A stretch of DNA of 64,000 bases from Desulfurobacterium sp. TC5-1 (GTDB taxonomy: Bacteria; Aquificota; Aquificia; Desulfurobacteriales; Desulfurobacteriaceae), in NCBI RefSeq assembly GCF_000421485.1, contig NZ_ATXC01000001.1:496001-560000 (forward strand), written 5' to 3'. Position 1 is the stretch's first letter; each line of letters starts with the position of its first letter. The position numbers were made by a program, and so were the translations under genes. Under the pieces are notes generated by a model. That model was not told the origin of the DNA and made no database searches. It saw only the letters and a list, made by a program, of their open reading frames with translations. Positions 1 through 64,000 of this stretch are shown piece after piece.

Positions 1-42
1 GTGACAACCCCCTATCCCCCTCCCTCCTCCCCAAGATGAAAG

Positions 43-71
43 GGCCGCCGCTCAGGCGGCCTTCCTTTTTT
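43..71 (+). terminator. Rho-independent terminator of an upstream gene
   Basis: A perfect 7-bp stem (GGCCGCC, loop GCTCA, GGCGGCC) is followed by a T-rich tract on the plus strand. It would end a plus-strand gene lying before the window. It sits directly against the 3' end of the convergent selA gene and could also serve it, but the minus-strand tail is a poorer T tract. The C-rich bases 1-35 before it carry no recognisable gene. Confidence 0.8.
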
Positions 72-76
72 GTTCA

Positions 77-1453
77 TTATCCAACTAATCTTTTAGCACC
101 CGTTAAGATTGCCTCAGAGAGTGTTCTTATTTCCTCGTCTTTTACAGTTCTCATATCAAGCAGAAGTTTTCCCTTTTTAAGTCTTCCTATTACGGGTGGC
201 TTTCCGCGTCTGAGTAGTTCATAGAAGGCCTCTTCGTTCCTGTCCTTAATGGAAATTTCTACAACGAACGTTGGGAGTGTCTCAAGTGGAAGTGCCCCTC
301 CACCGATTTCTGCTTCTTCCCCGTTGATGGATAGAGAGAAGTTTTCCGGGAGCTTTCCATCTAAGTAGCTGTACAGTTTTTCTGCCCGCCTCTTTATTGA
401 TTCAGGTGATTCTGAGATCATCTTCCATACCGGTATTTTTTCGTACTCTTCGTTTTTGTATAGCTTTAACGTTGCTTCAAGGACAGATAGAGTCATCTTG
501 TCTATCCTTAAGGCTCTGTTGAGAGGGTGTTTTTTCACTTTTTCAATGAATTCTTTCTTACCTATAATAATGCCAGCCTGAGCAGAGCCAAGAAGTTTGT
601 CGCCACTGAAAGAGACAATATCAACGCCGCTTTTTACAACGTCCTGAACGGTCGGTTCATATGAAAGTCCAAAACGCCTTACGTCTATAAAACTTCCACT
701 TCCAAGGTCTTCATATACAGGGATTCCGTGTTTTTTCCCTATCTCTACCAGCTCTTTAGATGTTACGCTTTCTGTGAATCCTAAAATTCTATAGTTGCTT
801 GTGTGAACCTTTAAAAGGAGCCCTGTGTTTTCAGATATTGCTTCTTCGTAATCTTTAAGGTGTGTTTTGTTGGTTGTTCCCACCTCTTTCAATATTGCAC
901 CGCTCTGTTTCATCACATCTGGAATGCGGAAGGAACCTCCTATCTCTATCAACTCTCCCCTTGAAACAACAACCTCTTTTCCAGAGGCCAGTGCAGACAG
1001 CACAAGTAAAACAGCAGCTGCGTTGTTGTTTACTACACAAACGTCTTCTGCACCTGTTAATTCTTTCAAAAGGTCTTTAACGTTTTGATACCTGATGCCT
1101 CTTTTTCCCGTTTCAAGGTTAAGTTCAAGATTTGAATATCCAGTTATTATCTCTTTCAGGTGTTCAGCTACCTCTTCACCTATAGGTGCTCTTCCTAAGT
1201 TCGTGTGAATTATGACGCCTGTGGCGTTTATAATCTTGCGCAGGTTAAACGTTTCCAGCCGCTCAAGTTCTTCAAGGATAAATTTTCTGACAGTCTCTTC
1301 TGTCACTTCAGATATAAGGTTTTGTAAGATTGCTCTCCGTAAGTTATCGAGCCCTTTTCTTACGGCGTCCTTAATCTTTTTGTTGTTACTGTTGGAGAAC
1401 TGCTTAAGCACTCTATCTACAGAAGGTATCTTTCTCAATAGCTCTTTTCCCAT
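77..1453 (-). CDS. selA: L-seryl-tRNA(Sec) selenium transferase SelA
   Basis: SelA is a PLP-dependent enzyme that converts seryl-tRNA(Sec) to selenocysteinyl-tRNA(Sec) using selenophosphate, in the cytoplasm. The 458-residue protein has the usual family length. Visible marks are the N-terminal helical tRNA-binding region, the INATGVIIHTNLGRAP block near residue 75, and the PLP-lysine block SFSGDKLLGSAQAG with Lys286. The ATG follows a GGAG ribosome site. The gene stands alone, with no selB or selD beside it, so those must lie elsewhere if selenoproteins are made. A second selenium gene, mnmH, lies at about 39.4 kb, consistent with an organism that uses selenophosphate. Confidence 0.96.
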   Translation of the reverse strand: MGKELLRKIPSVDRVLKQFSNSNNKKIKDAVRKGLDNLRRAILQNLISEVTEETVRKFILEELERLETFNLRKIINATGVIIHTNLGRAPIGEEVAEHLKEIITGYSNLELNLETGKRGIRYQNVKDLLKELTGAEDVCVVNNNAAAVLLVLSALASGKEVVVSRGELIEIGGSFRIPDVMKQSGAILKEVGTTNKTHLKDYEEAISENTGLLLKVHTSNYRILGFTESVTSKELVEIGKKHGIPVYEDLGSGSFIDVRRFGLSYEPTVQDVVKSGVDIVSFSGDKLLGSAQAGIIIGKKEFIEKVKKHPLNRALRIDKMTLSVLEATLKLYKNEEYEKIPVWKMISESPESIKRRAEKLYSYLDGKLPENFSLSINGEEAEIGGGALPLETLPTFVVEISIKDRNEEAFYELLRRGKPPVIGRLKKGKLLLDMRTVKDEEIRTLSEAILTGAKRLVG

Positions 1454-1480
1454 TTTTCACTTCTCCGTAGGTTTTGTTAA

Positions 1481-1486
1481 ATTATA
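1481..1486 (-). promoter_or_regulatory. Possible -10 box for selA
   Basis: A perfect TATAAT on the minus strand lies about 28 bases before the selA ATG in the short divergent gap between selA and the next gene. No good -35 hexamer stands 16-18 bases upstream, so this is a weak call based on the -10 match and position. The same 88-base gap must also hold the plus-strand promoter, for which only poor matches are visible. Confidence 0.3.
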
Positions 1487-1541
1487 CCTTGTGTTATATT
1501 AGCTTCCGAGGAATTATCCTGTTTTGTCTGGAGGAGTGATT

Positions 1542-3422
1542 ATGAGGTTTCTGTTTATTCTGTTCTTTTTTGTTTCCTCTGTTACTGCGTCTGCCGCAAC
1601 CACGATGTACAGTGCCAAAATTCTATATGATAGAGTAACGGTTAAATTCTATCCTGATGGCAGAAAAAAGTGGATAGAGGAAAGTGCTGTAAAAATTCTC
1701 AATAGACAGGGTGTAAGTAAATTTGGGGAAGTAACGATTCCCTTTTCGACAGAGCATCAGAAATTGAAAATTCTCTATGCATACACAGAACTTCCAGACG
1801 GAAAAAAGGTGAAACCTTCCAAAGACGCTTTTAACATTGTTTATCCGCCATTTCAATCTTTTGCACCTATCTATTCCGATCTAAAGTATCAGACAATATC
1901 CATGCCTGCAGTTAAACCGGGAGCAGTTATAAAGTATGCCTTTGAGCTTGATACGGTTAAACCTTACATGGAGGGGGAGTTCTGGACAGAGGATTTCTTG
2001 CAAACGGTCTATCCTGCTGATGAGGTTTCTTTTAAGGTTTATGTTCCTGCTGGTAAAGAGGTGAAATGCAGGAAGTATAATCTCCATTCAAAATTTTCAG
2101 TAACCCGAGAAGGAAACTATTCTGTCTATTCTTTAGATTTAAAAGATGTGCCTCCCATTCAGAAAGAGCCATCAATGCCACCAATTGAAGAGTTTTTAAA
2201 GAAAGTTGCCTTTACGTCTATAAAATCCTGGAATAAGGTTGCAGAGTGGTATTCCGGGCTTGCGCTTAACGCCACAATCCCTGATGATTTTGTTAAAAAG
2301 GTTACATTAGGGATAGTTAAAGATAAAAAGAATACGGAAGAAAAAATAAGGGCAATTTATAATTTTGTTTCGCAAAACATAAGATATGTTGGACTTGAGT
2401 TTGGTATTAACGGTTATAAGCCTCATACTGCATCTTCTATTTTGAAAAATAGATACGGTGATTGTAAAGATCACGCTACGCTTCTCATCGCCATGCTCAG
2501 GGTTATTGGCGTAAAAGGATATCCCGTTTTGATTCCAACGTCAGATATTGCCAATATGGATATTTCTATGCCTATGCCGACGGCGTTTAATCACGAAATT
2601 GCTGCTATTAGATGGCACGGTAAATGGTTGTTTCTTGACACTACCAGTGATAACGTTCCGTTTGGTGAGCTTCCCGTTATGGATCAGGGGAGAAAGGTAT
2701 TAATAGTAGATCTTGAAAATGGGAAAGCAATTCTTTCGGAAACACCTATTTTTCCGTCATCTTCAAATGTTGAAGGTTTTTCGGGTAACTTTAAAATAGA
2801 TGAAAATGGTGCTCTACAGGGAAATATGAAATTTTACTATTCAGGTGTTTATGCCCATAGGGAAAGGGCGGTTTTGCTTTCCATGGAAAATCAAAGGCAG
2901 ATAGAAAGATTTTTAGAAAATAACGCTGTTTCCGTTATTCCCGGATTTGATGTAGATAATTATACTATTTCAGATTACAAAGATATTAACAGGAAGAAGA
3001 TTTACTATTCTGTTAATGGTAAGGCGTCTATTTTTGCAACGAAAACGAAACATTTGATGCTTTTTCATGTTCCGGCTCCCTGTTATTTAAAACTTATTGG
3101 TCTTGTGGCACCTAAAAAGAGGAAATATCCTTACGTTATAGGTTATAAGATGATGAAGCGTTCTTCTGTAAGTATTGCCATTCCGTCAGGCTACACTCTT
3201 TTTTTCTTACCTGAGAACTTCAACTATTCTTCTGATATAGGTTCAATATCTGTTTGGTGGAGTAGTAAAGAAAATGGTAAAATAAGGTTTAATATGGAAA
3301 TGGTACTTAAAAAAGATAAAATTTCACCAGAGGATTATAAAGAATTGAGGAAACTTTTTAATCTCACGGTGAAGACGCTACAGAATCAAGTAATAATTCT
3401 CGGGAAGGAAAGTAAAAGATGA
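1542..3422 (+). CDS. Exported DUF3857/transglutaminase-like protein
   Basis: This is a secreted or periplasmic protein with an N-terminal DUF3857-type beta region followed by a transglutaminase-like cysteine-protease fold. A signal peptide (MRFLFILFFFVSSVTASAA) opens the protein. The catalytic triad is visible as Cys308 in GDCKDH, His351 in FNHEI and Asp366 in FLDTT. A TTG 18 bases earlier is also open, but the ATG at 1542 is preferred because GGAGGAG stands five bases before it. The substrate is not known; relatives are often near cell-envelope genes. The 3' end overlaps tsaD by 4 bases, so the two are probably co-transcribed. Confidence 0.85.
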   Translation: MRFLFILFFFVSSVTASAATTMYSAKILYDRVTVKFYPDGRKKWIEESAVKILNRQGVSKFGEVTIPFSTEHQKLKILYAYTELPDGKKVKPSKDAFNIVYPPFQSFAPIYSDLKYQTISMPAVKPGAVIKYAFELDTVKPYMEGEFWTEDFLQTVYPADEVSFKVYVPAGKEVKCRKYNLHSKFSVTREGNYSVYSLDLKDVPPIQKEPSMPPIEEFLKKVAFTSIKSWNKVAEWYSGLALNATIPDDFVKKVTLGIVKDKKNTEEKIRAIYNFVSQNIRYVGLEFGINGYKPHTASSILKNRYGDCKDHATLLIAMLRVIGVKGYPVLIPTSDIANMDISMPMPTAFNHEIAAIRWHGKWLFLDTTSDNVPFGELPVMDQGRKVLIVDLENGKAILSETPIFPSSSNVEGFSGNFKIDENGALQGNMKFYYSGVYAHRERAVLLSMENQRQIERFLENNAVSVIPGFDVDNYTISDYKDINRKKIYYSVNGKASIFATKTKHLMLFHVPAPCYLKLIGLVAPKKRKYPYVIGYKMMKRSSVSIAIPSGYTLFFLPENFNYSSDIGSISVWWSSKENGKIRFNMEMVLKKDKISPEDYKELRKLFNLTVKTLQNQVIILGKESKR

Positions 3423-4411
3423 AAGTGGTGGGAATAGATACATCGTGTGATGATACGGCTGTTGCTGTTTATGATGCTGAAGAAAACAGAATCCTGTCGA
3501 ATGTTGTTTCATCTCAGTATGAAGCTCACAGGGTTTACGGTGGCGTTGTTCCTGAAATTGCCGCCAGGGAACATCTTAAAAACATAGACATTATTTTTAA
3601 CGAAGCTCTTGAGAGAGCAGGAATAGGTGTTGCAGATATAGATCTTGTTGCTGTAACTTATACCCCTGGACTTTTACCCGCTCTACTTGTTGGCTTGACG
3701 TTTGGAAAAGGTGTAGCCTTCGCGGAGTATATTCCTTTTAAAGGTGTTCATCACATAGAGGCACACATGTTTTCACCTTTTATAGAGAAAGAGCCTGAAT
3801 TTCCATTTTTGTCTCTTGTTGTAAGTGGTGGACATACAATGATTTCTCTCGTTCGTTCCCTTGGGAACTATAAACTTTTAGGGAAAACGCTTGATGATGC
3901 TATTGGAGAGGCCTTTGACAAGGTTGCAAAGATGCTTGGATTAGGATATCCAGGAGGACCTGTTATAGATAAGATTTTTCAGAATTACAGGGAAAGTTAT
4001 CTTGTCCTTCCCAGGCCTCAGGCACGGGGCGTTAATATGAGTTTTAGCGGTTTAAAGACGGCTGTAAGGCGGTTGATAGAGGGGGGGTATTCAAAGGAGA
4101 TGATAGCTGCTTCTTTTCAGAAGACTGCTATAGATTACGTCATTGGAAAGTTGAGAAAGGCGGTTAGAGAGACAGGAATAAGAAGGATATCCGTTTCAGG
4201 AGGTGTTTCTGCAAACAGTTATTTAAGAAAAAGGTTAAAAGAGCTTGAATATAGCGAGAGAGTTAAAGTTTTTTTGCCGGAAATGCAGTTTACTTCGGAT
4301 AACGGTGCGATGATAGCGTATGTTGGATACTTGAGATTTAGGAAAGCAGAAGGTATAGGGGATCCTTTTACGCTTAACGCCTATCCATCTCTTCCAATAA
4401 CAGGGGTTTGA
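3419..4411 (+). CDS. tsaD: tRNA N6-adenosine threonylcarbamoyltransferase TsaD
   Basis: TsaD transfers the threonylcarbamoyl group from threonylcarbamoyl-AMP to A37 of ANN-decoding tRNAs, giving t6A. The 330-residue protein has the Kae1/Qri7/TsaD signatures: GIDTSCDDTAVAV at the N terminus, the metal-binding VHHIEAH block (His112 and His116), SGGHT, and a C-terminal SDNGAMIAY block. The start overlaps the previous stop as ATGA. The next modification of t6A, methylthiolation, is supplied by mtaB at 11.7 kb. Its partners TsaB, TsaC and TsaE are not in this window. Confidence 0.97.
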   Translation: MKVVGIDTSCDDTAVAVYDAEENRILSNVVSSQYEAHRVYGGVVPEIAAREHLKNIDIIFNEALERAGIGVADIDLVAVTYTPGLLPALLVGLTFGKGVAFAEYIPFKGVHHIEAHMFSPFIEKEPEFPFLSLVVSGGHTMISLVRSLGNYKLLGKTLDDAIGEAFDKVAKMLGLGYPGGPVIDKIFQNYRESYLVLPRPQARGVNMSFSGLKTAVRRLIEGGYSKEMIAASFQKTAIDYVIGKLRKAVRETGIRRISVSGGVSANSYLRKRLKELEYSERVKVFLPEMQFTSDNGAMIAYVGYLRFRKAEGIGDPFTLNAYPSLPITGV

Positions 4412-4415
4412 TTTT

Positions 4416-5219
4416 ATGTTTGAGCGGTACATCGTAACACCGGACAGGCCTTTTGATTTAAATGGTATTGATTCAGGTTTTACAGAAGGTTTTAAGAGTA
4501 AAAAAGAAGTTGAAGAAGAGTTTCAGAAACTAAAAAAAAGGCTCTGTGAGCTTCAGGATGTTCTCTATGCGGAAGGGAAGCGAAAGATTTTGATTGTTTT
4601 GCAGGGCATGGATACCGCTGGTAAGGACGGGACGATAAAGCATGTTTTTAAAGAGGTTCACCTTCAGGGAATAAAGGTCGTAAGCTTTAAGAAACCTACT
4701 GAAGAAGAGCTTTCTCACGATTTCCTCTGGCGCGTTCATAAGCACACTCCAGGGAAGGGTGAAATTGTAATATTTAACCGAAGCCACTATGAAGATGTTT
4801 TGATTGTGAGGATTCATCACCTTGTTCCTGAAAAGCTTTGGATGAAGCGGTATGAGCATATAAGAAATTTTGAAAAGATGCTGTTTGATGAAGGAACAAC
4901 GATTTTAAAGTTTTACCTTCACATAAGCAAAGAAGAGCAGAAAAAGAGGTTACTTGAGAGGCTTAATAACCCTAAAAAGAGATGGAAACTTCACGCTGAA
5001 GATGTGAAAGAGAGGAGGCACTGGGATGAGTACATTAAGGCTTACAATGATGCCATTTTTGAGACGAGTACTATATACGCGCCGTGGTTTATTATTCCTT
5101 CGGACAAAAAGTGGTTTAGGAACTACCTTGTTGCCAGGATAATAGTTAAAAAGCTTGAATCCCTCAACATGAAGTATCCAGAACCAGAAAAGGGTATAAA
5201 AAACCTTAAAATAGAATAA
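4416..5219 (+). CDS. PPK2-family polyphosphate kinase
   Basis: PPK2 enzymes move phosphate between inorganic polyphosphate and nucleotides (NDP or NMP). The 267-residue, single-domain protein shows the family P-loop GMDTAGKDGT near residues 64-73, the second motif FNRSHYEDVL near residue 120, and the lid region around LLERLNNPKKRWK. Length and single domain place it in the short class I/III group, but sequence alone does not fix AMP versus ADP preference. It starts four bases after tsaD. Its end lies two bases from the convergent lipoprotein gene, with no clear terminator between them. Confidence 0.9.
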   Translation: MFERYIVTPDRPFDLNGIDSGFTEGFKSKKEVEEEFQKLKKRLCELQDVLYAEGKRKILIVLQGMDTAGKDGTIKHVFKEVHLQGIKVVSFKKPTEEELSHDFLWRVHKHTPGKGEIVIFNRSHYEDVLIVRIHHLVPEKLWMKRYEHIRNFEKMLFDEGTTILKFYLHISKEEQKKRLLERLNNPKKRWKLHAEDVKERRHWDEYIKAYNDAIFETSTIYAPWFIIPSDKKWFRNYLVARIIVKKLESLNMKYPEPEKGIKNLKIE

Positions 5220-5221
5220 CT

Positions 5222-5755
5222 TTAGAGCCCTATTTTTATAAGCAAGGCATTCCCCGATATTTCAATGGATTTGACCTGCTTTCTGTACCTGAGATTAACC
5301 CTGTATATGGGTATCTTTCTAAAAGTAGATTGGATAACATCCTTTATAATATTTTTTAGGGCCGGCATTTTATTTGATATTACCATTTTGCCGTTTATTG
5401 AAAGTTCTTCTATTGATGGTTCTACCAGATAAATTTTTCCTGTTGCAGGTTCGTACTTTACATTACCAGATATGTAAGCACTACCGGATATAGATAAAAA
5501 TGGAGGCATTTTTACCTTAACGGTTATGCCGGTATAAATTTTTCCGTTTTCTATGTTTACCATTGGTTCTTCCAGTCTAACAACGAAAGAATCGGTTTCC
5601 CTTGTTATAGGAAAGCTCTTTCTGAGCTGAGTCTCTATTTTTTCTGGAGTAACTTTAATCGTGTAACCAAGTTTTGGCATTCCCGGGATACATGAAAATA
5701 GAGAAAAGAAGCTAAAAATAATAAATAAAGCAAACTTTTTCACGATTTTACCCAT
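5222..5755 (-). CDS. DUF1439-like (YceB-type) lipoprotein
   Basis: This is a small predicted lipoprotein of 177 residues. A short basic start and hydrophobic stretch end in the lipobox-like LFSC, giving Cys22 as the lipidation site. The rest is beta-rich with a pattern (VTPEKIETQLRKSFP, later ISGSAYISGNVKYEP) like the DUF1439/YceB family, whose members resemble lipid- or hydrophobe-binding cup folds. No function is established for it here. It follows the helicase-nuclease gene by 46 bases. That gap is AT-rich with two TATAAT-like hexamers, so it may have its own promoter. Confidence 0.65.
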   Translation of the reverse strand: MGKIVKKFALFIIFSFFSLFSCIPGMPKLGYTIKVTPEKIETQLRKSFPITRETDSFVVRLEEPMVNIENGKIYTGITVKVKMPPFLSISGSAYISGNVKYEPATGKIYLVEPSIEELSINGKMVISNKMPALKNIIKDVIQSTFRKIPIYRVNLRYRKQVKSIEISGNALLIKIGL

Positions 5756-5801
5756 AACAGATTATATTTTAATTATATCAATTTTTGAGAAATCATAGAT
5801 T

Positions 5802-8549
5802 CTACTCAACCTCAATTATTCTTTTTTCATCAACGTAGAGCAACTTCATTGAAGAAACTTTCTTTCCTGCCGCTTCGAGGATCTTTTTGTAAAAATATAA
5901 CTGTTCTCTGTAGTGCTGAAAGAGGGATTCTTTAAAGAAACCGGTTTTTATATCCCAGATTTCAATGCCGTTTTCAGTTTCTAAGAGTATGTCTATCCTT
6001 CCTGAATAGAACGTATAGTCTGCGTAGTGTTTAACGTCAACTTCTGCTTTACCGTTTTGTAGTTGAGGGAACTTTTCGTTGAGGAAGTCGTAAATCGCTT
6101 CAAGTTTTTCTTTTAAAGATAGCGGCGGTTTTATGAGGTGTGAAATGGCAAAGTTTATCGCTTTTTCTTTTGGTGCTTTTTTTATGAAGGCTTCACACAG
6201 CAGGTGTACGACCGTTCCGTATTCGGCCGGTGACATGCCTTCAGGTGCGGCGCTTTTTGTTTCTGTTTCTTCTGCGGACAGGATCTCTGTATTGTTACTA
6301 CTCGGATATATGACTTTTACCGTTTTGACTTCCCTTTCAGGGATTACGGAAAATAGAGGCTCTTCTTCAGGCAGCTTTTCCGGCTCAGGCAGTCCTGTTA
6401 TTTTATATTTTTCAACGATAGGAATTAAATGGTCAAGGTTTTTCCCGTAGGGAAACTGTCTGTTCCTTTTTTTCAACTTTATACCTAAAATAAGTCTCTC
6501 CACAGCTCGCGTCATTGAAACATAGACCAGGTTTTTTGACTCCAGTTCGTCAAGATATTCATCAACTTTTTTTAGCATGAAGAAAAATGGGCTTGCTTCA
6601 AATTCGTCTTTCGGGGTAATTTTTCCCTTCTTTTCATAGAAGAGTTTTATCCCAAAACCGGTACTTGTAAAGCGGAATGTATGATTTGAAGGGGGTCTTT
6701 TCCATGGAAGGAGAATAACGTCGTCAAATTGGAGACCTTTTGAACCGTGTATTGTCATTAAGAAGTAACCACTTTCTCCTTCTTGTGAAATATTAATATT
6801 GTTATTCCTTGAATTTTTGAGCTCTTCTACAAAATCAACCATAGAATCGAAGGGAACAGCATTTTCCATCTCAAAGTTTGCTATCTCTTTGATGAGTTCA
6901 AGAACACTAAAATAAGATTCTCTGTCAAGAACAGAAAGCATATCTATAAAACCTGTGATTTCAAGGAGTCTGTTTATTAAAATAGCGTGCAGTTCCTTAT
7001 CCTTCTGATTTCTGACTTCTTCCACTTTGTTGAGCAGTTCTTTTATGTGTATGTCCTTTTCTCCGCAGCCTGTAGTGCCGTCTTTTATAAAGGATAGAGC
7101 CTCATAGTGGTTTAGTCCACAGAATCTTGAGGATAAGAAGAAGAAGAAAGATTTTAAGTCTTCCCTGTCTTTCAGCCATTTTAGAAGGTGAAGAACTTCT
7201 TCTATACCTGTTGTTGAGAAGGGATTTGAGCCTATGACGGAAAATACTATACCTTTCTCTCTTAAAATCTTTTCAAAAACGGCAAGGCTGCTTCGACTTC
7301 TTCCTATTACAGCGATTTTCTTTTTCCTTGAGCGATCTATAGTTAATCTTAAGGCCTTTTCTGCAAACTCTTCGTCTTTTTCAAACTCTACAGCTAAAAT
7401 TTCACCACCCTGAATATTACCTTCAAAAGGGTGAAAAGAGAGTTCTACTCCCAATTTTTTCTCACTTTTGTTGTAGATGCTGTCAAAAACATCGTTGAAA
7501 AACAGCAACAGGTTTTTCCCTGAACGGAAGTTTTCGGTTAGAAAGCATCGATTTTTAACATATTTTGAAGCTTCGTTCCATATTGATACATCGGCGGAAC
7601 GGAAACGGTATATTGACTGTTTTGGATCGCCAACAATGAAGATGGTTGGCGGCGAGGTGGTTTCCTTTAAAAGTTTTAAAATTTTCCACTGGAAGGGATC
7701 TGTATCCTGAAATTCATCGACGATTATGTACTTGAAAAGAGAGGCAACTTCTTCTCTGGCGTTATCATTTTCTACAAGCATTTTGTATGTTAACTCTAAA
7801 AGGTCGTTGTAGCCGACTTTTTTCTTCTCTTTCTTGATATGTTCATATGCCTGATAGCATCTTATCAGGATAGAAAGGACATCTTCAACAAGATTTTTTT
7901 CAATCTTATATTTTTGGGATATCTCTTTCGTTATTGGAAAGTCCCCAGTTTGTAGTTTAAAGAAAAGTTTCTCTACCCTTTTAAACATGCTTTCTGCAGA
8001 GAAATTTTCCTGAAAAACTGCATATCGAGTTCTATGTTTTATCGTTTCTTTGATGAAATTTATTAGTGTGTTAAGACCGGCTATATAATCTGAGGATATC
8101 CTTTTTATAATTTTTCTTAAAAACTCTGGATCTGTTTCAACTATTATAGAAAATATCGATTCTTCTAATAGATTTTCAGCTTCTATTTCTGTCAACATTT
8201 CACAGTCTATATCAAAGTAACCATAGCGGAATCCAAAACGTTTGAGGATGTCGTAACAAAAAGCATGAATTGTGCTTATTGGGGCAGAAGGCAGAAATAG
8301 TATTGCCTGTTTAAATTGCTTTTTTCCTTTTTTTACCTCTTCGTAGATTCTATTTTTTACTCTTTCCTTAAGTTCACCTGCTGCAGCTTCTGTAAATGTT
8401 ATAAGAACTATCTCATCAACCTTGTATCCAGCCTCTATAAGAGAAATCACTTTTTCAACGATAAGTCGTGTTTTCCCCGTCCCGGCGTTAGCTTCAACTA
8501 TTGTGTCACCCTTAGCAGAGAGAGCTTCAATCTTGTCTTTAGACAGCAT
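5802..8549 (-). CDS. AddA/RecB-like UvrD-family helicase-nuclease
   Basis: This is a superfamily 1A helicase fused to a C-terminal PD-(D/E)XK nuclease, as in AddA and RecB, which process double-strand breaks. All helicase motifs are readable: ANAGTGKTRLIVEK (Walker A), LITFTEAAAGELKERV, IIVDEFQDTDPFQW, FIVGDPKQSIYRFR, MTIHGSKGLQFDDV and VYVSMTRAVERL. The nuclease shows GTVVHLLCEAF, the metal-binding GRIDILL and IWDIKTG, and the QLYFYK helix near residues 860-890. ATG 8549 is chosen, one base after the recO stop, giving 915 residues; upstream in-frame ATGs at 8561 and 8585 overlap recO. No AddB or RecC/RecD partner is in the window. Confidence 0.87.
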   Translation of the reverse strand: MLSKDKIEALSAKGDTIVEANAGTGKTRLIVEKVISLIEAGYKVDEIVLITFTEAAAGELKERVKNRIYEEVKKGKKQFKQAILFLPSAPISTIHAFCYDILKRFGFRYGYFDIDCEMLTEIEAENLLEESIFSIIVETDPEFLRKIIKRISSDYIAGLNTLINFIKETIKHRTRYAVFQENFSAESMFKRVEKLFFKLQTGDFPITKEISQKYKIEKNLVEDVLSILIRCYQAYEHIKKEKKKVGYNDLLELTYKMLVENDNAREEVASLFKYIIVDEFQDTDPFQWKILKLLKETTSPPTIFIVGDPKQSIYRFRSADVSIWNEASKYVKNRCFLTENFRSGKNLLLFFNDVFDSIYNKSEKKLGVELSFHPFEGNIQGGEILAVEFEKDEEFAEKALRLTIDRSRKKKIAVIGRSRSSLAVFEKILREKGIVFSVIGSNPFSTTGIEEVLHLLKWLKDREDLKSFFFFLSSRFCGLNHYEALSFIKDGTTGCGEKDIHIKELLNKVEEVRNQKDKELHAILINRLLEITGFIDMLSVLDRESYFSVLELIKEIANFEMENAVPFDSMVDFVEELKNSRNNNINISQEGESGYFLMTIHGSKGLQFDDVILLPWKRPPSNHTFRFTSTGFGIKLFYEKKGKITPKDEFEASPFFFMLKKVDEYLDELESKNLVYVSMTRAVERLILGIKLKKRNRQFPYGKNLDHLIPIVEKYKITGLPEPEKLPEEEPLFSVIPEREVKTVKVIYPSSNNTEILSAEETETKSAAPEGMSPAEYGTVVHLLCEAFIKKAPKEKAINFAISHLIKPPLSLKEKLEAIYDFLNEKFPQLQNGKAEVDVKHYADYTFYSGRIDILLETENGIEIWDIKTGFFKESLFQHYREQLYFYKKILEAAGKKVSSMKLLYVDEKRIIEVE

Positions 8550-8550
8550 T

Positions 8551-9204
8551 TTACATACCATTCCTGTAAGAAAGGTGTTTTTCAAAGGTATTTTTTATCC
8601 TCTTTATATTACCAATTTTACACGATGAAACAGAATAAAATGAAGTTTTTAAAAGAAGTTGTGCCTCTTTTGTTAATTTTCTGTTCCATGGAATAGAAGT
8701 GTTTTTGATGCACTTTTCGCATACGACCCCACCATTTTCTATTGAAAATCCCTTTATGTTTTTAGAATTGCAGATTACACATTTGTCAAGAACTGGAAAA
8801 AGTCCTTCAAAGTATGTGAGTTTTATTAAAAACATTGTCAGAGCCAACAGAAAGTTCTTTTTTATATTCATGTAGAAGCTTATAAGATTAAATATTCTTT
8901 TATCAGGGACACCTCCTGTGAAGTTGATAACATACTTTGCAATGGCATTCAGGTATTTATATCTTGGCAGGTTTTCTGGAAAGTTGTGTTTTAAAAGTTT
9001 TGCATCGATGATTTCTATTTTTTCCCCTGTTATTTTTAGAGTAAATTGAGATATTGAGAAAGATTCTGTGCTCAAAGGAAAGTTTTTAAGTTCAACTTTT
9101 GTCAATGCATTGATTTTTCCCATTTTTTCTGTGTAAATTGACAGGTGAAGCAACCTGTCAGACAGTTTCTCTTTTCTAAGAACAATACCGCCAGTTTTCA
9201 TCAT
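8551..9204 (-). CDS. recO: DNA repair protein RecO
   Basis: RecO works with RecF and RecR to load RecA on single-stranded DNA. The start MMKTGGIVLRKEKLSDRLLH matches the conserved RecO N terminus, followed by an OB-fold segment with YTEKMGKI. A four-cysteine zinc site is visible as CVIC and CEKC about 20 residues apart near residue 160. The reading frame is open for 17 codons further upstream, but that part overlaps the EAL gene and has no family likeness, so the first of two adjacent ATGs (9204) is used. The Shine-Dalgarno match is poor. It lies between an EAL-domain gene and the helicase-nuclease. Confidence 0.88.
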   Translation of the reverse strand: MMKTGGIVLRKEKLSDRLLHLSIYTEKMGKINALTKVELKNFPLSTESFSISQFTLKITGEKIEIIDAKLLKHNFPENLPRYKYLNAIAKYVINFTGGVPDKRIFNLISFYMNIKKNFLLALTMFLIKLTYFEGLFPVLDKCVICNSKNIKGFSIENGGVVCEKCIKNTSIPWNRKLTKEAQLLLKTSFYSVSSCKIGNIKRIKNTFEKHLSYRNGM

Positions 9205-9236
9205 AGTGTAGATTATAGGGAAATTTTTCTGAAAAG

Positions 9237-10877
9237 CTACCTGTCTGGCGGGCAACTTCCGCCGAATTTATTTACTATATCCTCTATCTTATCTATGGGA
9301 ACAGGTTTTGAAAAGAAGTAACCCTGTCCGTTATCTATGTTTAATTCTTCTAAGATTTTAACAATTTCTCTATTTTCCACATATTCTGCAATGGTTTTCA
9401 GTCGAAAAACTTTTGCCATGAAAGATATAAGGGAAACAATTCTGGATAAATTTTCGTCATAAGCTATGTTTTTAACGAGAGAGCCATCGATTTTTATAGC
9501 TGAAACCATTCCTCTTTTGACAAGTTCAGACACAAGTTTAAACGAAGAATATCCACTTCCGAAATCATCTATGGCAATCAGAAAATTAAATTCGCGGGAA
9601 GCCATTTCTAAAATTTTAAAATTTTCAAATAGAACCTGCTCGGTTATTTCGATATTTACTTTTACATTTGATTCAGCCAGAAGATTTATTGTTTTCCGTA
9701 ATTCGTTTCGGTAGAGTGCAGAACCTAAAGCCCTGTGAGACACATTTATGTAAACGGGGTATCTAAACTTTCCGAGTATTTCTCTATATTCTCTGAGCTT
9801 ATCAAGAACTTTAAGATCACATTCAACGCTCAGATTGTTTTCGTACAGTTCATTTACAAAGTATCCCGCTGGAATAATTTTCCCTCCGTCTCTCACTCTC
9901 ATAAGGGCTTCGAAATGTTCAAGCTTTCCTGATAGCAGGTTTACTATTGGCTGGAAAAATATGTCTATTTTATTTTCATGGAGACTTTTTACAATTAATT
10001 TGAGTTTTTGGCGCTTTTTGATGATAATTTTTTCGATACCGCTGATACTATTAAGAGCAACTTTCTTTTCGTTTGTGAAAGATAGTCTGCTTTTCATAAG
10101 AAGTAGAACTGATATTAGATCAGAGACGGTGCTGAATTCTTCCTTCTTTAGAAATACTGAAATCAATATTGTGCTTATTGGGATTTTATCTTCCAGCATT
10201 TCTATCTCAAAATCGGTAAGCATATTTAGAATTTTCTTTTCAATTTTTCTTATTTCTTCTTTGGCAAAGCCGTTTTTGAATACTGTTACTATGTTGCCAT
10301 CAGATATTGCAAAGGATTCGGCGCCAAACATGCTGAGAAATTTTTTGATTTTTGATTCCAGCCTTCCTGATATAATGATAGCTGTTTCTATACCGTATAT
10401 TTTGACTATTTCGTCAAAATTAGATATTGAAATAAGGGTAATAAAAGTTCTATCACTCTTTGCCACTTCACCAATTAAAGAGGAGGCGAATTCTTTTATG
10501 CTTTTTATTTTTTCTCTTCCGAACTCTTTTATTATTTCAGTAACTTCTGTGAAGATTTCAACTATGAATCCATTTTCCCTGAAACATTCTATGAGGTAAT
10601 CTCTATCTTTGTCATGCACTTTTATCGTTCTGAGGACCGTACAGGAATCTCTGTGCTCTTTCATTAGAAGTTTTACAGGACATATTAATCTTTTTTCCTC
10701 GAAGCAGGAATGATTTGAGCCAAATATCAGATTGTAGCAGTGTTTTGCTTTTTTGAGTTGGTTCTTATTGAATAATGATTTTAGGGCAGAATTGCAGTAG
10801 GCTATCTCTCCATCATTTTTTAGTATTAATACGGGCTTTTTTAATTTTTCCCACACAGAGAAAAGGCCTTTTTCCAT
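9237..10877 (-). CDS. PAS / degenerate GGDEF / EAL cyclic-di-GMP phosphodiesterase
   Basis: This is a multidomain signalling protein. Residues about 10-115 look like a PAS sensor with several cysteines (HCYNLIFG, HSCFEEKRLICP) that might bind a cofactor or metal. Residues about 125-280 follow the GGDEF fold, but the catalytic motif is lost: the expected position reads AISDGNIV. The C-terminal EAL domain keeps its catalytic signature (FEALMRV, YINVS, IEITEQ, IDDFGSGYSS, IKIDGSLV, AEYVEN, QGYFFS), so it should hydrolyse c-di-GMP. ATG 10877 has GAGGGG just before it, though the spacing is short; ATG 10892 is an alternative. A TATAAT lies at 10906-10911 on the minus strand. Confidence 0.86.
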   Translation of the reverse strand: MEKGLFSVWEKLKKPVLILKNDGEIAYCNSALKSLFNKNQLKKAKHCYNLIFGSNHSCFEEKRLICPVKLLMKEHRDSCTVLRTIKVHDKDRDYLIECFRENGFIVEIFTEVTEIIKEFGREKIKSIKEFASSLIGEVAKSDRTFITLISISNFDEIVKIYGIETAIIISGRLESKIKKFLSMFGAESFAISDGNIVTVFKNGFAKEEIRKIEKKILNMLTDFEIEMLEDKIPISTILISVFLKKEEFSTVSDLISVLLLMKSRLSFTNEKKVALNSISGIEKIIIKKRQKLKLIVKSLHENKIDIFFQPIVNLLSGKLEHFEALMRVRDGGKIIPAGYFVNELYENNLSVECDLKVLDKLREYREILGKFRYPVYINVSHRALGSALYRNELRKTINLLAESNVKVNIEITEQVLFENFKILEMASREFNFLIAIDDFGSGYSSFKLVSELVKRGMVSAIKIDGSLVKNIAYDENLSRIVSLISFMAKVFRLKTIAEYVENREIVKILEELNIDNGQGYFFSKPVPIDKIEDIVNKFGGSCPPDR

Positions 10878-11070
10878 TTTCCCCTCGGTCATTAAGTTTT
10901 AGTTTATTATACAAAAGATGATAAAAGAAATTATATTTTTAATAATCGTATTTACTGTGGTTTTTATGCTGGTATTGCCATAAAAGAACACTAATTTTCA
11001 AATAGAGCGATGTTTTTGAAATTAACGGTTTATGTATAATTTGTTGAATTTCAACGTTAAGGAGACAAAA

Positions 11071-11670
11071 ATGGTTTATACCGTTCATGGATGGTCATTT
11101 GACGGGAACATCTGGTTAAATACACCTTTTTCGAACGGCATTCATTTCGAACTTCCAGGGCATGGAGATTCAGATTTTGAAATTACTGACATCTTTGAAC
11201 TGGCTAAAATTTTAGGTGAACGGATGCATAAAGGTTCTATTTTGGTTGGATGGTCAATAGGTGCTTCCATTGCTACGCTGATAGCTGCCTTTTTTCCAGG
11301 AAAAATAGAAAGGTTAATTCTCTATTCACCAACTCCGTTATTTTGCGGTCTCTCTCAACCACAGGTTGTCTGTGTACGGTTTCTGAAACGTTTAAGAAGA
11401 GATTTCGAAGGTACTGTTAACTGGTTCAGAAAAGAGTGTGGTTTTAAGGGTGATTATCCGTTGCCTGAAAGGGAAAAAGCAGTCGCCGTGCTTGAAAGTT
11501 ATATGAAGACAGATCTGAGGGCAATTCTTCCTGATTTATCTGTTAAAACGGAGATAGTTGTAGGTTTGAAAGATGAGATAACGAAACCTGAAGGTGCTTT
11601 TAGCTTTTTTTCTCTTCTTCCTTCATCTAATCTTGAAATTCATCCATTAAAATCTCACTTTCTCTTTTAA
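11071..11670 (+). CDS. BioH-like alpha/beta hydrolase
   Basis: This is a small (199-residue) alpha/beta hydrolase resembling pimeloyl-ACP methyl ester esterase BioH. The nucleophile elbow GWSIGAS holds the catalytic Ser, GLKDEIT supplies the Asp and KSHFLF at the extreme C terminus supplies the His. Oxyanion-type VHGW occurs at the N terminus. ATG 11071 is chosen because AAGGAG lies six bases before it; an upstream in-frame ATG at 11032 coincides with a TATAAT promoter-like region at 11035-11040. A biotin role would fit the biotin-dependent carboxylase at 56.6-59.9 kb, but no other bio gene is nearby, so this is inference. Confidence 0.72.
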   Translation: MVYTVHGWSFDGNIWLNTPFSNGIHFELPGHGDSDFEITDIFELAKILGERMHKGSILVGWSIGASIATLIAAFFPGKIERLILYSPTPLFCGLSQPQVVCVRFLKRLRRDFEGTVNWFRKECGFKGDYPLPEREKAVAVLESYMKTDLRAILPDLSVKTEIVVGLKDEITKPEGAFSFFSLLPSSNLEIHPLKSHFLF

Positions 11671-11709
11671 AGTATAAATTTTTTTTGAAACTTTTGCACT
11701 GGAGCAGAA

Positions 11710-12987
11710 ATGAAAAAAGTTGCTTTTTACACGTTAGGTTGTAAGATGAACTTTCACGAAACCGCTTTTATAGAGGAAGCTTTCAGGAAAGCAGGCTATA
11801 CGATTGTTTCCTTTAATGATGTTGCTGATATCTATGTGATAAATACCTGCACCGTTACCGTATCTGCCGATGCGAAGTCGAGGAAGGCTATTAGAAAGGC
11901 TAAGAATAGAAATCCTGAAGCAACGGTAGTCGTTACCGGTTGTTACAGTGAAGTTTATCCGGAAGCTGTTGCCAGGATGAAAGAGGTTGACATAGTTACG
12001 GGAAATGTTGAGAAATTTAACTTAATTGGCATAGTTGAAAGAGGTGAAAAGGGTGTTTTTGTAAGGGGTGTATGGAACGTTAATAAATTTCAACCATTAA
12101 TGAACCTTGATTACGGTAGGAAAAGCCGTGCTTTTCTCAAGATTCAGCAGGGTTGTGAATCGTTCTGTTCTTACTGCATAATTCCTAAAGCCCGTGGAAG
12201 GATGCTCAGTGAAAGACCTGAAAAAGTCATTGATCACGTGAAGATGCTAACAGATGCTGGATATTCAGAGATAGTTTTGACAGGTACGCATCTTGGAGCT
12301 TACGGGAGAGAGCTTGGCGATGTAACGCTTGCTGATCTTCTCGAAAAGCTTGTCCAGATTCCCGGTGACTTCTGGATAAGGTTGAGTTCTATAGAACCTC
12401 AGGAATTTTCGGATAAGCTTTTGGAGGTTCTTACAGGTAGTGACAAGGTGGCTCCTCACTTTCACATTCCACTTCAGAGTGGAAGTGACAGGATTTTAGA
12501 GAAAATGGGTAGAAAGTACACGACTTCTTACTACGGAGCGTTGATTGAGAAGTTAGTTAATCTTAAAAGGGATGTCTGTATTGGAACGGATGTTATGGTC
12601 GGTTTTCCAGGTGAAACAGAAGAAGACTTTCAGAATATGAAGAAGTTTATAGAAGACCTGCCTTTTGGGTATCTTCACGTCTTTTCTTACTCGCCAAGGG
12701 AGGGAACGAAGGCAGCTCTTATGAAGAATGATGTTCCACCAGTTGAGAAAAAGAGGCGATCAAAGGAGCTTATAGCTTTAAGTGAAGAGAAAAGTTTGCA
12801 GTTTCGCAAAAGTTTTGTCGGAAAAAAGTTAAGGGCCGTTTCTCTAAACAGGTCTGATAAAAATGTTGTTCTTACGGGGAATTACATTCAGATAGAGGTT
12901 GACAGAAGACCATCTTCTAAGTTTGTTGATGTGGTGCTTGAAGATGTTGGAAGAAAAAGAGAGGATAACATTGGCGTTATTGCGTAA
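11710..12987 (+). CDS. mtaB: tRNA t6A37 methylthiotransferase MtaB
   Basis: This radical-SAM methylthiotransferase converts t6A37 to ms2t6A37 in tRNA. The N-terminal UPF0004 domain carries its iron-sulfur cysteines in TLGCKMN, NTCTVT and TGCYSE. The radical SAM cluster motif is CESFCSYCIIP near residue 150, and a TRAM-like domain lies at the C terminus. The 425-residue length and the CKMNFHE N terminus point to MtaB rather than MiaB or RimO. GGAG stands five bases before the ATG. The last 11 bases overlap the convergent rlmN gene. It acts on the product of TsaD, encoded 8 kb away. Confidence 0.93.
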   Translation: MKKVAFYTLGCKMNFHETAFIEEAFRKAGYTIVSFNDVADIYVINTCTVTVSADAKSRKAIRKAKNRNPEATVVVTGCYSEVYPEAVARMKEVDIVTGNVEKFNLIGIVERGEKGVFVRGVWNVNKFQPLMNLDYGRKSRAFLKIQQGCESFCSYCIIPKARGRMLSERPEKVIDHVKMLTDAGYSEIVLTGTHLGAYGRELGDVTLADLLEKLVQIPGDFWIRLSSIEPQEFSDKLLEVLTGSDKVAPHFHIPLQSGSDRILEKMGRKYTTSYYGALIEKLVNLKRDVCIGTDVMVGFPGETEEDFQNMKKFIEDLPFGYLHVFSYSPREGTKAALMKNDVPPVEKKRRSKELIALSEEKSLQFRKSFVGKKLRAVSLNRSDKNVVLTGNYIQIEVDRRPSSKFVDVVLEDVGRKREDNIGVIA

Positions 12988-14014
12988 CCTTTTTTTCTTT
13001 TCCTCTTAACATTCCGCATGCGGCTGATATATCCTGACCTCTTGAATCTCTTATAAATGTGGCGATTCCTCTGTTCCACAGTACTTTCTGAAAGGCTTCA
13101 ATCTTTTCCCTTGGTGGTGTTTTAAATGGTGAGCCCGGGTACGGGTTGAAAGGAATGAGGTTTATCTTGACGGGGATTCCTCTAACAAGGTTTGCAAGCC
13201 TTTCAGCATCTTTTAAAGAGTCGTTTACACCTTCAAGCATCAGGTATTCGATCATTATTCTCCTAACGTTATCGGCAGGATACTTCCTCAGTTCTTTCAT
13301 TATCTCTTTTATAGAATACTTCTTGTTCAACGGTATTAGGTTTTCTCTTGTCTTTTCGTCTGTTGCATGGAGGGAGAGGGCAAGTTTAACTTTTGGAAGC
13401 TCTTTTGCCATTTTTCTTATTCCCGGAATAATTCCGCAGGTTGAAACGGTTATTTTTCTCGTTGAAAGGCCAACCATTCTGTCGTCTGTGAGTATTTGAA
13501 TACTCTTTCTCACATTTTCAAAGTTAAGCAGCGGTTCCCCCATTCCCATGAAAACCACGTTAGATATGCGGTTTTCTATCCCGATATCTCTTTGAACAGA
13601 AATATACTGATCGACAATTTCTGAAGCGGTAAGATTCCTTGTGAAACCATCCTTTGCGGTGAAGCAGAACTTGCATCCTATTGGACAGCCCACCTGTGTG
13701 GATACACATATAGTATTCCAGTCTCTCTCAGGAATGAAAACCGTTTCAATGCGGTTGCCGTCTTTTAATTCAAAAAGGTATTTTATCGTTCCATCCTTTG
13801 AAACTTCTTTGTTGACAATTTTAAGGTTGTAAATTTCTGCCTTTTCTTTTAGTAGCTCTCTTCCTTCTTTTGATATATCAGTCATTTCGTCAAATGAGGT
13901 TGCGAGCTTTTTGTAAAGCCACCTTGCTATTTGAGATGCTCTATACTTTTTAAATTCAATTGAAAGGACAAACTCTTGAAGTTCAGGGAAGGTAAGGGAT
14001 TTAATGTCGGTCAC
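12977..14014 (-). CDS. rlmN: Dual-specificity rRNA/tRNA methyltransferase RlmN
   Basis: RlmN is a radical-SAM enzyme that methylates C2 of A2503 in 23S rRNA and, in many bacteria, A37 of some tRNAs. The SAM-cluster motif CPIGCKFCFTA is clear near residue 105, with VFMGMGEPLLNF and the C-terminal catalytic cysteine in AACGML. GTG 14014 is preferred, preceded by GGGAG at seven bases and giving the normal length of 345 residues. The frame is open to 14089, but that stretch is the 3' part of a separate small membrane ORF in another frame. The start overlaps that ORF by 14 bases, so translation is probably coupled. Confidence 0.95.
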   Translation of the reverse strand: MTDIKSLTFPELQEFVLSIEFKKYRASQIARWLYKKLATSFDEMTDISKEGRELLKEKAEIYNLKIVNKEVSKDGTIKYLFELKDGNRIETVFIPERDWNTICVSTQVGCPIGCKFCFTAKDGFTRNLTASEIVDQYISVQRDIGIENRISNVVFMGMGEPLLNFENVRKSIQILTDDRMVGLSTRKITVSTCGIIPGIRKMAKELPKVKLALSLHATDEKTRENLIPLNKKYSIKEIMKELRKYPADNVRRIMIEYLMLEGVNDSLKDAERLANLVRGIPVKINLIPFNPYPGSPFKTPPREKIEAFQKVLWNRGIATFIRDSRGQDISAACGMLRGKEKKVTQ

Positions 14015-14129
14015 TCTCTTTCTCCCTGTATTCCTGGTGTATTTTGTATGTTTTGTAAAGTCCCCAGGCGGTGGATGTGAAGAGAGCAAAGCCTATAATA
14101 ACGGTAAGACCAAGGCTTATCCAGGCCAT
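14001..14129 (-). CDS. 42-residue single-span membrane protein ahead of rlmN
   Basis: This short ORF encodes one hydrophobic helix (MAWISLGLTVIIGFALF, then TSTAWGLY) followed by a charged tail (KTYKIHQEYREKESDRH). It has an ideal AGGAG six bases before its ATG and a promoter with perfect TTGACA and a 17-base spacer just upstream. It overlaps the rlmN GTG start by 14 bases. The build resembles CcoQ/CydX-type accessory peptides, but I cannot assign it to a family. An N-out/C-in orientation with a cytoplasmic tail is likely from the charge pattern. Confidence 0.7.
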   Translation of the reverse strand: MAWISLGLTVIIGFALFTSTAWGLYKTYKIHQEYREKESDRH

Positions 14130-14157
14130 TTAAGACTCCTGATTTCGTTTAAACTGG

Positions 14158-14186
14158 AATGTATTCCGGCTTAAAAGTAGTGTCAA
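14158..14186 (-). promoter_or_regulatory. Sigma-70-type promoter of the 42-aa ORF and rlmN
   Basis: On the minus strand, TTGACA (14186-14181) is separated by exactly 17 bases from TACATT (14163-14158). The -35 match is perfect and the -10 match is 4 of 6. Transcription would start about 20 bases before the ATG of the 42-residue ORF. It is divergent from the efflux-operon promoter a few bases away. Confidence 0.7.
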
Positions 14187-14199
14187 CCTTGTTGAGAAG

Positions 14200-14229
14200 T
14201 TGACTTTGGAAGCTTTTATTTTTTATACT
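14200..14229 (+). promoter_or_regulatory. Sigma-70-type promoter of the HlyD/ABC operon
   Basis: TTGACT (14200-14205) and TATACT (14224-14229) are 18 bases apart, each 5 of 6 to consensus. Transcription would begin near 14236, about 30 bases before the HlyD-type ATG. The -35 boxes of this promoter and of the minus-strand rlmN promoter are only 13 bases apart, so one regulator could affect both. Confidence 0.6.
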
Positions 14230-14265
14230 TAACGAATAGTGAATCACGGTTCAATGGAGAGGGAT

Positions 14266-15447
14266 ATGAAATTGAAAAGATTTGTGCCGTTTCTGATTTT
14301 GATGGTTGTTTTTACAGTGTCATGTTCTCCTTTTCAGAAGGCAGAAAAGAATGTTTACGTTAGCGGTAGGATAGAAGGAGATGAGATAGACGTTGGAACA
14401 AAAGTACCCGGAAGGGTGGCAAGGGTTTTTGTTCATGAAGGCGATGATGTTGAGAAGGGTGAGACGCTTGCGGTTCTTGATTCTAAAGCTGTTCTTGCAA
14501 AGGTTGCCCAGGCTGAGGCTGCTCTAAAAGCTGCAGAAAAGGCAGCTCAGGCAAAAGAGGAAGAGGTAAAGGTTTACAAAAAACGTCTTAGCGCCCTTAT
14601 CGATAAGAGGAAATCTCTGAAAAAACAGTTGGATTTCCAGCTTAAAATAGCCCGGGAAAAGAAAGATATTGCAGTCAGAGATGTTTCTTTAGCTGAAGAG
14701 GCGTTGAAGAAGGCTAAGGCTGTTTATGAAAGGGCTAAAGCTGATTATGAAAGGTTCAAAAAACTCTATGAGAAGAAAATAATTCCCCGTTCTGAGTTTG
14801 ATAAGGCTGAGATGGCTTTTAAGGTTTCTATGGCAGACTTTGAGAGTGCAAAAGAAAACCTTGCAAAGGCTGAAAAGGCTGTAAAGATAGCTCAAGCCGG
14901 TATTGAAATTGTGAAGAGCAAGTATAACGATATCTCTTCTCTTGAAAATGAGATTAAAGCACTTGAAGCTACTGTGAGAGCGAAGGAAAAGGAATATCTT
15001 GCCTTTCTTGATAGGGTGAATCAGGCAGAAGCAGTTGTTGAGGAGGCAAAAGCCCACCTATCTGATACTGTGATAAAAGCGCCTGTTAATGGAACTGTCA
15101 CTGTAAAGTACGTTAACGTTGGTGAAGTTGTTCCTGCAGGATTTCGTCTCTTTTCAATAGTCAACATGGATGAACTTTACCTTAAAGGTTTTATTCCCGA
15201 AAAACAGGTTGGACTTATACACCTGAAACAGCCAGCTTATGTTGAGGTTGATGCTTATCCGAACAGAAAGTTTCCTGCGTACGTAAGTTACGTTGCGCAG
15301 AAAGCGGAATTCACACCTAAAGAGGTCCAGACAAAAGAAGAAAGGGTAAAGGAAGTGTTTGGTGTTAAGCTTAAATTGAAGTCAAATCCAGGCCATGTTC
15401 TAAAGCCCGGTATGCCTGCTGACGGATACATAGAGATTGAACGATGA
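14266..15447 (+). CDS. HlyD-family membrane fusion lipoprotein (efflux adaptor)
   Basis: This is the periplasmic adaptor of a tripartite-type exporter. A signal sequence ends in a possible lipobox (FTVSC, cysteine 20). A biotinyl-lipoyl-like half (VPGRVARVFVHEGDDVEKGE) is followed by a long alpha-helical hairpin rich in Ala, Lys and Glu (about residues 75-265), then the second lipoyl half (VIKAPVNGTVTVKYVNVGE). Translation most likely starts at ATG 14266, with GGAG six bases before it; GTG 14239 and ATG 14254 are in frame upstream. It is translationally coupled by a 4-base overlap to the ABC ATPase. No outer-membrane TolC gene is adjacent. Confidence 0.88.
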   Translation: MKLKRFVPFLILMVVFTVSCSPFQKAEKNVYVSGRIEGDEIDVGTKVPGRVARVFVHEGDDVEKGETLAVLDSKAVLAKVAQAEAALKAAEKAAQAKEEEVKVYKKRLSALIDKRKSLKKQLDFQLKIAREKKDIAVRDVSLAEEALKKAKAVYERAKADYERFKKLYEKKIIPRSEFDKAEMAFKVSMADFESAKENLAKAEKAVKIAQAGIEIVKSKYNDISSLENEIKALEATVRAKEKEYLAFLDRVNQAEAVVEEAKAHLSDTVIKAPVNGTVTVKYVNVGEVVPAGFRLFSIVNMDELYLKGFIPEKQVGLIHLKQPAYVEVDAYPNRKFPAYVSYVAQKAEFTPKEVQTKEERVKEVFGVKLKLKSNPGHVLKPGMPADGYIEIER

Positions 15448-17297
15448 ATGTTGTTGAAGTTAAGGATTTAAAGAAGACCTACAATAAGGGAAAGACTTTA
15501 GCTGTTGATGGTATCTCTTTCACAGTTAGAAAACAGGATATTTACATATTTGTTGGTCCTGACGGTGCCGGCAAATCTTCAACGCTGAAAGTTATTGCCG
15601 GTGTTCTTGAGTATGATGAAGGTGAAGTCAGGCTGTTTGGCAGGGATATAAAAAGGGAAAGTGTTGTTGAAAGGTTAAAAGATAAAATAGCTTTTATGCC
15701 TCAAGGCTTAGGATTAAACCTTTACCACACTCTATCTGTTGAGGAAAACATAGACTTTTTTGCTGACCTTCACGATATTCCAGAAGATATCAGGGAAAAG
15801 CGAAAGGAGCTTCTCTTAAAGACGACAGGACTTTTACCATTTAAAGATAGGGAAGCTGGAAAGCTGTCAGGTGGTATGATGCAGAAACTTGGAATCTGTT
15901 GCAGCCTTATTCACACGCCGGAAATTATCATCCTTGATGAACCAACAACCGGTGTTGACCCTGTCTCAAGACGGGAACTGTGGAAACTTATCTACAACTT
16001 TGTGAAAAACGAGGGGATAACCGCCGTAATTTCCACGTCTTACCTTGATGAGGCAGAAAGGAGCACTGTTCTTTCCATAATGAAAAGCGGAAAGATTATT
16101 GCCACTGCCACGCCGGAGGCATTGTTTGAAGAGCGGTTGACCGTTTTTGAGGCTGAAGGGAAGGAAGTTGAGAAGGCTTATGAAGTTGCCTGGAAGTTTT
16201 ACAAGGTTCCGCGACTTAAAGGAAACGTTTTAAGGTTCGTTGCTGAAAGAGACCCTGTGGAGTTGGAGGGGCTGGATGTTACGGTAAAGCAGGTTGAACC
16301 GAGTGTTGAAGATGTTTTCCTTTTGAAAACAGGCCTTAAAAGGGTTAGTCTTAAACCGTTTTTTTCAGTTGATTTTCCCGTTCCGGAAGATGCTATAGTT
16401 GTTGAAAATGTAGTTAAAAAGTTCGGTAGTTTTACGGCTGTTGATAACGTCTCTTTTACGGTAAAAAAGGGTGAAATATTTGGATTGTTAGGACCTAATG
16501 GAGCAGGAAAAACGACGCTTATAAAAGTCATGACGGGGCTTTACAATCCCACTTCTGGTGTCTGTGAAATAGCCGGAATGAAGGGAGAGAGGATAAAATC
16601 GGTGATAGGATATATGTCTCAGAAATTTTCCCTTTATGCCGATTTAACCGTTTATGAGAACCTCTTTTTGTGGGGGAAGATATACAATCTTTCAACGGAT
16701 GTTTTGAAAAAGAGAATAGAAGAGTCTCTTTTTCTTGTAGGACTTGAAAAGTACAGGGATACGATTGTGGAAGATCTTCCTTTGGGAATAAAGCAACGTT
16801 TGGCACTCATGTGTGCGGTGATTCATGGCCCTGCAGTTCTCTTTCTTGATGAACCAACATCAGGTGTAGATCCGGCAGAGAGAGATGCTTTCTGGCAAAT
16901 AATACGCTTCCTTGCCAGAGAGATAGGCGTTACGATAATAGTTACAACTCACTATATGGATGAAGCTGAGTATTGTGACAGGATTCTTCTCATGAACAGA
17001 GGAAAAACGATTGCCTTTGGCACGCCTTCGGAACTTAAAAAGGAGACGCTTAAGAAGGTAGGGAAGCTTTACGAGATAAGGACGGAAAATCCTTTCATTG
17101 ACGTTGATAAGCTGGTGAGCAGTGGTTTTAACGCAGTCCTTTATGGAAGAAGGATTCGGATATATTCCAGAGTATCTATATCTGCTGGAGACTTAGAGCG
17201 TGCCGGTGTTAAAGTTTTGCATATAAAAGAGGCGCCGATTTCAATGGAAGATGTGTTTGTCTATGCTGTGAGGAAGCATGAATCTGAGAAAAGTTAA
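15444..17297 (+). CDS. ABC transporter with two fused ATPase domains (YbhF-like)
   Basis: Two nucleotide-binding domains lie in one 617-residue chain. Domain 1 has Walker A GPDGAGKSS, signature LSGGMMQKLG and Walker B IIILDEPTTGVDP. Domain 2 (from about residue 315) has GPNGAGKTT, Walker B VLFLDEPTSGVDP, and LPLGIKQRLAL in place of a canonical LSGGQ; this variant is common in YbhF-like proteins. With the HlyD-type lipoprotein and two ABC-2 permeases it forms a YbhGFSR-type drug or lipid exporter. The 3' end overlaps the first permease by 20 bases. Confidence 0.9.
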   Translation: MNVVEVKDLKKTYNKGKTLAVDGISFTVRKQDIYIFVGPDGAGKSSTLKVIAGVLEYDEGEVRLFGRDIKRESVVERLKDKIAFMPQGLGLNLYHTLSVEENIDFFADLHDIPEDIREKRKELLLKTTGLLPFKDREAGKLSGGMMQKLGICCSLIHTPEIIILDEPTTGVDPVSRRELWKLIYNFVKNEGITAVISTSYLDEAERSTVLSIMKSGKIIATATPEALFEERLTVFEAEGKEVEKAYEVAWKFYKVPRLKGNVLRFVAERDPVELEGLDVTVKQVEPSVEDVFLLKTGLKRVSLKPFFSVDFPVPEDAIVVENVVKKFGSFTAVDNVSFTVKKGEIFGLLGPNGAGKTTLIKVMTGLYNPTSGVCEIAGMKGERIKSVIGYMSQKFSLYADLTVYENLFLWGKIYNLSTDVLKKRIEESLFLVGLEKYRDTIVEDLPLGIKQRLALMCAVIHGPAVLFLDEPTSGVDPAERDAFWQIIRFLAREIGVTIIVTTHYMDEAEYCDRILLMNRGKTIAFGTPSELKKETLKKVGKLYEIRTENPFIDVDKLVSSGFNAVLYGRRIRIYSRVSISAGDLERAGVKVLHIKEAPISMEDVFVYAVRKHESEKS

Positions 17298-18396
17298 AAC
17301 AATTGTTGTTAAAGAATTTAAAGAGATGATAAAAGATAAAATAGGGGCACTTGTTATTTTTGTTGTGCCCATTTCGATGATGTTGATTTTCGGTTACGGA
17401 ATGAGGCTTGATGTTGACAAGATTCCTTTTGTAGTTGTTGATTATGACCACTCTCAGTTGAGCAGAGAGCTTGTTTACAAACTTTCAGCCACGAAAGAGT
17501 ACTTTCATTTTATCGGTGAAGTGAGTTCGGAGAAAGAGATAGACAGGTTAATACTTAACAACAGGGCGCGGTTCGGAATTGTTATTCCTCCGGATTTTGA
17601 GAAAGATATAAAAAGTGGCAAGAATAAGAAGGTTTTCATCATTGTTGATGGTACGTTTCCCTACAGGGGTGAAATGGCAAAAAGTTATGTCGTTGCCGTT
17701 ATTAACCAGATGAACCTTGATAGAATATCAAAACTTACAGGTGCTGCCCTTCCTCTAAAACTGAAAATTCGCTACTGGTTTAATGAAAATTTGAAGCAGG
17801 AATATCTGATGGCTTCCGGGACAATGGCAGTTATTCTATTTATGTCACCTGCCGTTATGGCTTCCCTCCTTATAGCAAAGGAGAAAGAGAAGGGTTCAAT
17901 CTACAACATTTATACCTCTTCAATAACGAAAGTGGAATTTCTGTTGGGAAAGCAGCTTTATACGGTGATAGTTTCCTCTGTAAACTTTTTAATAATCTTT
18001 CTCATGACACTTCTTGTTTTTAAGGTTCCTTTTAAAGGGAATCTTTTATTTTTTGTTTTAGCATCCGTTCTCTTCATGTTTGTTTCAACTGCTTTTGGCC
18101 TTTTACTTTCTACGTTTTTAAACACCCAGGTTTCTGCTTTTGTAGGTTCTATAATACTCACTGTCGTCCCTTCTATTCTGTACTCTGGTTATCTAACACC
18201 AATAAGTGCAATGAACAAGAACGGTCTTTTTATGGCTCATATTATTCCTACTTATTATTACATGAAAATTTTAAAGTCGTGTTTTTTCAAAAATGCAGGA
18301 ATTGTTCCTCTTCTTCCGCACGTTGCAGCGCTTGCTGGATTTTACATTCTTTTCTTTGCGCTTAATGTTAAGTTTTTCAGTAAGAGGGAAAAATGA
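17278..18396 (+). CDS. ABC-2 type permease, first subunit (YbhS-like)
   Basis: This 372-residue permease has one N-terminal membrane helix, a large extracytoplasmic domain (residues about 50-175), and five further helices in the C-terminal half, the ABC-2 layout. EKEKGSIYNIYTS between helices is the typical coupling segment of the family. The ATG has GAGGA a few bases upstream inside the ATPase gene. It probably forms a heterodimer with the next gene product. The substrate cannot be read from the sequence. Confidence 0.88.
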   Translation: MNLRKVKTIVVKEFKEMIKDKIGALVIFVVPISMMLIFGYGMRLDVDKIPFVVVDYDHSQLSRELVYKLSATKEYFHFIGEVSSEKEIDRLILNNRARFGIVIPPDFEKDIKSGKNKKVFIIVDGTFPYRGEMAKSYVVAVINQMNLDRISKLTGAALPLKLKIRYWFNENLKQEYLMASGTMAVILFMSPAVMASLLIAKEKEKGSIYNIYTSSITKVEFLLGKQLYTVIVSSVNFLIIFLMTLLVFKVPFKGNLLFFVLASVLFMFVSTAFGLLLSTFLNTQVSAFVGSIILTVVPSILYSGYLTPISAMNKNGLFMAHIIPTYYYMKILKSCFFKNAGIVPLLPHVAALAGFYILFFALNVKFFSKREK

Positions 18397-19502
18397 AAGA
18401 ATTTTTTGGCAGATTTTCAACGCTTATCTATAAAGAACTTCTTCAGTTTGTTAGGAGTAAAGGGCTTGTTATCTTTGCGATTTATGCTTTTACACTTGAT
18501 ATCTACTTTGCTGCTACCGGTATAAGTCTTACTCTAAGGAATGCAAAATTTTTTGTTCAGGATTACGATATGACGCCTGTCTCAAGAGAGTACGTTTACA
18601 GGTTTCATAAACCTTATTTCAACTTTCAGGGATACGTGCTTGGTGACAGGCAACTTGAAGATAAACTGTTAGAAGATAAAGCAATTGCAGTTATTAAAAT
18701 TCCTGACCATTTTGAGAGGGACTTTAAAGGGGGAAAGGCGGAGATAGGAATGATAATCAATGGTGCTGAGATAGTTGCAAGTTATCTTTTTTCAGCGTAT
18801 GCAGCACAGATTACCTACAACTTTATACTTGACCATTTCCCATTTAGGAAAGGATTGGGCCTTATAGAGCCAGATTCAAGGCTCTACTTTAATCAGAATG
18901 CTTCAAGTAAAGACTTTATGGGAATCTCTGAGCTTTTGACAGTTGTTACGCTCTTTCTGCTTATCCTTCCATCTTCAGCAATAATAAGAGAGAAGGAGCG
19001 GGGTAACATAGAAATGCTCATAGTTTCGCCTGTTCACAACTACACTTTCATGCTTGCAAAAGTTGTTGCTATGTCAGTAGTTATTCTTTTGTGCACTATA
19101 GCTTCTATACTTTTCATGGTTGAAGGTGTACTTGGTGTCGTTGTAAAAGGAAATCTATTTGATTTTGCAATATTTACTCTCGTTTTTGTCTTTGCCGCTT
19201 CTGGACTTTCCATGTTTATAGCGGCAATTTCCGAAAATATGCTCCAGGTTTCCCAGCTATCTATATTGATTCTTGTACCTATTCTGTACCTTTCAGGTTC
19301 CTGGACGCCAATAGAGGCTATGCCAAAAGTTCTTCAATATCTTGCGTATCTATCGCCTTTAAAGTATTATATAGATGGCGCTTTTGGAATTTTGATAAAA
19401 GGTCTTCCTTTAACTGCGGTAATTTCTGATCTTGTAGGTCTTCTTGTTCTTGGTTCTATTGTCTTTTTCGCGGGGAGTTACTTTCTATCAAGGAAAGTTT
19501 AG
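18393..19502 (+). CDS. ABC-2 type permease, second subunit (YbhR-like)
   Basis: This 369-residue paralogue of the preceding permease has the same plan: one N-terminal helix, an extracytoplasmic domain and a C-terminal block of helices with REKERGNIEMLIVSP before the second helix group. It starts in a 4-base overlap with its partner's stop codon. It is the last gene of the efflux operon. No hairpin terminator is visible in the 54 bases before ppa, so some read-through is possible. Confidence 0.88.
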   Translation: MKEFFGRFSTLIYKELLQFVRSKGLVIFAIYAFTLDIYFAATGISLTLRNAKFFVQDYDMTPVSREYVYRFHKPYFNFQGYVLGDRQLEDKLLEDKAIAVIKIPDHFERDFKGGKAEIGMIINGAEIVASYLFSAYAAQITYNFILDHFPFRKGLGLIEPDSRLYFNQNASSKDFMGISELLTVVTLFLLILPSSAIIREKERGNIEMLIVSPVHNYTFMLAKVVAMSVVILLCTIASILFMVEGVLGVVVKGNLFDFAIFTLVFVFAASGLSMFIAAISENMLQVSQLSILILVPILYLSGSWTPIEAMPKVLQYLAYLSPLKYYIDGAFGILIKGLPLTAVISDLVGLLVLGSIVFFAGSYFLSRKV

Positions 19503-19556
19503 GAATATGGCTTTCTATAGTGTAAAATTCTACAAAACAACTTCAGGAGGCAGAAG

Positions 19557-20081
19557 ATGGATGTGAAAAAAATCCCACCTGGCAAGAATGTTCCAGAAGA
19601 TATCTATGCGGTAATTGAGATTCCCCAGGGTTCAAACATTAAGTATGAGGTTGACAAGGAAAGTGGTGCAGTTTTTGTTGACAGGTTCCTTTTCACCCCA
19701 ATGTTTTATCCTGCAAATTACGGATTTGTTCCCAACACGCTTGCAGACGATGGTGATCCGATAGATGTTTTAGTTATATCAAGAGCACCAGTTGTTCCAG
19801 GAAGTGTTATAAGATGTAGGCCTATCGGCGTTTTAATAATGGAAGATGAGAGCGGTCAGGATGAAAAAATACTTGCCGTTCCTGTAGATAAGTTAGATCT
19901 TAAGTATAAAGATGTAAAAGAAATAACAGATCTTCCAGAGGCTGTTCTAAATGAAATTAAGCACTTCTTTGAACACTACAAAGATCTTGAACCTGGAAAG
20001 TGGGTAAAACTGAAAGAGTACAAAGGTTCTGAGGAGGCCAAAGCACTTATTATTAAAGCTGTTGAAAACTATAAAGGTTAA
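19557..20081 (+). CDS. ppa: Inorganic pyrophosphatase
   Basis: This is a family I soluble pyrophosphatase (174 residues) that hydrolyses PPi to two phosphates. The signature [10 protein letters not shown], with its metal-binding aspartates, is at about residues 64-73. [16 protein letters not shown] and the C-terminal [16 protein letters not shown] fit as well. A strong AGGAGG lies six bases before the ATG. A TAAAAT box about 29 bases upstream may be the -10 element. A hairpin terminator follows the gene. Confidence 0.97.
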
Positions 20082-20093
20082 ATTTCCGATACG

Positions 20094-20130
20094 GGGAAGA
20101 TGCCAGGCGTCTTCCCTTTCTCTTTCTTTT
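20094..20130 (+). terminator. Rho-independent terminator after ppa
   Basis: GGGAAGA and TCTTCCC form a 7-bp stem with a 9-base loop that can pair further at GCC/GGC. A T/C-rich tail (CTTTCTTTTTCCC) follows. It lies just after the ppa stop and separates it from phoU. Confidence 0.65.
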
Positions 20131-20215
20131 TCCCTTCCAAATTTTAAAAAAATTCATAATTTATATCTTATACTTACTCCTGTTGATAAAATAAAAGCAG
20201 GGAGGATCTATCCTT

Positions 20216-20923
20216 ATGGTGAACAGATACGTTGAAGAGCTTGATGAACTAAAAAGGGATTTTATTGAAATTTCAGATATGGCGAGAAGGATTATTTCTG
20301 AAGCCATGGAAGCTTTGATAGAAAGGGATGCAGAGAAAGCTCGTTCAACTTATGAGTACGATAAACTGATTGATCTTAAAGAGCTTGAAATTGAAGAAAA
20401 GTGTGTGAGAATTTTTGCCCTTTATCAGCCTGAAGCTTCTGACTTAAGGTTTGTTGTTTCAATATTGAAAAGTATTGGTGATCTTGAAAGGGTAGGTGAT
20501 CTTGCAAGAGACATATGTGAGATAGCAATTTATCTTTCCGAGTATCCACCTATAAAGCCGTACGTTGACCTTCCAAGAATGGCAATAATAGTTAAGGAGA
20601 TGCTTAAAGATGCCATCCTGTCTATTTTGAAAGGCGATATAGAGATGGCTAAAGAGGTTATTGAAAAGGATGATATAGTTGATAGTTTTTATGCAAGGAT
20701 TACAGACGAACTTATAGAAATTGTTGAGAGCGATCCGAAGACTGCTCATATAGCGCTAAGGCTTATTCTTGTTACCCGTTCTTTAGAAAGGGTTGGTGAC
20801 CATGCTACAAACATTGCTGAGTATGCTGTTTACATGAAGACGGGAGAAATAATCAAACATCAGAAGGCTTTAAAATGGCTTAGAGAACAAGAGGAGAAAG
20901 AAAGTGACGGAGGGAAAAAGTAA
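20216..20923 (+). CDS. phoU: Phosphate uptake regulator PhoU
   Basis: PhoU is a two-repeat helical-bundle protein that links the phosphate transporter to the PhoR/PhoB system. Both repeats carry the metal-binding pattern: DLRFVVSILKSIGDLERVGD around residue 80, and HIALRLILVTRSLERVGDHA around residue 180. Length is 235 residues. GGGAGGA lies about ten bases before the ATG. The pst transporter genes are not here; the neighbour ppa makes phosphate from PPi. The 3' end overlaps the SPFH-protein gene by 20 bases. Confidence 0.95.
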   Translation: MVNRYVEELDELKRDFIEISDMARRIISEAMEALIERDAEKARSTYEYDKLIDLKELEIEEKCVRIFALYQPEASDLRFVVSILKSIGDLERVGDLARDICEIAIYLSEYPPIKPYVDLPRMAIIVKEMLKDAILSILKGDIEMAKEVIEKDDIVDSFYARITDELIEIVESDPKTAHIALRLILVTRSLERVGDHATNIAEYAVYMKTGEIIKHQKALKWLREQEEKESDGGKK

Positions 20924-21746
20924 GAAACTGCCAGCCCGCCCCATAATCGTTATGATTCTTTTTTTCGGCTTTATAGTTTTTCTGCTTAACTGTTTTATAA
21001 CAATTGATGCAGGAGAGGTAGGTGTAAGGCTAAGGTTAGGAAAGATTGATAAAGAGGAACTTTATCCAGGTTTCCATCTTGTTATTCCTGGTGTAGATAG
21101 AGTTGTTATCTTTTCAACGAGAGTTGAAAAGATTGATATGACTCAGCGAACAAGAAATCCAATATCTGCTCTTAGTATAGAGGGACTTCCTGCGGTTCTT
21201 GATGTTACAGTATTGTACAGGATTGTTCCTTCAAAAGCTGACGAAATATACAAAAATTTCGGCGAGGATTACGCTGATAAGCTCATTGTTCCGATAGCGA
21301 GAGAATCTGTGAGAAATATTGTCGCACAGTATAAAATAGAAGATTTGTATTCATCTAAAAGGGGTGAACTTCAGAAGAGAATTTTTGATGAGATAAAAAA
21401 TCGTTTAAAAAGCGATAACATTCAGGTTGTCGATGTTCTGCTGAGAAACGTGAAGCTCCCGGCTAAAGTTGTAGAGAAGATAGAAGAAAAGCTCAGGGCG
21501 AAAGAGGAAGCTGAAAAGATGAAGTTTGTAATAGAGAAGGAAAGATTAGAAGCGGAAAGAAAAATAACGGAGGCAAAGGGTATAGCTGAGTCCAACAGGA
21601 TCATAGCTAATTCTCTGTCGAAAGCTTACCTTCAGTGGTATTATTTACAGACGATTAAAAGCCTTGCAAACGGTCCCAATAATACATTTATAATAACGCC
21701 GTACGATAAAAACCTTGTTCCTCTTTTGAACCTTAACAAAAAATGA
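20904..21746 (+). CDS. SPFH/prohibitin-family membrane protein
   Basis: The protein has one N-terminal membrane helix (PIIVMILFFGFIVFLLNCF), then an SPFH domain (VGVRLRLGKIDKEELYPGFH) and a charged coiled-coil region (residues about 185-235, EAEKMKFVIEKERLEAERK). This is the build of prohibitins and HflC-type scaffolds of membrane proteases and microdomains. GTG 20904 is chosen because AGAGGAG stands seven bases before it, inside phoU. It does not sit with an HflK partner or a protease gene. Confidence 0.87.
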   Translation: MTEGKSKKLPARPIIVMILFFGFIVFLLNCFITIDAGEVGVRLRLGKIDKEELYPGFHLVIPGVDRVVIFSTRVEKIDMTQRTRNPISALSIEGLPAVLDVTVLYRIVPSKADEIYKNFGEDYADKLIVPIARESVRNIVAQYKIEDLYSSKRGELQKRIFDEIKNRLKSDNIQVVDVLLRNVKLPAKVVEKIEEKLRAKEEAEKMKFVIEKERLEAERKITEAKGIAESNRIIANSLSKAYLQWYYLQTIKSLANGPNNTFIITPYDKNLVPLLNLNKK

Positions 21747-22561
21747 TAAGTGTGGAGAATCCGTTAGAGTTTTTTAGATACGGGGTTTTCATTAAAGCTC
21801 TGATAGGTTCCGTTCTTTCCGGTTTTCTCTGTTCTCTTGTCGGGGTTTATGTTTTTTTGCGAAATATGTCTTTCATAGGTGCAGGTCTTGCCCATATAGC
21901 ATTTGCCGGAATAGCTTTTGGCCTTCTTATCGGTAATTTTCCTCTACTGTGGGGATTTATATTCGCATTTATGGCTTCTTCTGCAATTTGGTTTTTAAAC
22001 TATAAAGGGCGATTGACATTTGATGCTACAATAGGGGTTCTCTTTGCAACAAGCATGGGACTTGCCGTTCTCTTTTTAGGCATTTCTGGAAAATATAGGT
22101 CTGAAGCCCTTTCATACCTATTTGGAAGTCCGCTGATGGTGGAAAGTTCCGATGTCTGGATACTTGCTTTGACGGCAATTGTTATAACTGTTTTAACGGT
22201 TCTATTTTATAAAGAACTCTATTTGACGGTGTTTAGTGAAGAAATAGCTAAAGCTTCCGGTGTTCCTGTTGAAGTTATTACTTTTGCTGCTACCAGTTTT
22301 ATAACTATTGCTGTTGTTGGAGCCATGAAGGCAGTCGGTGCCCTTTTAGTTTTTTCCCTTCTCGTGATGCCTCCTGCGGCTGCTTATGAAATAGTTAACA
22401 GTTTTAAAGAAATGATAGTTCTTTCAGTTGTTTTTGGTTTATTTTCGGCGTTTTCAGGGATGTTTTTTTCTCTTATGTTTAATGTTCCTTCCGGTTCTAC
22501 AATTACTCTTGTCTCTTTCGCGATATTTCTGTTATCATATATAAAAAGAAGGAGGTTCTAA
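21743..22561 (+). CDS. ABC-3 family metal permease (ZnuB-like)
   Basis: This 272-residue integral membrane protein has about eight or nine hydrophobic helices and matches the ZnuB/MntB/TroC family, which imports zinc, manganese or iron. Family-like blocks are VGVYVFLRNMSFIGAGLAHI near the N terminus and VGALLVFSLLVMPPAAAY near residue 208. It starts in an ATGA overlap with the SPFH gene. The ATPase and the metal-binding protein that normally accompany it are absent from the neighbourhood. The metal cannot be inferred. Confidence 0.88.
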   Translation: MISVENPLEFFRYGVFIKALIGSVLSGFLCSLVGVYVFLRNMSFIGAGLAHIAFAGIAFGLLIGNFPLLWGFIFAFMASSAIWFLNYKGRLTFDATIGVLFATSMGLAVLFLGISGKYRSEALSYLFGSPLMVESSDVWILALTAIVITVLTVLFYKELYLTVFSEEIAKASGVPVEVITFAATSFITIAVVGAMKAVGALLVFSLLVMPPAAAYEIVNSFKEMIVLSVVFGLFSAFSGMFFSLMFNVPSGSTITLVSFAIFLLSYIKRRRF

Positions 22562-22566
22562 ATTTT

Positions 22567-23100
22567 ATGAACAAAAAAGTTAAAGTTCTTGTTGCGGGAC
22601 CTTTTGATTCAGGAAAAACTACATTTATAAAAACTGCGAATATGGAGTGTTACGATGGTGTGGAAGTTCCCAATTTTGATCCTGTTGAAATAAAAGAATT
22701 ATCTGGAACGACAACCGTTGGGCTTGATATATCTCATATAAATCTTAATGGAATTGATTTTATTCTTGTGGGCCTTCCGGGGCAAAAGCGGTTTTCCTTT
22801 TTATGGGACACTCTCGGAAACGATTATGATGCCATTTTAATTCTACACTCTGCTGAGCTTCCTCTTTCAGAAACAGAGTTTTATGTGAGCTTTTTTTCTA
22901 AAACCCCTTCCTGGAGGAGAGCAAAAAAGTTAATAATTCTTACAAAAAGGGATTTAAATCCAGGATTTGATGCAGTTAAGCTTTCTGAATTTGGCTTACC
23001 TGTTCTTTCCTGTGATCCGCGAAATAAAGAGGATGTTTACAATGTTCTAATGTTCCTTTACAATACAATTAGATATTCCTTAAATAAGGGAAAGAAGTAG
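22567..23100 (+). CDS. Small Ras-like/MglA-like GTPase
   Basis: This 177-residue P-loop GTPase belongs to the prokaryotic Ras-like, Arf/SRPRB-like group. G1 is GPFDSGKTT, switch/G2 is GTTTVGLDI, G3 is the altered LVGLPGQKRF (LPG instead of DxxG), and G4 is TKRD. The G3 change is seen in related MglA-like proteins. Its target is unknown. No roadblock/LC7 partner adjoins it. It begins five bases after the metal permease and ends in a terminator. Confidence 0.78.
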   Translation: MNKKVKVLVAGPFDSGKTTFIKTANMECYDGVEVPNFDPVEIKELSGTTTVGLDISHINLNGIDFILVGLPGQKRFSFLWDTLGNDYDAILILHSAELPLSETEFYVSFFSKTPSWRRAKKLIILTKRDLNPGFDAVKLSEFGLPVLSCDPRNKEDVYNVLMFLYNTIRYSLNKGKK

Positions 23101-23113
23101 GGGGATATCCCCC
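23100..23113. terminator. Bidirectional hairpin between convergent operons
   Basis: GGGGGATATCCCCC is a perfect palindrome (5-bp G/C stem, 4-base loop) in the 18-base gap between the GTPase stop and the hemB stop. It is flanked by T/A-rich bases on the hemB side. It can act on both strands, although the T tracts are short. Confidence 0.6.
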
Positions 23114-23118
23114 TAAAA

Positions 23119-24108
23119 TTAAATCCACTTTGCAACGTCTTTTGCGAAGTAGGTAAGGATAATATCGGCACCTGCTCTTTTCATTGATAAAAGTGTTTCA
23201 AGAACAACCCTTTTTTCATCTATCCAGCCGTTTGCGGCAGCCGCTTTTATCATTGAATATTCGCCGCTAACGTTGTACGCTGCAGTTGGATACTTAAAAT
23301 TCTCCTTCACAGCTCTGATAACGTCCATGTATGATAGTGCTGGTTTAACCATAACAATGTCAGCACCTTCTTCAATGTCGAGGGCTACTTCCCTTAAAGC
23401 TTCATTTATGTTGGCAGGATCCATCTGGTAACTTCTTCTATCCCCGAAGGATGGAGCAGATTCGGCAGCATCTCTGAAAGGTCCGTAGTATGCAGAAGCG
23501 TACTTTGCCGCGTACGACATTATCGGTATGTCTGTGAATCCAGCTTCGTCAAGTCCTTCTCTTATTGCTTTTATCATTCCATCCATCATGCCTGATGGAG
23601 CTACCATGTCAGCACCGGCCTTGGCGTGGGATACCACCTGCTTTTTGAGAAGCTCAAGGGTTTTATCGTTGTCAACGTCACAGACATTTCCATTGCACTT
23701 AAGGTATCCACAGTGACCGTGAGATGTGTACTCACAGAAACAGACGTCGGTAATTACGTACATATCGGGAACAGCTTCTTTAATAGCTCTTATGGAACGT
23801 TGAATTATTCCGTTGTCTGAAAAGCTATCGGAACCAAATTCATCTTTATGTTCGGGGATGCCAAACAGAATAATCGCTGGAATACCTAATTCTTTTACCT
23901 CTTTTACCTCTTCCACAACTTTATCAATTGAGTATCTAAACTGTCCAGGCATTGACTTGATTTCTTCCTTTATGCCTTCACCTTCAACGATAAATAGGGG
24001 ATAGATAAGGTCGTCAACGCTTAAATGAGTTTCTCTTACCATTCTTCTGATATTTTCATTCTTTCTTAGCCTTCTTAACCTCAGCTGAGGAAATTTTCCC
24101 GTTATCAT
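23119..24108 (-). CDS. hemB: Delta-aminolevulinic acid dehydratase (porphobilinogen synthase)
   Basis: HemB condenses two 5-aminolevulinate molecules to porphobilinogen. A metal-binding cysteine cluster ([17 protein letters not shown]) lies near residues 118-135, suggesting the zinc-dependent type, with two extra cysteines just after. The Schiff-base lysines are in [15 protein letters not shown] and [10 protein letters not shown]. Length is 329 residues. It is the last gene of the heme run and overlaps hemD by 4 bases. Confidence 0.97.
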
Positions 24109-24824
24109 TTTTTCCCTCCATATTCTATTATCGTGTTGATTATACCGTTTAATGTGTATTCTTCCGGTATTTTCCAGACTTTAAAGTTAGCCTTTTCTAT
24201 GGCATTAGCTGTTACATGTCCTATGGGAATGATTTTAGATTTTGAAAGGGCTTTTTCTCCTTTATCTTCTGAAAGTTTTAGAAAACTTTTAAATGTTGAG
24301 GGGCTGGTAAATGTGAATATATCAATTCCTTTTTCAATCTCTCTAATGAGATCTTCCTTAACTTCTTCGTTCACTATGGTTTCGTATGCGATAATTTCTT
24401 TAACTTCATTTCCTGTCTGTTTCAAAAATTCAGAGAAAACCTTTCTGGCCACTTTTGGTTTTATCAGTAAAAATTTCTTCCCTTTTATCTCCATTGTCTT
24501 TACCAGTTCTACAAGTCCTTCACCACTAAAGGTTTGAGGGACTAATGGTTCTATTCCTTCACTTTTAAGAAGTTTTGCGGTCGATTTTCCAACTGCTATT
24601 ACACGAGCAGTTTTCAGGTAATCTATTGGAATTTTTGAAAGAAAATGTTTAACACCGTTTTTGCTTGAAAAAACTACAAAGTCAGGCTGGAAATTTTCTA
24701 TTTCTTCAACCGAAAATGGAAGTGGGACGGTTTTGATAAGAGGGATAGCTATCGCAACTATCCCTTCATCATTAAGTTTGTCAATTTGTTCAGACGAAAG
24801 TTTTGAGGGAAAGAAAACCCTCAT
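24105..24824 (-). CDS. hemD: Uroporphyrinogen-III synthase
   Basis: HemD closes hydroxymethylbilane with D-ring inversion to give uroporphyrinogen III. The family is poorly conserved, but the two-lobed pattern is visible: [13 protein letters not shown] near residue 50, [17 protein letters not shown], and [15 protein letters not shown] followed by [13 protein letters not shown]. Position between hemC and hemB, with 4-base overlaps at both ends, settles the call. Length is 239 residues. Confidence 0.92.
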
Positions 24825-25750
24825 TTTTCTTCCTCTTTAAGACTCTCTAATATCTCTTTCCCGCCGCGGCTTAAAAGTCGCCGGGCTATGGCTCTTCCTG
24901 TCTCTTCGGGCTTTTCCTTTGGGAAAAGTCCTTCCTCTTTAAGGAATGTAGTACCGTCAAGGCTTGCGATGAATGCTCTTACATATATCCCATCTTCTTT
25001 TACTTCTGCGTAGCATCCCATGGGAACCTGGCAACCACCTTCAACCGTTTTAAGAAATGACCGTTCAATGGCTGCAGCAAGTTCACTTTTTTCGTCGTTA
25101 ATGACGTCTCTTATGATTTTTTCAATTTCAGGGTCGTTTTCTCTTCCCTCTATTCCTAAAATACCCTGAGAGACGGAAGGAATCATTACGTCAGGTGAAA
25201 GGATTTCGTCTATTTCATTATCAAATCCCAACCTTTTAACGCCGGCAGCAGCAAGTATTATAGCGTCGTACTGCCCTTCTTTAAGTTTTCTTATCCTTGT
25301 ATCTACGTTTCCGCGGAGGTCTTCTATCTGAAGATCAGGTCTTAAACGTTTAAGTTGAGCCTTTCTCCTTAAGGAGCTTGTTCCAACCTTTGCACCTTCA
25401 GGTAGTGTTTTGAACGTGAATCTACCGTTTGATAAGAAAGCGTCTCTTGGATCTTCTCTGTGAGAAAATGCTATTAATTTTAAACCTTCTGGAAGTACGC
25501 TTGGAACGTCTTTTAAACTGTGAACAGCTATATCAACTTCACCTTTCAACATCGCATCTTCTATTTCTTTCGTAAAAAGCCCTTTGTCACCAATCTTCGC
25601 AAGGGGTGCGTCAAGAATTTTATCCCCTTTTGTCACAATTTTTACAAGTTCGACTTCTATCTCTGGATATTTCTTCTGTACCTGTGCTTTTACCCACTCC
25701 GATTGCCACAAGGCAAGCTTGCTCTTTCTCGTTCCTATCCTGATTTTCAA
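24821..25750 (-). CDS. hemC: Porphobilinogen deaminase (hydroxymethylbilane synthase)
   Basis: HemC polymerises four porphobilinogens. The start KIRIGTRKSKLALWQ is the family N terminus, and the dipyrromethane cofactor cysteine is in GGCQVPMGCYAEV. SLKDVPSVLPEG and ILAAAGVKRLG also fit. The frame opens at a TTG (25765), but a second TTG (25750) is preferred: it gives MKIRIGTRKS directly and has GGAGGAA four bases before it. This gives 309 residues. Confidence 0.96.
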   Translation of the reverse strand: MKIRIGTRKSKLALWQSEWVKAQVQKKYPEIEVELVKIVTKGDKILDAPLAKIGDKGLFTKEIEDAMLKGEVDIAVHSLKDVPSVLPEGLKLIAFSHREDPRDAFLSNGRFTFKTLPEGAKVGTSSLRRKAQLKRLRPDLQIEDLRGNVDTRIRKLKEGQYDAIILAAAGVKRLGFDNEIDEILSPDVMIPSVSQGILGIEGRENDPEIEKIIRDVINDEKSELAAAIERSFLKTVEGGCQVPMGCYAEVKEDGIYVRAFIASLDGTTFLKEEGLFPKEKPEETGRAIARRLLSRGGKEILESLKEEEK

Positions 25751-25767
25751 CTGGTTCCTCCGCAAAT

Positions 25768-27033
25768 TTACTCTTTTGTAAGACCGAATATCTCTCTAAA
25801 TACTTTTATATAGGTTTTTTCGTCGGGTGCTTTTTGTCTGAATGTTGTTATAGGAGTGTGTAGCAGTTTGTTTATTATTATCTGTGTTAGATAATCTACC
25901 TGTTCTTTCTGCTCTTCAGTAAGGTTCATCTTAGGTAATCTCTTTTCCAGTTCTTCTTTTCTTATCTTTTCTGCCTTTTGTTTAAGTTCCGCTATAAGTG
26001 GGGCAACTTCGTGTTCTTTAAGCCAATGGACAAATCGGTGGACACATCCTTCTATTATCTCTTCTGCTTCTTTTGCGGCCCTTTTTCTCTCTTCAAGGTT
26101 TGCTTCAACAACTTCTTTTAAATTGTCTATGTCAAAGAGATAGACATTTTCAATTCTGTCTATTGCTGGATCTATATCTCTTGGAACTGCAATGTCTATC
26201 AGGAATAGCGGTTTTCCACTTCGTCTGTTTTTCACTTTTTCTATCATCTCTTTGGTAATTACGTAACCGGATGCGCCAGTTGAACTTATTACAATGTCAG
26301 ATGCTGTAAGGACGGATTCTATATCTTCAAGTTTAAAAGCTTTTCCACCAAACTCTTCTGCTAATTTTTCTGCTTTTTCAAGTGTTCTGTTGACGACAAA
26401 TACCTTGTTTACACCAGTAGTTATTAGATGTTTAACGGCAAGCTCTGCCATTTCACCTGCACCAATTATGGCGACGTTTTTATCTGAAAGGTATCCGAAT
26501 ATCTTTTTGGCAAGTTCAACGGCAGCGAAGCTTATAGATACGGCATTCCTTGCTATACCTGTTTCTGTTCTGACCTTCTTTGAAACTTTAAGAGCAGTTT
26601 CACAGAATCTATTAATAACGACACCAGCTGTTCCCATTTCTCTTGCTTTTGCGAAAGCATCTTTGAACTGTCCGATGATTTGGGGTTCGCCTATCACCAT
26701 TGAGTCCAGACTTGAGGCCACTCTGAAGCCGTGCCTTACTGCTTCTTCCTGACTTTTGAAGTAGAGAAATTTGTTAAGTTCGTCTTCTGTTAATCCACTC
26801 AATTTTGAGAGAAACGTTTTTACAGAAACAAACGGGTTGTCATTCCTTGAAACAAAGTAAAACTCTACTCTGTTGCACGTAGATAAAATCATACATTCAT
26901 CAACAGGTGGAAGAGAGTTTAATTCAAGAATTGCACCTTCAAGTTTTTCGTCTTTGAGGGCAAACTTTTCTCTTATTTCTACCGGTGCTGTTTTGTGGTT
27001 CATACCGGTTACGCATATTTTCAGGTCACCCAT
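25768..27033 (-). CDS. hemA: Glutamyl-tRNA reductase
   Basis: HemA reduces glutamyl-tRNA to glutamate-1-semialdehyde, the first committed step of C5-pathway tetrapyrrole synthesis. The catalytic cysteine lies in ILSTCNRVEFYF near residue 50, the NADPH-binding motif is VAIIGAGEMAELAVKHL near residue 180, and a C-terminal dimerisation helix bundle is present. Length is 421 residues. HemL, the following aminomutase, is not in the window. Confidence 0.97.
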   Translation of the reverse strand: MGDLKICVTGMNHKTAPVEIREKFALKDEKLEGAILELNSLPPVDECMILSTCNRVEFYFVSRNDNPFVSVKTFLSKLSGLTEDELNKFLYFKSQEEAVRHGFRVASSLDSMVIGEPQIIGQFKDAFAKAREMGTAGVVINRFCETALKVSKKVRTETGIARNAVSISFAAVELAKKIFGYLSDKNVAIIGAGEMAELAVKHLITTGVNKVFVVNRTLEKAEKLAEEFGGKAFKLEDIESVLTASDIVISSTGASGYVITKEMIEKVKNRRSGKPLFLIDIAVPRDIDPAIDRIENVYLFDIDNLKEVVEANLEERKRAAKEAEEIIEGCVHRFVHWLKEHEVAPLIAELKQKAEKIRKEELEKRLPKMNLTEEQKEQVDYLTQIIINKLLHTPITTFRQKAPDEKTYIKVFREIFGLTKE

Positions 27034-27048
27034 TTAATAACCCCATAG

Positions 27049-27858
27049 TCAAAAAGAGTGAACTCCTTTAAATAGCAAATTAATACCGATAAAGTCTATC
27101 ACAATAAGAATTGTTCCTGCAATGGAAAGGTAACATAGCTTCTTTCCGTGCCATTTCCCACTTATGTAAAGGTGAAGTATTGCCGCATAGATGAACCATG
27201 TTATTAGTGTAGCTACCTGTTTGGGATGCCAGCTCCAGTAAGTTCCGAATAGTTTCTGAGACCAGATTGCACCTGTAAACATAGAGAGTGTTATAAACGT
27301 GAATCCGAAACTTATGCTTTTGTAAATTATGTTTTCAAGAAGTCTTAGTGACGGGACTTTGTGGTAAAAGACCGAAAACTTTTTCTTTTTCAGCTGGTAT
27401 TCAAGTATAAGATAAAGTATTGAAACTATTGTTGAAAATAGGAAAGCAGCATATCCCAAGAAGGCGCTTACTATGTGGACTGTTCCAACTGTGCCAAGAG
27501 GGAAAACATTTTTGGGAATTCCCTTTGAAAAGAGAGAGACACCCATAAAAAGAGTTGCCCACGGCGTCAGAAATATTCCTGATACGTGTAAACGGTACTT
27601 TGTAGAAAAGTAGAGAAAAATCGAAATTACAGATATTGCAAGGAGGGCAAAGGCCCCTTTTGGGGTAAACAGAACACTGCTTCCTTTTTCTATTATAAGA
27701 AGGATAATAAATAATCCATTCGTTAAAAAACCTATTCTGCTTGCGTAAAGTCCTACTATTGCAACTTTATCTTTTCTCGTTGTGAGGAAGAGGAAGTAGT
27801 GAAATGTCGATAGCAGATAGAGTATAAGGGTTGTTAGTCCTACGCTCTGTATGTTCAT
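27049..27858 (-). CDS. CcsA/HemX-type heme-handling membrane protein
   Basis: This 269-residue protein has about eight membrane helices and belongs to the cytochrome c assembly (CcsA/CcmC/HemX) family. The tryptophan-rich signature is present as FGTYWSWHPKQVATLITW, with histidines at AIL-H and TVGTV-H likely to bind heme. In Bacillus-type operons a HemX protein stands next to hemA, as here, and influences HemA levels. The protein may instead be a system II cytochrome c biogenesis factor; no CcsB/ResB gene is adjacent. It overlaps aroD by 4 bases. Confidence 0.8.
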   Translation of the reverse strand: MNIQSVGLTTLILYLLSTFHYFLFLTTRKDKVAIVGLYASRIGFLTNGLFIILLIIEKGSSVLFTPKGAFALLAISVISIFLYFSTKYRLHVSGIFLTPWATLFMGVSLFSKGIPKNVFPLGTVGTVHIVSAFLGYAAFLFSTIVSILYLILEYQLKKKKFSVFYHKVPSLRLLENIIYKSISFGFTFITLSMFTGAIWSQKLFGTYWSWHPKQVATLITWFIYAAILHLYISGKWHGKKLCYLSIAGTILIVIDFIGINLLFKGVHSF

Positions 27859-28601
27859 AGTCCCGGGTCCGCTTTCAGTTTTTCCTTCCTGTAATCAGGA
27901 TAAAATTCCAGAAGTAATTTTACCAGTTTTTCAGCCTCTATCTGTCCCGGTGCTACAGGTTTCCCAAAAAACGTATAAGTTAAGAGAGAGCCAAAATAGA
28001 ACCCATCAACTCTTGAGATAGCACCTTTGTCACCCATAAGCATAAAAATTTTCGGGATGTCTAAAGATTTCATTGTGCATAACGTATCTGCCACATCCTT
28101 TAAAGTGTTTGCTTTAAAAGCACACTTTACGATATCTCCACCAATTTCTTTTGCTTTTTCTACAATCTGCTTTATTTCCCGTGTTTGGGGGGTTTTTTCA
28201 AAGTCGTGGTATGAGATAATAATTTTTTTGCGGAGACCTTTGACAAATGTTATTACTCTTTTAATAATCATTTCTGCCCGTAGCTCTACATCTACCGCTG
28301 CTACAATGGGATGTTCTGCCACTTCCTTTATTATTCCGAGTCTTTCCTCTTCAGTTCCCGAAAACTTTCCACCTTCCCATACCGGCCTAACGGTGGCAAC
28401 TGCATAAAAACCAAAGTCACCTATTGTGTCAAGAAATTTCTTTATGCTTGCCCTATCTATGCTTTTTATTAAATCTATGCGGGCTTCTATCAGGTCTATC
28501 TTGAGTTCCCGCGCTTTGAAAAGCTTTTCCTCTGTATTTTTATCATCTGTTGCAAGTATGACTCTGGGAATTTTTCCAAGCTCAACAGTCCCAAGTAGCA
28601 T
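27855..28601 (-). CDS. aroD: 3-dehydroquinate dehydratase, type I
   Basis: AroD is the third shikimate-pathway enzyme, using a Schiff-base mechanism. LIEARIDLIK gives the substrate-binding start, IIISYHDFEKTP holds the catalytic His, and DIVKCAFKANTLKD holds the Schiff-base Lys. PVAPGQIEAEKL closes the barrel as in other type I enzymes. Length is 248 residues. It sits between a DUF190 gene and the hemX-like gene, without other aromatic amino acid genes. Confidence 0.94.
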   Translation of the reverse strand: MLLGTVELGKIPRVILATDDKNTEEKLFKARELKIDLIEARIDLIKSIDRASIKKFLDTIGDFGFYAVATVRPVWEGGKFSGTEEERLGIIKEVAEHPIVAAVDVELRAEMIIKRVITFVKGLRKKIIISYHDFEKTPQTREIKQIVEKAKEIGGDIVKCAFKANTLKDVADTLCTMKSLDIPKIFMLMGDKGAISRVDGFYFGSLLTYTFFGKPVAPGQIEAEKLVKLLLEFYPDYRKEKLKADPGL

Positions 28602-28605
28602 TTCT

Positions 28606-28929
28606 TTACCTGTGCCTGTAAATTTTCACTTCAACATCCTGAACTGTTACCAGCCCTTCTTCAAGGAAAGTATCTATAAATGATATGAAGTCTTCTATTT
28701 TTTTCTCTTCATCGATTATCTCTATGATTAGGGGAAGGTTAAAAGATAGGGCAAGCACGCTAATTGTATGTATTTCAGAATGAGAGCCAATGCCAGCTGC
28801 AGCTTTAATAACGGTTGCACCGGCCAGACCTCTCTCTTTTACGGATTTCAGAATATATTTCCATAGAAGTTCACCGTTGTATTTATCTTCACTATCTATA
28901 AATATTCTGAGTAATTTCTCTTTCTTCAT
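28606..28929 (-). CDS. DUF190 (PII-like) protein
   Basis: This 107-residue protein has the DUF190 pattern: KLLRIFIDSEDKYNGELLW at the start, then GLAGATVIKAAAGIGSHSEI and a C-terminal GLVTVQDVEV strand. DUF190 proteins have a ferredoxin-like, PII-related fold and are thought to be regulatory trimers, but no activity is proven. It begins 11 bases after pilB and ends four bases before aroD. Its link with either process is unknown. Confidence 0.85.
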   Translation of the reverse strand: MKKEKLLRIFIDSEDKYNGELLWKYILKSVKERGLAGATVIKAAAGIGSHSEIHTISVLALSFNLPLIIEIIDEEKKIEDFISFIDTFLEEGLVTVQDVEVKIYRHR

Positions 28930-28940
28930 CCGATACCTCC

Positions 28941-30659
28941 TTAATACTCTCTTGTAACACGAAGAACCTCTTCAGGTGTTGTGTCGCCTTTTGCGATTTT
29001 TATTCTACCAATATCTCTCAACGTTCTCATTCCCTCAAGGATAGCAATCTGACGGATATCGTCGCTGGTTTTCCCTTTCAATATGGCGTCTCTGACTTTA
29101 TGGGACATTTCAAGAACTTCGTAAAATCCAACTCTTCCCTTATAACCAGTACCGTTACAGTAGTCACAACCTTTCCCTCTGTATGTTTTTATCGTAGCTG
29201 CTTCTTCTTTTGAAAAACCTACTTCCATTAAGACTTCAATAGGATATTTGTAGGGTTCTTTGCATTTAGGGCAAATTCTCCTTGCAAGCCTCTGGGCTAT
29301 TACAAGAAGGACTGATGATGAAACCAGGAACGGTTCTATTCCCATATCTAACAATCTTGTCACAGTGCTTGGTGCATCGTTTGTGTGAAGTGTTGAAAAT
29401 ACAAGGTGACCGGTAAGAGCTGATTCAATGGCTATCTGAGCTGTCTCTTTGTCCCTTATCTCACCAACCATGATAATGTCAGGGTCCTGTCTTAGAAACG
29501 CTCTCAGTACTCTCGCAAAATCAAGCCCTATTTCGTGTTTTATCTGAACCTGATTGATTCCGTAAAGGTTATATTCTACCGGGTCTTCAGCTGTCATTAT
29601 GTTAACTTCTGGTGTGTTAACCGTTAGAAGGGAGGAATATAGCGTTGTTGTTTTACCGGAGCCTGTAGGTCCGGTAACAAGAACCATACCGTAAGGTGCT
29701 TTAATTGCCTTCATGAGGAGTTTATATTCTCTTTCCTCAAGCCCCAATTTTGACAGGTCAAGTTGAAGGTTTCCTTTGTCGAGAATCCTGAGAACAATTT
29801 TCTCACCGAATACCGTTGGAAGAGTTGAAACCCTGAAATCTATTTTTCTGCCTTTATACTTAACCGACATTCTGCCGTCTTGTGGAAGTCTTTTTTCGGC
29901 AATATCAAGATTACTTAAGACTTTAAAACGTGCTGATACGGCATCTTTAATTTCCGGGGAATACTTTCCTACAACGTGCAGGACTCCGTCAATCCTGTAT
30001 CTTATTCTTAGTTCCTTCTCAAACGGTTCAATATGAATATCACTGGCACCTCTTTTGAGAGCTTCAAGGACTATAGCGTTAACGAGCTTAACAATGGGTG
30101 CTTGAGTTGCAAGTTGTTTCAGGTTGTCAAGAGAAACAACATTTTCTTTGACAGGTGTTTCTTCTAAATCTTCTATTTCTGCTGATTCCTTTTCTGTTAA
30201 AAGTTCCTGGCGCAGTTTTGAGAAGAAATCCTCCTCTATCTTTCCATAGACTTCTTCAAGTTTCTGTTTAATTCTAAAGGGTAAGGCCACGTAAGGTTCT
30301 ATTTTGAAGCCTGTTGAGAATCTTAATCGTTCTATTGTCTGCAGGTCGGATGGATCTGCCATAGCAAGCTTTAGGTTTGGACCTATTCTACCGATGGGAA
30401 GGAGCATATTTTTTTCGGCAGTACTCTGGGGAATTATCTTTACAATATCCTCATCTAAACTAATTTCTCTTAAGTCAACAGATGGAACACCGTAAACCTG
30501 AGATAAGATTTGGAGGAGAGTTTCCTCCTTTATGAGGTTGTTCTTTATAAGGCCTTCAAAAAAATCCTCATTTGTTTTCTTTATCTTTTCGAGTTTTTCT
30601 AAGGGGATCCCAAGCTCAACAAGCTTTTTTTCTATCTGGCGCAGGATTGCTTTATCCAT
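28941..30659 (-). CDS. pilB: Type IV pilus assembly ATPase PilB/GspE
   Basis: This is the hexameric secretion ATPase that drives pilus extension. An N-terminal MshEN-like domain (residues about 45-150, LSQVYGVPSVDLREI) may bind c-di-GMP. It is followed by Walker A GPTGSGKTTTLYS, the Asp box, Walker B DIIMVGEIRDKETA, the His box STLHTNDAPSTVTRL, and a zinc site CPKC...CDYC. Of two close starts (TTG 30665, ATG 30659), the ATG has AAGGAG at better spacing. No pilC, pilT or pilin gene adjoins it. A c-di-GMP phosphodiesterase is encoded at 9.2 kb. Confidence 0.92.
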   Translation of the reverse strand: MDKAILRQIEKKLVELGIPLEKLEKIKKTNEDFFEGLIKNNLIKEETLLQILSQVYGVPSVDLREISLDEDIVKIIPQSTAEKNMLLPIGRIGPNLKLAMADPSDLQTIERLRFSTGFKIEPYVALPFRIKQKLEEVYGKIEEDFFSKLRQELLTEKESAEIEDLEETPVKENVVSLDNLKQLATQAPIVKLVNAIVLEALKRGASDIHIEPFEKELRIRYRIDGVLHVVGKYSPEIKDAVSARFKVLSNLDIAEKRLPQDGRMSVKYKGRKIDFRVSTLPTVFGEKIVLRILDKGNLQLDLSKLGLEEREYKLLMKAIKAPYGMVLVTGPTGSGKTTTLYSSLLTVNTPEVNIMTAEDPVEYNLYGINQVQIKHEIGLDFARVLRAFLRQDPDIIMVGEIRDKETAQIAIESALTGHLVFSTLHTNDAPSTVTRLLDMGIEPFLVSSSVLLVIAQRLARRICPKCKEPYKYPIEVLMEVGFSKEEAATIKTYRGKGCDYCNGTGYKGRVGFYEVLEMSHKVRDAILKGKTSDDIRQIAILEGMRTLRDIGRIKIAKGDTTPEEVLRVTREY

Positions 30660-30672
30660 ATCCAAAGACTCC

Positions 30673-31290
30673 TTAATCCTTAGTAGCAGCCTCTTTTAAT
30701 TTGTGTAATAAATCAGCAGGACTTCTAACAGGCAATTCTATCACATCAATCAGGTCTTCGGCATAGCTGTCTTTTATTTTAATACCTTTCAGTTTTTCTT
30801 TTAGAACCTGTCTATCCTCTATAGGGAATGACAATCCCTTTATTACTGTTAAAACTTCTACAGGCCAGACGACGCCAAAAAGTTGGGAAAGATAAGTTTT
30901 GCATACAGAGACAACAAAAGGCACGTTGTCTCTTCCCTCTTTAACTTCTCTATAAGCTAATTTTGCAAGGCCTCCAGCTGTATGGACTTTGATGTCTTTG
31001 CTTTCTAACTCGCCTTCCAGCTTTTTAAGAACCAGATCTGGATCTGCAGAAAGCATATTCCTGACTGTCTGTTTTGTTATTCCTATAAATTCGGCTATTT
31101 CATCTTCTGTTTTCATTCCCTCTTCTTTTAGTACAACTGCGTAACACGCCTCCATCAGGCTGGGGACCCATGTGAGATTTCTGTATTCAAATAATTTCTT
31201 GGGTCCGCCGATAATTTCCAGTGCTTTGAGGAATACGCGGAGGGCAAGTGTGTCATAATCCTTCTCTTGAGGTTTTATTTCTAATACCAT
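30673..31290 (-). CDS. Putative HTH regulator of unknown family
   Basis: This 205-residue protein heads the pilB-heme run. A clear helix-turn-helix candidate is TEDEIAEFIGITKQTVRNML around residues 62-81, inside a region beginning WVPSLMEACYAVVL. The rest is helical and basic, with no catalytic motif recognised. It recalls the probable regulatory domain that occurs near KaiC-like ATPases, but I am not certain. GGGAGGTGG precedes the ATG. It may regulate the operon it begins. Confidence 0.55.
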   Translation of the reverse strand: MVLEIKPQEKDYDTLALRVFLKALEIIGGPKKLFEYRNLTWVPSLMEACYAVVLKEEGMKTEDEIAEFIGITKQTVRNMLSADPDLVLKKLEGELESKDIKVHTAGGLAKLAYREVKEGRDNVPFVVSVCKTYLSQLFGVVWPVEVLTVIKGLSFPIEDRQVLKEKLKGIKIKDSYAEDLIDVIELPVRSPADLLHKLKEAATKD

Positions 31291-31386
31291 CTTCCACCTC
31301 CCGTCAGGTTTGAGAAATTTTTTCTACTGATTTAAAATTATGGTCGCTCTCAGGAAGTTGCGTAATTTGTCTCCACTTTTATTTTA

Positions 31387-31392
31387 TATAAT
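31387..31392 (+). promoter_or_regulatory. Likely -10 box of the fabF operon
   Basis: A perfect TATAAT lies 48 bases before the fabF ATG in the 149-base divergent gap between the putative regulator gene and fabF. Only a poor -35 candidate occurs at 17-18 bases spacing, so the promoter call rests mainly on this hexamer and its position. Confidence 0.4.
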
Positions 31393-31439
31393 TTCATAGA
31401 AGCCTTTGTTAAATCAATCATAGTTTTAGGAGATAGGAT

Positions 31440-32684
31440 ATGAAGAGGAGAGTTGTCGTTACAGGTGTAGGCGTGGTATCACCTGCTGGAAGTGATGTTG
31501 ATACATTCTGGAGCAATCTTACAGCGGGAAAGTCCTGTATAACAAAGATTACGAAGTTTGATGCTTCTGATTTTCCCGTTCAGATTGCTGGTGAGGTTAA
31601 GGATTTTGATCCCCTTAAGTACTTTGATAAGAAAGATGTGAGAAAGACTGATGAGTTTATCCAGTATGCAGTTGCAGCCTCTGTTCAGGCTATAGAGATG
31701 TCAAAGCTTGACCTTGATTCAATTGATCTTGAAAGGGCAGGTGTTCTCATAGGTTCAGGTATAGGTGGAATCGGGACAATAGAAAAACAGCACGAAATTT
31801 TAATGAAAAAGGGACCAAAAAGAATCTCACCGTTTTTTGTTCCTATGGAAATTATAAATATGGCTTCAGGATTTGTTTCTATAAGATTTGGTTTCAAAGG
31901 TCCTAACATTTCAGTTGTAACCGCGTGCGCAACGGGAACTCATGCTATTGGTGAAGCTTTCAGGACAATTCAGTATGGCGATGCTGACATTATGATTGCA
32001 GGTGGTACAGAAAGTGCTATAACACCTTTAAGTGTTGCTGGGTTTGCAGCTGCAAGAGCTCTTTCAACGAGAAACGATGAGCCAGAAAAAGCAAGCCGTC
32101 CCTTTGATAAAAACAGAGACGGTTTTGTAATGGGTGAAGGTTGCGGAATTCTCATATTAGAAGAATATGAGCATGCAGTTAAAAGGGGAGCACCTATCCT
32201 TGCGGAAGTTGCAGGTTATGGGACGAGTGGCGATGCTTACCACATAACAGCTCCTGCCCCTAATGGTGAAGGTGCCGCAAGAGCTATTAGGAATGCAATT
32301 AACGATGCAGGTATTAAACCTGAAGACATTGATTATATCAATGCTCATGGAACATCTACGAAATTTAATGACATGTATGAGACGATGGCCATAAAGTCTG
32401 TCTTTGGTGATTACGCGTATAAGGTTAAGATAAGCAGTATTAAATCCATGATAGGGCATCTCCTTGGAGCTGCCGGCGGTGTTGAGTGTGTTGCCTCAGT
32501 TCTTACATTAAAAACGGGGATTATCCCGCCGACGATAAATTACGAAGAACCTGATCCGGAATGTGATCTTTACTACGTACCAAATAAGGCTGAGAGGGCA
32601 GATGTAAAGTATGTTCTCAAAAGCAACTTTGGTTTTGGCGGCACAAATGCGTGTCTTGTAATAAAGAAATATGAGGAAGGATAG
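31440..32684 (+). CDS. fabF: 3-oxoacyl-ACP synthase II (FabF)
   Basis: FabF elongates acyl-ACP with malonyl-ACP. The catalytic triad is seen as Cys in [13 protein letters not shown] (about residue 163), His in [12 protein letters not shown] (about 304) and His in [14 protein letters not shown] (about 340). [15 protein letters not shown] and [13 protein letters not shown] mark the two ends. TTAGGAGATAGG provides the ribosome site. It leads a nine-gene run that ends in gatB; the usual acpP neighbour is missing. Confidence 0.97.
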
Positions 32685-33390
32685 GACGTTGAGTTTTTTC
32701 CTTGAAAAGATAAAACAGCTTGAAGAGAGAATAGGATATCACTTTAAAAACAGGGAGCTCCTTATGCGGGCTCTCACACATACTTCTTACGCTTTTGAGA
32801 AAAAAGATGAAATTGAAAATTACGAGGTTCTTGAATTTTTGGGCGATTCGGTTATTGGTCTTATAGTTAGTGAAAAGTTAATTGAAAGATTTCCTAAAAA
32901 AAGTGAGGGTGAACTTTCGCAGATAAGAGCTTTTCTGGTTAGCGAGCCTTCTCTTGCAAAACTTGCAAGGACAGTTAATCTGGGTTCTTTTATTCTTTTA
33001 GGAAGGGGTGAACTTAAGTCCGGTGGTAAGGAAAAGGAGTCTATTCTCTGCGACGTTTTTGAATCGCTCTTTGGTGCTATTTACCTTGATTCAAACTTTG
33101 AAACTGCTAAAACTGTCTTTTGCAATGTTTTCTTAAGCAAAATGTGGGAAATATTAGAAAACACGAAAACCTACAAAGATTATAAAAGTTATCTTCAGGA
33201 AATTACACAGAGGGATTTTAAAACAATTCCGGAATACAGGGTTGTGAAAGAAGAAGGGCCTGAGCATTCCAAAGAATTTACCGTTGAATGTATAGTAAAT
33301 GAGATAAAAACGGTTTCTAAGGGGAAATCTAAAAAAGAGGCAGAACAGTCGGCTGCTGAAAAAATGCTCGAGAAGTTGGGGATTTTATGA
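32671..33390 (+). CDS. rnc: Ribonuclease III
   Basis: RNase III cuts double-stranded RNA in rRNA processing and mRNA turnover. The catalytic signature [15 protein letters not shown] is near residue 51, and a C-terminal double-stranded-RNA-binding domain spans about residues 165-237 ([18 protein letters not shown]). The 239-residue reading uses the ATG inside fabF. TTG 32689, just after the fabF stop and behind AGGAAGGATAGG, is an equally credible start. fabF-rnc linkage is common in bacteria. Confidence 0.95.
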
Positions 33391-33983
33391 GGGAGTATAA
33401 CCGTTTTCTTCTTCTATCTTCCTCACCAAGGAGAAGGCAGATTCTTTCGATGGTAGGGATTCCTTTCAGGGTTTACTCGTCGTTTAATATTCGTGAAAAC
33501 CTGACAGGTGCTCCTGAAGTGACAGCGGTAGAAAATGCTGTTTTGAAAGTTATGGCTGGAAGCTCTTTGCAGAAGAGTGACGAAATAGCTTTAGCTGCAG
33601 ATACAATCGTTGTTATCGATGGTGAGATATTAGGAAAACCTTCAAACAGAATCGAGGCTGCGGAGTTCTTAAGTTTACTTTCTGGTAGAGAACACAGCGT
33701 TATTACAGGATTTGCTTTGAAACTGCCTGAGGGAGATCTAATTAAGGGTTTTGAAAAAACAGAGGTTGTTTTTAAACCTCTTACCGGAGAAGAGATAGAT
33801 TGGTATATTGAAACTGGCGAGCCGGATGATAAGGCTGGCGCTTATGGGATTCAAGGGCATGGGGCGATTTTTATAGAAAAGATAAATGGGGATTTCTTCA
33901 ATGTAATGGGCTTACCTATTGCTAAAATTTATGATATTCTATTAAACATCGGTATAGATATTAAAAAGATGGTGGGTAGATGA
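33387..33983 (+). CDS. maf: Maf-family nucleoside triphosphate pyrophosphatase
   Basis: Maf proteins hydrolyse non-canonical or excess nucleotides (dTTP/UTP, or m7GTP) to monophosphates. The signature FLLLSSSPRRRQIL opens the protein, LAADTIVVIDG carries the catalytic Asp, and KAGAYGIQGHGAIFIE is the late conserved block. The QGHGAIF form suits the YhdE-like dTTP/UTP subgroup. Length is 198 residues. It overlaps both neighbours by 4 bases. Confidence 0.93.
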   Translation: MREYNRFLLLSSSPRRRQILSMVGIPFRVYSSFNIRENLTGAPEVTAVENAVLKVMAGSSLQKSDEIALAADTIVVIDGEILGKPSNRIEAAEFLSLLSGREHSVITGFALKLPEGDLIKGFEKTEVVFKPLTGEEIDWYIETGEPDDKAGAYGIQGHGAIFIEKINGDFFNVMGLPIAKIYDILLNIGIDIKKMVGR

Positions 33984-34693
33984 TTATGGATGCAGGAATA
34001 ATGACAACGCTTGTGGCAGGGGTATTCGGTGCATTAGGTATGGTTATAGGATTTGTTATAGGTAGAATGTCATCTTCGAAGCCGGTTCAGGATTACACGC
34101 CCATTTTAAGAGGGCTGGAATCTACCGTGAAATCTTTGCAGGACGAGGTAGTGGATTTAACAAAGAAGATATCTCTGTCCACAGAGGAAATTTTGGAAAA
34201 GTATAAAGAACAGATAGAGGCGATAATTAGTCAGTTAGAGGATCTTAAAACACATATTGGTGCATCAGGAATATCTATTAAGAGTGCTGAAACTATTGAT
34301 TCCGTTATTAATCAGTTGAAAGAATCTCTCAATGCGTCTTTACCTTCAGTAAATCTTGATGATCAGGTAATAATGAAAATAAAAGATAAAATAGACATAA
34401 TAAGAGCGGAAATAGAGTCTATTAAACTTTCCATGGAAGAAGCTAAGAAAAAAGAAGAAAAAACGGCAGTGCCGTCTATAGATACCGATAAAATTAAAGA
34501 AGCTATAAACATGGCACGAGAGATAAACGAAGAGGCAGTTAAAGGCGATCTCATAAGCCTTATGTATGCTTTTAAAGAGGACGATAAGAAAGATCTTCTC
34601 AAGAGTATAGATGAAATAGCTCTTAATTCAAAGCAACTGGTTTTAATTCTTGAAGACCTCATTAAATCGGTAAAAGAGAGGGAAACAAAATGA
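33980..34693 (+). CDS. Membrane-anchored coiled-coil protein of unknown function
   Basis: I do not recognise this 237-residue protein. It has one N-terminal membrane helix (TLVAGVFGALGMVIGFVIG) and then an almost wholly helical, charged, heptad-like cytoplasmic region with few aromatic residues, ending in LILEDLIKSVKERE. Such a build suits a scaffold or chemoreceptor-like rod. It overlaps maf by 4 bases and the following pseudo-receiver gene by 4 bases, so the latter two are likely made together. ATG 33986 is an alternative start. Confidence 0.6.
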   Translation: MIMDAGIMTTLVAGVFGALGMVIGFVIGRMSSSKPVQDYTPILRGLESTVKSLQDEVVDLTKKISLSTEEILEKYKEQIEAIISQLEDLKTHIGASGISIKSAETIDSVINQLKESLNASLPSVNLDDQVIMKIKDKIDIIRAEIESIKLSMEEAKKKEEKTAVPSIDTDKIKEAINMAREINEEAVKGDLISLMYAFKEDDKKDLLKSIDEIALNSKQLVLILEDLIKSVKERETK

Positions 34694-35697
34694 AGGTTCT
34701 CTACGCAGATGCTAAAAAGACGTGGCATACGCTTATGGAAAAGGTTCTGGCACCGAGAGGTGTTGAGTTAATTCATGCTGAAACCTTAAAAGAAGTTTTA
34801 AATAAAGTAAATACAGAAAAGCCAGAAGTGGCAATAATAAATGTTGCTCTTAAAAATGGTAAGGCTTATGATGTAATTCCAGATATTTTATCGGCCGGTA
34901 TTCCTGTAGTTTTTATAGGTCTTAAAAGTGAGGGTTTTGACGAAGAAAAAGCAAAGGAAATGGGCGTTAAGTTTGTGCTTCCCAAGCCTTTCACAGTTGA
35001 CGATTTATTTAGACTTGTCAATGAAGCAAGGCTTGAAAAACCAAAAATGGAAGTGAAAGCTGAAAAGCCAGAAATAGTTCTTACCGGCGGCAAGAAAGAG
35101 CATCCGGAAGAAATAGAGATAACGCCAGCTGAAGAGGTAATGGAGATACAACCAATAGAGGAAAATGTTCTTCATATAGGTGGTGAAGAGACGGAACTTG
35201 AGCCTATAACGTTAGAGCCTGAATCTTCAGAAGAGACTATAGCTATTCAGCCAATAGAGGGTGGTATATCTCTTGAAGAAAAAGAGGAAAAAACACCTGT
35301 TTTAGAAGAAGAAACTTCTGAAAAGGAAAAACTTGCTCAGGCATTTGGTGTTTCTAAATTTGAAGAACCTGAGAAAGTACCTCAAGAAGTGGAAAAAGAA
35401 ACAGAAGAGAAAACTGCAGAGGAGGTTCAAAAGTCGGTTGAAGAGGAACCTTCAGAAACTTCGCCTGTAGAAAAGGTAGAACCGCAGCAACCTGTTGTTC
35501 CTGAAGCGGAAGTTTCACCTGTTGAAAAGATAGACATTGAAGACCTGAAAAAACAGTTAAAAGAAGAGTTAGCGGAAGAATTCAAAAAAGAGGCAGAAGA
35601 AATCATAAAATCTATTGCTTGGGAAGTTATTCCCGATATGGCAGAGAAGGTTATAAGAGAAGAGATAGAAAAATTCATAAGAAGCAGGTTAGTGTAA
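34690..35697 (+). CDS. Pseudo-receiver protein with acidic linker and C-terminal helical motif
   Basis: Residues 1-118 follow a response-regulator receiver fold ([38 protein letters not shown]). The phosphoacceptor position reads [10 protein letters not shown], Asn in place of Asp, and the Thr/Ser switch is Gly, so phosphorylation is unlikely. A long Glu/Pro-rich linker (about 120-275) follows. The C terminus is an amphipathic block, ending [20 protein letters not shown]. This resembles a C-terminal motif I associate with receiver proteins of Myxococcus/Geobacter-type bacteria. There is no DNA-binding domain. It is coupled to the coiled-coil gene before it. Confidence 0.6.
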
Positions 35698-35701
35698 CCT
35701 C

Positions 35702-36184
35702 ATGTTAAGAATAGGTATAGGTTACGATGTTCACAAATTAGTTGAGGGAAGACCTCTCATAATAGGTGGTGTGGAAATTCCTCACGAGAAAGGTTTATTA
35801 GGCCATTCGGATGCAGACGTTCTTCTCCATGCAATCTGTGATGCACTTCTTGGTGCAGCAGCCCTTGGTGATATCGGTAAGTTGTTTCCCGATACAGATG
35901 AAAGTTACAAGGACATAAGTAGCCTTATTCTACTTCAGGAAACGGTTAAAGAACTTTTTTCAAGAGGTTATAGAGTCGTTAATATAGATTCTGTTGTTAT
36001 CGCTCAAAAGCCAAAGTTGGCACCTTACATTAATGATATGAGAGAAAAGATAGCCTCAGCTGTCGAAGTTCCTGTGAATTGTGTTTCGGTTAAGGCCACA
36101 ACCACTGAAAAACTTGGTTTTGAAGGGAGAGAAGAAGGAATAGCCGCTCAGGCCGTAGTTCTTATAGAAGGAGGTGAAGGTTGA
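35702..36184 (+). CDS. ispF: 2-C-methyl-D-erythritol 2,4-cyclodiphosphate synthase
   Basis: IspF forms the cyclic diphosphate in the MEP isoprenoid pathway. [19 protein letters not shown] supplies the first metal-binding Asp and His, and [13 protein letters not shown] the third ligand region. [18 protein letters not shown] is the conserved C-terminal nucleotide-binding block. Length is 160 residues. It starts four bases after the pseudo-receiver gene; ispD is not adjacent. Confidence 0.96.
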
Positions 36185-36624
36185 GTCAAGAACTTGATAT
36201 TTTTCAGATTGCGGAAATACTTCCTCACAGATATCCTTTTTTACTTGTGGATAAAATTATTGAGTTTGAGCCGAAGAAGAAAATTGTCGGTATAAAAAAC
36301 GTTACCATTAACGAGCCATTTTTTGTGGGTCACTTTCCGGGGCATCCAATAATGCCGGGTGTTCTTATTATCGAGGCAATGGCTCAGGTTGGTGGTATTC
36401 TCATGCTTAAATCGTTTGAAATGAAAGCAGGTGAAGTTGTTATCTACTTTATGGGTGTGGATAAGGCGAGATTCCGGAGGCCGGTTAGACCTGGAGACCA
36501 GTTGAGGCTTGTTCTTGAACCTATAATATTGAAGCCGAGCGTTTCAAAGATGAAAGGAATTGCTTATGTTGATGACAGGGTTGCGGCAGAAGCTGAAATT
36601 ATGGCATCGGTGGTGAAAAAATGA
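36181..36624 (+). CDS. fabZ: 3-hydroxyacyl-ACP dehydratase FabZ
   Basis: FabZ removes water from 3-hydroxyacyl-ACP in fatty acid synthesis. The hotdog-fold catalytic block [20 protein letters not shown] has the active His and Glu. [13 protein letters not shown] marks the N terminus. The start is a TTG overlapping the ispF stop by 4 bases, with GGAGG nearby. FabZ next to LpxA is a standard pairing, as both use 3-hydroxyacyl-ACP. Confidence 0.96.
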
Positions 36625-37400
36625 GCGTAAAAATACATGAACTTGCAGTTGTTGAAAAAGGTGCAGAACTTGATGAAGATGTTGTGATAGGTCCATTTTC
36701 TTACATTGGCAGGGAAGTAAAGATAGGAAAAGGAACAGTTGTAAAACAGGGAGCTGTTATTGAGGGTAAAACGACAATAGGTGAGAATTGTACTATCTAC
36801 TCTGCCACAATAGGTGTTCCGCCGCAGGATTTAAAGTATAAAGGAGAACCTTCTGAGGTTGTGATTGGTAATAGAACAGTTATCAGGGAGTATGTAACCA
36901 TTCATAGAGGAACAGAAGGTGGTGGAATGGTTACTGAAGTCGGTGACGATTGCCTTATAATGGCCTATTCCCATATTGCTCACGATTGTAAACTTGGAAA
37001 TCACGTTATCCTTGCCAATGTTGCTACACTTGCAGGCCATGTGAAAGTAGATGATTACGCCATAATTGGTGGAATGACCGGCGTTCATCAATTCGTGAGA
37101 ATCGGTAAACATGTAATGATAGGTGGTGCTTCAGCGGTTGGAAGGGACGTTCCACCTTTTACTGTTGCAATTGGAAATAGAGCAAAGCTTGAAGGAATAA
37201 ACATTATAGGTCTCAAGAGACGGGGTTTTAAAAGGGAAACTATAAGAGCGCTGACAACGGCCTTTGAAATGCTCTTTAAAACAGACGAACCTTTAAAAGT
37301 TGCTATAGAAAAGGTGAGAGAAGAATTTGGCGATATTCCTGAAATAGAAGAGATGTTAAGGTTTATGGAATCAAGTAAAAGAGGTATATGTACAGCCTGA
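36621..37400 (+). CDS. lpxA: UDP-N-acetylglucosamine acyltransferase LpxA
   Basis: LpxA performs the first step of lipid A synthesis, placing a 3-hydroxyacyl chain on UDP-GlcNAc. The left-handed beta-helix hexapeptides run from about residue 5 to 190 ([27 protein letters not shown]). The catalytic His is in [15 protein letters not shown] near residue 125. A helical C-terminal domain follows. Its presence implies a lipid A-containing outer membrane. LpxB/C/D are not in the window. Confidence 0.95.
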
Positions 37401-37417
37401 GTCTAAGGAGAGGTGCT

Positions 37418-38878
37418 ATGGAGTTTGAAGCGGTAATAGGACTTGAGGTTCATGCTCAACTTTTAACGGAGACAAAAATTTTCTGTTCATGTAAAAACAG
37501 GTTTGGTGATCCGCCAAATACAAATGTTTGCCCGGTCTGCCTCGGGATGCCAGGTTCACTGCCTGTGCTAAATAAAAAAGCTGTTGAATTTGCGGTGAAA
37601 GCTGCGTTAGCACTGAACTGTAAGATTAATGGTTATTCAGTTTTTGCACGGAAGCACTACTTCTATCCAGACCTGCCAAAAGCCTATCAGATTACACAGT
37701 ATGAGCTTCCTTTTGCCGAGCACGGCTGGATAGAGATAGAGAGACCTGACGGGGCGAAAAAAAAGATACGCATTCGCAGAATACACATGGAAGAAGATGC
37801 AGGCAAAACCATTCACGGTGAGGGCTTTGATCAGAATTCTTACGTTGATTTAAATAGGGCAGGTACGCCACTTATAGAAATAGTAAGTGAGCCGGATATA
37901 TCAACACCTGAAGAGGCAAGACTTTACATGCAGAAGTTAAGAGACATTTTGGTATGGATAGGTGTTAATGACGGAAACCTTGAAGAAGGCTCTTTAAGGT
38001 GTGACGCTAATGTTTCTATACGTCCTAAAGGGAGCGACAGGCTTGGTACAAGGACGGAGATAAAAAACGTTAACTCTTTTAGATTTATCCAAAAAGCTCT
38101 TGAGTATGAGATTGAGAGACAGATTGCTCTTGTTAAAAGTGGTGGTGAAGTTGTTCAGGAAACAAGACTTTACGACTCACAAAAGGGAATTACAAAGACA
38201 ATGAGAACAAAGGAAGAGGCGGAGGATTACAGATACTTCCCAGAACCAGACCTTCCCCCTCTCATAATAGATTCTCAATGGCTTGATTCAATCAAATCTT
38301 CCCTTCCGGAACTTCCTGATGAGACAAAAGAGAGATTCGTTTCAGAATTCGGGATAACCTCTTACGACGCTTCCATTCTTACGAGAGAAAGGGCGCTTGC
38401 TGAATTTTTTGAAAAGGCGGCTAACTCTTACAACGGAGAAGCAAAGAAAGTAGCAAACATAATTATTTCTGACTTTTTGGGTGTTTTAAACGAGGAAAAG
38501 ATCGATATATCCGGTACATCTGTTAAGCCTGAACACATTGCAGAACTTTTATCTCTTGTTGACAAAGGAACGATTTCTCTCAGGGTTGCCAAAGAAGATG
38601 TTCTTCCTGAGATGGTTAGAACCGGTAAGCAGCCGTCTAAAATTGTGGAAGAAAAGGGGCTTGTCCAGATTTCAGATGAAGGTGCTTTAAAGCAGATAAT
38701 CGTTGAAGTTTTGAATAAGAACGAAAAGGCAGTTAAACAGTATAAAGAAGGCGATGATAAGAAAAAGACAAAAGCTGTTAAGTTTCTTATTGGTCAGGTT
38801 ATGAGAGAAACCAGAGGTAAGGCGAATCCTAAGCTTCTTAATGAGCTTATTCCTGAGGTTCTTGATGAATTGGAATAG
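37418..38878 (+). CDS. gatB: Aspartyl/glutamyl-tRNA amidotransferase subunit B
   Basis: GatB is the kinase/tRNA-binding subunit of GatCAB, which amidates Glu-tRNA(Gln) or Asp-tRNA(Asn). The family signature is visible as FEAVIGLEVHAQLLTETKIF and LDLNRAGTPLIEIVSEPDI-like blocks, with a zinc-type CSCKN...CPVC cluster near the N terminus and a YqeY-like tail. ATG 37418 follows AAGGAG and gives 486 residues; the frame is open 30 bases earlier, inside lpxA. A terminator follows inside the convergent gene. Confidence 0.96.
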   Translation: MEFEAVIGLEVHAQLLTETKIFCSCKNRFGDPPNTNVCPVCLGMPGSLPVLNKKAVEFAVKAALALNCKINGYSVFARKHYFYPDLPKAYQITQYELPFAEHGWIEIERPDGAKKKIRIRRIHMEEDAGKTIHGEGFDQNSYVDLNRAGTPLIEIVSEPDISTPEEARLYMQKLRDILVWIGVNDGNLEEGSLRCDANVSIRPKGSDRLGTRTEIKNVNSFRFIQKALEYEIERQIALVKSGGEVVQETRLYDSQKGITKTMRTKEEAEDYRYFPEPDLPPLIIDSQWLDSIKSSLPELPDETKERFVSEFGITSYDASILTRERALAEFFEKAANSYNGEAKKVANIIISDFLGVLNEEKIDISGTSVKPEHIAELLSLVDKGTISLRVAKEDVLPEMVRTGKQPSKIVEEKGLVQISDEGALKQIIVEVLNKNEKAVKQYKEGDDKKKTKAVKFLIGQVMRETRGKANPKLLNELIPEVLDELE

Positions 38879-38879
38879 T

Positions 38880-39374
38880 TTAGTTTGGCCCTTCTTTAAG
38901 GAGGGTCTTTTTCAGTTCTTCTGCCTCTTTTGAAAGTGAAGGGATGGGAGAGAGGTCGATTACTATGTCTAAAAAATCGGCTGCTTCCTTTAGAAATTTA
39001 CGGTTTTCAACTGCATATTTGCAGAAATCAAGAAGAGATTGAAATGCCTCGTAGTCAAGACCTCTTTTGACAAGTGCATGAAATAGAATCCTGTACAGCG
39101 CAGGATGTTTGACGTAATAAGTGACTTTTTTAAGGTATCCTATAACCGTATCGTAGAAGCCTTCTTCAAGCAAGGTTTGTGAGGTTTCTATGGCTGTATC
39201 GATTGCCCTGTTAACGTTACCTAAGTTGTAGTAGATATCAAAGAGTAACATCTTAAGCTGTTTGTTATAGGGTTCCTGTTTTAATACTTCCGTTAGCTTT
39301 TTGAGAGCTTCCGGATATTTCTCCTCTAAGATAAGTTGCATTATCTCTAATTTTGGATCAGACCTTGAAACCAT
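38880..39374 (-). CDS. TPR-like helical repeat protein, unknown function
   Basis: This 164-residue all-helical protein has TPR-like helix pairs (EEKYPEALKKLTEVLKQEP, KMLLFDIYYNLGNVNRAID) and no catalytic motif. ATG 39374 is preferred, with GGAAAGGG upstream. The frame stays open to 39530, but that part overlaps the divergent mnmH start and has a composition unlike a protein. It may mediate protein interactions; no partner can be inferred. Confidence 0.6.
   Translation of the reverse strand: MVSRSDPKLEIMQLILEEKYPEALKKLTEVLKQEPYNKQLKMLLFDIYYNLGNVNRAIDTAIETSQTLLEEGFYDTVIGYLKKVTYYVKHPALYRILFHALVKRGLDYEAFQSLLDFCKYAVENRKFLKEAADFLDIVIDLSPIPSLSKEAEELKKTLLKEGPN
38887..38912 (+). terminator. Terminator of the fabF-gatB run, inside the convergent gene
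   Basis: GGCCCTTC and GGAGGGTC pair as an 8-bp stem (two G-T pairs) around a TTTAA loop and are followed by TTTTT. The hairpin lies just past the gatB stop but within the last codons of the convergent TPR-like gene, so coding and terminator function share the same bases. Confidence 0.7.
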
Positions 39375-39432
39375 ACCCTTTCCACATATTTTAAGATGTA
39401 AAAATTGTACAGGATTATTTGAGAGAGAGAAA

Positions 39433-40476
39433 GTGAGTACGGTCAAAGAAATTGACATTGAACAGGCAGTAGACAGGGGATTTACCTTTGTTGATGTTAG
39501 AACACCGGAAGAATTTGAAGAGTTCCACATTCCCCGTGCTTATAACGTGCCACTTTTTACATCTGAAGAGAAGAGAATCGTTTCTGAAGTTTACAGGGAA
39601 AAAGGTGAAAAAGAGGCGAGGCTCAAAGCTGTTGAAATTGTATCACCAAAGATTCCTTCCATTGTCTCTTCCATAGCAGAGATTAAAAAAAGACATGAGA
39701 ATATTGTGATCTACTGCTGGAGAGGTGGGCTTAGGAGCCTTGCAGTGGCAACATTTTGTAACCTTGCAGGTGTATTTGTCTTCAGATTAAAAGGTGGATA
39801 CAGGGCTTTTAGACAGTTTATTCTTAGAGATATGGAGAAAGTTCTTGAGAATAAAAGACTCTACGTTATTTACGGTCCTACCGGTTGTGCTAAAACCTGC
39901 GTTTTGAGAAATCTTATAAGACAGGGATTTCCAGCAATTGACCTTGAGGGGCTTGCCGGTCATAGAGGTTCCGTTTTTGGAAATATAGGTCTTAAACAGC
40001 CTTCTCAAAAGATGTTTGATGCTCTTCTTTGGGCGAAACTCAGGAAGTTGAAGAATGAAAAGTTTATTATCGTTGAGGGTGAAAGCAAGAGAATAGGGAG
40101 ACTTTTTGTTCCTGAGCCATTCTGGCGAAAGATGGAGACGGGTATAAAAGTGATGGTTAAGCTTCCCCTTTCAGTTAGAGTTGAATATTCCATGAAAGAT
40201 TACTGTGTTGGAAAGTATCCACCGGAAGTTTATCTAAAACCTTTAGGAAAGATAAAGAAATACCTTTCGCCAGAAGTATATAAAAAAATAGAAACGGCCA
40301 TTTTAAAGGGAAAATACAGGGAAGCTGTGGAGCTTCTTATGGTGTATTATTACGATAAGCTTTACAAACGTTCAATGCCAGAAAGCTGCGATATTAAAGT
40401 GGCAGCTGGTTCGGTAAAAGAGCTTGAAGATAAAGTTGTCAATCTTTTGCTGTATCAAGGTACTCTTGAAGGATAA
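39433..40476 (+). CDS. mnmH: tRNA 2-selenouridine synthase MnmH (SelU)
   Basis: MnmH replaces sulfur of mnm5s2U34 with selenium in tRNAs for Lys, Glu and Gln, using selenophosphate. The N-terminal rhodanese domain has FVDVRTPEEFEEFHIPRA and the active-site cysteine in VIYCWRGGLRSLA. The C-terminal P-loop domain begins YVIYGPTGCAKTCVLRN. GTG 39433 follows a GAGAGAGA purine-rich site; the upstream open frame overlaps the divergent TPR-like gene. About 347 residues is normal. The 3' end overlaps convergent ruvX by 38 bases. Confidence 0.93.
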   Translation: MSTVKEIDIEQAVDRGFTFVDVRTPEEFEEFHIPRAYNVPLFTSEEKRIVSEVYREKGEKEARLKAVEIVSPKIPSIVSSIAEIKKRHENIVIYCWRGGLRSLAVATFCNLAGVFVFRLKGGYRAFRQFILRDMEKVLENKRLYVIYGPTGCAKTCVLRNLIRQGFPAIDLEGLAGHRGSVFGNIGLKQPSQKMFDALLWAKLRKLKNEKFIIVEGESKRIGRLFVPEPFWRKMETGIKVMVKLPLSVRVEYSMKDYCVGKYPPEVYLKPLGKIKKYLSPEVYKKIETAILKGKYREAVELLMVYYYDKLYKRSMPESCDIKVAAGSVKELEDKVVNLLLYQGTLEG

Positions 40477-40879
40477 CTGCTGCAGCAACATCATCTTTTT
40501 CTTTTCGATTTTTAAGCGTTTCAATGTTTTCTGCCGTTACGGTTGAGAGGGATTCGTCATGGAACACGATTTCCACATCAATATCAGTTTTTTTCAGATA
40601 GCTGGAAAGTTTCTCGGTAAATTTTTCTATCTTTTCTGCTATTTTAGTTTTTTCACCGGTAGCTGAAAGTGGAAGACCAACGACGATTGTTGATATTCCC
40701 AGCTTCCGTATGAGCTCTTCTATTTCTTTGAACGTTTCAAGATTTGTTTTCCTGAATATAATTTTTTCTGGTTTTGCAATCACTCCGGAAAGACTTACCG
40801 CTACACCTATCTTTTTAAATCCCACATCAAGGGCCAGATACCGCCTCGTTCCTTGCTTTTCCTTCTTTCGCTGTCCCAT
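40439..40879 (-). CDS. ruvX: RuvX/YqgF-type Holliday junction resolvase-like nuclease
   Basis: This 146-residue RNase H-like protein belongs to the YqgF family, linked to Holliday junction resolution and to pre-16S rRNA 5' processing. The acidic motifs are present: YLALDVGFKKIGVAV, STIVVGLPLSATGE and FHDESLSTVTAE. The start lies 53 bases inside the motB-type gene, preceded by AAGGTG, so it is probably the last gene of the stator run. Confidence 0.88.
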   Translation of the reverse strand: MGQRKKEKQGTRRYLALDVGFKKIGVAVSLSGVIAKPEKIIFRKTNLETFKEIEELIRKLGISTIVVGLPLSATGEKTKIAEKIEKFTEKLSSYLKKTDIDVEIVFHDESLSTVTAENIETLKNRKEKDDVAAAVILQEYLDTAKD

Positions 40880-41618
40880 TTGTGATTACACCTTCTTTCC
40901 TGTATTTTAACCTTTGATATTCTTCTTGTATCTGTTTTTCGATCTCTTTCCGTTCTTTGGCAACCTGTATGTAGATTTCAACACGTCTGTTACGTGCTCT
41001 TAAGATAGGATTGTTCCACACGTAAAGAGGGCGGGTATTACCGTATCCAACTGCAGTCAAACGATCAGGGGAGATTCCCTTTGATATGAGATATCTTACC
41101 ACCGTTGTGGCTCTTCTTAAAGAGAGGTCCCAGGCATCTTTTATTCCTGGAATCTTCTTTTCTGGAGCATTAATGTCTGTGAATCCCTCAACGCGGATAG
41201 TGTAATTTCCACCAAGCTTCTTAATGGTCTCAGCTATCTGGTCAAGTGTTTTTTTCGCCTGTGGAGTAAGTTCTATGGAATCTTTTTTGAAGAGAATTCT
41301 ATTGAAAAGTCTCAACATTACGTACTGTTTTGTGACGACTATCTGGTAACCTGATATCGGCAGGAGTCTGGCTAAAATGCGACCAAACTTCCTCGCAAGA
41401 TCTTTTGTGTAGAGCTTGATAGGTTTAACTACTGAAAATTTCCTGAAGTATTTTGCTCTTTCTCCCTGGAAGTAAGATAAAAACTTGGCTGCTTTTGAAA
41501 CGTCAAGGCTACTCATAGAGTAAAGGAGAATAAAGAACGTAAGCAGCAGTGACATGAGGTCACTGAAGCTTGTAAGCCACGCTGGAAAGCTTTTACATTC
41601 CTCTTTCTTCTTTCTCAC
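40827..41618 (-). CDS. Second MotB-type stator protein (OmpA domain)
   Basis: This is a paralogue of the gene just upstream. The first 36 residues are nearly the same, with one membrane helix and the proton-path Asp in WLTSFSDLMSLLLTFF. It then diverges: the linker after the helix is longer and basic, and the peptidoglycan-binding OmpA-like domain reads VEGFTDINAPEKK and RNRRVEIYI. A charged C-terminal tail of about 40 residues is extra. GTG 41618 follows GGGAG. It may form a second stator with the single MotA or a mixed complex; this is inference. Confidence 0.82.
   Translation of the reverse strand: MRKKKEECKSFPAWLTSFSDLMSLLLTFFILLYSMSSLDVSKAAKFLSYFQGERAKYFRKFSVVKPIKLYTKDLARKFGRILARLLPISGYQIVVTKQYVMLRLFNRILFKKDSIELTPQAKKTLDQIAETIKKLGGNYTIRVEGFTDINAPEKKIPGIKDAWDLSLRRATTVVRYLISKGISPDRLTAVGYGNTRPLYVWNNPILRARNRRVEIYIQVAKERKEIEKQIQEEYQRLKYRKEGVITNGTAKEGKARNEAVSGP
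41511..41618. repeat. 108-bp near-duplicate of the motB 5' end (copy 2)
   Basis: Bases 41511-41618 match 42219-42326 at 95 of 108 positions without gaps. The block is the 5' coding region of both motB-type genes and ends exactly at their start codons. Beyond it the two genes diverge strongly. Confidence 0.9.
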
Positions 41619-41627
41619 CTTTACTCC

Positions 41628-42326
41628 CTATTGAGGCAGTTCAACGGCTATCTCTATTCGTCTATTTTTTTCTCTGCCCTGTGGCGTGTTGTTAGGTGCT
41701 ATTGGATGGGTAGGTCCGTAGCCTGCGGCAGAGAGCAGTTTTGGATCGTAACCGCATTTTATGAAGAGTCGTAACACGGCAGTAGCTCTTGCAGCTGAAA
41801 GTTCCCAGTTTGAAGGATACAGTTTGGTTCTTATGGGAACGTTGTCCGTGTATCCTTCTATCCTTAACGGAAGTTCAACTGCTTTAAGTTTTTCACACAT
41901 CTCCTTTATTATCGGGAGAGCACTCTTGTAAGGTTTAGCACTTCCCGGGGGAAATAGTTTTTCCGTGTTAATCCTTATTTTTATTTCTGTCCCATACTTT
42001 GCAACACTTGCTTTTATTCCTTTCTTTTGCAGCAATTTGTGGATTTCCGCTATCTGTTTTTCAATTTCTTCTCTCGTTCTCATTTTAGGGTACATTTTTG
42101 GAAAATTTACCCCTATCTTTCTTCCTCCAGGGATGCCGCCTTCTTGAAAGATAACTTCTCCGCCAAAGGCAGAGGTAAGTCCTTTTATAACCTGTTTAAA
42201 CTTTTCAAGTGATATCGTACTCATCGAGTAAAGGAGAATAAAAAATGTGAGAAGTAATGACATGAGGTCACCGAAACTTGTAAGCCACGCTGGAAAGCTT
42301 TTACATTCCTGCTTTTTCTTTCTCAA
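41628..42326 (-). CDS. motB: Flagellar motor protein MotB
   Basis: MotB anchors the stator to peptidoglycan. One membrane helix with the proton-carrying Asp (WLTSFGDLMSLLLTFF, residue about 20) is followed by a plug/linker and an OmpA-like domain with the standard IEGYTDNVPI, SNWELSAARA and GREKNRRIEI motifs. Length is 232 residues. The start is TTG 42326 behind GAGGAG. It begins three bases after motA and is followed nine bases later by its paralogue. Confidence 0.92.
   Translation of the reverse strand: MRKKKQECKSFPAWLTSFGDLMSLLLTFFILLYSMSTISLEKFKQVIKGLTSAFGGEVIFQEGGIPGGRKIGVNFPKMYPKMRTREEIEKQIAEIHKLLQKKGIKASVAKYGTEIKIRINTEKLFPPGSAKPYKSALPIIKEMCEKLKAVELPLRIEGYTDNVPIRTKLYPSNWELSAARATAVLRLFIKCGYDPKLLSAAGYGPTHPIAPNNTPQGREKNRRIEIAVELPQ
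42219..42326. repeat. 108-bp near-duplicate of the motB 5' end (copy 1)
   Basis: This is the partner of 41511-41618, with 95 of 108 identical bases and no gaps. It encodes the N terminus and membrane helix of the first motB. Confidence 0.9.
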
Positions 42327-42329
42327 AGG

Positions 42330-43091
42330 TTACTCCTCTTTGAGTTCAACGCCAAAGAGTCCGCTGAGCTTCTGTTTGAGGATGTTTGGGTTAGAGCCTT
42401 TCTCAATAGCCTGAGCAGTCATAAGGTAGGCTTCTTTAAATGTCATTGTAAGGTCTCTGTAGTACTTCAATTTTTTAGTCGTCGGGATGCAGAGAACGTT
42501 TGCCAGGATAGCACCGTAAAGGGTTGTAATCATAGCAACGGCCATACCGGGACCAAGAGCCGATGGATCACTCAGGTTTTGAAGCATCTGGATAAGTCCA
42601 ATAAGCGTTCCAATCATGCCGAATGCGGGAAAAAGATCACCGAGTGTTTCCCAGACGGCGGCTTCTGTCGAAAGTTTCTGCTCAATCTGAGCCATTGCCG
42701 CTTCCGCGTTGCTTTCAATCTCCGATATGTCGAGTCCATCTATCAGCATACGCATAACATTACCCAAAAAGGGGTCTCTGGCGTAAAAATCGTCAATGCT
42801 CGATTCAAGTGCCAGAATTCCCTCCTTCCGTGCTCTCTTTGCTATTTCTACCAGAAAGTCAATTGTTTCAAGGGGATCCGGCATACCTGGATTGATCGTT
42901 TTCAGGAAAGCTTTTAACCCTCCTATGTATTCTGCCATCGGGAAACCGGCCATTGCAGCTGAAAAGCCGCCCCCAACTGTAATAAGAAGAGATGGAATGT
43001 TGATGAAAGCGCCTGCACTTCCACCGATGAATATTGTGATAGCAATCAGCAGGAAAGCCGCAACAAGACCTATCAGCGTTGCTATGTCCAT
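42330..43091 (-). CDS. motA: Flagellar motor protein MotA
   Basis: MotA is the four-helix proton-channel subunit of the flagellar stator. Two N-terminal helices (TLIGLVAAFLLIAITIFIGG), a large cytoplasmic domain with LALESSIDDFYARDPFLGNV, and two C-terminal helices (FPAFGMIGTLIGLIQML, GAILANVLCIPTTKKL) are visible. Length is 253 residues. It leads the run motA-motB-motB2-ruvX. No other flagellar genes are in the window. Confidence 0.95.
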   Translation of the reverse strand: MDIATLIGLVAAFLLIAITIFIGGSAGAFINIPSLLITVGGGFSAAMAGFPMAEYIGGLKAFLKTINPGMPDPLETIDFLVEIAKRARKEGILALESSIDDFYARDPFLGNVMRMLIDGLDISEIESNAEAAMAQIEQKLSTEAAVWETLGDLFPAFGMIGTLIGLIQMLQNLSDPSALGPGMAVAMITTLYGAILANVLCIPTTKKLKYYRDLTMTFKEAYLMTAQAIEKGSNPNILKQKLSGLFGVELKEE

Positions 43092-43135
43092 AAGAACACC
43101 CCGTTCTTTATTAATAGTTATAAATATTTATCGGT

Positions 43136-44512
43136 TTAAACGTCAAAAATTTTACCTGGATTAAGAATGTTGTTGGGATCAAGAGCCTTTTTAACAGCTA
43201 TCATCTTTTCTATTGCTTCACCTACTTCAAGAGGTAAGAACTCTTTTTTCATGAAACCTATCCCGTGTTCTCCGGAAACAGAACCTCCAAGTTCTATTGT
43301 AAATCTGAATAAGTCTCTTACCGCACTTTCAACTTTTTCTGCTTCCTGAGGTTCAAACATAAAGTTGACATGTATGTTTCCATCACCGGCGTGTCCGAAG
43401 TTTACCACCATTAGATCGTACTTGTCTGCTATTTTGTAAGTACCTTTTATTAACTCGGGTATTTTACTTCTCTGGACGACAACATCTTCATTTATTTTCT
43501 TTGGTTTTAATTGAACGATTGCAGGTGAAAGTTCTCTCCGCGCTCTCCATATTTCTTCTCTCTCCTTTGCTGAAGTGGCCTTCTTTATTGTTTTTGCTCC
43601 TGCTTTTCTGCACACTTCTAAAGCTCTATCTATGAGCATATCAACAATTTCTCTGTATCCGTCTACTTCAATGATAAGAAGACCGCCGGCATCTGTAGGA
43701 AGTCCAAGTTTCGCATAGTTCTCTACGGCCACGATAGAATTTCTATCTAAAAACTCTAAGGCAGTAGGAATCACTTTTGCTTTAAACATATCTGCGACTG
43801 CTTGAGCTGCCTCTTCGACATTATCAAAAATTGCCATTGCTGTTCTCACATCTTCTGGAGCAGGGATCAGTTTCAAGTAGGCTTTTGTGATGACGGCAAG
43901 TGTACCTTCGCTTCCAATTATCAAATCTTTAAGGTTGTAGCCTGCTACACTTTTAACTGTTTTGGCACCAAGTGTTGTTATTGTTCCGTCTGGAAATACT
44001 GCTTCAAGCTGAAGGACATAATCCTTTGTTACGCCGTATTTAACGCATCGAGGTCCGCCAGCATTTTCCGCAATATTGCCACCAATTGTCGAATATTTAT
44101 AACTTGAGGGATCCGGCGGATAAAAAAGCCCCAATTTTTCTACTTCCTGCTGGAGTGTGTAGGTCACGACACCCGATTCTGTCAGGACGCCTAAGTTGTC
44201 TTCATCTATATCAATGATTCTGTTCATTTTCTCTGTTGTCAGAACTATACCGCCATTTTCCGGTGCAGCGCCGCCTGTTAATCCTGAACCGGCACCTCTT
44301 GGATAAACCGGTATTAGCTCTTCATTTGCAAAAGTGAGTATTTTTGAAACGTCTTCCGGAGTTTCTGGAAACACCACTACATCTGGAACACCTCTTTCAC
44401 CGGTTGGTGTTGCATCGTAGGAATAACTTATGCAAAAGTCCATGGAGTCTTTAACTTTTTCACTTCTTATTAGAGACTTAAGATGTTTTGTTATGTAATC
44501 CTTCCTCTTCAT
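43136..44512 (-). CDS. glcD: FAD-linked oxidase, glycolate oxidase GlcD type
   Basis: This FAD-dependent enzyme of the glycolate/D-lactate dehydrogenase family has 458 residues. The FAD (PCMH) domain has YPRGAGSGLTGGAAP and TIGGNIAENAGGPRCVKYG. The C-terminal cap domain holds the metal-binding NFGHAGDGNIHVNF and SGEHGIGFMKKEFL. Substrate could be glycolate, D-lactate or another 2-hydroxyacid. The iron-sulfur partner (GlcF) is not adjacent. It overlaps lolA by 4 bases, an unexpected pairing. Confidence 0.88.
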   Translation of the reverse strand: MKRKDYITKHLKSLIRSEKVKDSMDFCISYSYDATPTGERGVPDVVVFPETPEDVSKILTFANEELIPVYPRGAGSGLTGGAAPENGGIVLTTEKMNRIIDIDEDNLGVLTESGVVTYTLQQEVEKLGLFYPPDPSSYKYSTIGGNIAENAGGPRCVKYGVTKDYVLQLEAVFPDGTITTLGAKTVKSVAGYNLKDLIIGSEGTLAVITKAYLKLIPAPEDVRTAMAIFDNVEEAAQAVADMFKAKVIPTALEFLDRNSIVAVENYAKLGLPTDAGGLLIIEVDGYREIVDMLIDRALEVCRKAGAKTIKKATSAKEREEIWRARRELSPAIVQLKPKKINEDVVVQRSKIPELIKGTYKIADKYDLMVVNFGHAGDGNIHVNFMFEPQEAEKVESAVRDLFRFTIELGGSVSGEHGIGFMKKEFLPLEVGEAIEKMIAVKKALDPNNILNPGKIFDV

Positions 44513-45135
44513 CTGTCCTCCTTAAAATGGCATCTGTCCAGCTTGAAGATGGTATCGGGGAGTTTAACATTTTCCTTCCAGCTCTCTATGATGTAGGTAA
44601 TATCGCTTCCATCGTCATTTAAAACCTGGAAGGATAACGGAACAGTTTTGTCCTCTTCGAAAACTACTATAATTTGCCTGTAACTTACGTTGTCCTTTAG
44701 TGGAACAAGCTCGAAAGCAACTTTATTCTTTAACTTAGCGTCGGATACTATTCTGAAATAGTTGCCAAACTTTTGAGGTGATTCGAGAATCCTGATAATG
44801 GGAAGGTAATCAATCCCTTCTTTTAAGGAACTTTTTAAGAGCTTTTTTTCTTCTGGAATGCACGTAAAGACAACTTTACCGTCAGAGACGATTTCCATTT
44901 TTGAGTTTTTTGTGTATACCCATTTGAATTTTGACGGTCTTTTGTAATATATTGTGCCTTCGTAGATATCTTTCTCTTTCAAATCCGGATCCAGTCTTGT
45001 TATCTGAACAAAAGAGATTTCAAGCGTACGAATCCTTTTTAAACCTTCAATAAATGAGATAAGGTTGTTTTCTGCCTCTGCATTTGTGATTACAAGGAGT
45101 ACCAAAGCAACCATGAAATATAATAACTTTCTCAT
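44509..45135 (-). CDS. lolA: Outer-membrane lipoprotein carrier LolA
   Basis: LolA is the periplasmic chaperone that carries lipoproteins from LolCDE to the outer membrane. A signal peptide (MRKLLYFMVALVLLVITNAEA) precedes the beta-cup domain with LEISFVQITRLDPDLKEKDI, GTIYYKRPSKFKWVY and a C-terminal LPDTIFKLD. Length is 208 residues. Together with lpxA it supports a true outer membrane. Confidence 0.87.
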   Translation of the reverse strand: MRKLLYFMVALVLLVITNAEAENNLISFIEGLKRIRTLEISFVQITRLDPDLKEKDIYEGTIYYKRPSKFKWVYTKNSKMEIVSDGKVVFTCIPEEKKLLKSSLKEGIDYLPIIRILESPQKFGNYFRIVSDAKLKNKVAFELVPLKDNVSYRQIIVVFEEDKTVPLSFQVLNDDGSDITYIIESWKENVKLPDTIFKLDRCHFKEDR

Positions 45136-45198
45136 CTATCATTCCTCCATGCATATGCCGTATAATTATACTTGACTAACAGTTACGGAGCTAAATAT

Positions 45199-45789
45199 AT
45201 GAGAATTATCGGCGGAAAGTATAGAGGAAGGCGTCTTTATTCGATGCCTAAAAGAAAGGACACCAGGCTTTTACGACCCACAACAGATAGAGTGAAGGAG
45301 TCTGTTTTTTCTATTCTCGATGAGTACCTTGAGGGGACAAGGTTTTTAGACCTATTTGCCGGGACTGGTAATGTTGGTATAGAAGCTATAAGTAGAGGTG
45401 TAAGGGAGGTTGTTTTTGTTGAGTCTGACAAAAGATTTTGTGAGCTTATAAAGAAAAACTTGAAGAGCCTGGGTATTTCGCCTGATAAGTACAGGATTAT
45501 ATGTGACGATTTTGTAAAAGCCCTGAAAAAACTGGGTAGAGGCAGTGCTAAGTTTGACTTTATCTACGCTGATCCACCTTACGAGAAAGGTTACTACACA
45601 AAAATTGTGAATTTAGTAAAAAATCTCAATCTTCTTGATGAAAATGGTCTTTTAATGCTGGAAGAACCGAAGAAAAATCCTTTTCTGCCGGAAGGTAGTC
45701 GATGGATTGTTGAGAGGCGCCATTACGGGACAACAACGCTGACATTTTTAAACTTTTCCCAGCCGGAAGCGGAGGATAGCAATGTTTGA
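45199..45789 (+). CDS. rsmD: 16S rRNA m2G966 methyltransferase RsmD
   Basis: RsmD methylates N2 of G966 in 16S rRNA. The protein starts MRIIGGKYRGRRL, has the SAM-binding loop FLDLFAGTGNVGIEAISRG and the catalytic ADPPYEKG. Length is 196 residues. ATG 45199 is behind GGAG at eight bases; the frame is open for 27 bases more. It overlaps queD by 8 bases. Confidence 0.94.
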   Translation: MRIIGGKYRGRRLYSMPKRKDTRLLRPTTDRVKESVFSILDEYLEGTRFLDLFAGTGNVGIEAISRGVREVVFVESDKRFCELIKKNLKSLGISPDKYRIICDDFVKALKKLGRGSAKFDFIYADPPYEKGYYTKIVNLVKNLNLLDENGLLMLEEPKKNPFLPEGSRWIVERRHYGTTTLTFLNFSQPEAEDSNV

Positions 45790-46450
45790 AATCTCTAAAA
45801 GTTTTACTTTTTCAGCTGCTCATTCCGTATTTTCTCAGCAATTAAATCCGAAGTGGACAAAAAACACATATCCAAAATGTCGTCGCCTTCCTGGCCACGG
45901 TCATAACTACAAACTCACTGTATATCTTGCTTCAGATACTCTTGACAGGTCTCAGATGGTTACTGATTTTGGTCATCTTTCATGGTTCAAACGGTTTCTT
46001 GACAGGTGTTTTGATCACAAACTTATTTTAAGCTCTCAGGACGCAGGTAGTATCATGTTTCTTGAAAAACTTGGCATTCTTGAAGATGGGAAAATCGTCC
46101 TGCCAGAGATTGAAAAGATGAAACCGTCACTAAAGTTTTACGGTGTAAACAGAAACTTTACTTTTGTCTCTGGAGAAATAGACGTTGAATCTGTTCCTCT
46201 TGATAATTTCCACTACCTTACGTTTGACAGCTTCTCCTGTCCAGCTTTCTCTGAAAAGAGTGTGGTTGAGATTGATTTTTACCAGAGACTCCTTGACGGT
46301 ATTGCCATATTTAGTGAATCGCCAACTTCGGAAAACATGGCTAAATTCTTTTTCAAGTTTATCAACGAAAGTATTAAACCTATGGGTATTGTCTGCAGTA
46401 GAGTAACAATACAGGAAACAGAAACGTCTTCGGCTTCTTACACGGAATAA
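45782..46450 (+). CDS. queD: 6-carboxytetrahydropterin synthase-like protein (QueD), long form
   Basis: QueD makes 6-carboxytetrahydropterin for queuosine/deazapurine synthesis. The zinc histidines are in FSAAHSVFS and LPGHGHNYK, a cysteine stands in KCRRLPGHGH, and FDHKLIL, SPTSENMA and IQETETSSASY complete the active site. At 222 residues it is far longer than the 120 residues of E. coli QueD. The extra 75-80 residues lie between FDHKLIL and SPTSEN. It could instead be a related pterin synthase. No queC, queE or queF is adjacent. Confidence 0.82.
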   Translation: MFEISKSFTFSAAHSVFSQQLNPKWTKNTYPKCRRLPGHGHNYKLTVYLASDTLDRSQMVTDFGHLSWFKRFLDRCFDHKLILSSQDAGSIMFLEKLGILEDGKIVLPEIEKMKPSLKFYGVNRNFTFVSGEIDVESVPLDNFHYLTFDSFSCPAFSEKSVVEIDFYQRLLDGIAIFSESPTSENMAKFFFKFINESIKPMGIVCSRVTIQETETSSASYTE

Positions 46451-46453
46451 GTA

Positions 46454-48742
46454 ATGGAACTGTTGCTGCCGGCGGGTAGTTTAGCACACACTTTTGCTGC
46501 CTTTGATTATGGTGGCGATGCCTGTTACCTGGGTATAGGAAACTTAAATGCGAGGGCTGGGGCTTCCAATTTTACGGTAGAAGATTATCGAAAGGCACTT
46601 GCTTTTGCAAGAAGCAGAGAAAAAAAGCTATATATAACCTTTAACACACTATTAAAAAACTGCGAGCTGGAAACCATCTTTAAAACGCTTGATAGCATAT
46701 ATGATCTTTTACCAGATGGTGTTATCGTTCAGGACATCGGTCTTGCCTCTATGATAAAAAGGGAATTTCCCAAAGTTCCTCTAATAGCGAGCACCCAGAT
46801 GGGTTTTCACAATGTGAGTGGCGTTAAATTTGCCGAGGATTTTGGATTTAAAAGGGTTATTCTTTCAAGAGAGCTTACTTTAAAAGAGATAGAAATTATC
46901 CGTAAATCTTCCACTATTGAGCTGGAAGTTTTTATCCACGGTGCTATCTGCTTTTCCTTTTCCGGGTACTGCTTCGCCTCTTCGTTTATAGGCGGAAATT
47001 CCGGAAACAGAGGACGGTGTTCTCAGGTATGTCGTATGTTTTTTAGAGGTGACATCGACGGTTTCATATTTAACCTGAAAGATCTTGCAGGCTTCGATTT
47101 CGTTAAAAAGCTTTATGAGATCGGAATCGATAGTTTGAAAGTAGAAGGAAGGCTAAAAGATGAGCTTTACGTTGCAGTTAACGCTTCTGTTTATAGAAAA
47201 TTTATAGATGAAGCGGCCGGAAAGGTAAAGCTGAAAGAATCTGAGAAAGAGGAATTTAAAAAACTTTCTGCCATCGTTTTTTCAAGAAAACGCTGGAGCG
47301 GCTATTTTCCTTCAGACCATCCCGAGAACTGTATTGATCCTTCTTTCCCGGGAAATTACGGCCTATTTATTGGAAGAGTGGTGGAATCTAAAGGTAACCG
47401 TATAACTGTTGACAGGTTATCCTTTCCTCTGAATAGACACGACGGCATCTTGATTTTTGAGGAAAATGAACCTGTCCCTGTGAAAGTTTTAAATGTAAGG
47501 GGAAGGGAGATTACGATTTCTACAAAAAGAAAATTTAAAAAGGGAAGTTCTGTCTATCTTGTCCATTCTGTTAAAGTCCAGAACCGTTTCCCTGTTAGGA
47601 ATTATAATGTTTCACCTCTAAAACCGACAGTTTGCCTTTCGATAGAGCTTAATTCAGAAACCGTCACGGTAGATGTATTTAATCCGGTCAGGGAGGTGAA
47701 AAAACGTTACGTTTTTCCTGTTCAAACTGAGCCGCCGCAGAAAAATCCCATTACTGTTGATGATGTCACCGGTGAGTTTAAAAAGAGCGGTAATTTTTCC
47801 TTTGCAGCGTCTGTCGAAAATGTAAAAATTGACGGAAGTTTTTTTATAAGGCGGAGCGAACTTTCAAGTATTAGAAAGAAGATTTTTTCAATTGTGGAGG
47901 AGGAGCTTTTCCCTAAAAAAGAGTATAGGTTGCCCGCCTTTACTCATCTAAAAAGGAGAAAACCTTCAGCCGTATTTGTCGTTGATGAAACAAACGCTGC
48001 GGAATTTTTGAAGTTTGCCGCTTCAATTGGAAAACCTTTTGTTGTGTTCTTGAAGACCACAAACTTTAATCTTTTCAGAGATTTTATGGCAAATAGAATT
48101 TCTGTTGGCGTTGCAATGCCTCTGATCCTTAAAACTTACGAAGAAGAGAGCTTTTATTCTTTCGTTAAACGGGCAGTTAAAGCTGGAATTAAAAACTTTT
48201 TGGTATCCCACTATTACGGTTTAAAGATGGTGGAGAAATTTAAAGATATCAATCTGTTTGCCGATTTTACACTCTATACTTTAAACAGGGAGAGTGCTAA
48301 TTTTCTTAAAAAGAAAATGGACTACCTGACAATAAGTGTTGAGGATGAATTGGAAAATATTATTTCACTTTCAGATTGTGTTGATGTTATTACCATCTAT
48401 CAGGATACACCTTTATTTCAGTCACAGGTTTGTCTCTATAAAGTCTTTGCCACCTGTCCAGGGGTGAATATGGTTCCTTTTCATATGTGTTTACAAAATT
48501 ACAGAATAACCAAAATAACCGGAAGGTTTAAAGACAACTTTGAGATCCATTTTGAAAATTGCAGGACAGTTCTTCTGTGGAATAAACCTTTAAATTTAAA
48601 TAAAATACGCAGAAAAATCCCCTCTTTTATTCCAAGATTTGACTTTGTTTACAAAAAATATTCCTTTAAGGATATGGAAAAAATATTCTCTGGAAAGGTT
48701 TTCTCAGGCCATACGGGTAATGTTTTAAGGGGTCTTGCCTGA
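46454..48742 (+). CDS. U32-family protein (peptidase U32 / RlhA-like)
   Basis: This 762-residue protein starts MELLLPAGSLAHTFAAFDYG and carries the U32 cysteine motif FIHGAICFSFSGYCFASS followed by GRCSQVCR near residues 158-195. These cysteines suggest an iron-sulfur cluster. U32 proteins include RlhA, which hydroxylates C2501 of 23S rRNA, and TrhP, which hydroxylates tRNA U34. The long C-terminal part, with a second TIM-barrel-like half, resembles the RlhA layout. Its position after rsmD and queD fits RNA modification, but a peptidase role cannot be excluded. Confidence 0.8.
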   Translation: MELLLPAGSLAHTFAAFDYGGDACYLGIGNLNARAGASNFTVEDYRKALAFARSREKKLYITFNTLLKNCELETIFKTLDSIYDLLPDGVIVQDIGLASMIKREFPKVPLIASTQMGFHNVSGVKFAEDFGFKRVILSRELTLKEIEIIRKSSTIELEVFIHGAICFSFSGYCFASSFIGGNSGNRGRCSQVCRMFFRGDIDGFIFNLKDLAGFDFVKKLYEIGIDSLKVEGRLKDELYVAVNASVYRKFIDEAAGKVKLKESEKEEFKKLSAIVFSRKRWSGYFPSDHPENCIDPSFPGNYGLFIGRVVESKGNRITVDRLSFPLNRHDGILIFEENEPVPVKVLNVRGREITISTKRKFKKGSSVYLVHSVKVQNRFPVRNYNVSPLKPTVCLSIELNSETVTVDVFNPVREVKKRYVFPVQTEPPQKNPITVDDVTGEFKKSGNFSFAASVENVKIDGSFFIRRSELSSIRKKIFSIVEEELFPKKEYRLPAFTHLKRRKPSAVFVVDETNAAEFLKFAASIGKPFVVFLKTTNFNLFRDFMANRISVGVAMPLILKTYEEESFYSFVKRAVKAGIKNFLVSHYYGLKMVEKFKDINLFADFTLYTLNRESANFLKKKMDYLTISVEDELENIISLSDCVDVITIYQDTPLFQSQVCLYKVFATCPGVNMVPFHMCLQNYRITKITGRFKDNFEIHFENCRTVLLWNKPLNLNKIRRKIPSFIPRFDFVYKKYSFKDMEKIFSGKVFSGHTGNVLRGLA

Positions 48743-48799
48743 AAAAATCACGAATAATCTAATATAATTCGGTAAGCATCTTTCTTAGGAGGAGAGAGA

Positions 48800-50017
48800 A
48801 TGACAGTTTGTAAGAGCATGTTTAACAAAATGTGTTTGAAAGACATTCCCCCTTCTGAACTTAAGGGAAAAAAAGTTTTTGTGAGGGTTGATTTTAACGT
48901 CCCCATAGACAACGGTGTGATAATGAAAGACAAGCGAATCAGGGCTGCTCTTCCAACTATCAACTATCTCATTGACCATGGGGCTAAGATTATTCTCTGC
49001 TCTCACCTTGACAGACCAAAAGGGAGAGACCCACGATACACACTTAAACCTGTTGCCGAAAGATTGGCAAGATTACTGGAAAGGTCTGTAAAATTTATTC
49101 CTGACTGTGTGGGTGAAGAGGTTGAAGATGCGGTGAACAGCCTTTCAGATGGCGAAGTGGCGCTTTTAGAAAATGTAAGATTTTATCCTGAAGAGACTAA
49201 AAACGATGAAGCATTTGCAAAAAGGTTAGCTAAGCTTGCAGACATATATGTTAATGACGCGTTTGGAACGGCTCACAGAAAGCATGCTTCAACCTACGGG
49301 ATAACAAAATTTGTGAAGGTTGCCGTTGCAGGTTTTCTCCTCCACAAAGAAATTGAATATCTTCAAAAGGTTCTTGAAAATCCCGACAGACCGTTTGTTC
49401 TCATTATTGGTGGTTCTAAGGTTTCAAGTAAACTTCAGGTAATTGAGAATCTTCTGAAAGTTGTTGATAAGATGCTTATTGGCGGTGGTATGGCTTACAC
49501 TTTTTTAAAGGCAGCCGGTTACGAAGTTGGAAAGTCACTTGTTGAAGACGACTTTATAGAAACGGCAAAAGAGATAATGAAAAAAGCTGACAACAACAGC
49601 GTAAAACTCTATATACCTGTTGACAGTATGAACGCAAAGGAGTTTAAAGAGAATACTGAAGTTAAACTGACAACCTTTAAAGAGATTCCTGAAGATATGA
49701 TGGGACTTGATATAGGGCCTGCAACAACTAAACTTTTTGAAGAAGCCATGGCAGATGCAAAGACGATAGTCTGGAACGGCCCTATGGGTGTTTTCGAAAT
49801 GGAAAAGTTCAGGTTTGGAACAATGGAGATAGGAAAGCTGGTTGCATCTAAAAAAGAAGCTCTAACAATCGTCGGTGGTGGAGACAGCGTTGCAGCACTT
49901 GAGCTTCTGGGACTTGAACACTCTGTTGATCATGCCTCAACAGGTGGTGGTGCATTTCTTGAGTTTCTTGCAGGAAAAGAACTTCCTGGCGTAATAGCTC
50001 TTTCTAATAGAAATTAA
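48800..50017 (+). CDS. pgk: Phosphoglycerate kinase
   Basis: Pgk interconverts 1,3-bisphosphoglycerate and 3-phosphoglycerate. KKVFVRVDFNVPIDNG, LCSHLDRPKG, LENVRFYPEETKND and the nucleotide-binding IVGGGDSVAALE and STGGGAFLEFL are all present. Length is 405 residues, and AGGAGGAGAG precedes the ATG. A perfect TATAAT lies at 48763-48768 with a weak -35. In an autotroph it would serve gluconeogenesis. A hairpin follows. Confidence 0.97.
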   Translation: MTVCKSMFNKMCLKDIPPSELKGKKVFVRVDFNVPIDNGVIMKDKRIRAALPTINYLIDHGAKIILCSHLDRPKGRDPRYTLKPVAERLARLLERSVKFIPDCVGEEVEDAVNSLSDGEVALLENVRFYPEETKNDEAFAKRLAKLADIYVNDAFGTAHRKHASTYGITKFVKVAVAGFLLHKEIEYLQKVLENPDRPFVLIIGGSKVSSKLQVIENLLKVVDKMLIGGGMAYTFLKAAGYEVGKSLVEDDFIETAKEIMKKADNNSVKLYIPVDSMNAKEFKENTEVKLTTFKEIPEDMMGLDIGPATTKLFEEAMADAKTIVWNGPMGVFEMEKFRFGTMEIGKLVASKKEALTIVGGGDSVAALELLGLEHSVDHASTGGGAFLEFLAGKELPGVIALSNRN

Positions 50018-50021
50018 AAAG

Positions 50022-50039
50022 GGGGGGCGGAAGCCCCCC
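50022..50039 (-). terminator. Strong terminator of the murD run, shared with pgk
   Basis: A 7-bp all-G/C stem (GGGGGGC, loop GGAA, GCCCCCC) stands between convergent genes. Read on the minus strand it is followed by TTTTTAATTT, a proper U tract, so it ends the murD-to-kinase run. On the plus strand it follows pgk but lacks a T tract. Confidence 0.8.
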
Positions 50040-50066
50040 TATCCAAGTAGTTAAAGTAGTTATAGA

Positions 50067-50939
50067 TTAGTCGTTTGCAATTCTTTTCACAAGTTCATAA
50101 GCCACTTTTGCGGCAGTTGCAGGACTCAGTTTTGCAGAGTTGAATTTGGTGTGGAAGAGATCTATTTTCCTGATATCAACTCCAGCAATATCTTTATAGA
50201 ATTTCAGCTCTCTTTCATCAAGCTGTTCAATCCTTTCTGTTGCTTCTTCTACAGATATGCCAAGTTTTTCAGCGCACAGCTTTGCTCTGTAATCCATGGG
50301 TGCTTCTATTTTAATGTGAACAGTGTTTGGATACTCTGCTAAAATGGCGCAGGCACCATGGCCAACAAGGATGACATTGTTTGAGAAGGCCATATTCATT
50401 ACAACTTTTACAAGCATTTCTTTAAATTCTTCAAAGGTAACTTCTCTCTCTTCCTCGCTTTCACCCTTTAATATTGAGAAATCAAGAAACTTTCTGCTGA
50501 ACTGGAGAAAATCAGCAAGTGAGAGCTTGGCTGCAAGGTAGTTAAAATCATCGAACTCTTCAAGCTTATCAGTTGGAAGATTTAACCTTTTTGCGGTCTG
50601 GATAAGTATCTCTTTATAGAGAACATCGTATCCAGAGAGTTTTGCTAACTCCTTTGCAAACTCAAGACCTTTAGAACCGTACTCGAAGGTAACCGTAACA
50701 ACACCCATCTTTCCCTCCAGGATATTTTTAACTCTGTTTATTTCACCCTCAATAAGTTTATCTCTAAGTATATTAATTATCTCAAAAAAGTCTGATTCTC
50801 TCAAGCTTTCAGGGAGTTTTTCAGCAAATGCTGGAAGTTTTTCTTCCATAAATAAGAGAGCTTTTTCGTCAATCTCCTCGGCAATCTCCTCGTCTTCGTA
50901 AAAGATTTCAACTGCTTCTTCTATCCATTCCCTCTTCAA
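50067..50939 (-). CDS. Cytidylate-kinase-like protein with acidic N-terminal extension
   Basis: The C-terminal 210 residues match the cytidylate-kinase-like family: VTFEYGSKGLEFAKELAKLS is the modified P-loop, YDVLYKEIL the next strand, and VILVGHGACAILAEYPNTVH the later core. About 80 acidic helical residues precede it (FYEDEEIAEEIDEKALL). The enzymatic role is unknown; true CMK motifs are only partly kept. TTG 50939 has GGAGGAG before it and is preferred over ATG 50972, which has no ribosome site. It overlaps scpB by 32 bases. Confidence 0.68.
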   Translation of the reverse strand: MKREWIEEAVEIFYEDEEIAEEIDEKALLFMEEKLPAFAEKLPESLRESDFFEIINILRDKLIEGEINRVKNILEGKMGVVTVTFEYGSKGLEFAKELAKLSGYDVLYKEILIQTAKRLNLPTDKLEEFDDFNYLAAKLSLADFLQFSRKFLDFSILKGESEEEREVTFEEFKEMLVKVVMNMAFSNNVILVGHGACAILAEYPNTVHIKIEAPMDYRAKLCAEKLGISVEEATERIEQLDERELKFYKDIAGVDIRKIDLFHTKFNSAKLSPATAAKVAYELVKRIAND

Positions 50940-51441
50940 ATATCTCCTCCAATTCCACAGACGGTAGTTCATCTATACTGTTGAGACCGAAATGGACAAG
51001 AAAATCCTTTGTTGTTCCATACAGTTTTGGTCTTCCTGGAGCTTTTTTGCGTCCAATGACCTGGATAAGCCGCTTCTCAAGGAGACTCTTTATAGCTCCA
51101 TCTGCCGTTCTACCACGGATTGTTTCTATCTCTTTTTTAGTAACAGGTTGTTTATAGGCAACTATAGCAAGAACTTCAAGGAGGTGTTTGGATAGTTTTA
51201 TTGGTCTATCTTCGACAAATTTTTTGACATAAGTTGAAATTTCCGGTGCAGTATAAAACTTATAACCACCGCCTATCTCTTTAAGGATGATGCCACCGTT
51301 TGAGTACTTTGCTTTCAGTGTTTTAAGAGCTTCCTCCAATTTTTCTATGTCAATTTCAAGCTTCTGAGCAATCTCCTCAATACTTACCGGCTCTTCAGAA
51401 ACAAATATAACAGCTTCAAGTATCTTCTCAACTTCCTGCAT
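50908..51441 (-). CDS. scpB: Segregation and condensation protein ScpB
   Basis: ScpB, with ScpA and SMC, forms the bacterial condensin. The 177-residue protein has two winged-helix domains: KILEAVIFVSEEPVSIEEIA in the first, and LEVLAIVAYKQPVTKKEIE with IRGRTADGAIKSLLEK in the second. It overlaps murG by 14 bases. The usual neighbour scpA is absent. Confidence 0.94.
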   Translation of the reverse strand: MQEVEKILEAVIFVSEEPVSIEEIAQKLEIDIEKLEEALKTLKAKYSNGGIILKEIGGGYKFYTAPEISTYVKKFVEDRPIKLSKHLLEVLAIVAYKQPVTKKEIETIRGRTADGAIKSLLEKRLIQVIGRKKAPGRPKLYGTTKDFLVHFGLNSIDELPSVELEEIFEEGMDRRSS

Positions 51442-52513
51442 TTTCCGTCTCTCTCACCACTTTCAAGGTTGCATCGGGAATAGCAAATGATTTCATAACA
51501 GAAGAAAAAGAATCTCTCAGAGTTCCATCAGTGTAAAGTTTTTTCAAAAGATTTGCAAGCTTTTTACTGTCTATTTCGTTCTGTCTTACCAGAAAACATC
51601 CCTTCCTGTCAGCTATAGGTTTTGCATTGAAGTATTGATGGTCATCCACGGCAAAAGGATAAGGTACAAAGATTGACGGAATGCCGAAGTAAGAAAGTTC
51701 AGAAATGGCAAGAGCGCCACTTCTCGAAACTGCGACATCGGCACTCTTATAAAGAAGCCATGGTTTTTCGGTAAACGGTGTAACTAAAGCTTTCACGCCC
51801 AGGTTTTTGTACCTCTCCACTAATCCTTTCTCCTTTCCTTCACCGGATATGTGGACTATCTGAATTTTGCTTATCAACTCTTTAAGCAGTGCAACTGCTT
51901 CAGGTGTAATTTGGTTTAAGAACTGTGCTCCCTGACTTCCACCAAAGATTAAAATAGTGAATTTGTCCCTATCAAGTTTCAGGATATTTCTTGCGAGCTC
52001 TTTTGAAAGTTTACATTCTCTTATCTCTTTTCTCAGAGGATTACCTGTGAGAACCCCGTCAGGAAAAAACCGGCGGCAGTATTCGTTTGCTATCAGGATT
52101 TTGCTTGCAAATTTACTTAAAAGCTTATTGGTTTTACCGGGTATGGAATTTTGTTCGTGAATTATAAGAGGTGTATCTGTTAATTTTGCTGCAAAACCTG
52201 CAGGGAGTGAAACGTAACCACCAAAAATAAGAACCCTATCTGGTTTAAACCGGTTGATGATAGAGATTACCTTGAGTGTTGAGGCGATTAAAGAAAAACT
52301 TCCTTTAAGCATTTTTAAAGGAGTCTTTCCTCTTACGCCAGAAACGTTAATAAAGATTTTCTCGCAGGGGATTAGATCAGATTTCCTGTATTCTATGCCT
52401 TTTTCTGTTCCTATGTACAGAACCTCATTACCAGTTTTAACAAATTCTTCTATAACGGCAACTGCTGGAAAAAAGTGTCCTCCGGTGCCTCCTCCCGCTA
52501 TGACAATTTTCAT
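51428..52513 (-). CDS. murG: UDP-GlcNAc:lipid I GlcNAc transferase MurG
   Basis: MurG makes lipid II at the inner face of the membrane. KIVIAGGGTGGHFFPAVAV is the N-terminal glycine-rich loop, IIHEQNSIPGKTNKLL is the family block near residue 120, and FGGSQGAQFLN the C-terminal nucleotide-sugar loop. SRSGALAISELSYFGIPSI binds the UDP sugar. Length is 361 residues. It overlaps ftsW by 4 bases. Confidence 0.97.
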   Translation of the reverse strand: MKIVIAGGGTGGHFFPAVAVIEEFVKTGNEVLYIGTEKGIEYRKSDLIPCEKIFINVSGVRGKTPLKMLKGSFSLIASTLKVISIINRFKPDRVLIFGGYVSLPAGFAAKLTDTPLIIHEQNSIPGKTNKLLSKFASKILIANEYCRRFFPDGVLTGNPLRKEIRECKLSKELARNILKLDRDKFTILIFGGSQGAQFLNQITPEAVALLKELISKIQIVHISGEGKEKGLVERYKNLGVKALVTPFTEKPWLLYKSADVAVSRSGALAISELSYFGIPSIFVPYPFAVDDHQYFNAKPIADRKGCFLVRQNEIDSKKLANLLKKLYTDGTLRDSFSSVMKSFAIPDATLKVVRETENAGS

Positions 52514-53664
52514 TTGTAATTTCCCTGTTCTATTTTTTCAAAACTTACTCGGCTCTTCTCAGGAAGAGAACGGGCAATACTCATCAGAAGTCCTACGGCT
52601 ATGTACATTGAAATAAGAGATGTTCCACCTTGACTGACAAAGGGGAGAGTGATTCCTGTTGTAGGTACAACACCTATGTTAACCCCAATGTGAACGAGTG
52701 CTTCAAGGAATATGTAAAGTGTTAATCCCAGGGAAAGGAATTTTCCCAATTTATCATCTGTTTTGTCTGCAATCATCAAACCAACAACGAGTATCGCGAA
52801 AAAGAGGAGAAGAACAATAACAGCCATTATGAATCCACCCTCTTCTCCGATGTGAGCATAAATGAAATCGCTAAAGGCTAAAGGTAGAAAGGCAAGTTTT
52901 TGCTGTCCCTGACCAATACCAACGCCGGTTATACCGCCTTTTGCAAACGACACAAGTGACTGAACAAGCTGGTAACTGTCGTTTTTTCCCGGTGCTTTGT
53001 AGAAAGCGAATGGATCAAAGAGCATTCTAATCCTTGCTATACGGTAAGGTGCAGTTATTACGGCAAGGACAAACATAAGTGTTCCTATAGCAAGTGGGGT
53101 AAATATGTATGTAAGACGAAAGCCGGTTATAAATATCATTGCAAAGATGGATATGAAAACGATCATGGCAGAACCGAGATCCTTTTCTGCAAGGATTAGA
53201 AAGATTGGAAAAAACACAAAGAACATAAAGCCAGCAAATACCGATGTATTGTTTTCTATTTCGTACCATTTTCTTTCAAGATAGCCTGCAACAAATATAA
53301 TGAGTGTAACTTTTGCAAACTCAGCCGGTTGGAGAGATACTCCGCCAATTTTTATCCAGCTTCTGGCACCGTTCACCTCTTTACCCAGGATAAGGACAGA
53401 AATGAGAATAAAAACGGTAAGTCCGTAAACGAACCAGAGCCATCTTTTATTTTTTAGCTTTTTATAATCAAAAAATCTGTAAGTTCCATAACATGCAAAC
53501 AGACTCAGGAAAAACGTTATTAATTGTTTGATGAACAGATAATACGGAGGTTTACCGCTTACTGTGCAGAAGTAAGAGCTTCCAGTGTATATAAAAATCA
53601 GACCTATTACCGTAAGTATTATTGCAACTGCAAAAATAACCTTTCCAAGAGCATCAGACTTCAT
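52510..53664 (-). CDS. ftsW: Septal peptidoglycan polymerase FtsW
   Basis: This SEDS-family glycosyltransferase acts in septal peptidoglycan synthesis. About ten membrane helices are visible. Family blocks are RSWIKIGGVSLQPAEFAKV, AEKDLGSAMIVF, and the late PTTGITLPFVSQGGTSLIS. Length is 384 residues. RodA is the alternative within the family; position between murD and murG supports FtsW. Overlaps of 4 bases occur at both ends. Confidence 0.93.
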   Translation of the reverse strand: MKSDALGKVIFAVAIILTVIGLIFIYTGSSYFCTVSGKPPYYLFIKQLITFFLSLFACYGTYRFFDYKKLKNKRWLWFVYGLTVFILISVLILGKEVNGARSWIKIGGVSLQPAEFAKVTLIIFVAGYLERKWYEIENNTSVFAGFMFFVFFPIFLILAEKDLGSAMIVFISIFAMIFITGFRLTYIFTPLAIGTLMFVLAVITAPYRIARIRMLFDPFAFYKAPGKNDSYQLVQSLVSFAKGGITGVGIGQGQQKLAFLPLAFSDFIYAHIGEEGGFIMAVIVLLLFFAILVVGLMIADKTDDKLGKFLSLGLTLYIFLEALVHIGVNIGVVPTTGITLPFVSQGGTSLISMYIAVGLLMSIARSLPEKSRVSFEKIEQGNYK

Positions 53665-54893
53665 TTCAATTCCTCGACAATTTGTTTAAAAATTTTACCT
53701 CTCTCTTCAAAGTTTTTAAACATGTCAAAACTTGAACAACCTGGAGAGAATAGAACAGTATCACCTTCTTCAGCCGCTCTATATGCAGAAATTACCGCTT
53801 CTTCTAAAGTCGCTTTAAACTCTGATTCTGCAACTTCAGAGAAGAGTTCTTTTAACCGCTTCCCCGTTTCCCCTATAAAGAATGCTTTTTTGACACGTTC
53901 TTTCACTATAGGTCTAATTGGTGAAAAGTCAATTCCTTTGTCTTTTCCACCCGCTATCAGTATAACCTTATCAAAGCTGAGCAACGCTTTTTCAAGAGAA
54001 TCCACATTTGTGGACTTGGAATCGTTAATAAATGTCACGCCGTTTAAAATTTTCACAAATTCGAGCCGATGTTCAAGACCTTTAAAATCTTTTATGGCTT
54101 CAAGAAATTTTGATTCATCTATACCAAAAACTCTCAAAGCTAAAAGCGCAGCCATGATGTTCTGAATATTATGGTAACCTTTTACAGGAAGCTCAGAAAT
54201 AGTAACAGAAAAGCCATCTAAAAATATTTTTCCATCTTTGAAAAAAGCGTCAGCTTTACTTTTCATGCTAAAAGATAGGACATTTTTCCTGTTTAAAAGT
54301 GGTTTGAGCGAATTATCGTCAGCGTTAAGGATAATCTTGTCTTTTGTATGTTCTATCAGTTTTAACTTTGCTTTTACGTACTCCTTGAAGTCTCTATACC
54401 TGTTTAAATGGTCAGGCGTAATGTTTAGAATCACGGAGACATTACTCTTAAAATCCTTAAGGTCTTCTATCTGGTAGCTTGAAAGCTCTATGACGGATAC
54501 CGAGTCTTCTTCCGTTTCACATGCAAAATCGGAAACAGGAATTCCGTAATTTCCACCTATAAAGACTTTTCCTTTCCATAATTTTTTAAGAGCATGATAT
54601 ATAAGGGCCGTCGTTGTGCTCTTTCCGTTTGTTCCAGTAACCGCTATGACTTTTCCCTTCAAATATCTTCCTGCAATTTCTACTTCCCCCAGTACATTGA
54701 CACCTTTCTCTTTAAAGAACTTAATTAGCGGATGGTAAGGAGGAACGCCCGGTGACTTGACGACAAATGCAGGATTTTCAGGAACAAAAGTTTCACCCTT
54801 GTCATCGTAATAGAAAACGGAGTATCCTTTCTTTTCAAGAAGCTTTCCTGCCGATAAACCACTCTTACCCTTTCCCATGATAAGAACGTCCAT
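53661..54893 (-). CDS. murD: UDP-N-acetylmuramoylalanine--D-glutamate ligase MurD
   Basis: MurD adds D-Glu to UDP-MurNAc-L-Ala. VIAVTGTNGKSTTTALIYH is the ATP loop near residue 95, with VIELSSYQIEDL and GLEHRLEFV, TFINDSKSTN in the C-terminal ligase domain. ATG 54893 gives a Rossmann-like DVLIMGKGKSGLSAGKLL start and 410 residues; the frame is open for 39 bases more. It leads the run murD-ftsW-murG-scpB-kinase-like. Confidence 0.96.
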   Translation of the reverse strand: MDVLIMGKGKSGLSAGKLLEKKGYSVFYYDDKGETFVPENPAFVVKSPGVPPYHPLIKFFKEKGVNVLGEVEIAGRYLKGKVIAVTGTNGKSTTTALIYHALKKLWKGKVFIGGNYGIPVSDFACETEEDSVSVIELSSYQIEDLKDFKSNVSVILNITPDHLNRYRDFKEYVKAKLKLIEHTKDKIILNADDNSLKPLLNRKNVLSFSMKSKADAFFKDGKIFLDGFSVTISELPVKGYHNIQNIMAALLALRVFGIDESKFLEAIKDFKGLEHRLEFVKILNGVTFINDSKSTNVDSLEKALLSFDKVILIAGGKDKGIDFSPIRPIVKERVKKAFFIGETGKRLKELFSEVAESEFKATLEEAVISAYRAAEEGDTVLFSPGCSSFDMFKNFEERGKIFKQIVEELK

Positions 54894-54955
54894 TTTTAGA
54901 CCTCGTATGCAATAGTTTATAATTGCTCTCAAGAACTTAAATTTATGGAGTCAGG

Positions 54956-56176
54956 ATGATTGTTGAAAGGCTTGAGAACGGCATAAATGTTGTTTTGAAA
55001 GATAGAAAGGATGTCTCTTCCGTTTCCGTTCAGTTCTGGCTCAAAACCGGTGCCCTCTGGGAAAACGAAAAGAACAGAGGTATTGCTCATTTCCTTGAAC
55101 ACATGGTATTTAACGGAACAAAAAACTATCCTGCTGGCACCATAGAAAAGATAGTGGAAAACAACGGCGGTGAAATAAACGCTGCCACTTCTTACGACTA
55201 TACCTACTACTATGTAACCATTCCCGAAAAACATGTTTTTACAGCGGTGAAACTGTTAAAGGATATAGTGTTTTACCCTCTGCTTCTTCCTGAGATGGTT
55301 GAAAAAGAAAAACCGATAGTCCTTGAAGAGATAGCCCGCTCTGAGAATGATCCAAGACAGGTTTTCTGGAGAAACTTTTACCAAAAGATATTCCAGGAGG
55401 TAAATTATCGCTATCCCATATTGGGTTTTAGAAATACTGTTTCCTCTTTTACTGCGGAAAATGTCAGAGAATTCCACAGAGACCACTATCACGGCGGCAA
55501 TCTTACAGTGGTAATTTCAGGAAACATCAATGAGAAGGAATTGTTACACTTTTTAAAGGAAGAGCTTTCCCCGCTACCTTCAAAAAATCCTGATATCCCC
55601 CCTTCTGTTGATGAGCCTGAGCTTATACCGGGAAACGAGATAATGAAACATCCAGCTGTTGCCAACGCCCATGTTCTTATCGGATGGAAGATTCCCGGCC
55701 TTTCACAGAACGTTAATACTGCAGTTTTAAGTGTTCTTGAATCTTATCTGTCATACGGCAGGAGTTCTGTCCTATATCAGGAAGTGATAGAAAAGGGAAC
55801 AGCTTATGCAGCAATGGGTTTAAAGGATCTTTTCCTGTCATCAGGGCTCTTTTATATCTACGGAATAACAGAGCCTTCGAAAGCGGGGCTCTTTAAAGAG
55901 AAGATTTTTGAAATCATCAGGTCATCGGTAGATGAAACAGCTTTTGAACTTGCCAAGAAAAAGGTGCTGAAAACGGAAATCTTTAAAAAGGAAAGTGTTG
56001 AATCCGAGGCTGAAGAGCTCGGATACTCGGTAACGCTTTTTGGCAATTTAGATTACTACCAAAAACTGATAGAAAGCATCAAAAAACTCACTCTTGAGGA
56101 ATTTGTGAAAGGAACGGAATTTTTAAAAAATAAACATCTTCAAATGTTACTTCTTCCAGAGGGAGGCAATAAGTGA
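54956..56176 (+). CDS. M16-family zinc peptidase
   Basis: This is a processing-protease-like M16 metalloprotease of 406 residues. The inverted zinc motif HFLEH is in GIAHFLEHMVFNGTKNYP near residue 45, with the third ligand Glu in the VLEEIARSENDP helix. NNGGEINAATSYDYTYYY is the usual active-site strand. There is no signal peptide. GGAG stands eight bases before the ATG. It is 4 bases overlapped with pgpA. Confidence 0.92.
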   Translation: MIVERLENGINVVLKDRKDVSSVSVQFWLKTGALWENEKNRGIAHFLEHMVFNGTKNYPAGTIEKIVENNGGEINAATSYDYTYYYVTIPEKHVFTAVKLLKDIVFYPLLLPEMVEKEKPIVLEEIARSENDPRQVFWRNFYQKIFQEVNYRYPILGFRNTVSSFTAENVREFHRDHYHGGNLTVVISGNINEKELLHFLKEELSPLPSKNPDIPPSVDEPELIPGNEIMKHPAVANAHVLIGWKIPGLSQNVNTAVLSVLESYLSYGRSSVLYQEVIEKGTAYAAMGLKDLFLSSGLFYIYGITEPSKAGLFKEKIFEIIRSSVDETAFELAKKKVLKTEIFKKESVESEAEELGYSVTLFGNLDYYQKLIESIKKLTLEEFVKGTEFLKNKHLQMLLLPEGGNK

Positions 56177-56625
56177 AAAAGTTCTGGGAATTTATAGCTA
56201 CAGGTTTTTACAGTGGAAAACTGCCAAAGATGCCGGGAACGTGGGGTTCAATCACGGCGGCAATTCTCCTCTACTTTTTCTGGCCAGAAAATATTGTTTA
56301 TCAGGTGGTGATAATTGCCGTAACGTTTGTCTTAAGCACAATCTCCTCCCAATCTCTATCTGAACAGCTGGGAGATAATGACCCGGATAGCGTTGTGATA
56401 GATGAGATAATTGGAATGGAAATTGCTATGCTTGGTATAAAAACAACGCTCCCGGCAGTGGTAGCGGCGTTGGTAATCTTTAGAATTATTGATATAATGA
56501 AGCCACCACCTATTAAACTATTCGAAAAGTTGCCAGGTGGTTTTGGCATAACGGTTGACGATATGTTTGCCGGCTTATACTCCAACATCCTTCTAAGGTT
56601 ACTGGTCTGGAGGCACTATGTTTAA
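56173..56625 (+). CDS. pgpA: Phosphatidylglycerophosphatase A
   Basis: PgpA dephosphorylates phosphatidylglycerol phosphate at the inner membrane. The 150-residue protein has the family motifs MPGTWGSITAAILLY, DPDSVVIDEIIGM and GGFGITVDDMFAGLYSN, with three or four membrane helices. The start is a GTG in a 4-base overlap with the peptidase gene. It overlaps the next gene by 8 bases. Confidence 0.93.
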   Translation: MKKFWEFIATGFYSGKLPKMPGTWGSITAAILLYFFWPENIVYQVVIIAVTFVLSTISSQSLSEQLGDNDPDSVVIDEIIGMEIAMLGIKTTLPAVVAALVIFRIIDIMKPPPIKLFEKLPGGFGITVDDMFAGLYSNILLRLLVWRHYV

Positions 56626-58036
56626 AAAGATTTTAATAGCCAACAGGAGTGAAGTAGCTACAAGAGTAATCCGTGCATGTAAAGAGCTTGGAATCAAAAC
56701 GGTTGCAATTTATTCTGAGGCTGATGTTAATTCTCTCCACGTTAAAAAGGCAGATGAAGCTTACATGATTCACGGTGATCCTGTTAAGGCTTATCTAAAC
56801 TACTATAAGATTGTTGATATAGCTCGTCGTGCGGGAGCAGATGCGATTCATCCAGGATACGGTTTCCTATCCGAAAGACCCGATTTTGCCGAATACTGCA
56901 GAAAAAGAGGCGTTGAATTTATAGGTCCTTCTGTAGAACATCTTAAAATGTTTGGCAGCAAGCTTGAAGCTAAAAGAGTTATGAAAGAGCTTGGTGTTCC
57001 TGTTGCTGAAGGAAGCGACGGTGCTATAAGCGACATAGAAGAAGCGAAAGAACTTGCCAAAAAGATAGGCTATCCCGTTATGATAAAAGCCTCTCACGGT
57101 GGCGGTGGTAGAGGACTCAGAGTTGCAAGGAACGAAGAGGAACTTATAAACCAGTTTAAAACTGCCGTCGCAGAAGCTGAAGCAGCTTTTGGAAAAGGTG
57201 AAGTTTTCATAGAGAAGTATATAGAAGAACCAAGGCACATAGAGATTCAGATAATTGCTGACAAAAACGGTAATGTCGTTCACCTTGGTGAGAGAGACTG
57301 TTCCATGCAGAGGCGCCACCAGAAGGTGCTTGAAATTGCGCCTTCTCCTGTTCTTACTAAGAGGCAGAGGGAAAAACTCGGACAGATCTGTGTAAAGGTA
57401 GCGAGAGAGATAGGGTACTATGGCGTTGGAACGTGGGAATTCTTGATGGATAAATATGGAAAGTTCTACTTTATGGAAGTGAATCCAAGGCTTCAGGTTG
57501 AACATACCATTACAGAAGCTGTTACAGGTATAGACATCGTTCAAGAGCAGATAAGAATTGCAGCCGGCATGAACCTCTCTTTCTCTCAGAAGAGTGTAAA
57601 TATATACGGATTTGCAATGCAGTTTAGAATTAACGCAGAAGATGTTACCAGGGACTTCGTTCCGTCTCCCGGAACAGTTACCGCTTATTATTCACCAGGT
57701 GGTATAGGCGTAAGGATTGATGGTGTAGTTTACAAGGGGTACAGGATTCCGCCTTACTACGATTCAATGATTGCAAAGCTGATTGTTTGGGGAAGAAACT
57801 GGGACGAAGTTATCAGACGTTCAAGAAGAGCCCTTGACGAATTTGTGATTAGAGGTGTGCCGACAACCATTCCATTCTTTAAGAAAATCCTGAATGACCC
57901 GGAATTTATTCACGGAAAGTTTGATACTTCTTTCATAGATAGAAAGATAAAAGAGTTTACCTTTATCAAAGAGCCTGATCCTGAAATACTCGCTCTGGCT
58001 CTTTCTGCCGCAATTGCGGCACACCACGGACTTTAA
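56618..58036 (+). CDS. Biotin carboxylase subunit of pyruvate or 2-oxoglutarate carboxylase
   Basis: This is an ATP-grasp biotin carboxylase of 472 residues that carboxylates biotin on the partner subunit. FKKILIANRSEVATRVIRAC, GADAIHPGYGFLSERPDFA, IKASHGGGGRGLRVA, and MEVNPRLQVEHTITEAVTG are the standard blocks. With the next gene it forms a two-subunit enzyme: pyruvate carboxylase (PycA) or, as in reductive-TCA Aquificota, 2-oxoglutarate carboxylase (CfiB). Sequence alone does not decide. Confidence 0.92.
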   Translation: MFKKILIANRSEVATRVIRACKELGIKTVAIYSEADVNSLHVKKADEAYMIHGDPVKAYLNYYKIVDIARRAGADAIHPGYGFLSERPDFAEYCRKRGVEFIGPSVEHLKMFGSKLEAKRVMKELGVPVAEGSDGAISDIEEAKELAKKIGYPVMIKASHGGGGRGLRVARNEEELINQFKTAVAEAEAAFGKGEVFIEKYIEEPRHIEIQIIADKNGNVVHLGERDCSMQRRHQKVLEIAPSPVLTKRQREKLGQICVKVAREIGYYGVGTWEFLMDKYGKFYFMEVNPRLQVEHTITEAVTGIDIVQEQIRIAAGMNLSFSQKSVNIYGFAMQFRINAEDVTRDFVPSPGTVTAYYSPGGIGVRIDGVVYKGYRIPPYYDSMIAKLIVWGRNWDEVIRRSRRALDEFVIRGVPTTIPFFKKILNDPEFIHGKFDTSFIDRKIKEFTFIKEPDPEILALALSAAIAAHHGL

Positions 58037-58050
58037 TCGGGAGGATTGAC

Positions 58051-59901
58051 ATGGGAAAGAAACTCCAGTTTACAGATGTTACATTGAGGGATGCCCATCA
58101 GTCTCTCTTTGCCACAAGGATGAAAACAAAGGACATGATAGATATAGCGCCTGTCATTGATAAAGCGGGGTTCTGGTCTGTTGAAATGTGGGGTGGTGCC
58201 ACGTTTGACGCCTGTCTGAGGTTTTTAAGAGAAGATCCCTGGGAGAGGTTAAAAATTCTCAGGAAGCTCATGCCCAACTCAAAACTTCAGATGCTCTTAA
58301 GGGGACAGAACCTTGTGGGTTACAGGCACTATCCTGACGATGTTGTTAAAGCTTTTGTAAGAAAAGCTGCCGAAAACGGAATAGATGTCTTCAGGGTTTT
58401 TGACGCCCTTAATGACCTTAGAAATGTTGAAGTTGCAGTGGAAACAGCAAAAGAGTGCGGGAAAATAGTGGAAGGGGCAATATCCTACACTATAAGTCCC
58501 GTTCACACAGAAGACCTCTACGTTGAGCTTGCCCTTCAGTACAAGGATATGGGTGTTGATATTATTACGATAAAGGACATGGCAAGCCTCCTTTCACCGG
58601 AAAAAGCTTACTCTCTTGTAAAAGCAATTAAAGAAGAAACAGGTCTTCCCGTTCACATTCATACTCACTGCACGAGCGGTATGGCTGAGATGACACAGCT
58701 TAAAGCTGCTGAGGCAGGAGCAGACCTGTTTGACGTTGCCATTTCACCAATGGCTTCAGATACTTCACACCCTGCTGCTGAAACAATGGCTTACGTTCTC
58801 AAAGAGTTTGGTTATGAGATAGACCTTGATAAAGAAGCACTTTCAAAAATGGCAAAGCACTTCAAAGAAGTTAGAAAGCATTACCAGAAGTACGACATGA
58901 ACTTTAAAGGTGTTGATGCAGGAGTTCTCGAACATCAGATCCCCGGTGGAATGATGTCAAACCTTGTTAACCAGCTGAAAGAGCAGGGGGCCCTTGATAG
59001 GCTCGATGAAGTCTTAAAGGAAATTCCAAGAGTTAGAGAAGACCTTGGTTATCCACCTCTTGTTACGCCCACAAGCCAGATAGTTGGAACTCAGGCTGTT
59101 CTTAACGTTCTTGCCGGCGAAAGATACAAGATGATTACACAGGAAACAAAAAACTATGTTAAAGGGCTTTACGGTAAGCCACCTGCCCCGATAAAAGAGG
59201 AAATCATCAAGAAGATTCTTGGCGGCGAGCAGCCAATTACCTGCAGACCTGCAGACCTCCTTGAGCCTGAGTTAGAACAGAGAAGGAAAGAAATTGAAGG
59301 ACTTGCAAGGTCTGAAGAGGATGTCCTTTCCTACTGTCTCTTCCCACAGGTTGCAAAAGAGTTCTTTGAGTGGAGAGAAAAGGTTGAAAAAGGTGAAATA
59401 CCCGCAATATCTGAGGAAGACCTTGCCGATACGCTTGAGGAAGAAAATCTCTGTCCTCAGCCGCTTGCTCCAACAGAGTTTATCATTAACGTTCACGGAG
59501 AGAGCTACCACGTAAAAATCGCAGGTGTGGGACACAAAGCAGAAGGTAAGAAACCTTACTTTATCAAAATAGATGGACGACTTGAGGAAGTTGTTGTTGA
59601 ACCGCTTGTTGAAGTTGTTCCAACTGCAGGTGAAGTTGAAATCAGCGGCGGACTTACAAGTAGTTCTAAACGTCCAAAGGCAACGAAAGAAGGCGACGTC
59701 ACATCACCAATGCCTGCAAAAGTTGTTGAGATAAAAGTTAAAGAAGGTGACCGGGTTAATGAAGGTGACGTGGTCGCCATAGTTGAAGCCATGAAGATGC
59801 AGAACGAAGTTCACGCACCTATAAGTGGAACCGTTAAAGCTATTTATGTAAAACCCGGTGATCAGGTTAACCCTGACGAAGCAATAATGACAATAGAGTA
59901 A
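58051..59901 (+). CDS. Carboxyltransferase/biotin-carrier subunit of pyruvate or 2-oxoglutarate carboxylase
   Basis: This 616-residue subunit has an N-terminal carboxyltransferase barrel (FTDVTLRDAHQSLFATRM, metal-binding IHTHCTSGMAE) and a C-terminal biotinyl domain with the biotin lysine in VEAMKMQNEVHAP. An Ala/Pro-poor linker of charged residues lies between. Candidates are PycB, CfiA, or an oxaloacetate decarboxylase alpha chain; adjacency to a biotin carboxylase and lack of membrane subunits favour a carboxylase. TCGGGAGGATTGAC precedes the ATG. Confidence 0.92.
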   Translation: MGKKLQFTDVTLRDAHQSLFATRMKTKDMIDIAPVIDKAGFWSVEMWGGATFDACLRFLREDPWERLKILRKLMPNSKLQMLLRGQNLVGYRHYPDDVVKAFVRKAAENGIDVFRVFDALNDLRNVEVAVETAKECGKIVEGAISYTISPVHTEDLYVELALQYKDMGVDIITIKDMASLLSPEKAYSLVKAIKEETGLPVHIHTHCTSGMAEMTQLKAAEAGADLFDVAISPMASDTSHPAAETMAYVLKEFGYEIDLDKEALSKMAKHFKEVRKHYQKYDMNFKGVDAGVLEHQIPGGMMSNLVNQLKEQGALDRLDEVLKEIPRVREDLGYPPLVTPTSQIVGTQAVLNVLAGERYKMITQETKNYVKGLYGKPPAPIKEEIIKKILGGEQPITCRPADLLEPELEQRRKEIEGLARSEEDVLSYCLFPQVAKEFFEWREKVEKGEIPAISEEDLADTLEEENLCPQPLAPTEFIINVHGESYHVKIAGVGHKAEGKKPYFIKIDGRLEEVVVEPLVEVVPTAGEVEISGGLTSSSKRPKATKEGDVTSPMPAKVVEIKVKEGDRVNEGDVVAIVEAMKMQNEVHAPISGTVKAIYVKPGDQVNPDEAIMTIE

Positions 59902-59914
59902 GCAGGAGAGAAGT

Positions 59915-60568
59915 ATGCCGAAGATAATACTTGTCAGACACGGAAAAACTATCTGGAACGCAGAAGGAAGATATCAGGGGAAAATGGACATTCCCCTTAA
60001 CGAAGAGGGCAAAGAGCAGGCAAAAAGGGCAGGCAATGCCCTTAAAGGTTTTCCTGTTAAAGCCGTTTTTTCAAGTCCGTTAAAGAGGTGTTACGACACA
60101 GCAGCAGAAATAGCAAAGCACCACAACCTTCAGGTTCAAACGGAAGAGGGTTTTAAGGAAATAGACCACGGTGAGTGGGAAGGTCTTCTGGCAAGTGATG
60201 TTGAGAAAAGATATCCCGAGCTTTTAAAACTGTGGCGTGAAAGACCAGCTGAAGTAAGAATGCCAGGTGAAGGTGGAGAAACGCTTCAAGATGTTTACGA
60301 TAGAGCGGTTAAAGCTTTTGAAAAGGTTGTATCCCAATTTAAGGACGAGGACATTATTGTTATAGTGGGCCACGACGCCACAAACAAGGTAATAATGTGT
60401 CATGTTCTTCAGACAGATCTTAATAAGTTCTGGGCATTTAAACAGGCAAACTGCGGGATAACGGTACTTGAGTACGATCCTAAAACTAAAAGAGTTATCG
60501 TTCACGTGGCAAACGCTACCGGCCATCTTGGTAAAGATATAGACTTTGAAGTTCAGAAATCACTCTAA
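59915..60568 (+). CDS. Histidine phosphatase family protein
   Basis: This 217-residue protein has the phosphoglycerate-mutase fold. Catalytic residues are readable: LVRHGKTIWNAEGRYQG (His9), FSSPLKRCYDTA, FKEIDHGEWEG and IVGHDATNKVI. The substrate may be a small phosphoester; alpha-ribazole phosphatase and general phosphatases look alike. It follows the carboxylase pair by 13 bases and is ended by a hairpin. Confidence 0.86.
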   Translation: MPKIILVRHGKTIWNAEGRYQGKMDIPLNEEGKEQAKRAGNALKGFPVKAVFSSPLKRCYDTAAEIAKHHNLQVQTEEGFKEIDHGEWEGLLASDVEKRYPELLKLWRERPAEVRMPGEGGETLQDVYDRAVKAFEKVVSQFKDEDIIVIVGHDATNKVIMCHVLQTDLNKFWAFKQANCGITVLEYDPKTKRVIVHVANATGHLGKDIDFEVQKSL

Positions 60569-60592
60569 GGGGGAAACTTCTCCCCCTATTTT
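60569..60592 (+). terminator. Terminator after the histidine phosphatase
   Basis: GGGGGA and TCCCCC form a 6-bp stem around AACTTC and are followed by TATTTTC. It lies immediately after the stop and before the preferred sfsA start, which supports the later GTG start for sfsA. Confidence 0.65.
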
Positions 60593-60605
60593 CAGGATAG
60601 CTGCA

Positions 60606-61301
60606 GTGAAAGTTCTCTTTGATCTATCTAAAAGATTCGGAGACCTTAAAGAGGCTACTTTTTTAAGCAGGAAAAACCGTTTTGTAGGAGAATGTCTTTT
60701 AGACGGTAAAAGGATTACCTGTCACATCGCTGATACAGGTAGATTAAGAGAAATACTTACAGAGGGAAGAAAAATCCTTATATCTTTAAACCCATCCCAT
60801 CTTAAGACCGATTCAAAATTAATAGCGGCAGAGATGGAGGAAGGTTTTGTTCTACTTAACACGTCTGTTCATTCTGAGATAGCAGAAAAAGCAATAAGAC
60901 AGGGTATCCTTGGGTTTATCCCCGAAGATGTCAAAAAGGAAGTGAGAATCGGGAAAAGCCGTGTTGATTTTTTAATCAATGGCAATCACTACGTTGAACT
61001 TAAAGGCTGTAACCTCAGGATAGGTGATGTCTGTCTTTTTCCTGACGCACCGACAGAAAGAGGCAGAAGGCATTTAGAGGAACTTATAAGCCTTAAAGAG
61101 AAAGGTTATCAGGCTTCTATTCTTATAATGGTTTTGAGAAAGGCTAACCTTTTCAGGCCAAATCACGAGACAGACCCGAAATTTGCAGAAACTTTTTACA
61201 GGGCTCTTGAAAGAGGTGTTGAATTCAAAGCTTTCAGAGTCAAGCTTAAGGATAAGAAAGTTGTCTTAGATGGTGATGTAAAACTGACTCAGGCACTTTG
61301 A
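60606..61301 (+). CDS. sfsA: SfsA family DNA/RNA nuclease-like protein
   Basis: SfsA was named for sugar fermentation stimulation and has a PD-(D/E)XK-type nuclease domain with an OB fold. FLSRKNRFVGECLLDG, CHIADTGRLREIL, SRVDFLINGNHYVELKGCNL with its acidic/Lys core, and FPDAPTERGRRHLEEL are family blocks. GTG 60606, with AGGA upstream, gives 231 residues. An in-frame ATG at 60546 would put the terminator hairpin inside the gene. The last 13 bases overlap a convergent small gene. Confidence 0.9.
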   Translation: MKVLFDLSKRFGDLKEATFLSRKNRFVGECLLDGKRITCHIADTGRLREILTEGRKILISLNPSHLKTDSKLIAAEMEEGFVLLNTSVHSEIAEKAIRQGILGFIPEDVKKEVRIGKSRVDFLINGNHYVELKGCNLRIGDVCLFPDAPTERGRRHLEELISLKEKGYQASILIMVLRKANLFRPNHETDPKFAETFYRALERGVEFKAFRVKLKDKKVVLDGDVKLTQAL

Positions 61302-61612
61302 AGCTGCAAATGAGAACATGAGAAAACTTCGGGATAGTACCACCAGTACCTGCGGGAAGGTTTGGGAAACTGCATCTCTCTCAGTCTTCCAAAATTAACA
61401 TCAGAAGATGCTTTAACAAGTTTGCCCTTCAAAATTTTATCAAGCTGTTTAAGGCTTTTTCTCAGGTGAAAGGGTACTCTTTTCGTTCGTCTGAGCTGTT
61501 TTTCAATTTCACTGCGAACATCAAGAACCATGCTCCACTGAAGAAGATTTCTCTCGTCAAGTCCTTCAAGATAAAGTTCATAGAAGAAAAGCAGATTTTC
61601 AAGCTTCCTCAT
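61289..61612 (-). CDS. Small basic protein, unknown function
   Basis: I do not recognise this 107-residue protein. It is helical at first (RKLENLLFFYELYLEGLDER), basic in the middle (KQLRRTKRVPFHLRKSLKQL), and ends with an aromatic patch (KPSRRYWWYYPEVF). There is no membrane helix or catalytic motif. AAGGAG lies seven bases before the ATG and a promoter is visible upstream, so it is a real gene. It is divergent from the tyrosine recombinase across a 416-base gap. Confidence 0.6.
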   Translation of the reverse strand: MRKLENLLFFYELYLEGLDERNLLQWSMVLDVRSEIEKQLRRTKRVPFHLRKSLKQLDKILKGKLVKASSDVNFGRLREMQFPKPSRRYWWYYPEVFSCSHLQLQSA

Positions 61613-61640
61613 TTTTTTTCTCCTTTATCTCTTTGTGAAC

Positions 61641-61669
61641 ATTATCGGCAAAACGGAAACGTTTTTTAA
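61641..61669 (-). promoter_or_regulatory. Promoter of the 107-residue gene
   Basis: On the minus strand TTAAAA (61669-61664) and GATAAT (61646-61641) are 17 bases apart, 4 of 6 and 5 of 6 to consensus. The predicted start is about 20 bases before the ATG. Palindrome A begins 18 bases upstream of this -35 box. Confidence 0.45.
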
Positions 61670-61686
61670 GGCGGGAAATTTAATTG

Positions 61687-61710
61687 TTAACCATAAATAT
61701 TTAAAGTTAA
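61687..61710. repeat. 24-bp palindrome A (TTAAC-N14-GTTAA)
   Basis: This imperfect palindrome has 20 of 24 positions symmetric, with a fully symmetric core TAAATATTTA and TTAAC/GTTAA arms. It is the best formed of three related sites. On the minus strand it contains ATATTTATGGTTAA, shared exactly with site C and at 13 of 14 with site B. Confidence 0.7.
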
Positions 61711-61840
61711 TTAAATATACCCGTAAAAGGGGCTGAAAGAGAAATAGCCATCCATTTGCCCGATATCGCGATTTTTCTTTACAGACGCAGGTCAGGACTA
61801 TAAGTTTCAAAATAGAGGAAATGGATAAGCGATAATTTTA

Positions 61841-61864
61841 TTAACCGTTTATTTTTATGGTTAA
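61841..61864. repeat. 24-bp palindrome B (TTAACC-N12-GGTTAA)
   Basis: This is the second site, with the same 24-base spacing between arm ends. The arms are TTAACC/GGTTAA, extending to ATTAACC/GGTTAAT. The right half ATTTTTATGGTTAA matches the other copies at 13 of 14 bases. It lies 90 bases before the -35 of the recombinase promoter. Confidence 0.7.
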
Positions 61865-61865
61865 T

Positions 61866-61946
61866 GTTTGAGAGGGGAACAGGGTGTTGCTCACACCATC
61901 TATCCTGCCCTTCCATTTTATCTGTTCTTCCGTCCGGAAAAGACTA
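61866..61946. other. GC-richer stretch with nested hairpin potential
   Basis: In the otherwise AT-rich 416-base gap, GGTGT and ACACC (61880-61895) pair around TGCTC inside an outer CAGG/CCTG pairing. A second weak hairpin TCTTCC/GGAA follows near 61930. No ORF of credible codon use covers the stretch. It could be an untranslated RNA, a structured part of a recombination site or chance. The remainder of the gap, outside this stretch, the palindromes and the promoters, shows nothing I can name. Confidence 0.25.
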
Positions 61947-61953
61947 TAGAAAA

Positions 61954-61982
61954 TTGACATTTGTTATAGTCAGTGGTAAAAT
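61954..61982 (+). promoter_or_regulatory. Strong promoter of the tyrosine recombinase gene
   Basis: A perfect TTGACA (61954-61959) and TAAAAT (61977-61982, 5 of 6) are exactly 17 bases apart. Transcription would start near 61989 and give a leader of about 40 bases. This is one of the closest matches to consensus in the window. Confidence 0.75.
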
Positions 61983-62028
61983 TCAACTATAGAGGAAAAA
62001 CCTTGATAATCAATGACTTGGGGATATT

Positions 62029-62853
62029 ATGAGGTTTTCTCAGGCAGTTGAGCTGTTTCTCAACTTTAAATCAAAGGAATTAGCCGAAAGAACCATCAAG
62101 GAGTACAGGAAAGATCTATCTCTTTTTAAAGAGCTGATAGGTGACAAAGATGTAGAAGAGATAAAAACGTCTGACATCATGATTTTCAGGGGTAGTCTAA
62201 ACTGCAGTCCTTCTCTCATAAACAGACGTCTTTCCGCTCTCAACTCATTTTTTAACTTTTTAGTTGACATGGAAGTTATAAAGAGCAATCCTGTTAAAAA
62301 GTCCCTCAGGATAAGGAAAGTAAAGCAGAAAGTCCCGGAAGCCCTCTCTTATGAGGAGGTAGAAAAGGTTCTTCAGGCAGCTAAAGAGAGATGCTACAGA
62401 GATTACCTGATGATGAAGACAATCCTTTTCTGCGGTCTTCGTATCTCAGAGCTTCTCTCTATAGAGAAAAAGGACATTGTTACTGTAAAAGGGCGAAAAG
62501 TGTTGAGAGTTGTTGGAAAGGGCGGCAAAGAGAGGTTTATCCCACTGCCGGTAGATTTTGCACGGGAACTTGAAACCTACATGAACTCTTTAGACGGCGA
62601 AAAACTGTTTCCTCTAACCTATCAGGGAGCAAAGTACATCTTTAACAGGATAGCCGAATGTACGGGAGTAAAACTACATCCCCATAAGTTAAGGCATACC
62701 TTCGCCACAATTTTAGTTGATAGGGGCGTTGATATAAGGGTAATTCAGGCATTTTTAGGCCACGCATCGCCAAACACAACTGCAAGGTACGCTAAAGTTC
62801 GTGATGATGTTATGTTTAAGGTTGCCGACGAAGTTTTTAGCAACGTTAGTTAA
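62029..62853 (+). CDS. XerC/D-type tyrosine recombinase
   Basis: This 274-residue integrase-family recombinase has an N-terminal SAM-like domain (residues 1-85) and a catalytic domain. All catalytic residues are visible: Arg in FCGLRISELL, Lys in VVGKGGKERF, LHPHKLRHTFAT (His and Arg), FLGHASPNTTARYAKV (His and Tyr). Size fits chromosome-dimer-resolving Xer proteins. It has its own promoter and stands alone, with palindromes A and B upstream and C overlapping its stop codon. A mobile-element integrase is possible, but no element genes are seen. Confidence 0.9.
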   Translation: MRFSQAVELFLNFKSKELAERTIKEYRKDLSLFKELIGDKDVEEIKTSDIMIFRGSLNCSPSLINRRLSALNSFFNFLVDMEVIKSNPVKKSLRIRKVKQKVPEALSYEEVEKVLQAAKERCYRDYLMMKTILFCGLRISELLSIEKKDIVTVKGRKVLRVVGKGGKERFIPLPVDFARELETYMNSLDGEKLFPLTYQGAKYIFNRIAECTGVKLHPHKLRHTFATILVDRGVDIRVIQAFLGHASPNTTARYAKVRDDVMFKVADEVFSNVS

Positions 62854-62873
62854 CTATTGATATTTATGGTTAA
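62850..62873. repeat. 24-bp palindrome C overlapping the recombinase stop
   Basis: TTAAC-N14-GTTAA again, 18 of 24 positions symmetric. Its left arm contains the TAA stop codon of the recombinase gene at 62851-62853. The right half ATATTTATGGTTAA is identical to the inverted half of site A, 1.16 kb away. Confidence 0.7.
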
Positions 62874-62970
62874 TATTTTCTTTTTCAAGATGAAAAGAGT
62901 GTAGTCAGAAAAAGGAAAATAAATTTTCGGAAGAGTCTAACCTTGAGAACTGAAAAGCAAATGTGAATTT

Positions 62971-64000
62971 CTATACCAGAATTTTTAGAAACTTCATGAC
63001 AATCGTCTTTTCACCGTAGTTGGCAAAGAAGGCTGTCACCTTTGCATTGTCACCAATCCCTTCAACTCTCCTTACAACACCTTTACCAAACTTTTTATGG
63101 AAAACAATTTTCGGTTTTTTGTTCTTTTTAACAGAAGAGACGCTTTCTGTTGATGCAGTTTTTGAAGGTCTCTCTTTCCTTACCACCTTTTTAATTAAAT
63201 GAGGCGGTATCTCTTCAAGAAATCTTGAAGGTTCACTTTCTCTATAACTGCCAAAGAAACGCCTGCTCTTTGCCCTTGTTAGAATAAGAAGCTTTTTAGC
63301 CCTGGTGATGGCAACGTAAAACAGACGCCGCTCCTCTTCTATCTGCTCCGCGCTTTCAAGGGAACGAACGTGGGGAAATAGTCCTTCTTCAAGTCCCGTT
63401 ATGAAAACTACGGGAAATTCTAAACCTTTAGAGGCGTGAACAGTCATCAACGTTACCTTTTCCGCCTCTTCCATCTCATCCTGATCGGAGGAAAGTGTAA
63501 TCGTGTTTAAGAACTCTAAAAAGAGCTCTTCACCTTTAAGGCCTGTCCTTTCTGCGAACTCTTCTATTGTGTTTCCGAGCTCTCTTATATTCTCGAGTCT
63601 TGATTCCCAATCTTCCCTGTACTCTTTCCTTAAATAGTCTTCATACCTTGCCGCTACAGTTATGAATCTGACAAGCTCGTAAGGTCTTAAACTGTTTACC
63701 TTTTCTCTTCCCTCTTCTATTATGTGAATTAGCTCCCTTATACCTTCTTTCTGCCTTGTCGGAGCGGTTTCGAGCATCGCTTTAAGGGCTTCAAGATTGC
63801 TTTTGCCTTCGTCCAGAAGTTTTTTTATCTTCTCTTCCGCAGCTGCCCCAAGACCCCTTTTGGGCGTGTTAAGAATTCTAAATATGGAAAGTCTGTCTTC
63901 ATCAAAAAGAATAATCCTTAAATACGCAATGATATCTTTTATCTCTTTTCTCTCGTAAAACTTCAATCCACCGACTATTTGATAGTTTATCCCTGATCTT
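62971..64000 (-). CDS. UvrD/PcrA-type DNA helicase, 3' part only
   Basis: This is the C-terminal part of a superfamily 1 helicase; the reading frame runs off the right edge. Visible 2B/2A motifs are GGLKFYERKEIKDIIAYLR at the window border, VTLMTVHASKGLEFPVVF (motif V), EERRLFYVAITRAKKLL (motif VI) and a basic tail with a Tudor-like end (HKKFGKGVVRRVEG). This tail suits PcrA/UvrD, which binds RNA polymerase through it. The Walker motifs lie outside the window. It ends 117 bases from the recombinase gene, convergently. Confidence 0.9.
   Translation of the reverse strand, partial: RSGINYQIVGGLKFYERKEIKDIIAYLRIILFDEDRLSIFRILNTPKRGLGAAAEEKIKKLLDEGKSNLEALKAMLETAPTRQKEGIRELIHIIEEGREKVNSLRPYELVRFITVAARYEDYLRKEYREDWESRLENIRELGNTIEEFAERTGLKGEELFLEFLNTITLSSDQDEMEEAEKVTLMTVHASKGLEFPVVFITGLEEGLFPHVRSLESAEQIEEERRLFYVAITRAKKLLILTRAKSRRFFGSYRESEPSRFLEEIPPHLIKKVVRKERPSKTASTESVSSVKKNKKPKIVFHKKFGKGVVRRVEGIGDNAKVTAFFANYGEKTIVMKFLKILV

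Follow-up and report, generated by a model that had tools for sequence, protein, structure and literature searches.

A predicted single-pass membrane protein encoded directly upstream of rlmN in the Desulfurobacteriaceae

We found that a 42-codon open reading frame (ORF) next to rlmN in the window, i.e. in the whole stretch of 64 000 nt from Desulfurobacterium sp. TC5-1 analyzed here, is almost certainly a real gene for a translated protein, judging from the selection that acts on its peptide. The product encoded by 14129..14001 on the reverse strand, MAWISLGLTVIIGFALFTSTAWGLYKTYKIHQEYREKESDRH, is by its sequence very probably a small single-pass membrane protein found so far only in the Desulfurobacteriaceae, and we place it in this broad class of proteins as a lineage-specific and uncharacterised representative. 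With a probability of about 60% we consider it to be an accessory or regulatory subunit in the inner membrane which shares an operon with rlmN by inheritance. The features discussed below are:

12977..14014 (reverse strand), rlmN; TIGR00048 with 445 bits (cut-off 290) and PF21016
14001..14129 (reverse strand), small ORF of 42 aa, ATG to TAA; family profile, purifying selection and helix prediction
14022..14026 (reverse strand), Shine–Dalgarno-like GGGAG within the small ORF, 7 nt upstream of the GTG of rlmN; read from the sequence
14136..14140 (reverse strand), Shine–Dalgarno-like AGGAG, 6 nt 5' of the small-ORF ATG; read from the sequence
14158..14186 (reverse strand), sigma-70-like promoter TTGACA-17-TACATT, 10 of 12 consensus positions; promoter scan
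14200..14229 (forward strand), divergent promoter-like site TTGACT-18-TATACT for the HlyD-like gene; promoter scan
14239..15447 (forward strand), gene for a HlyD-type periplasmic adaptor, divergent neighbour; TIGR01730 with 126 bits and PF16576

The small ORF lies directly 5' of rlmN in 18 of the 21 Desulfurobacteriaceae genomes with an assembled rlmN upstream region, which answers in the affirmative a question raised by the first-pass annotation, namely whether the frame is kept at this place in relatives. Upstream DNA was read at 22 loci of these 21 genomes and yielded 19 copies of the small ORF, with two rlmN contigs in one genome (G002). rlmN itself was found in all 22 family genomes, but G020 has only a fragment of it where a contig ends; this genome was left out of the count as both rlmN and a ycaR-like gene are cut there by contig ends. 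Frameshifts or stops in close relatives, which had been named as evidence against a gene, were not observed: the frame is intact in all four genomes of the window's genus (five copies, including one truncated where its contig ends). In the remaining three of the 21 upstream regions (G008, G013 and G015) the small ORF is missing and the ycaR-like gene abuts rlmN, from which we conclude that the small ORF is not indispensable. The two G002 contigs (C31 and C3), both with the small ORF, encode RlmN proteins at 81% and 75% to that of the window, and they likely reflect mixed strains or contamination in this assembly.

A protein search of 61 genomes gave E-values from 1.5e-25 to 1.2e-11 in the four genomes of the window's genus, 7.8e-9 for the contig-end copy in G002 and weak matches (1e-4 to 0.11) in g4, g5 and g7, which are three of the six remaining family genera; further matches at 0.05–0.8 appear to be chance hits, most of them located within long frames or in genomes of a different family. 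When a profile of 18 members was run against 136 genomes of the phylum, it recovered 18 of the 22 family genomes (E-values 4e-22 to 3.3e-17; the four misses include G020 with its broken locus), while nothing comparable was found outside the Desulfurobacteriaceae. There, the search returned seven sub-marginal fragments in five genomes (E-values 0.005–0.008), four of which contain an internal stop and three of which lie within a 371-aa frame. A contig scan with a closer subset of members (A2), which excludes the window's genus, gave 28 stretches, of which the six confirmed ones come from Thermovibrio or Desulfurobacteriaceae. The type strains Thermovibrio ammonificans HB-1 (G011) and Desulfurobacterium thermolithotrophum BSA (G005) very probably carry the small ORF. 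Outside the family, rlmN was searched for in 28 genomes (26 from other families of the class and two from the sister family) and found at an E-value of at most 1e-60 in 26 of them. The upstream genes varied at these 26 loci, and the short hydrophobic ORFs seen near the rlmN start at three of them (L107, 39 aa; L115, 66 aa; L116, 31 aa) do not resemble the small ORF by eye. A plasmid search gave no match to the region.

The substitution pattern points to selection on the peptide. Comparing the window copy (G000) with its nearest relative (G001) over the part of the small ORF that omits the start codon and the last 4–5 codons, where rlmN overlaps, we obtained a pS of 0.67 and a pN of 0.11 in the small-ORF frame, with 8, 1 and 18 differences at the three codon positions. 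The frames shifted by +1 and +2 gave pS/pN values of 0.24/0.23 and 0.04/0.28, and both hold stops. Across the 19 copies pN was lower than pS in all 171 pairs, which are not independent of each other.

The first-pass annotation had proposed a real small membrane protein with a single hydrophobic helix and a charged tail, and this proposal is very probably right in view of the conserved frame, the frame-specific selection and the structure prediction. AlphaFold models one helix over residues 2–41 (mean pLDDT 82.6, 59–65 in the tail; pTM 0.39). With one hydrophobic helix that is conserved as protein, a membrane location is predicted. The window copy has no charge before the hydrophobic stretch and a basic C-terminal tail after it. 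According to the positive-inside rule basic tails remain on the cytoplasmic side, so that the C-terminus would be expected inside. Conservation along the helix was strongest at 100 degrees per residue for positions 5–28 (permutation p 0.011) and at 95 degrees for positions 8–28 (p 0.033), a modest result at p 0.01–0.03, given that it comes from 18 related rows and that both stretches were chosen by us. Most of the best-conserved residues (S5, L8, L16, S19, T20, G23 and T27) share one face of the helix, whereas W22, V10 and L24 are also fairly conserved but lie off this face. The conserved face suggests packing of the modelled helix.

Regarding the expression signals, the rlmN start is most likely the GTG at 14014, as judged from the N-terminus common to relatives. 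Given this start, the small ORF and rlmN overlap by 14 nt in the window, and the GGGAG motif is a possible ribosome site of rlmN. The AGGAG motif at six bases before the ATG, part of the initial description, was found at 14140-14136, and the promoter is present as well, but calling it perfect was an overstatement, since the -35 box matches fully but the -10 box at only 4 of 6 positions. We counted four promoter-like sites in 501 bases compared to 0.8 +/- 1.0 in shuffled sequence, so that such a site on its own is little proof. By eye, the hexamers recur with the 17-nt spacing in the nearest relative (G001) as TTGACG-17-TACATT, and no such site at that spacing was seen in the upstream DNA of G002 and G003. 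The -35 boxes of the two divergent promoter-like sites form a palindrome, which was scored as a terminator-like stem. The HlyD-type gene is divergent from the small ORF also in G001, and another gene lies upstream in G002 and G003. In these two genomes it appears by eye to be a lipoprotein-like gene with LPPGHP motifs (L003:821-1444 in G002, L126:2876-3496 in G003), and the one in G003 matched no model of NCBIfam or Pfam at E ≤ 0.001. In the window, the stretch 14239-18396, divergent from the small ORF, encodes the HlyD-type adaptor, a double-ATPase ABC protein (best model RbbA, under the RbbA cut-off) and, by eye, an ABC permease.

Outside the window's genus the context is different. In all 14 ORF-bearing genomes there, a Trm112/YcaR-like gene lies directly upstream of the small ORF, ending at most 3 nt from its start or overlapping it, and the order is ycaR-like gene, small ORF, rlmN, with the small ORF usually overlapping both neighbours. 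The earlier description of a membrane peptide leading rlmN behind its own promoter thus holds in the window's genus only, and the overlap with rlmN, observed in 17 of the 19 copies (the rlmN starts being our reading), is not obligatory, as gaps of 63 and 9 nt separate the two genes in G005 and G009. The ycaR-like gene is found in none of the four genomes of the window's genus (G000–G003), with no PF03966 match in the window's genome, and is present in the other 18 family genomes and in both genomes of the sister family, where it has other neighbours and no like ORF. The T. ammonificans copy reaches 54.6 bits against PF03966 (cut-off 22) but only 48.8 bits against the NCBIfam YcaR model, under its cut-off of 126. 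Downstream of rlmN we observed a gene for a class 1 fructose-bisphosphatase in T. ammonificans and one for an FAD/NAD-binding oxidoreductase in D. thermolithotrophum, so that only the core of ycaR-like gene, small ORF and rlmN is steady. The fructose-bisphosphatase is Theam_1323, which was detected in the T. ammonificans proteome according to PMC5441870, whose searched text contains neither 'rlmN' nor 'small protein'.

In an RlmN tree of 30 rows, which does not include G001, the window's genus branches apart from the other family members. Small ORFs occur on both sides of this split, so that the small ORF probably dates back at least to the origin of the family. Two changes on this tree are required to account for the genomes without it, G008/G013 and G015. 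We infer that the family ancestor had the small ORF, that it was lost twice, and that the ycaR-like gene was lost in the window's genus. The junction of the ycaR-like gene and rlmN in G008/G013 keeps ATGAGTGAGGT, which can be a remnant of the small ORF or, equally well, the last part of the ycaR-like gene together with a ribosome site. A second RlmN-like paralogue (G000:C1:981746-982528 and equivalents) was observed in 20 of the 22 family genomes, with 29–36% identity and a match that starts at RlmN residue 49–77; G010 has none, and G015 has one of 49% instead. In the sister family f2 (G022 and G023, the latter 64% complete) there is no RlmN match at E ≤ 1e-60 but only a 34% match, like the second paralogue of the family.

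A neighbourhood this close raises the question of whether the small ORF acts on rlmN. As a regulatory leader peptide, only the act of its translation would matter, with coupling or stalling controlling rlmN. That 17 of 19 copies overlap the start of rlmN, that a possible rlmN ribosome site lies inside the small ORF and that the small ORF comes first in the window's genus (in the window behind a promoter-like site) is in line with this, and a short ORF overlapping the start of the next gene is what attenuator leader peptides share with it. However, we did not find selection on position or codons instead of on the peptide, as pN is well below pS and one helix face is conserved; peptide-level conservation, the gaps in two species and the internal position within the gene set in 14 genomes set the small ORF apart from attenuator leaders, and there is no Rfam match in 13001-14600, which leaves a leader role distinctly improbable. 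It is also unlikely that the small protein is a tether which holds RlmN or the Trm112/YcaR-like protein at the membrane, so that RNA modification would occur at membrane-bound ribosomes. Trm112 proteins are methyltransferase partners, the ycaR-like gene matches a model named Trm112_arch, and it lies immediately upstream in 14 of 14 carriers outside the window's genus, in a neighbourhood that is steady including rlmN. Against a tether, the window's genus has kept the small ORF although the ycaR-like gene is missing there, and G008, G013 and G015 have the ycaR-like gene and rlmN but no small ORF. The more elaborate proposal that a family-specific membrane peptide, the Trm112-like protein and RlmN together bring rRNA/tRNA methylation to the inner membrane of thermophiles, or tune it there, appears very improbable, and we know of no example of a membrane component tied to RlmN.

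Small subunits of respiratory oxidases, such as CydX of cytochrome bd or CcoQ/CcoS of cbb3, are comparable in size and typically consist of a single helix, and bd subunit I was found in 21 of the 24 genomes of the order; one of the three without it, G015 (89% complete), lacks the small ORF, too, the others being G012 and G023 of the sister family. However, heme-copper oxidase subunit I is present in none of the 24 genomes, so that cbb3 has no host and a CcoQ/CcoS-type subunit was rejected. A CydX-type subunit is disfavoured, as no CydX, FixQ or FixS model is among the Pfam/NCBIfam matches, bd subunit I occurs without the small ORF in G008 and G013, G012 (83% complete) has the small ORF but gave no bd subunit I in the search, and bd subunit I is encoded about 455 kb away in the window's genome. 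Altogether an oxidase subunit seems a far-fetched reading. More broadly, operon-embedded single-pass proteins of the CydX, KdpF, AcrZ and PetL type share with the small protein a length of 30–45 aa, one helix, a place packed among genes and a short charged tail; they differ in that none of these models is among its matches, and its neighbours are RNA-modification and metabolic genes and not a membrane complex. Hardly credible is a distant homologue of PsbN acting as an assembly factor for a membrane complex, although the Pfam model (PF02468) hits 12 of 18 members (best E 0.0063), in alignments that cover the helix and Y-G-I-Y, the NCBIfam model hits 10 of 18 (best E 0.0042), and shuffling one member ten times gave no match at E ≤ 1. 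The Pfam scores reach 16.8 bits, all under the cut-off of 25, and the alignments stop at profile position 27 of 43 and thus lack the PsbN tail. At genome scale the small ORF was matched in 9 of 24 genomes with at most 13.3 bits, in none over the cut-off, while 13 of 14 control genomes also gave matches (one over the cut-off); on these grounds membership was rejected. The members are also hit by short models that are unrelated, namely phrog_8051 (unknown function; 15 of 18 members at 0.0022), MamM (6 of 18 at 0.0034) and SA1362 (6 of 18 at 0.0055). Moreover, the host bacteria are non-photosynthetic. Finally, shortness would fit an untranslated ORF arisen by chance, but this is contradicted by frame-specific selection, by pN below pS across the copies and by protein and profile matches in relatives, and it can practically be dismissed.

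No Pfam or NCBIfam model matched the small protein above its cut-off, PHROGs gave no convincing match (best E 0.0022, unknown function), and PDB sequences gave no match at E ≤ 1 and thus no solved relative. In the papers retrieved by literature searches, titles and opening lines of abstracts held no description of such a gene.

While a mere leader peptide, an oxidase subunit and a PsbN homologue are disfavoured, an inherited accessory or regulatory membrane subunit accommodates the small ORF as follows. The protein would span the inner membrane with its N-terminus outside and its C-terminus inside, as suggested by the basic tail and the positive-inside rule. Its small-residue face (S19xxxG23, T20 and T27) may pack on another transmembrane helix, either of its own copy or of a larger membrane protein, and its role would be that of a dispensable subunit, accessory or regulatory, in a membrane complex, or that of a self-associating peptide. 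Shared expression with rlmN would stem from the descent of both genes from an operon of ycaR-like gene, small ORF and rlmN, and loss of the ycaR-like gene in the window's genus would have left the small ORF first, behind its own promoter. In 14 genomes the small ORF is enclosed in this packed gene set. Its location next to rlmN is therefore most readily taken as operon order that was inherited, and need not imply action on RlmN.

With the small ORF, a deep-branching lineage of vent bacteria gains a well-supported gene family that has probably been overlooked, and our findings indicate that a family-wide comparison can validate ORFs of 32–44 codons which length cut-offs would drop. If it is true that the small protein acts with RlmN or the Trm112-like protein, RNA modification would be linked to the membrane in these bacteria.
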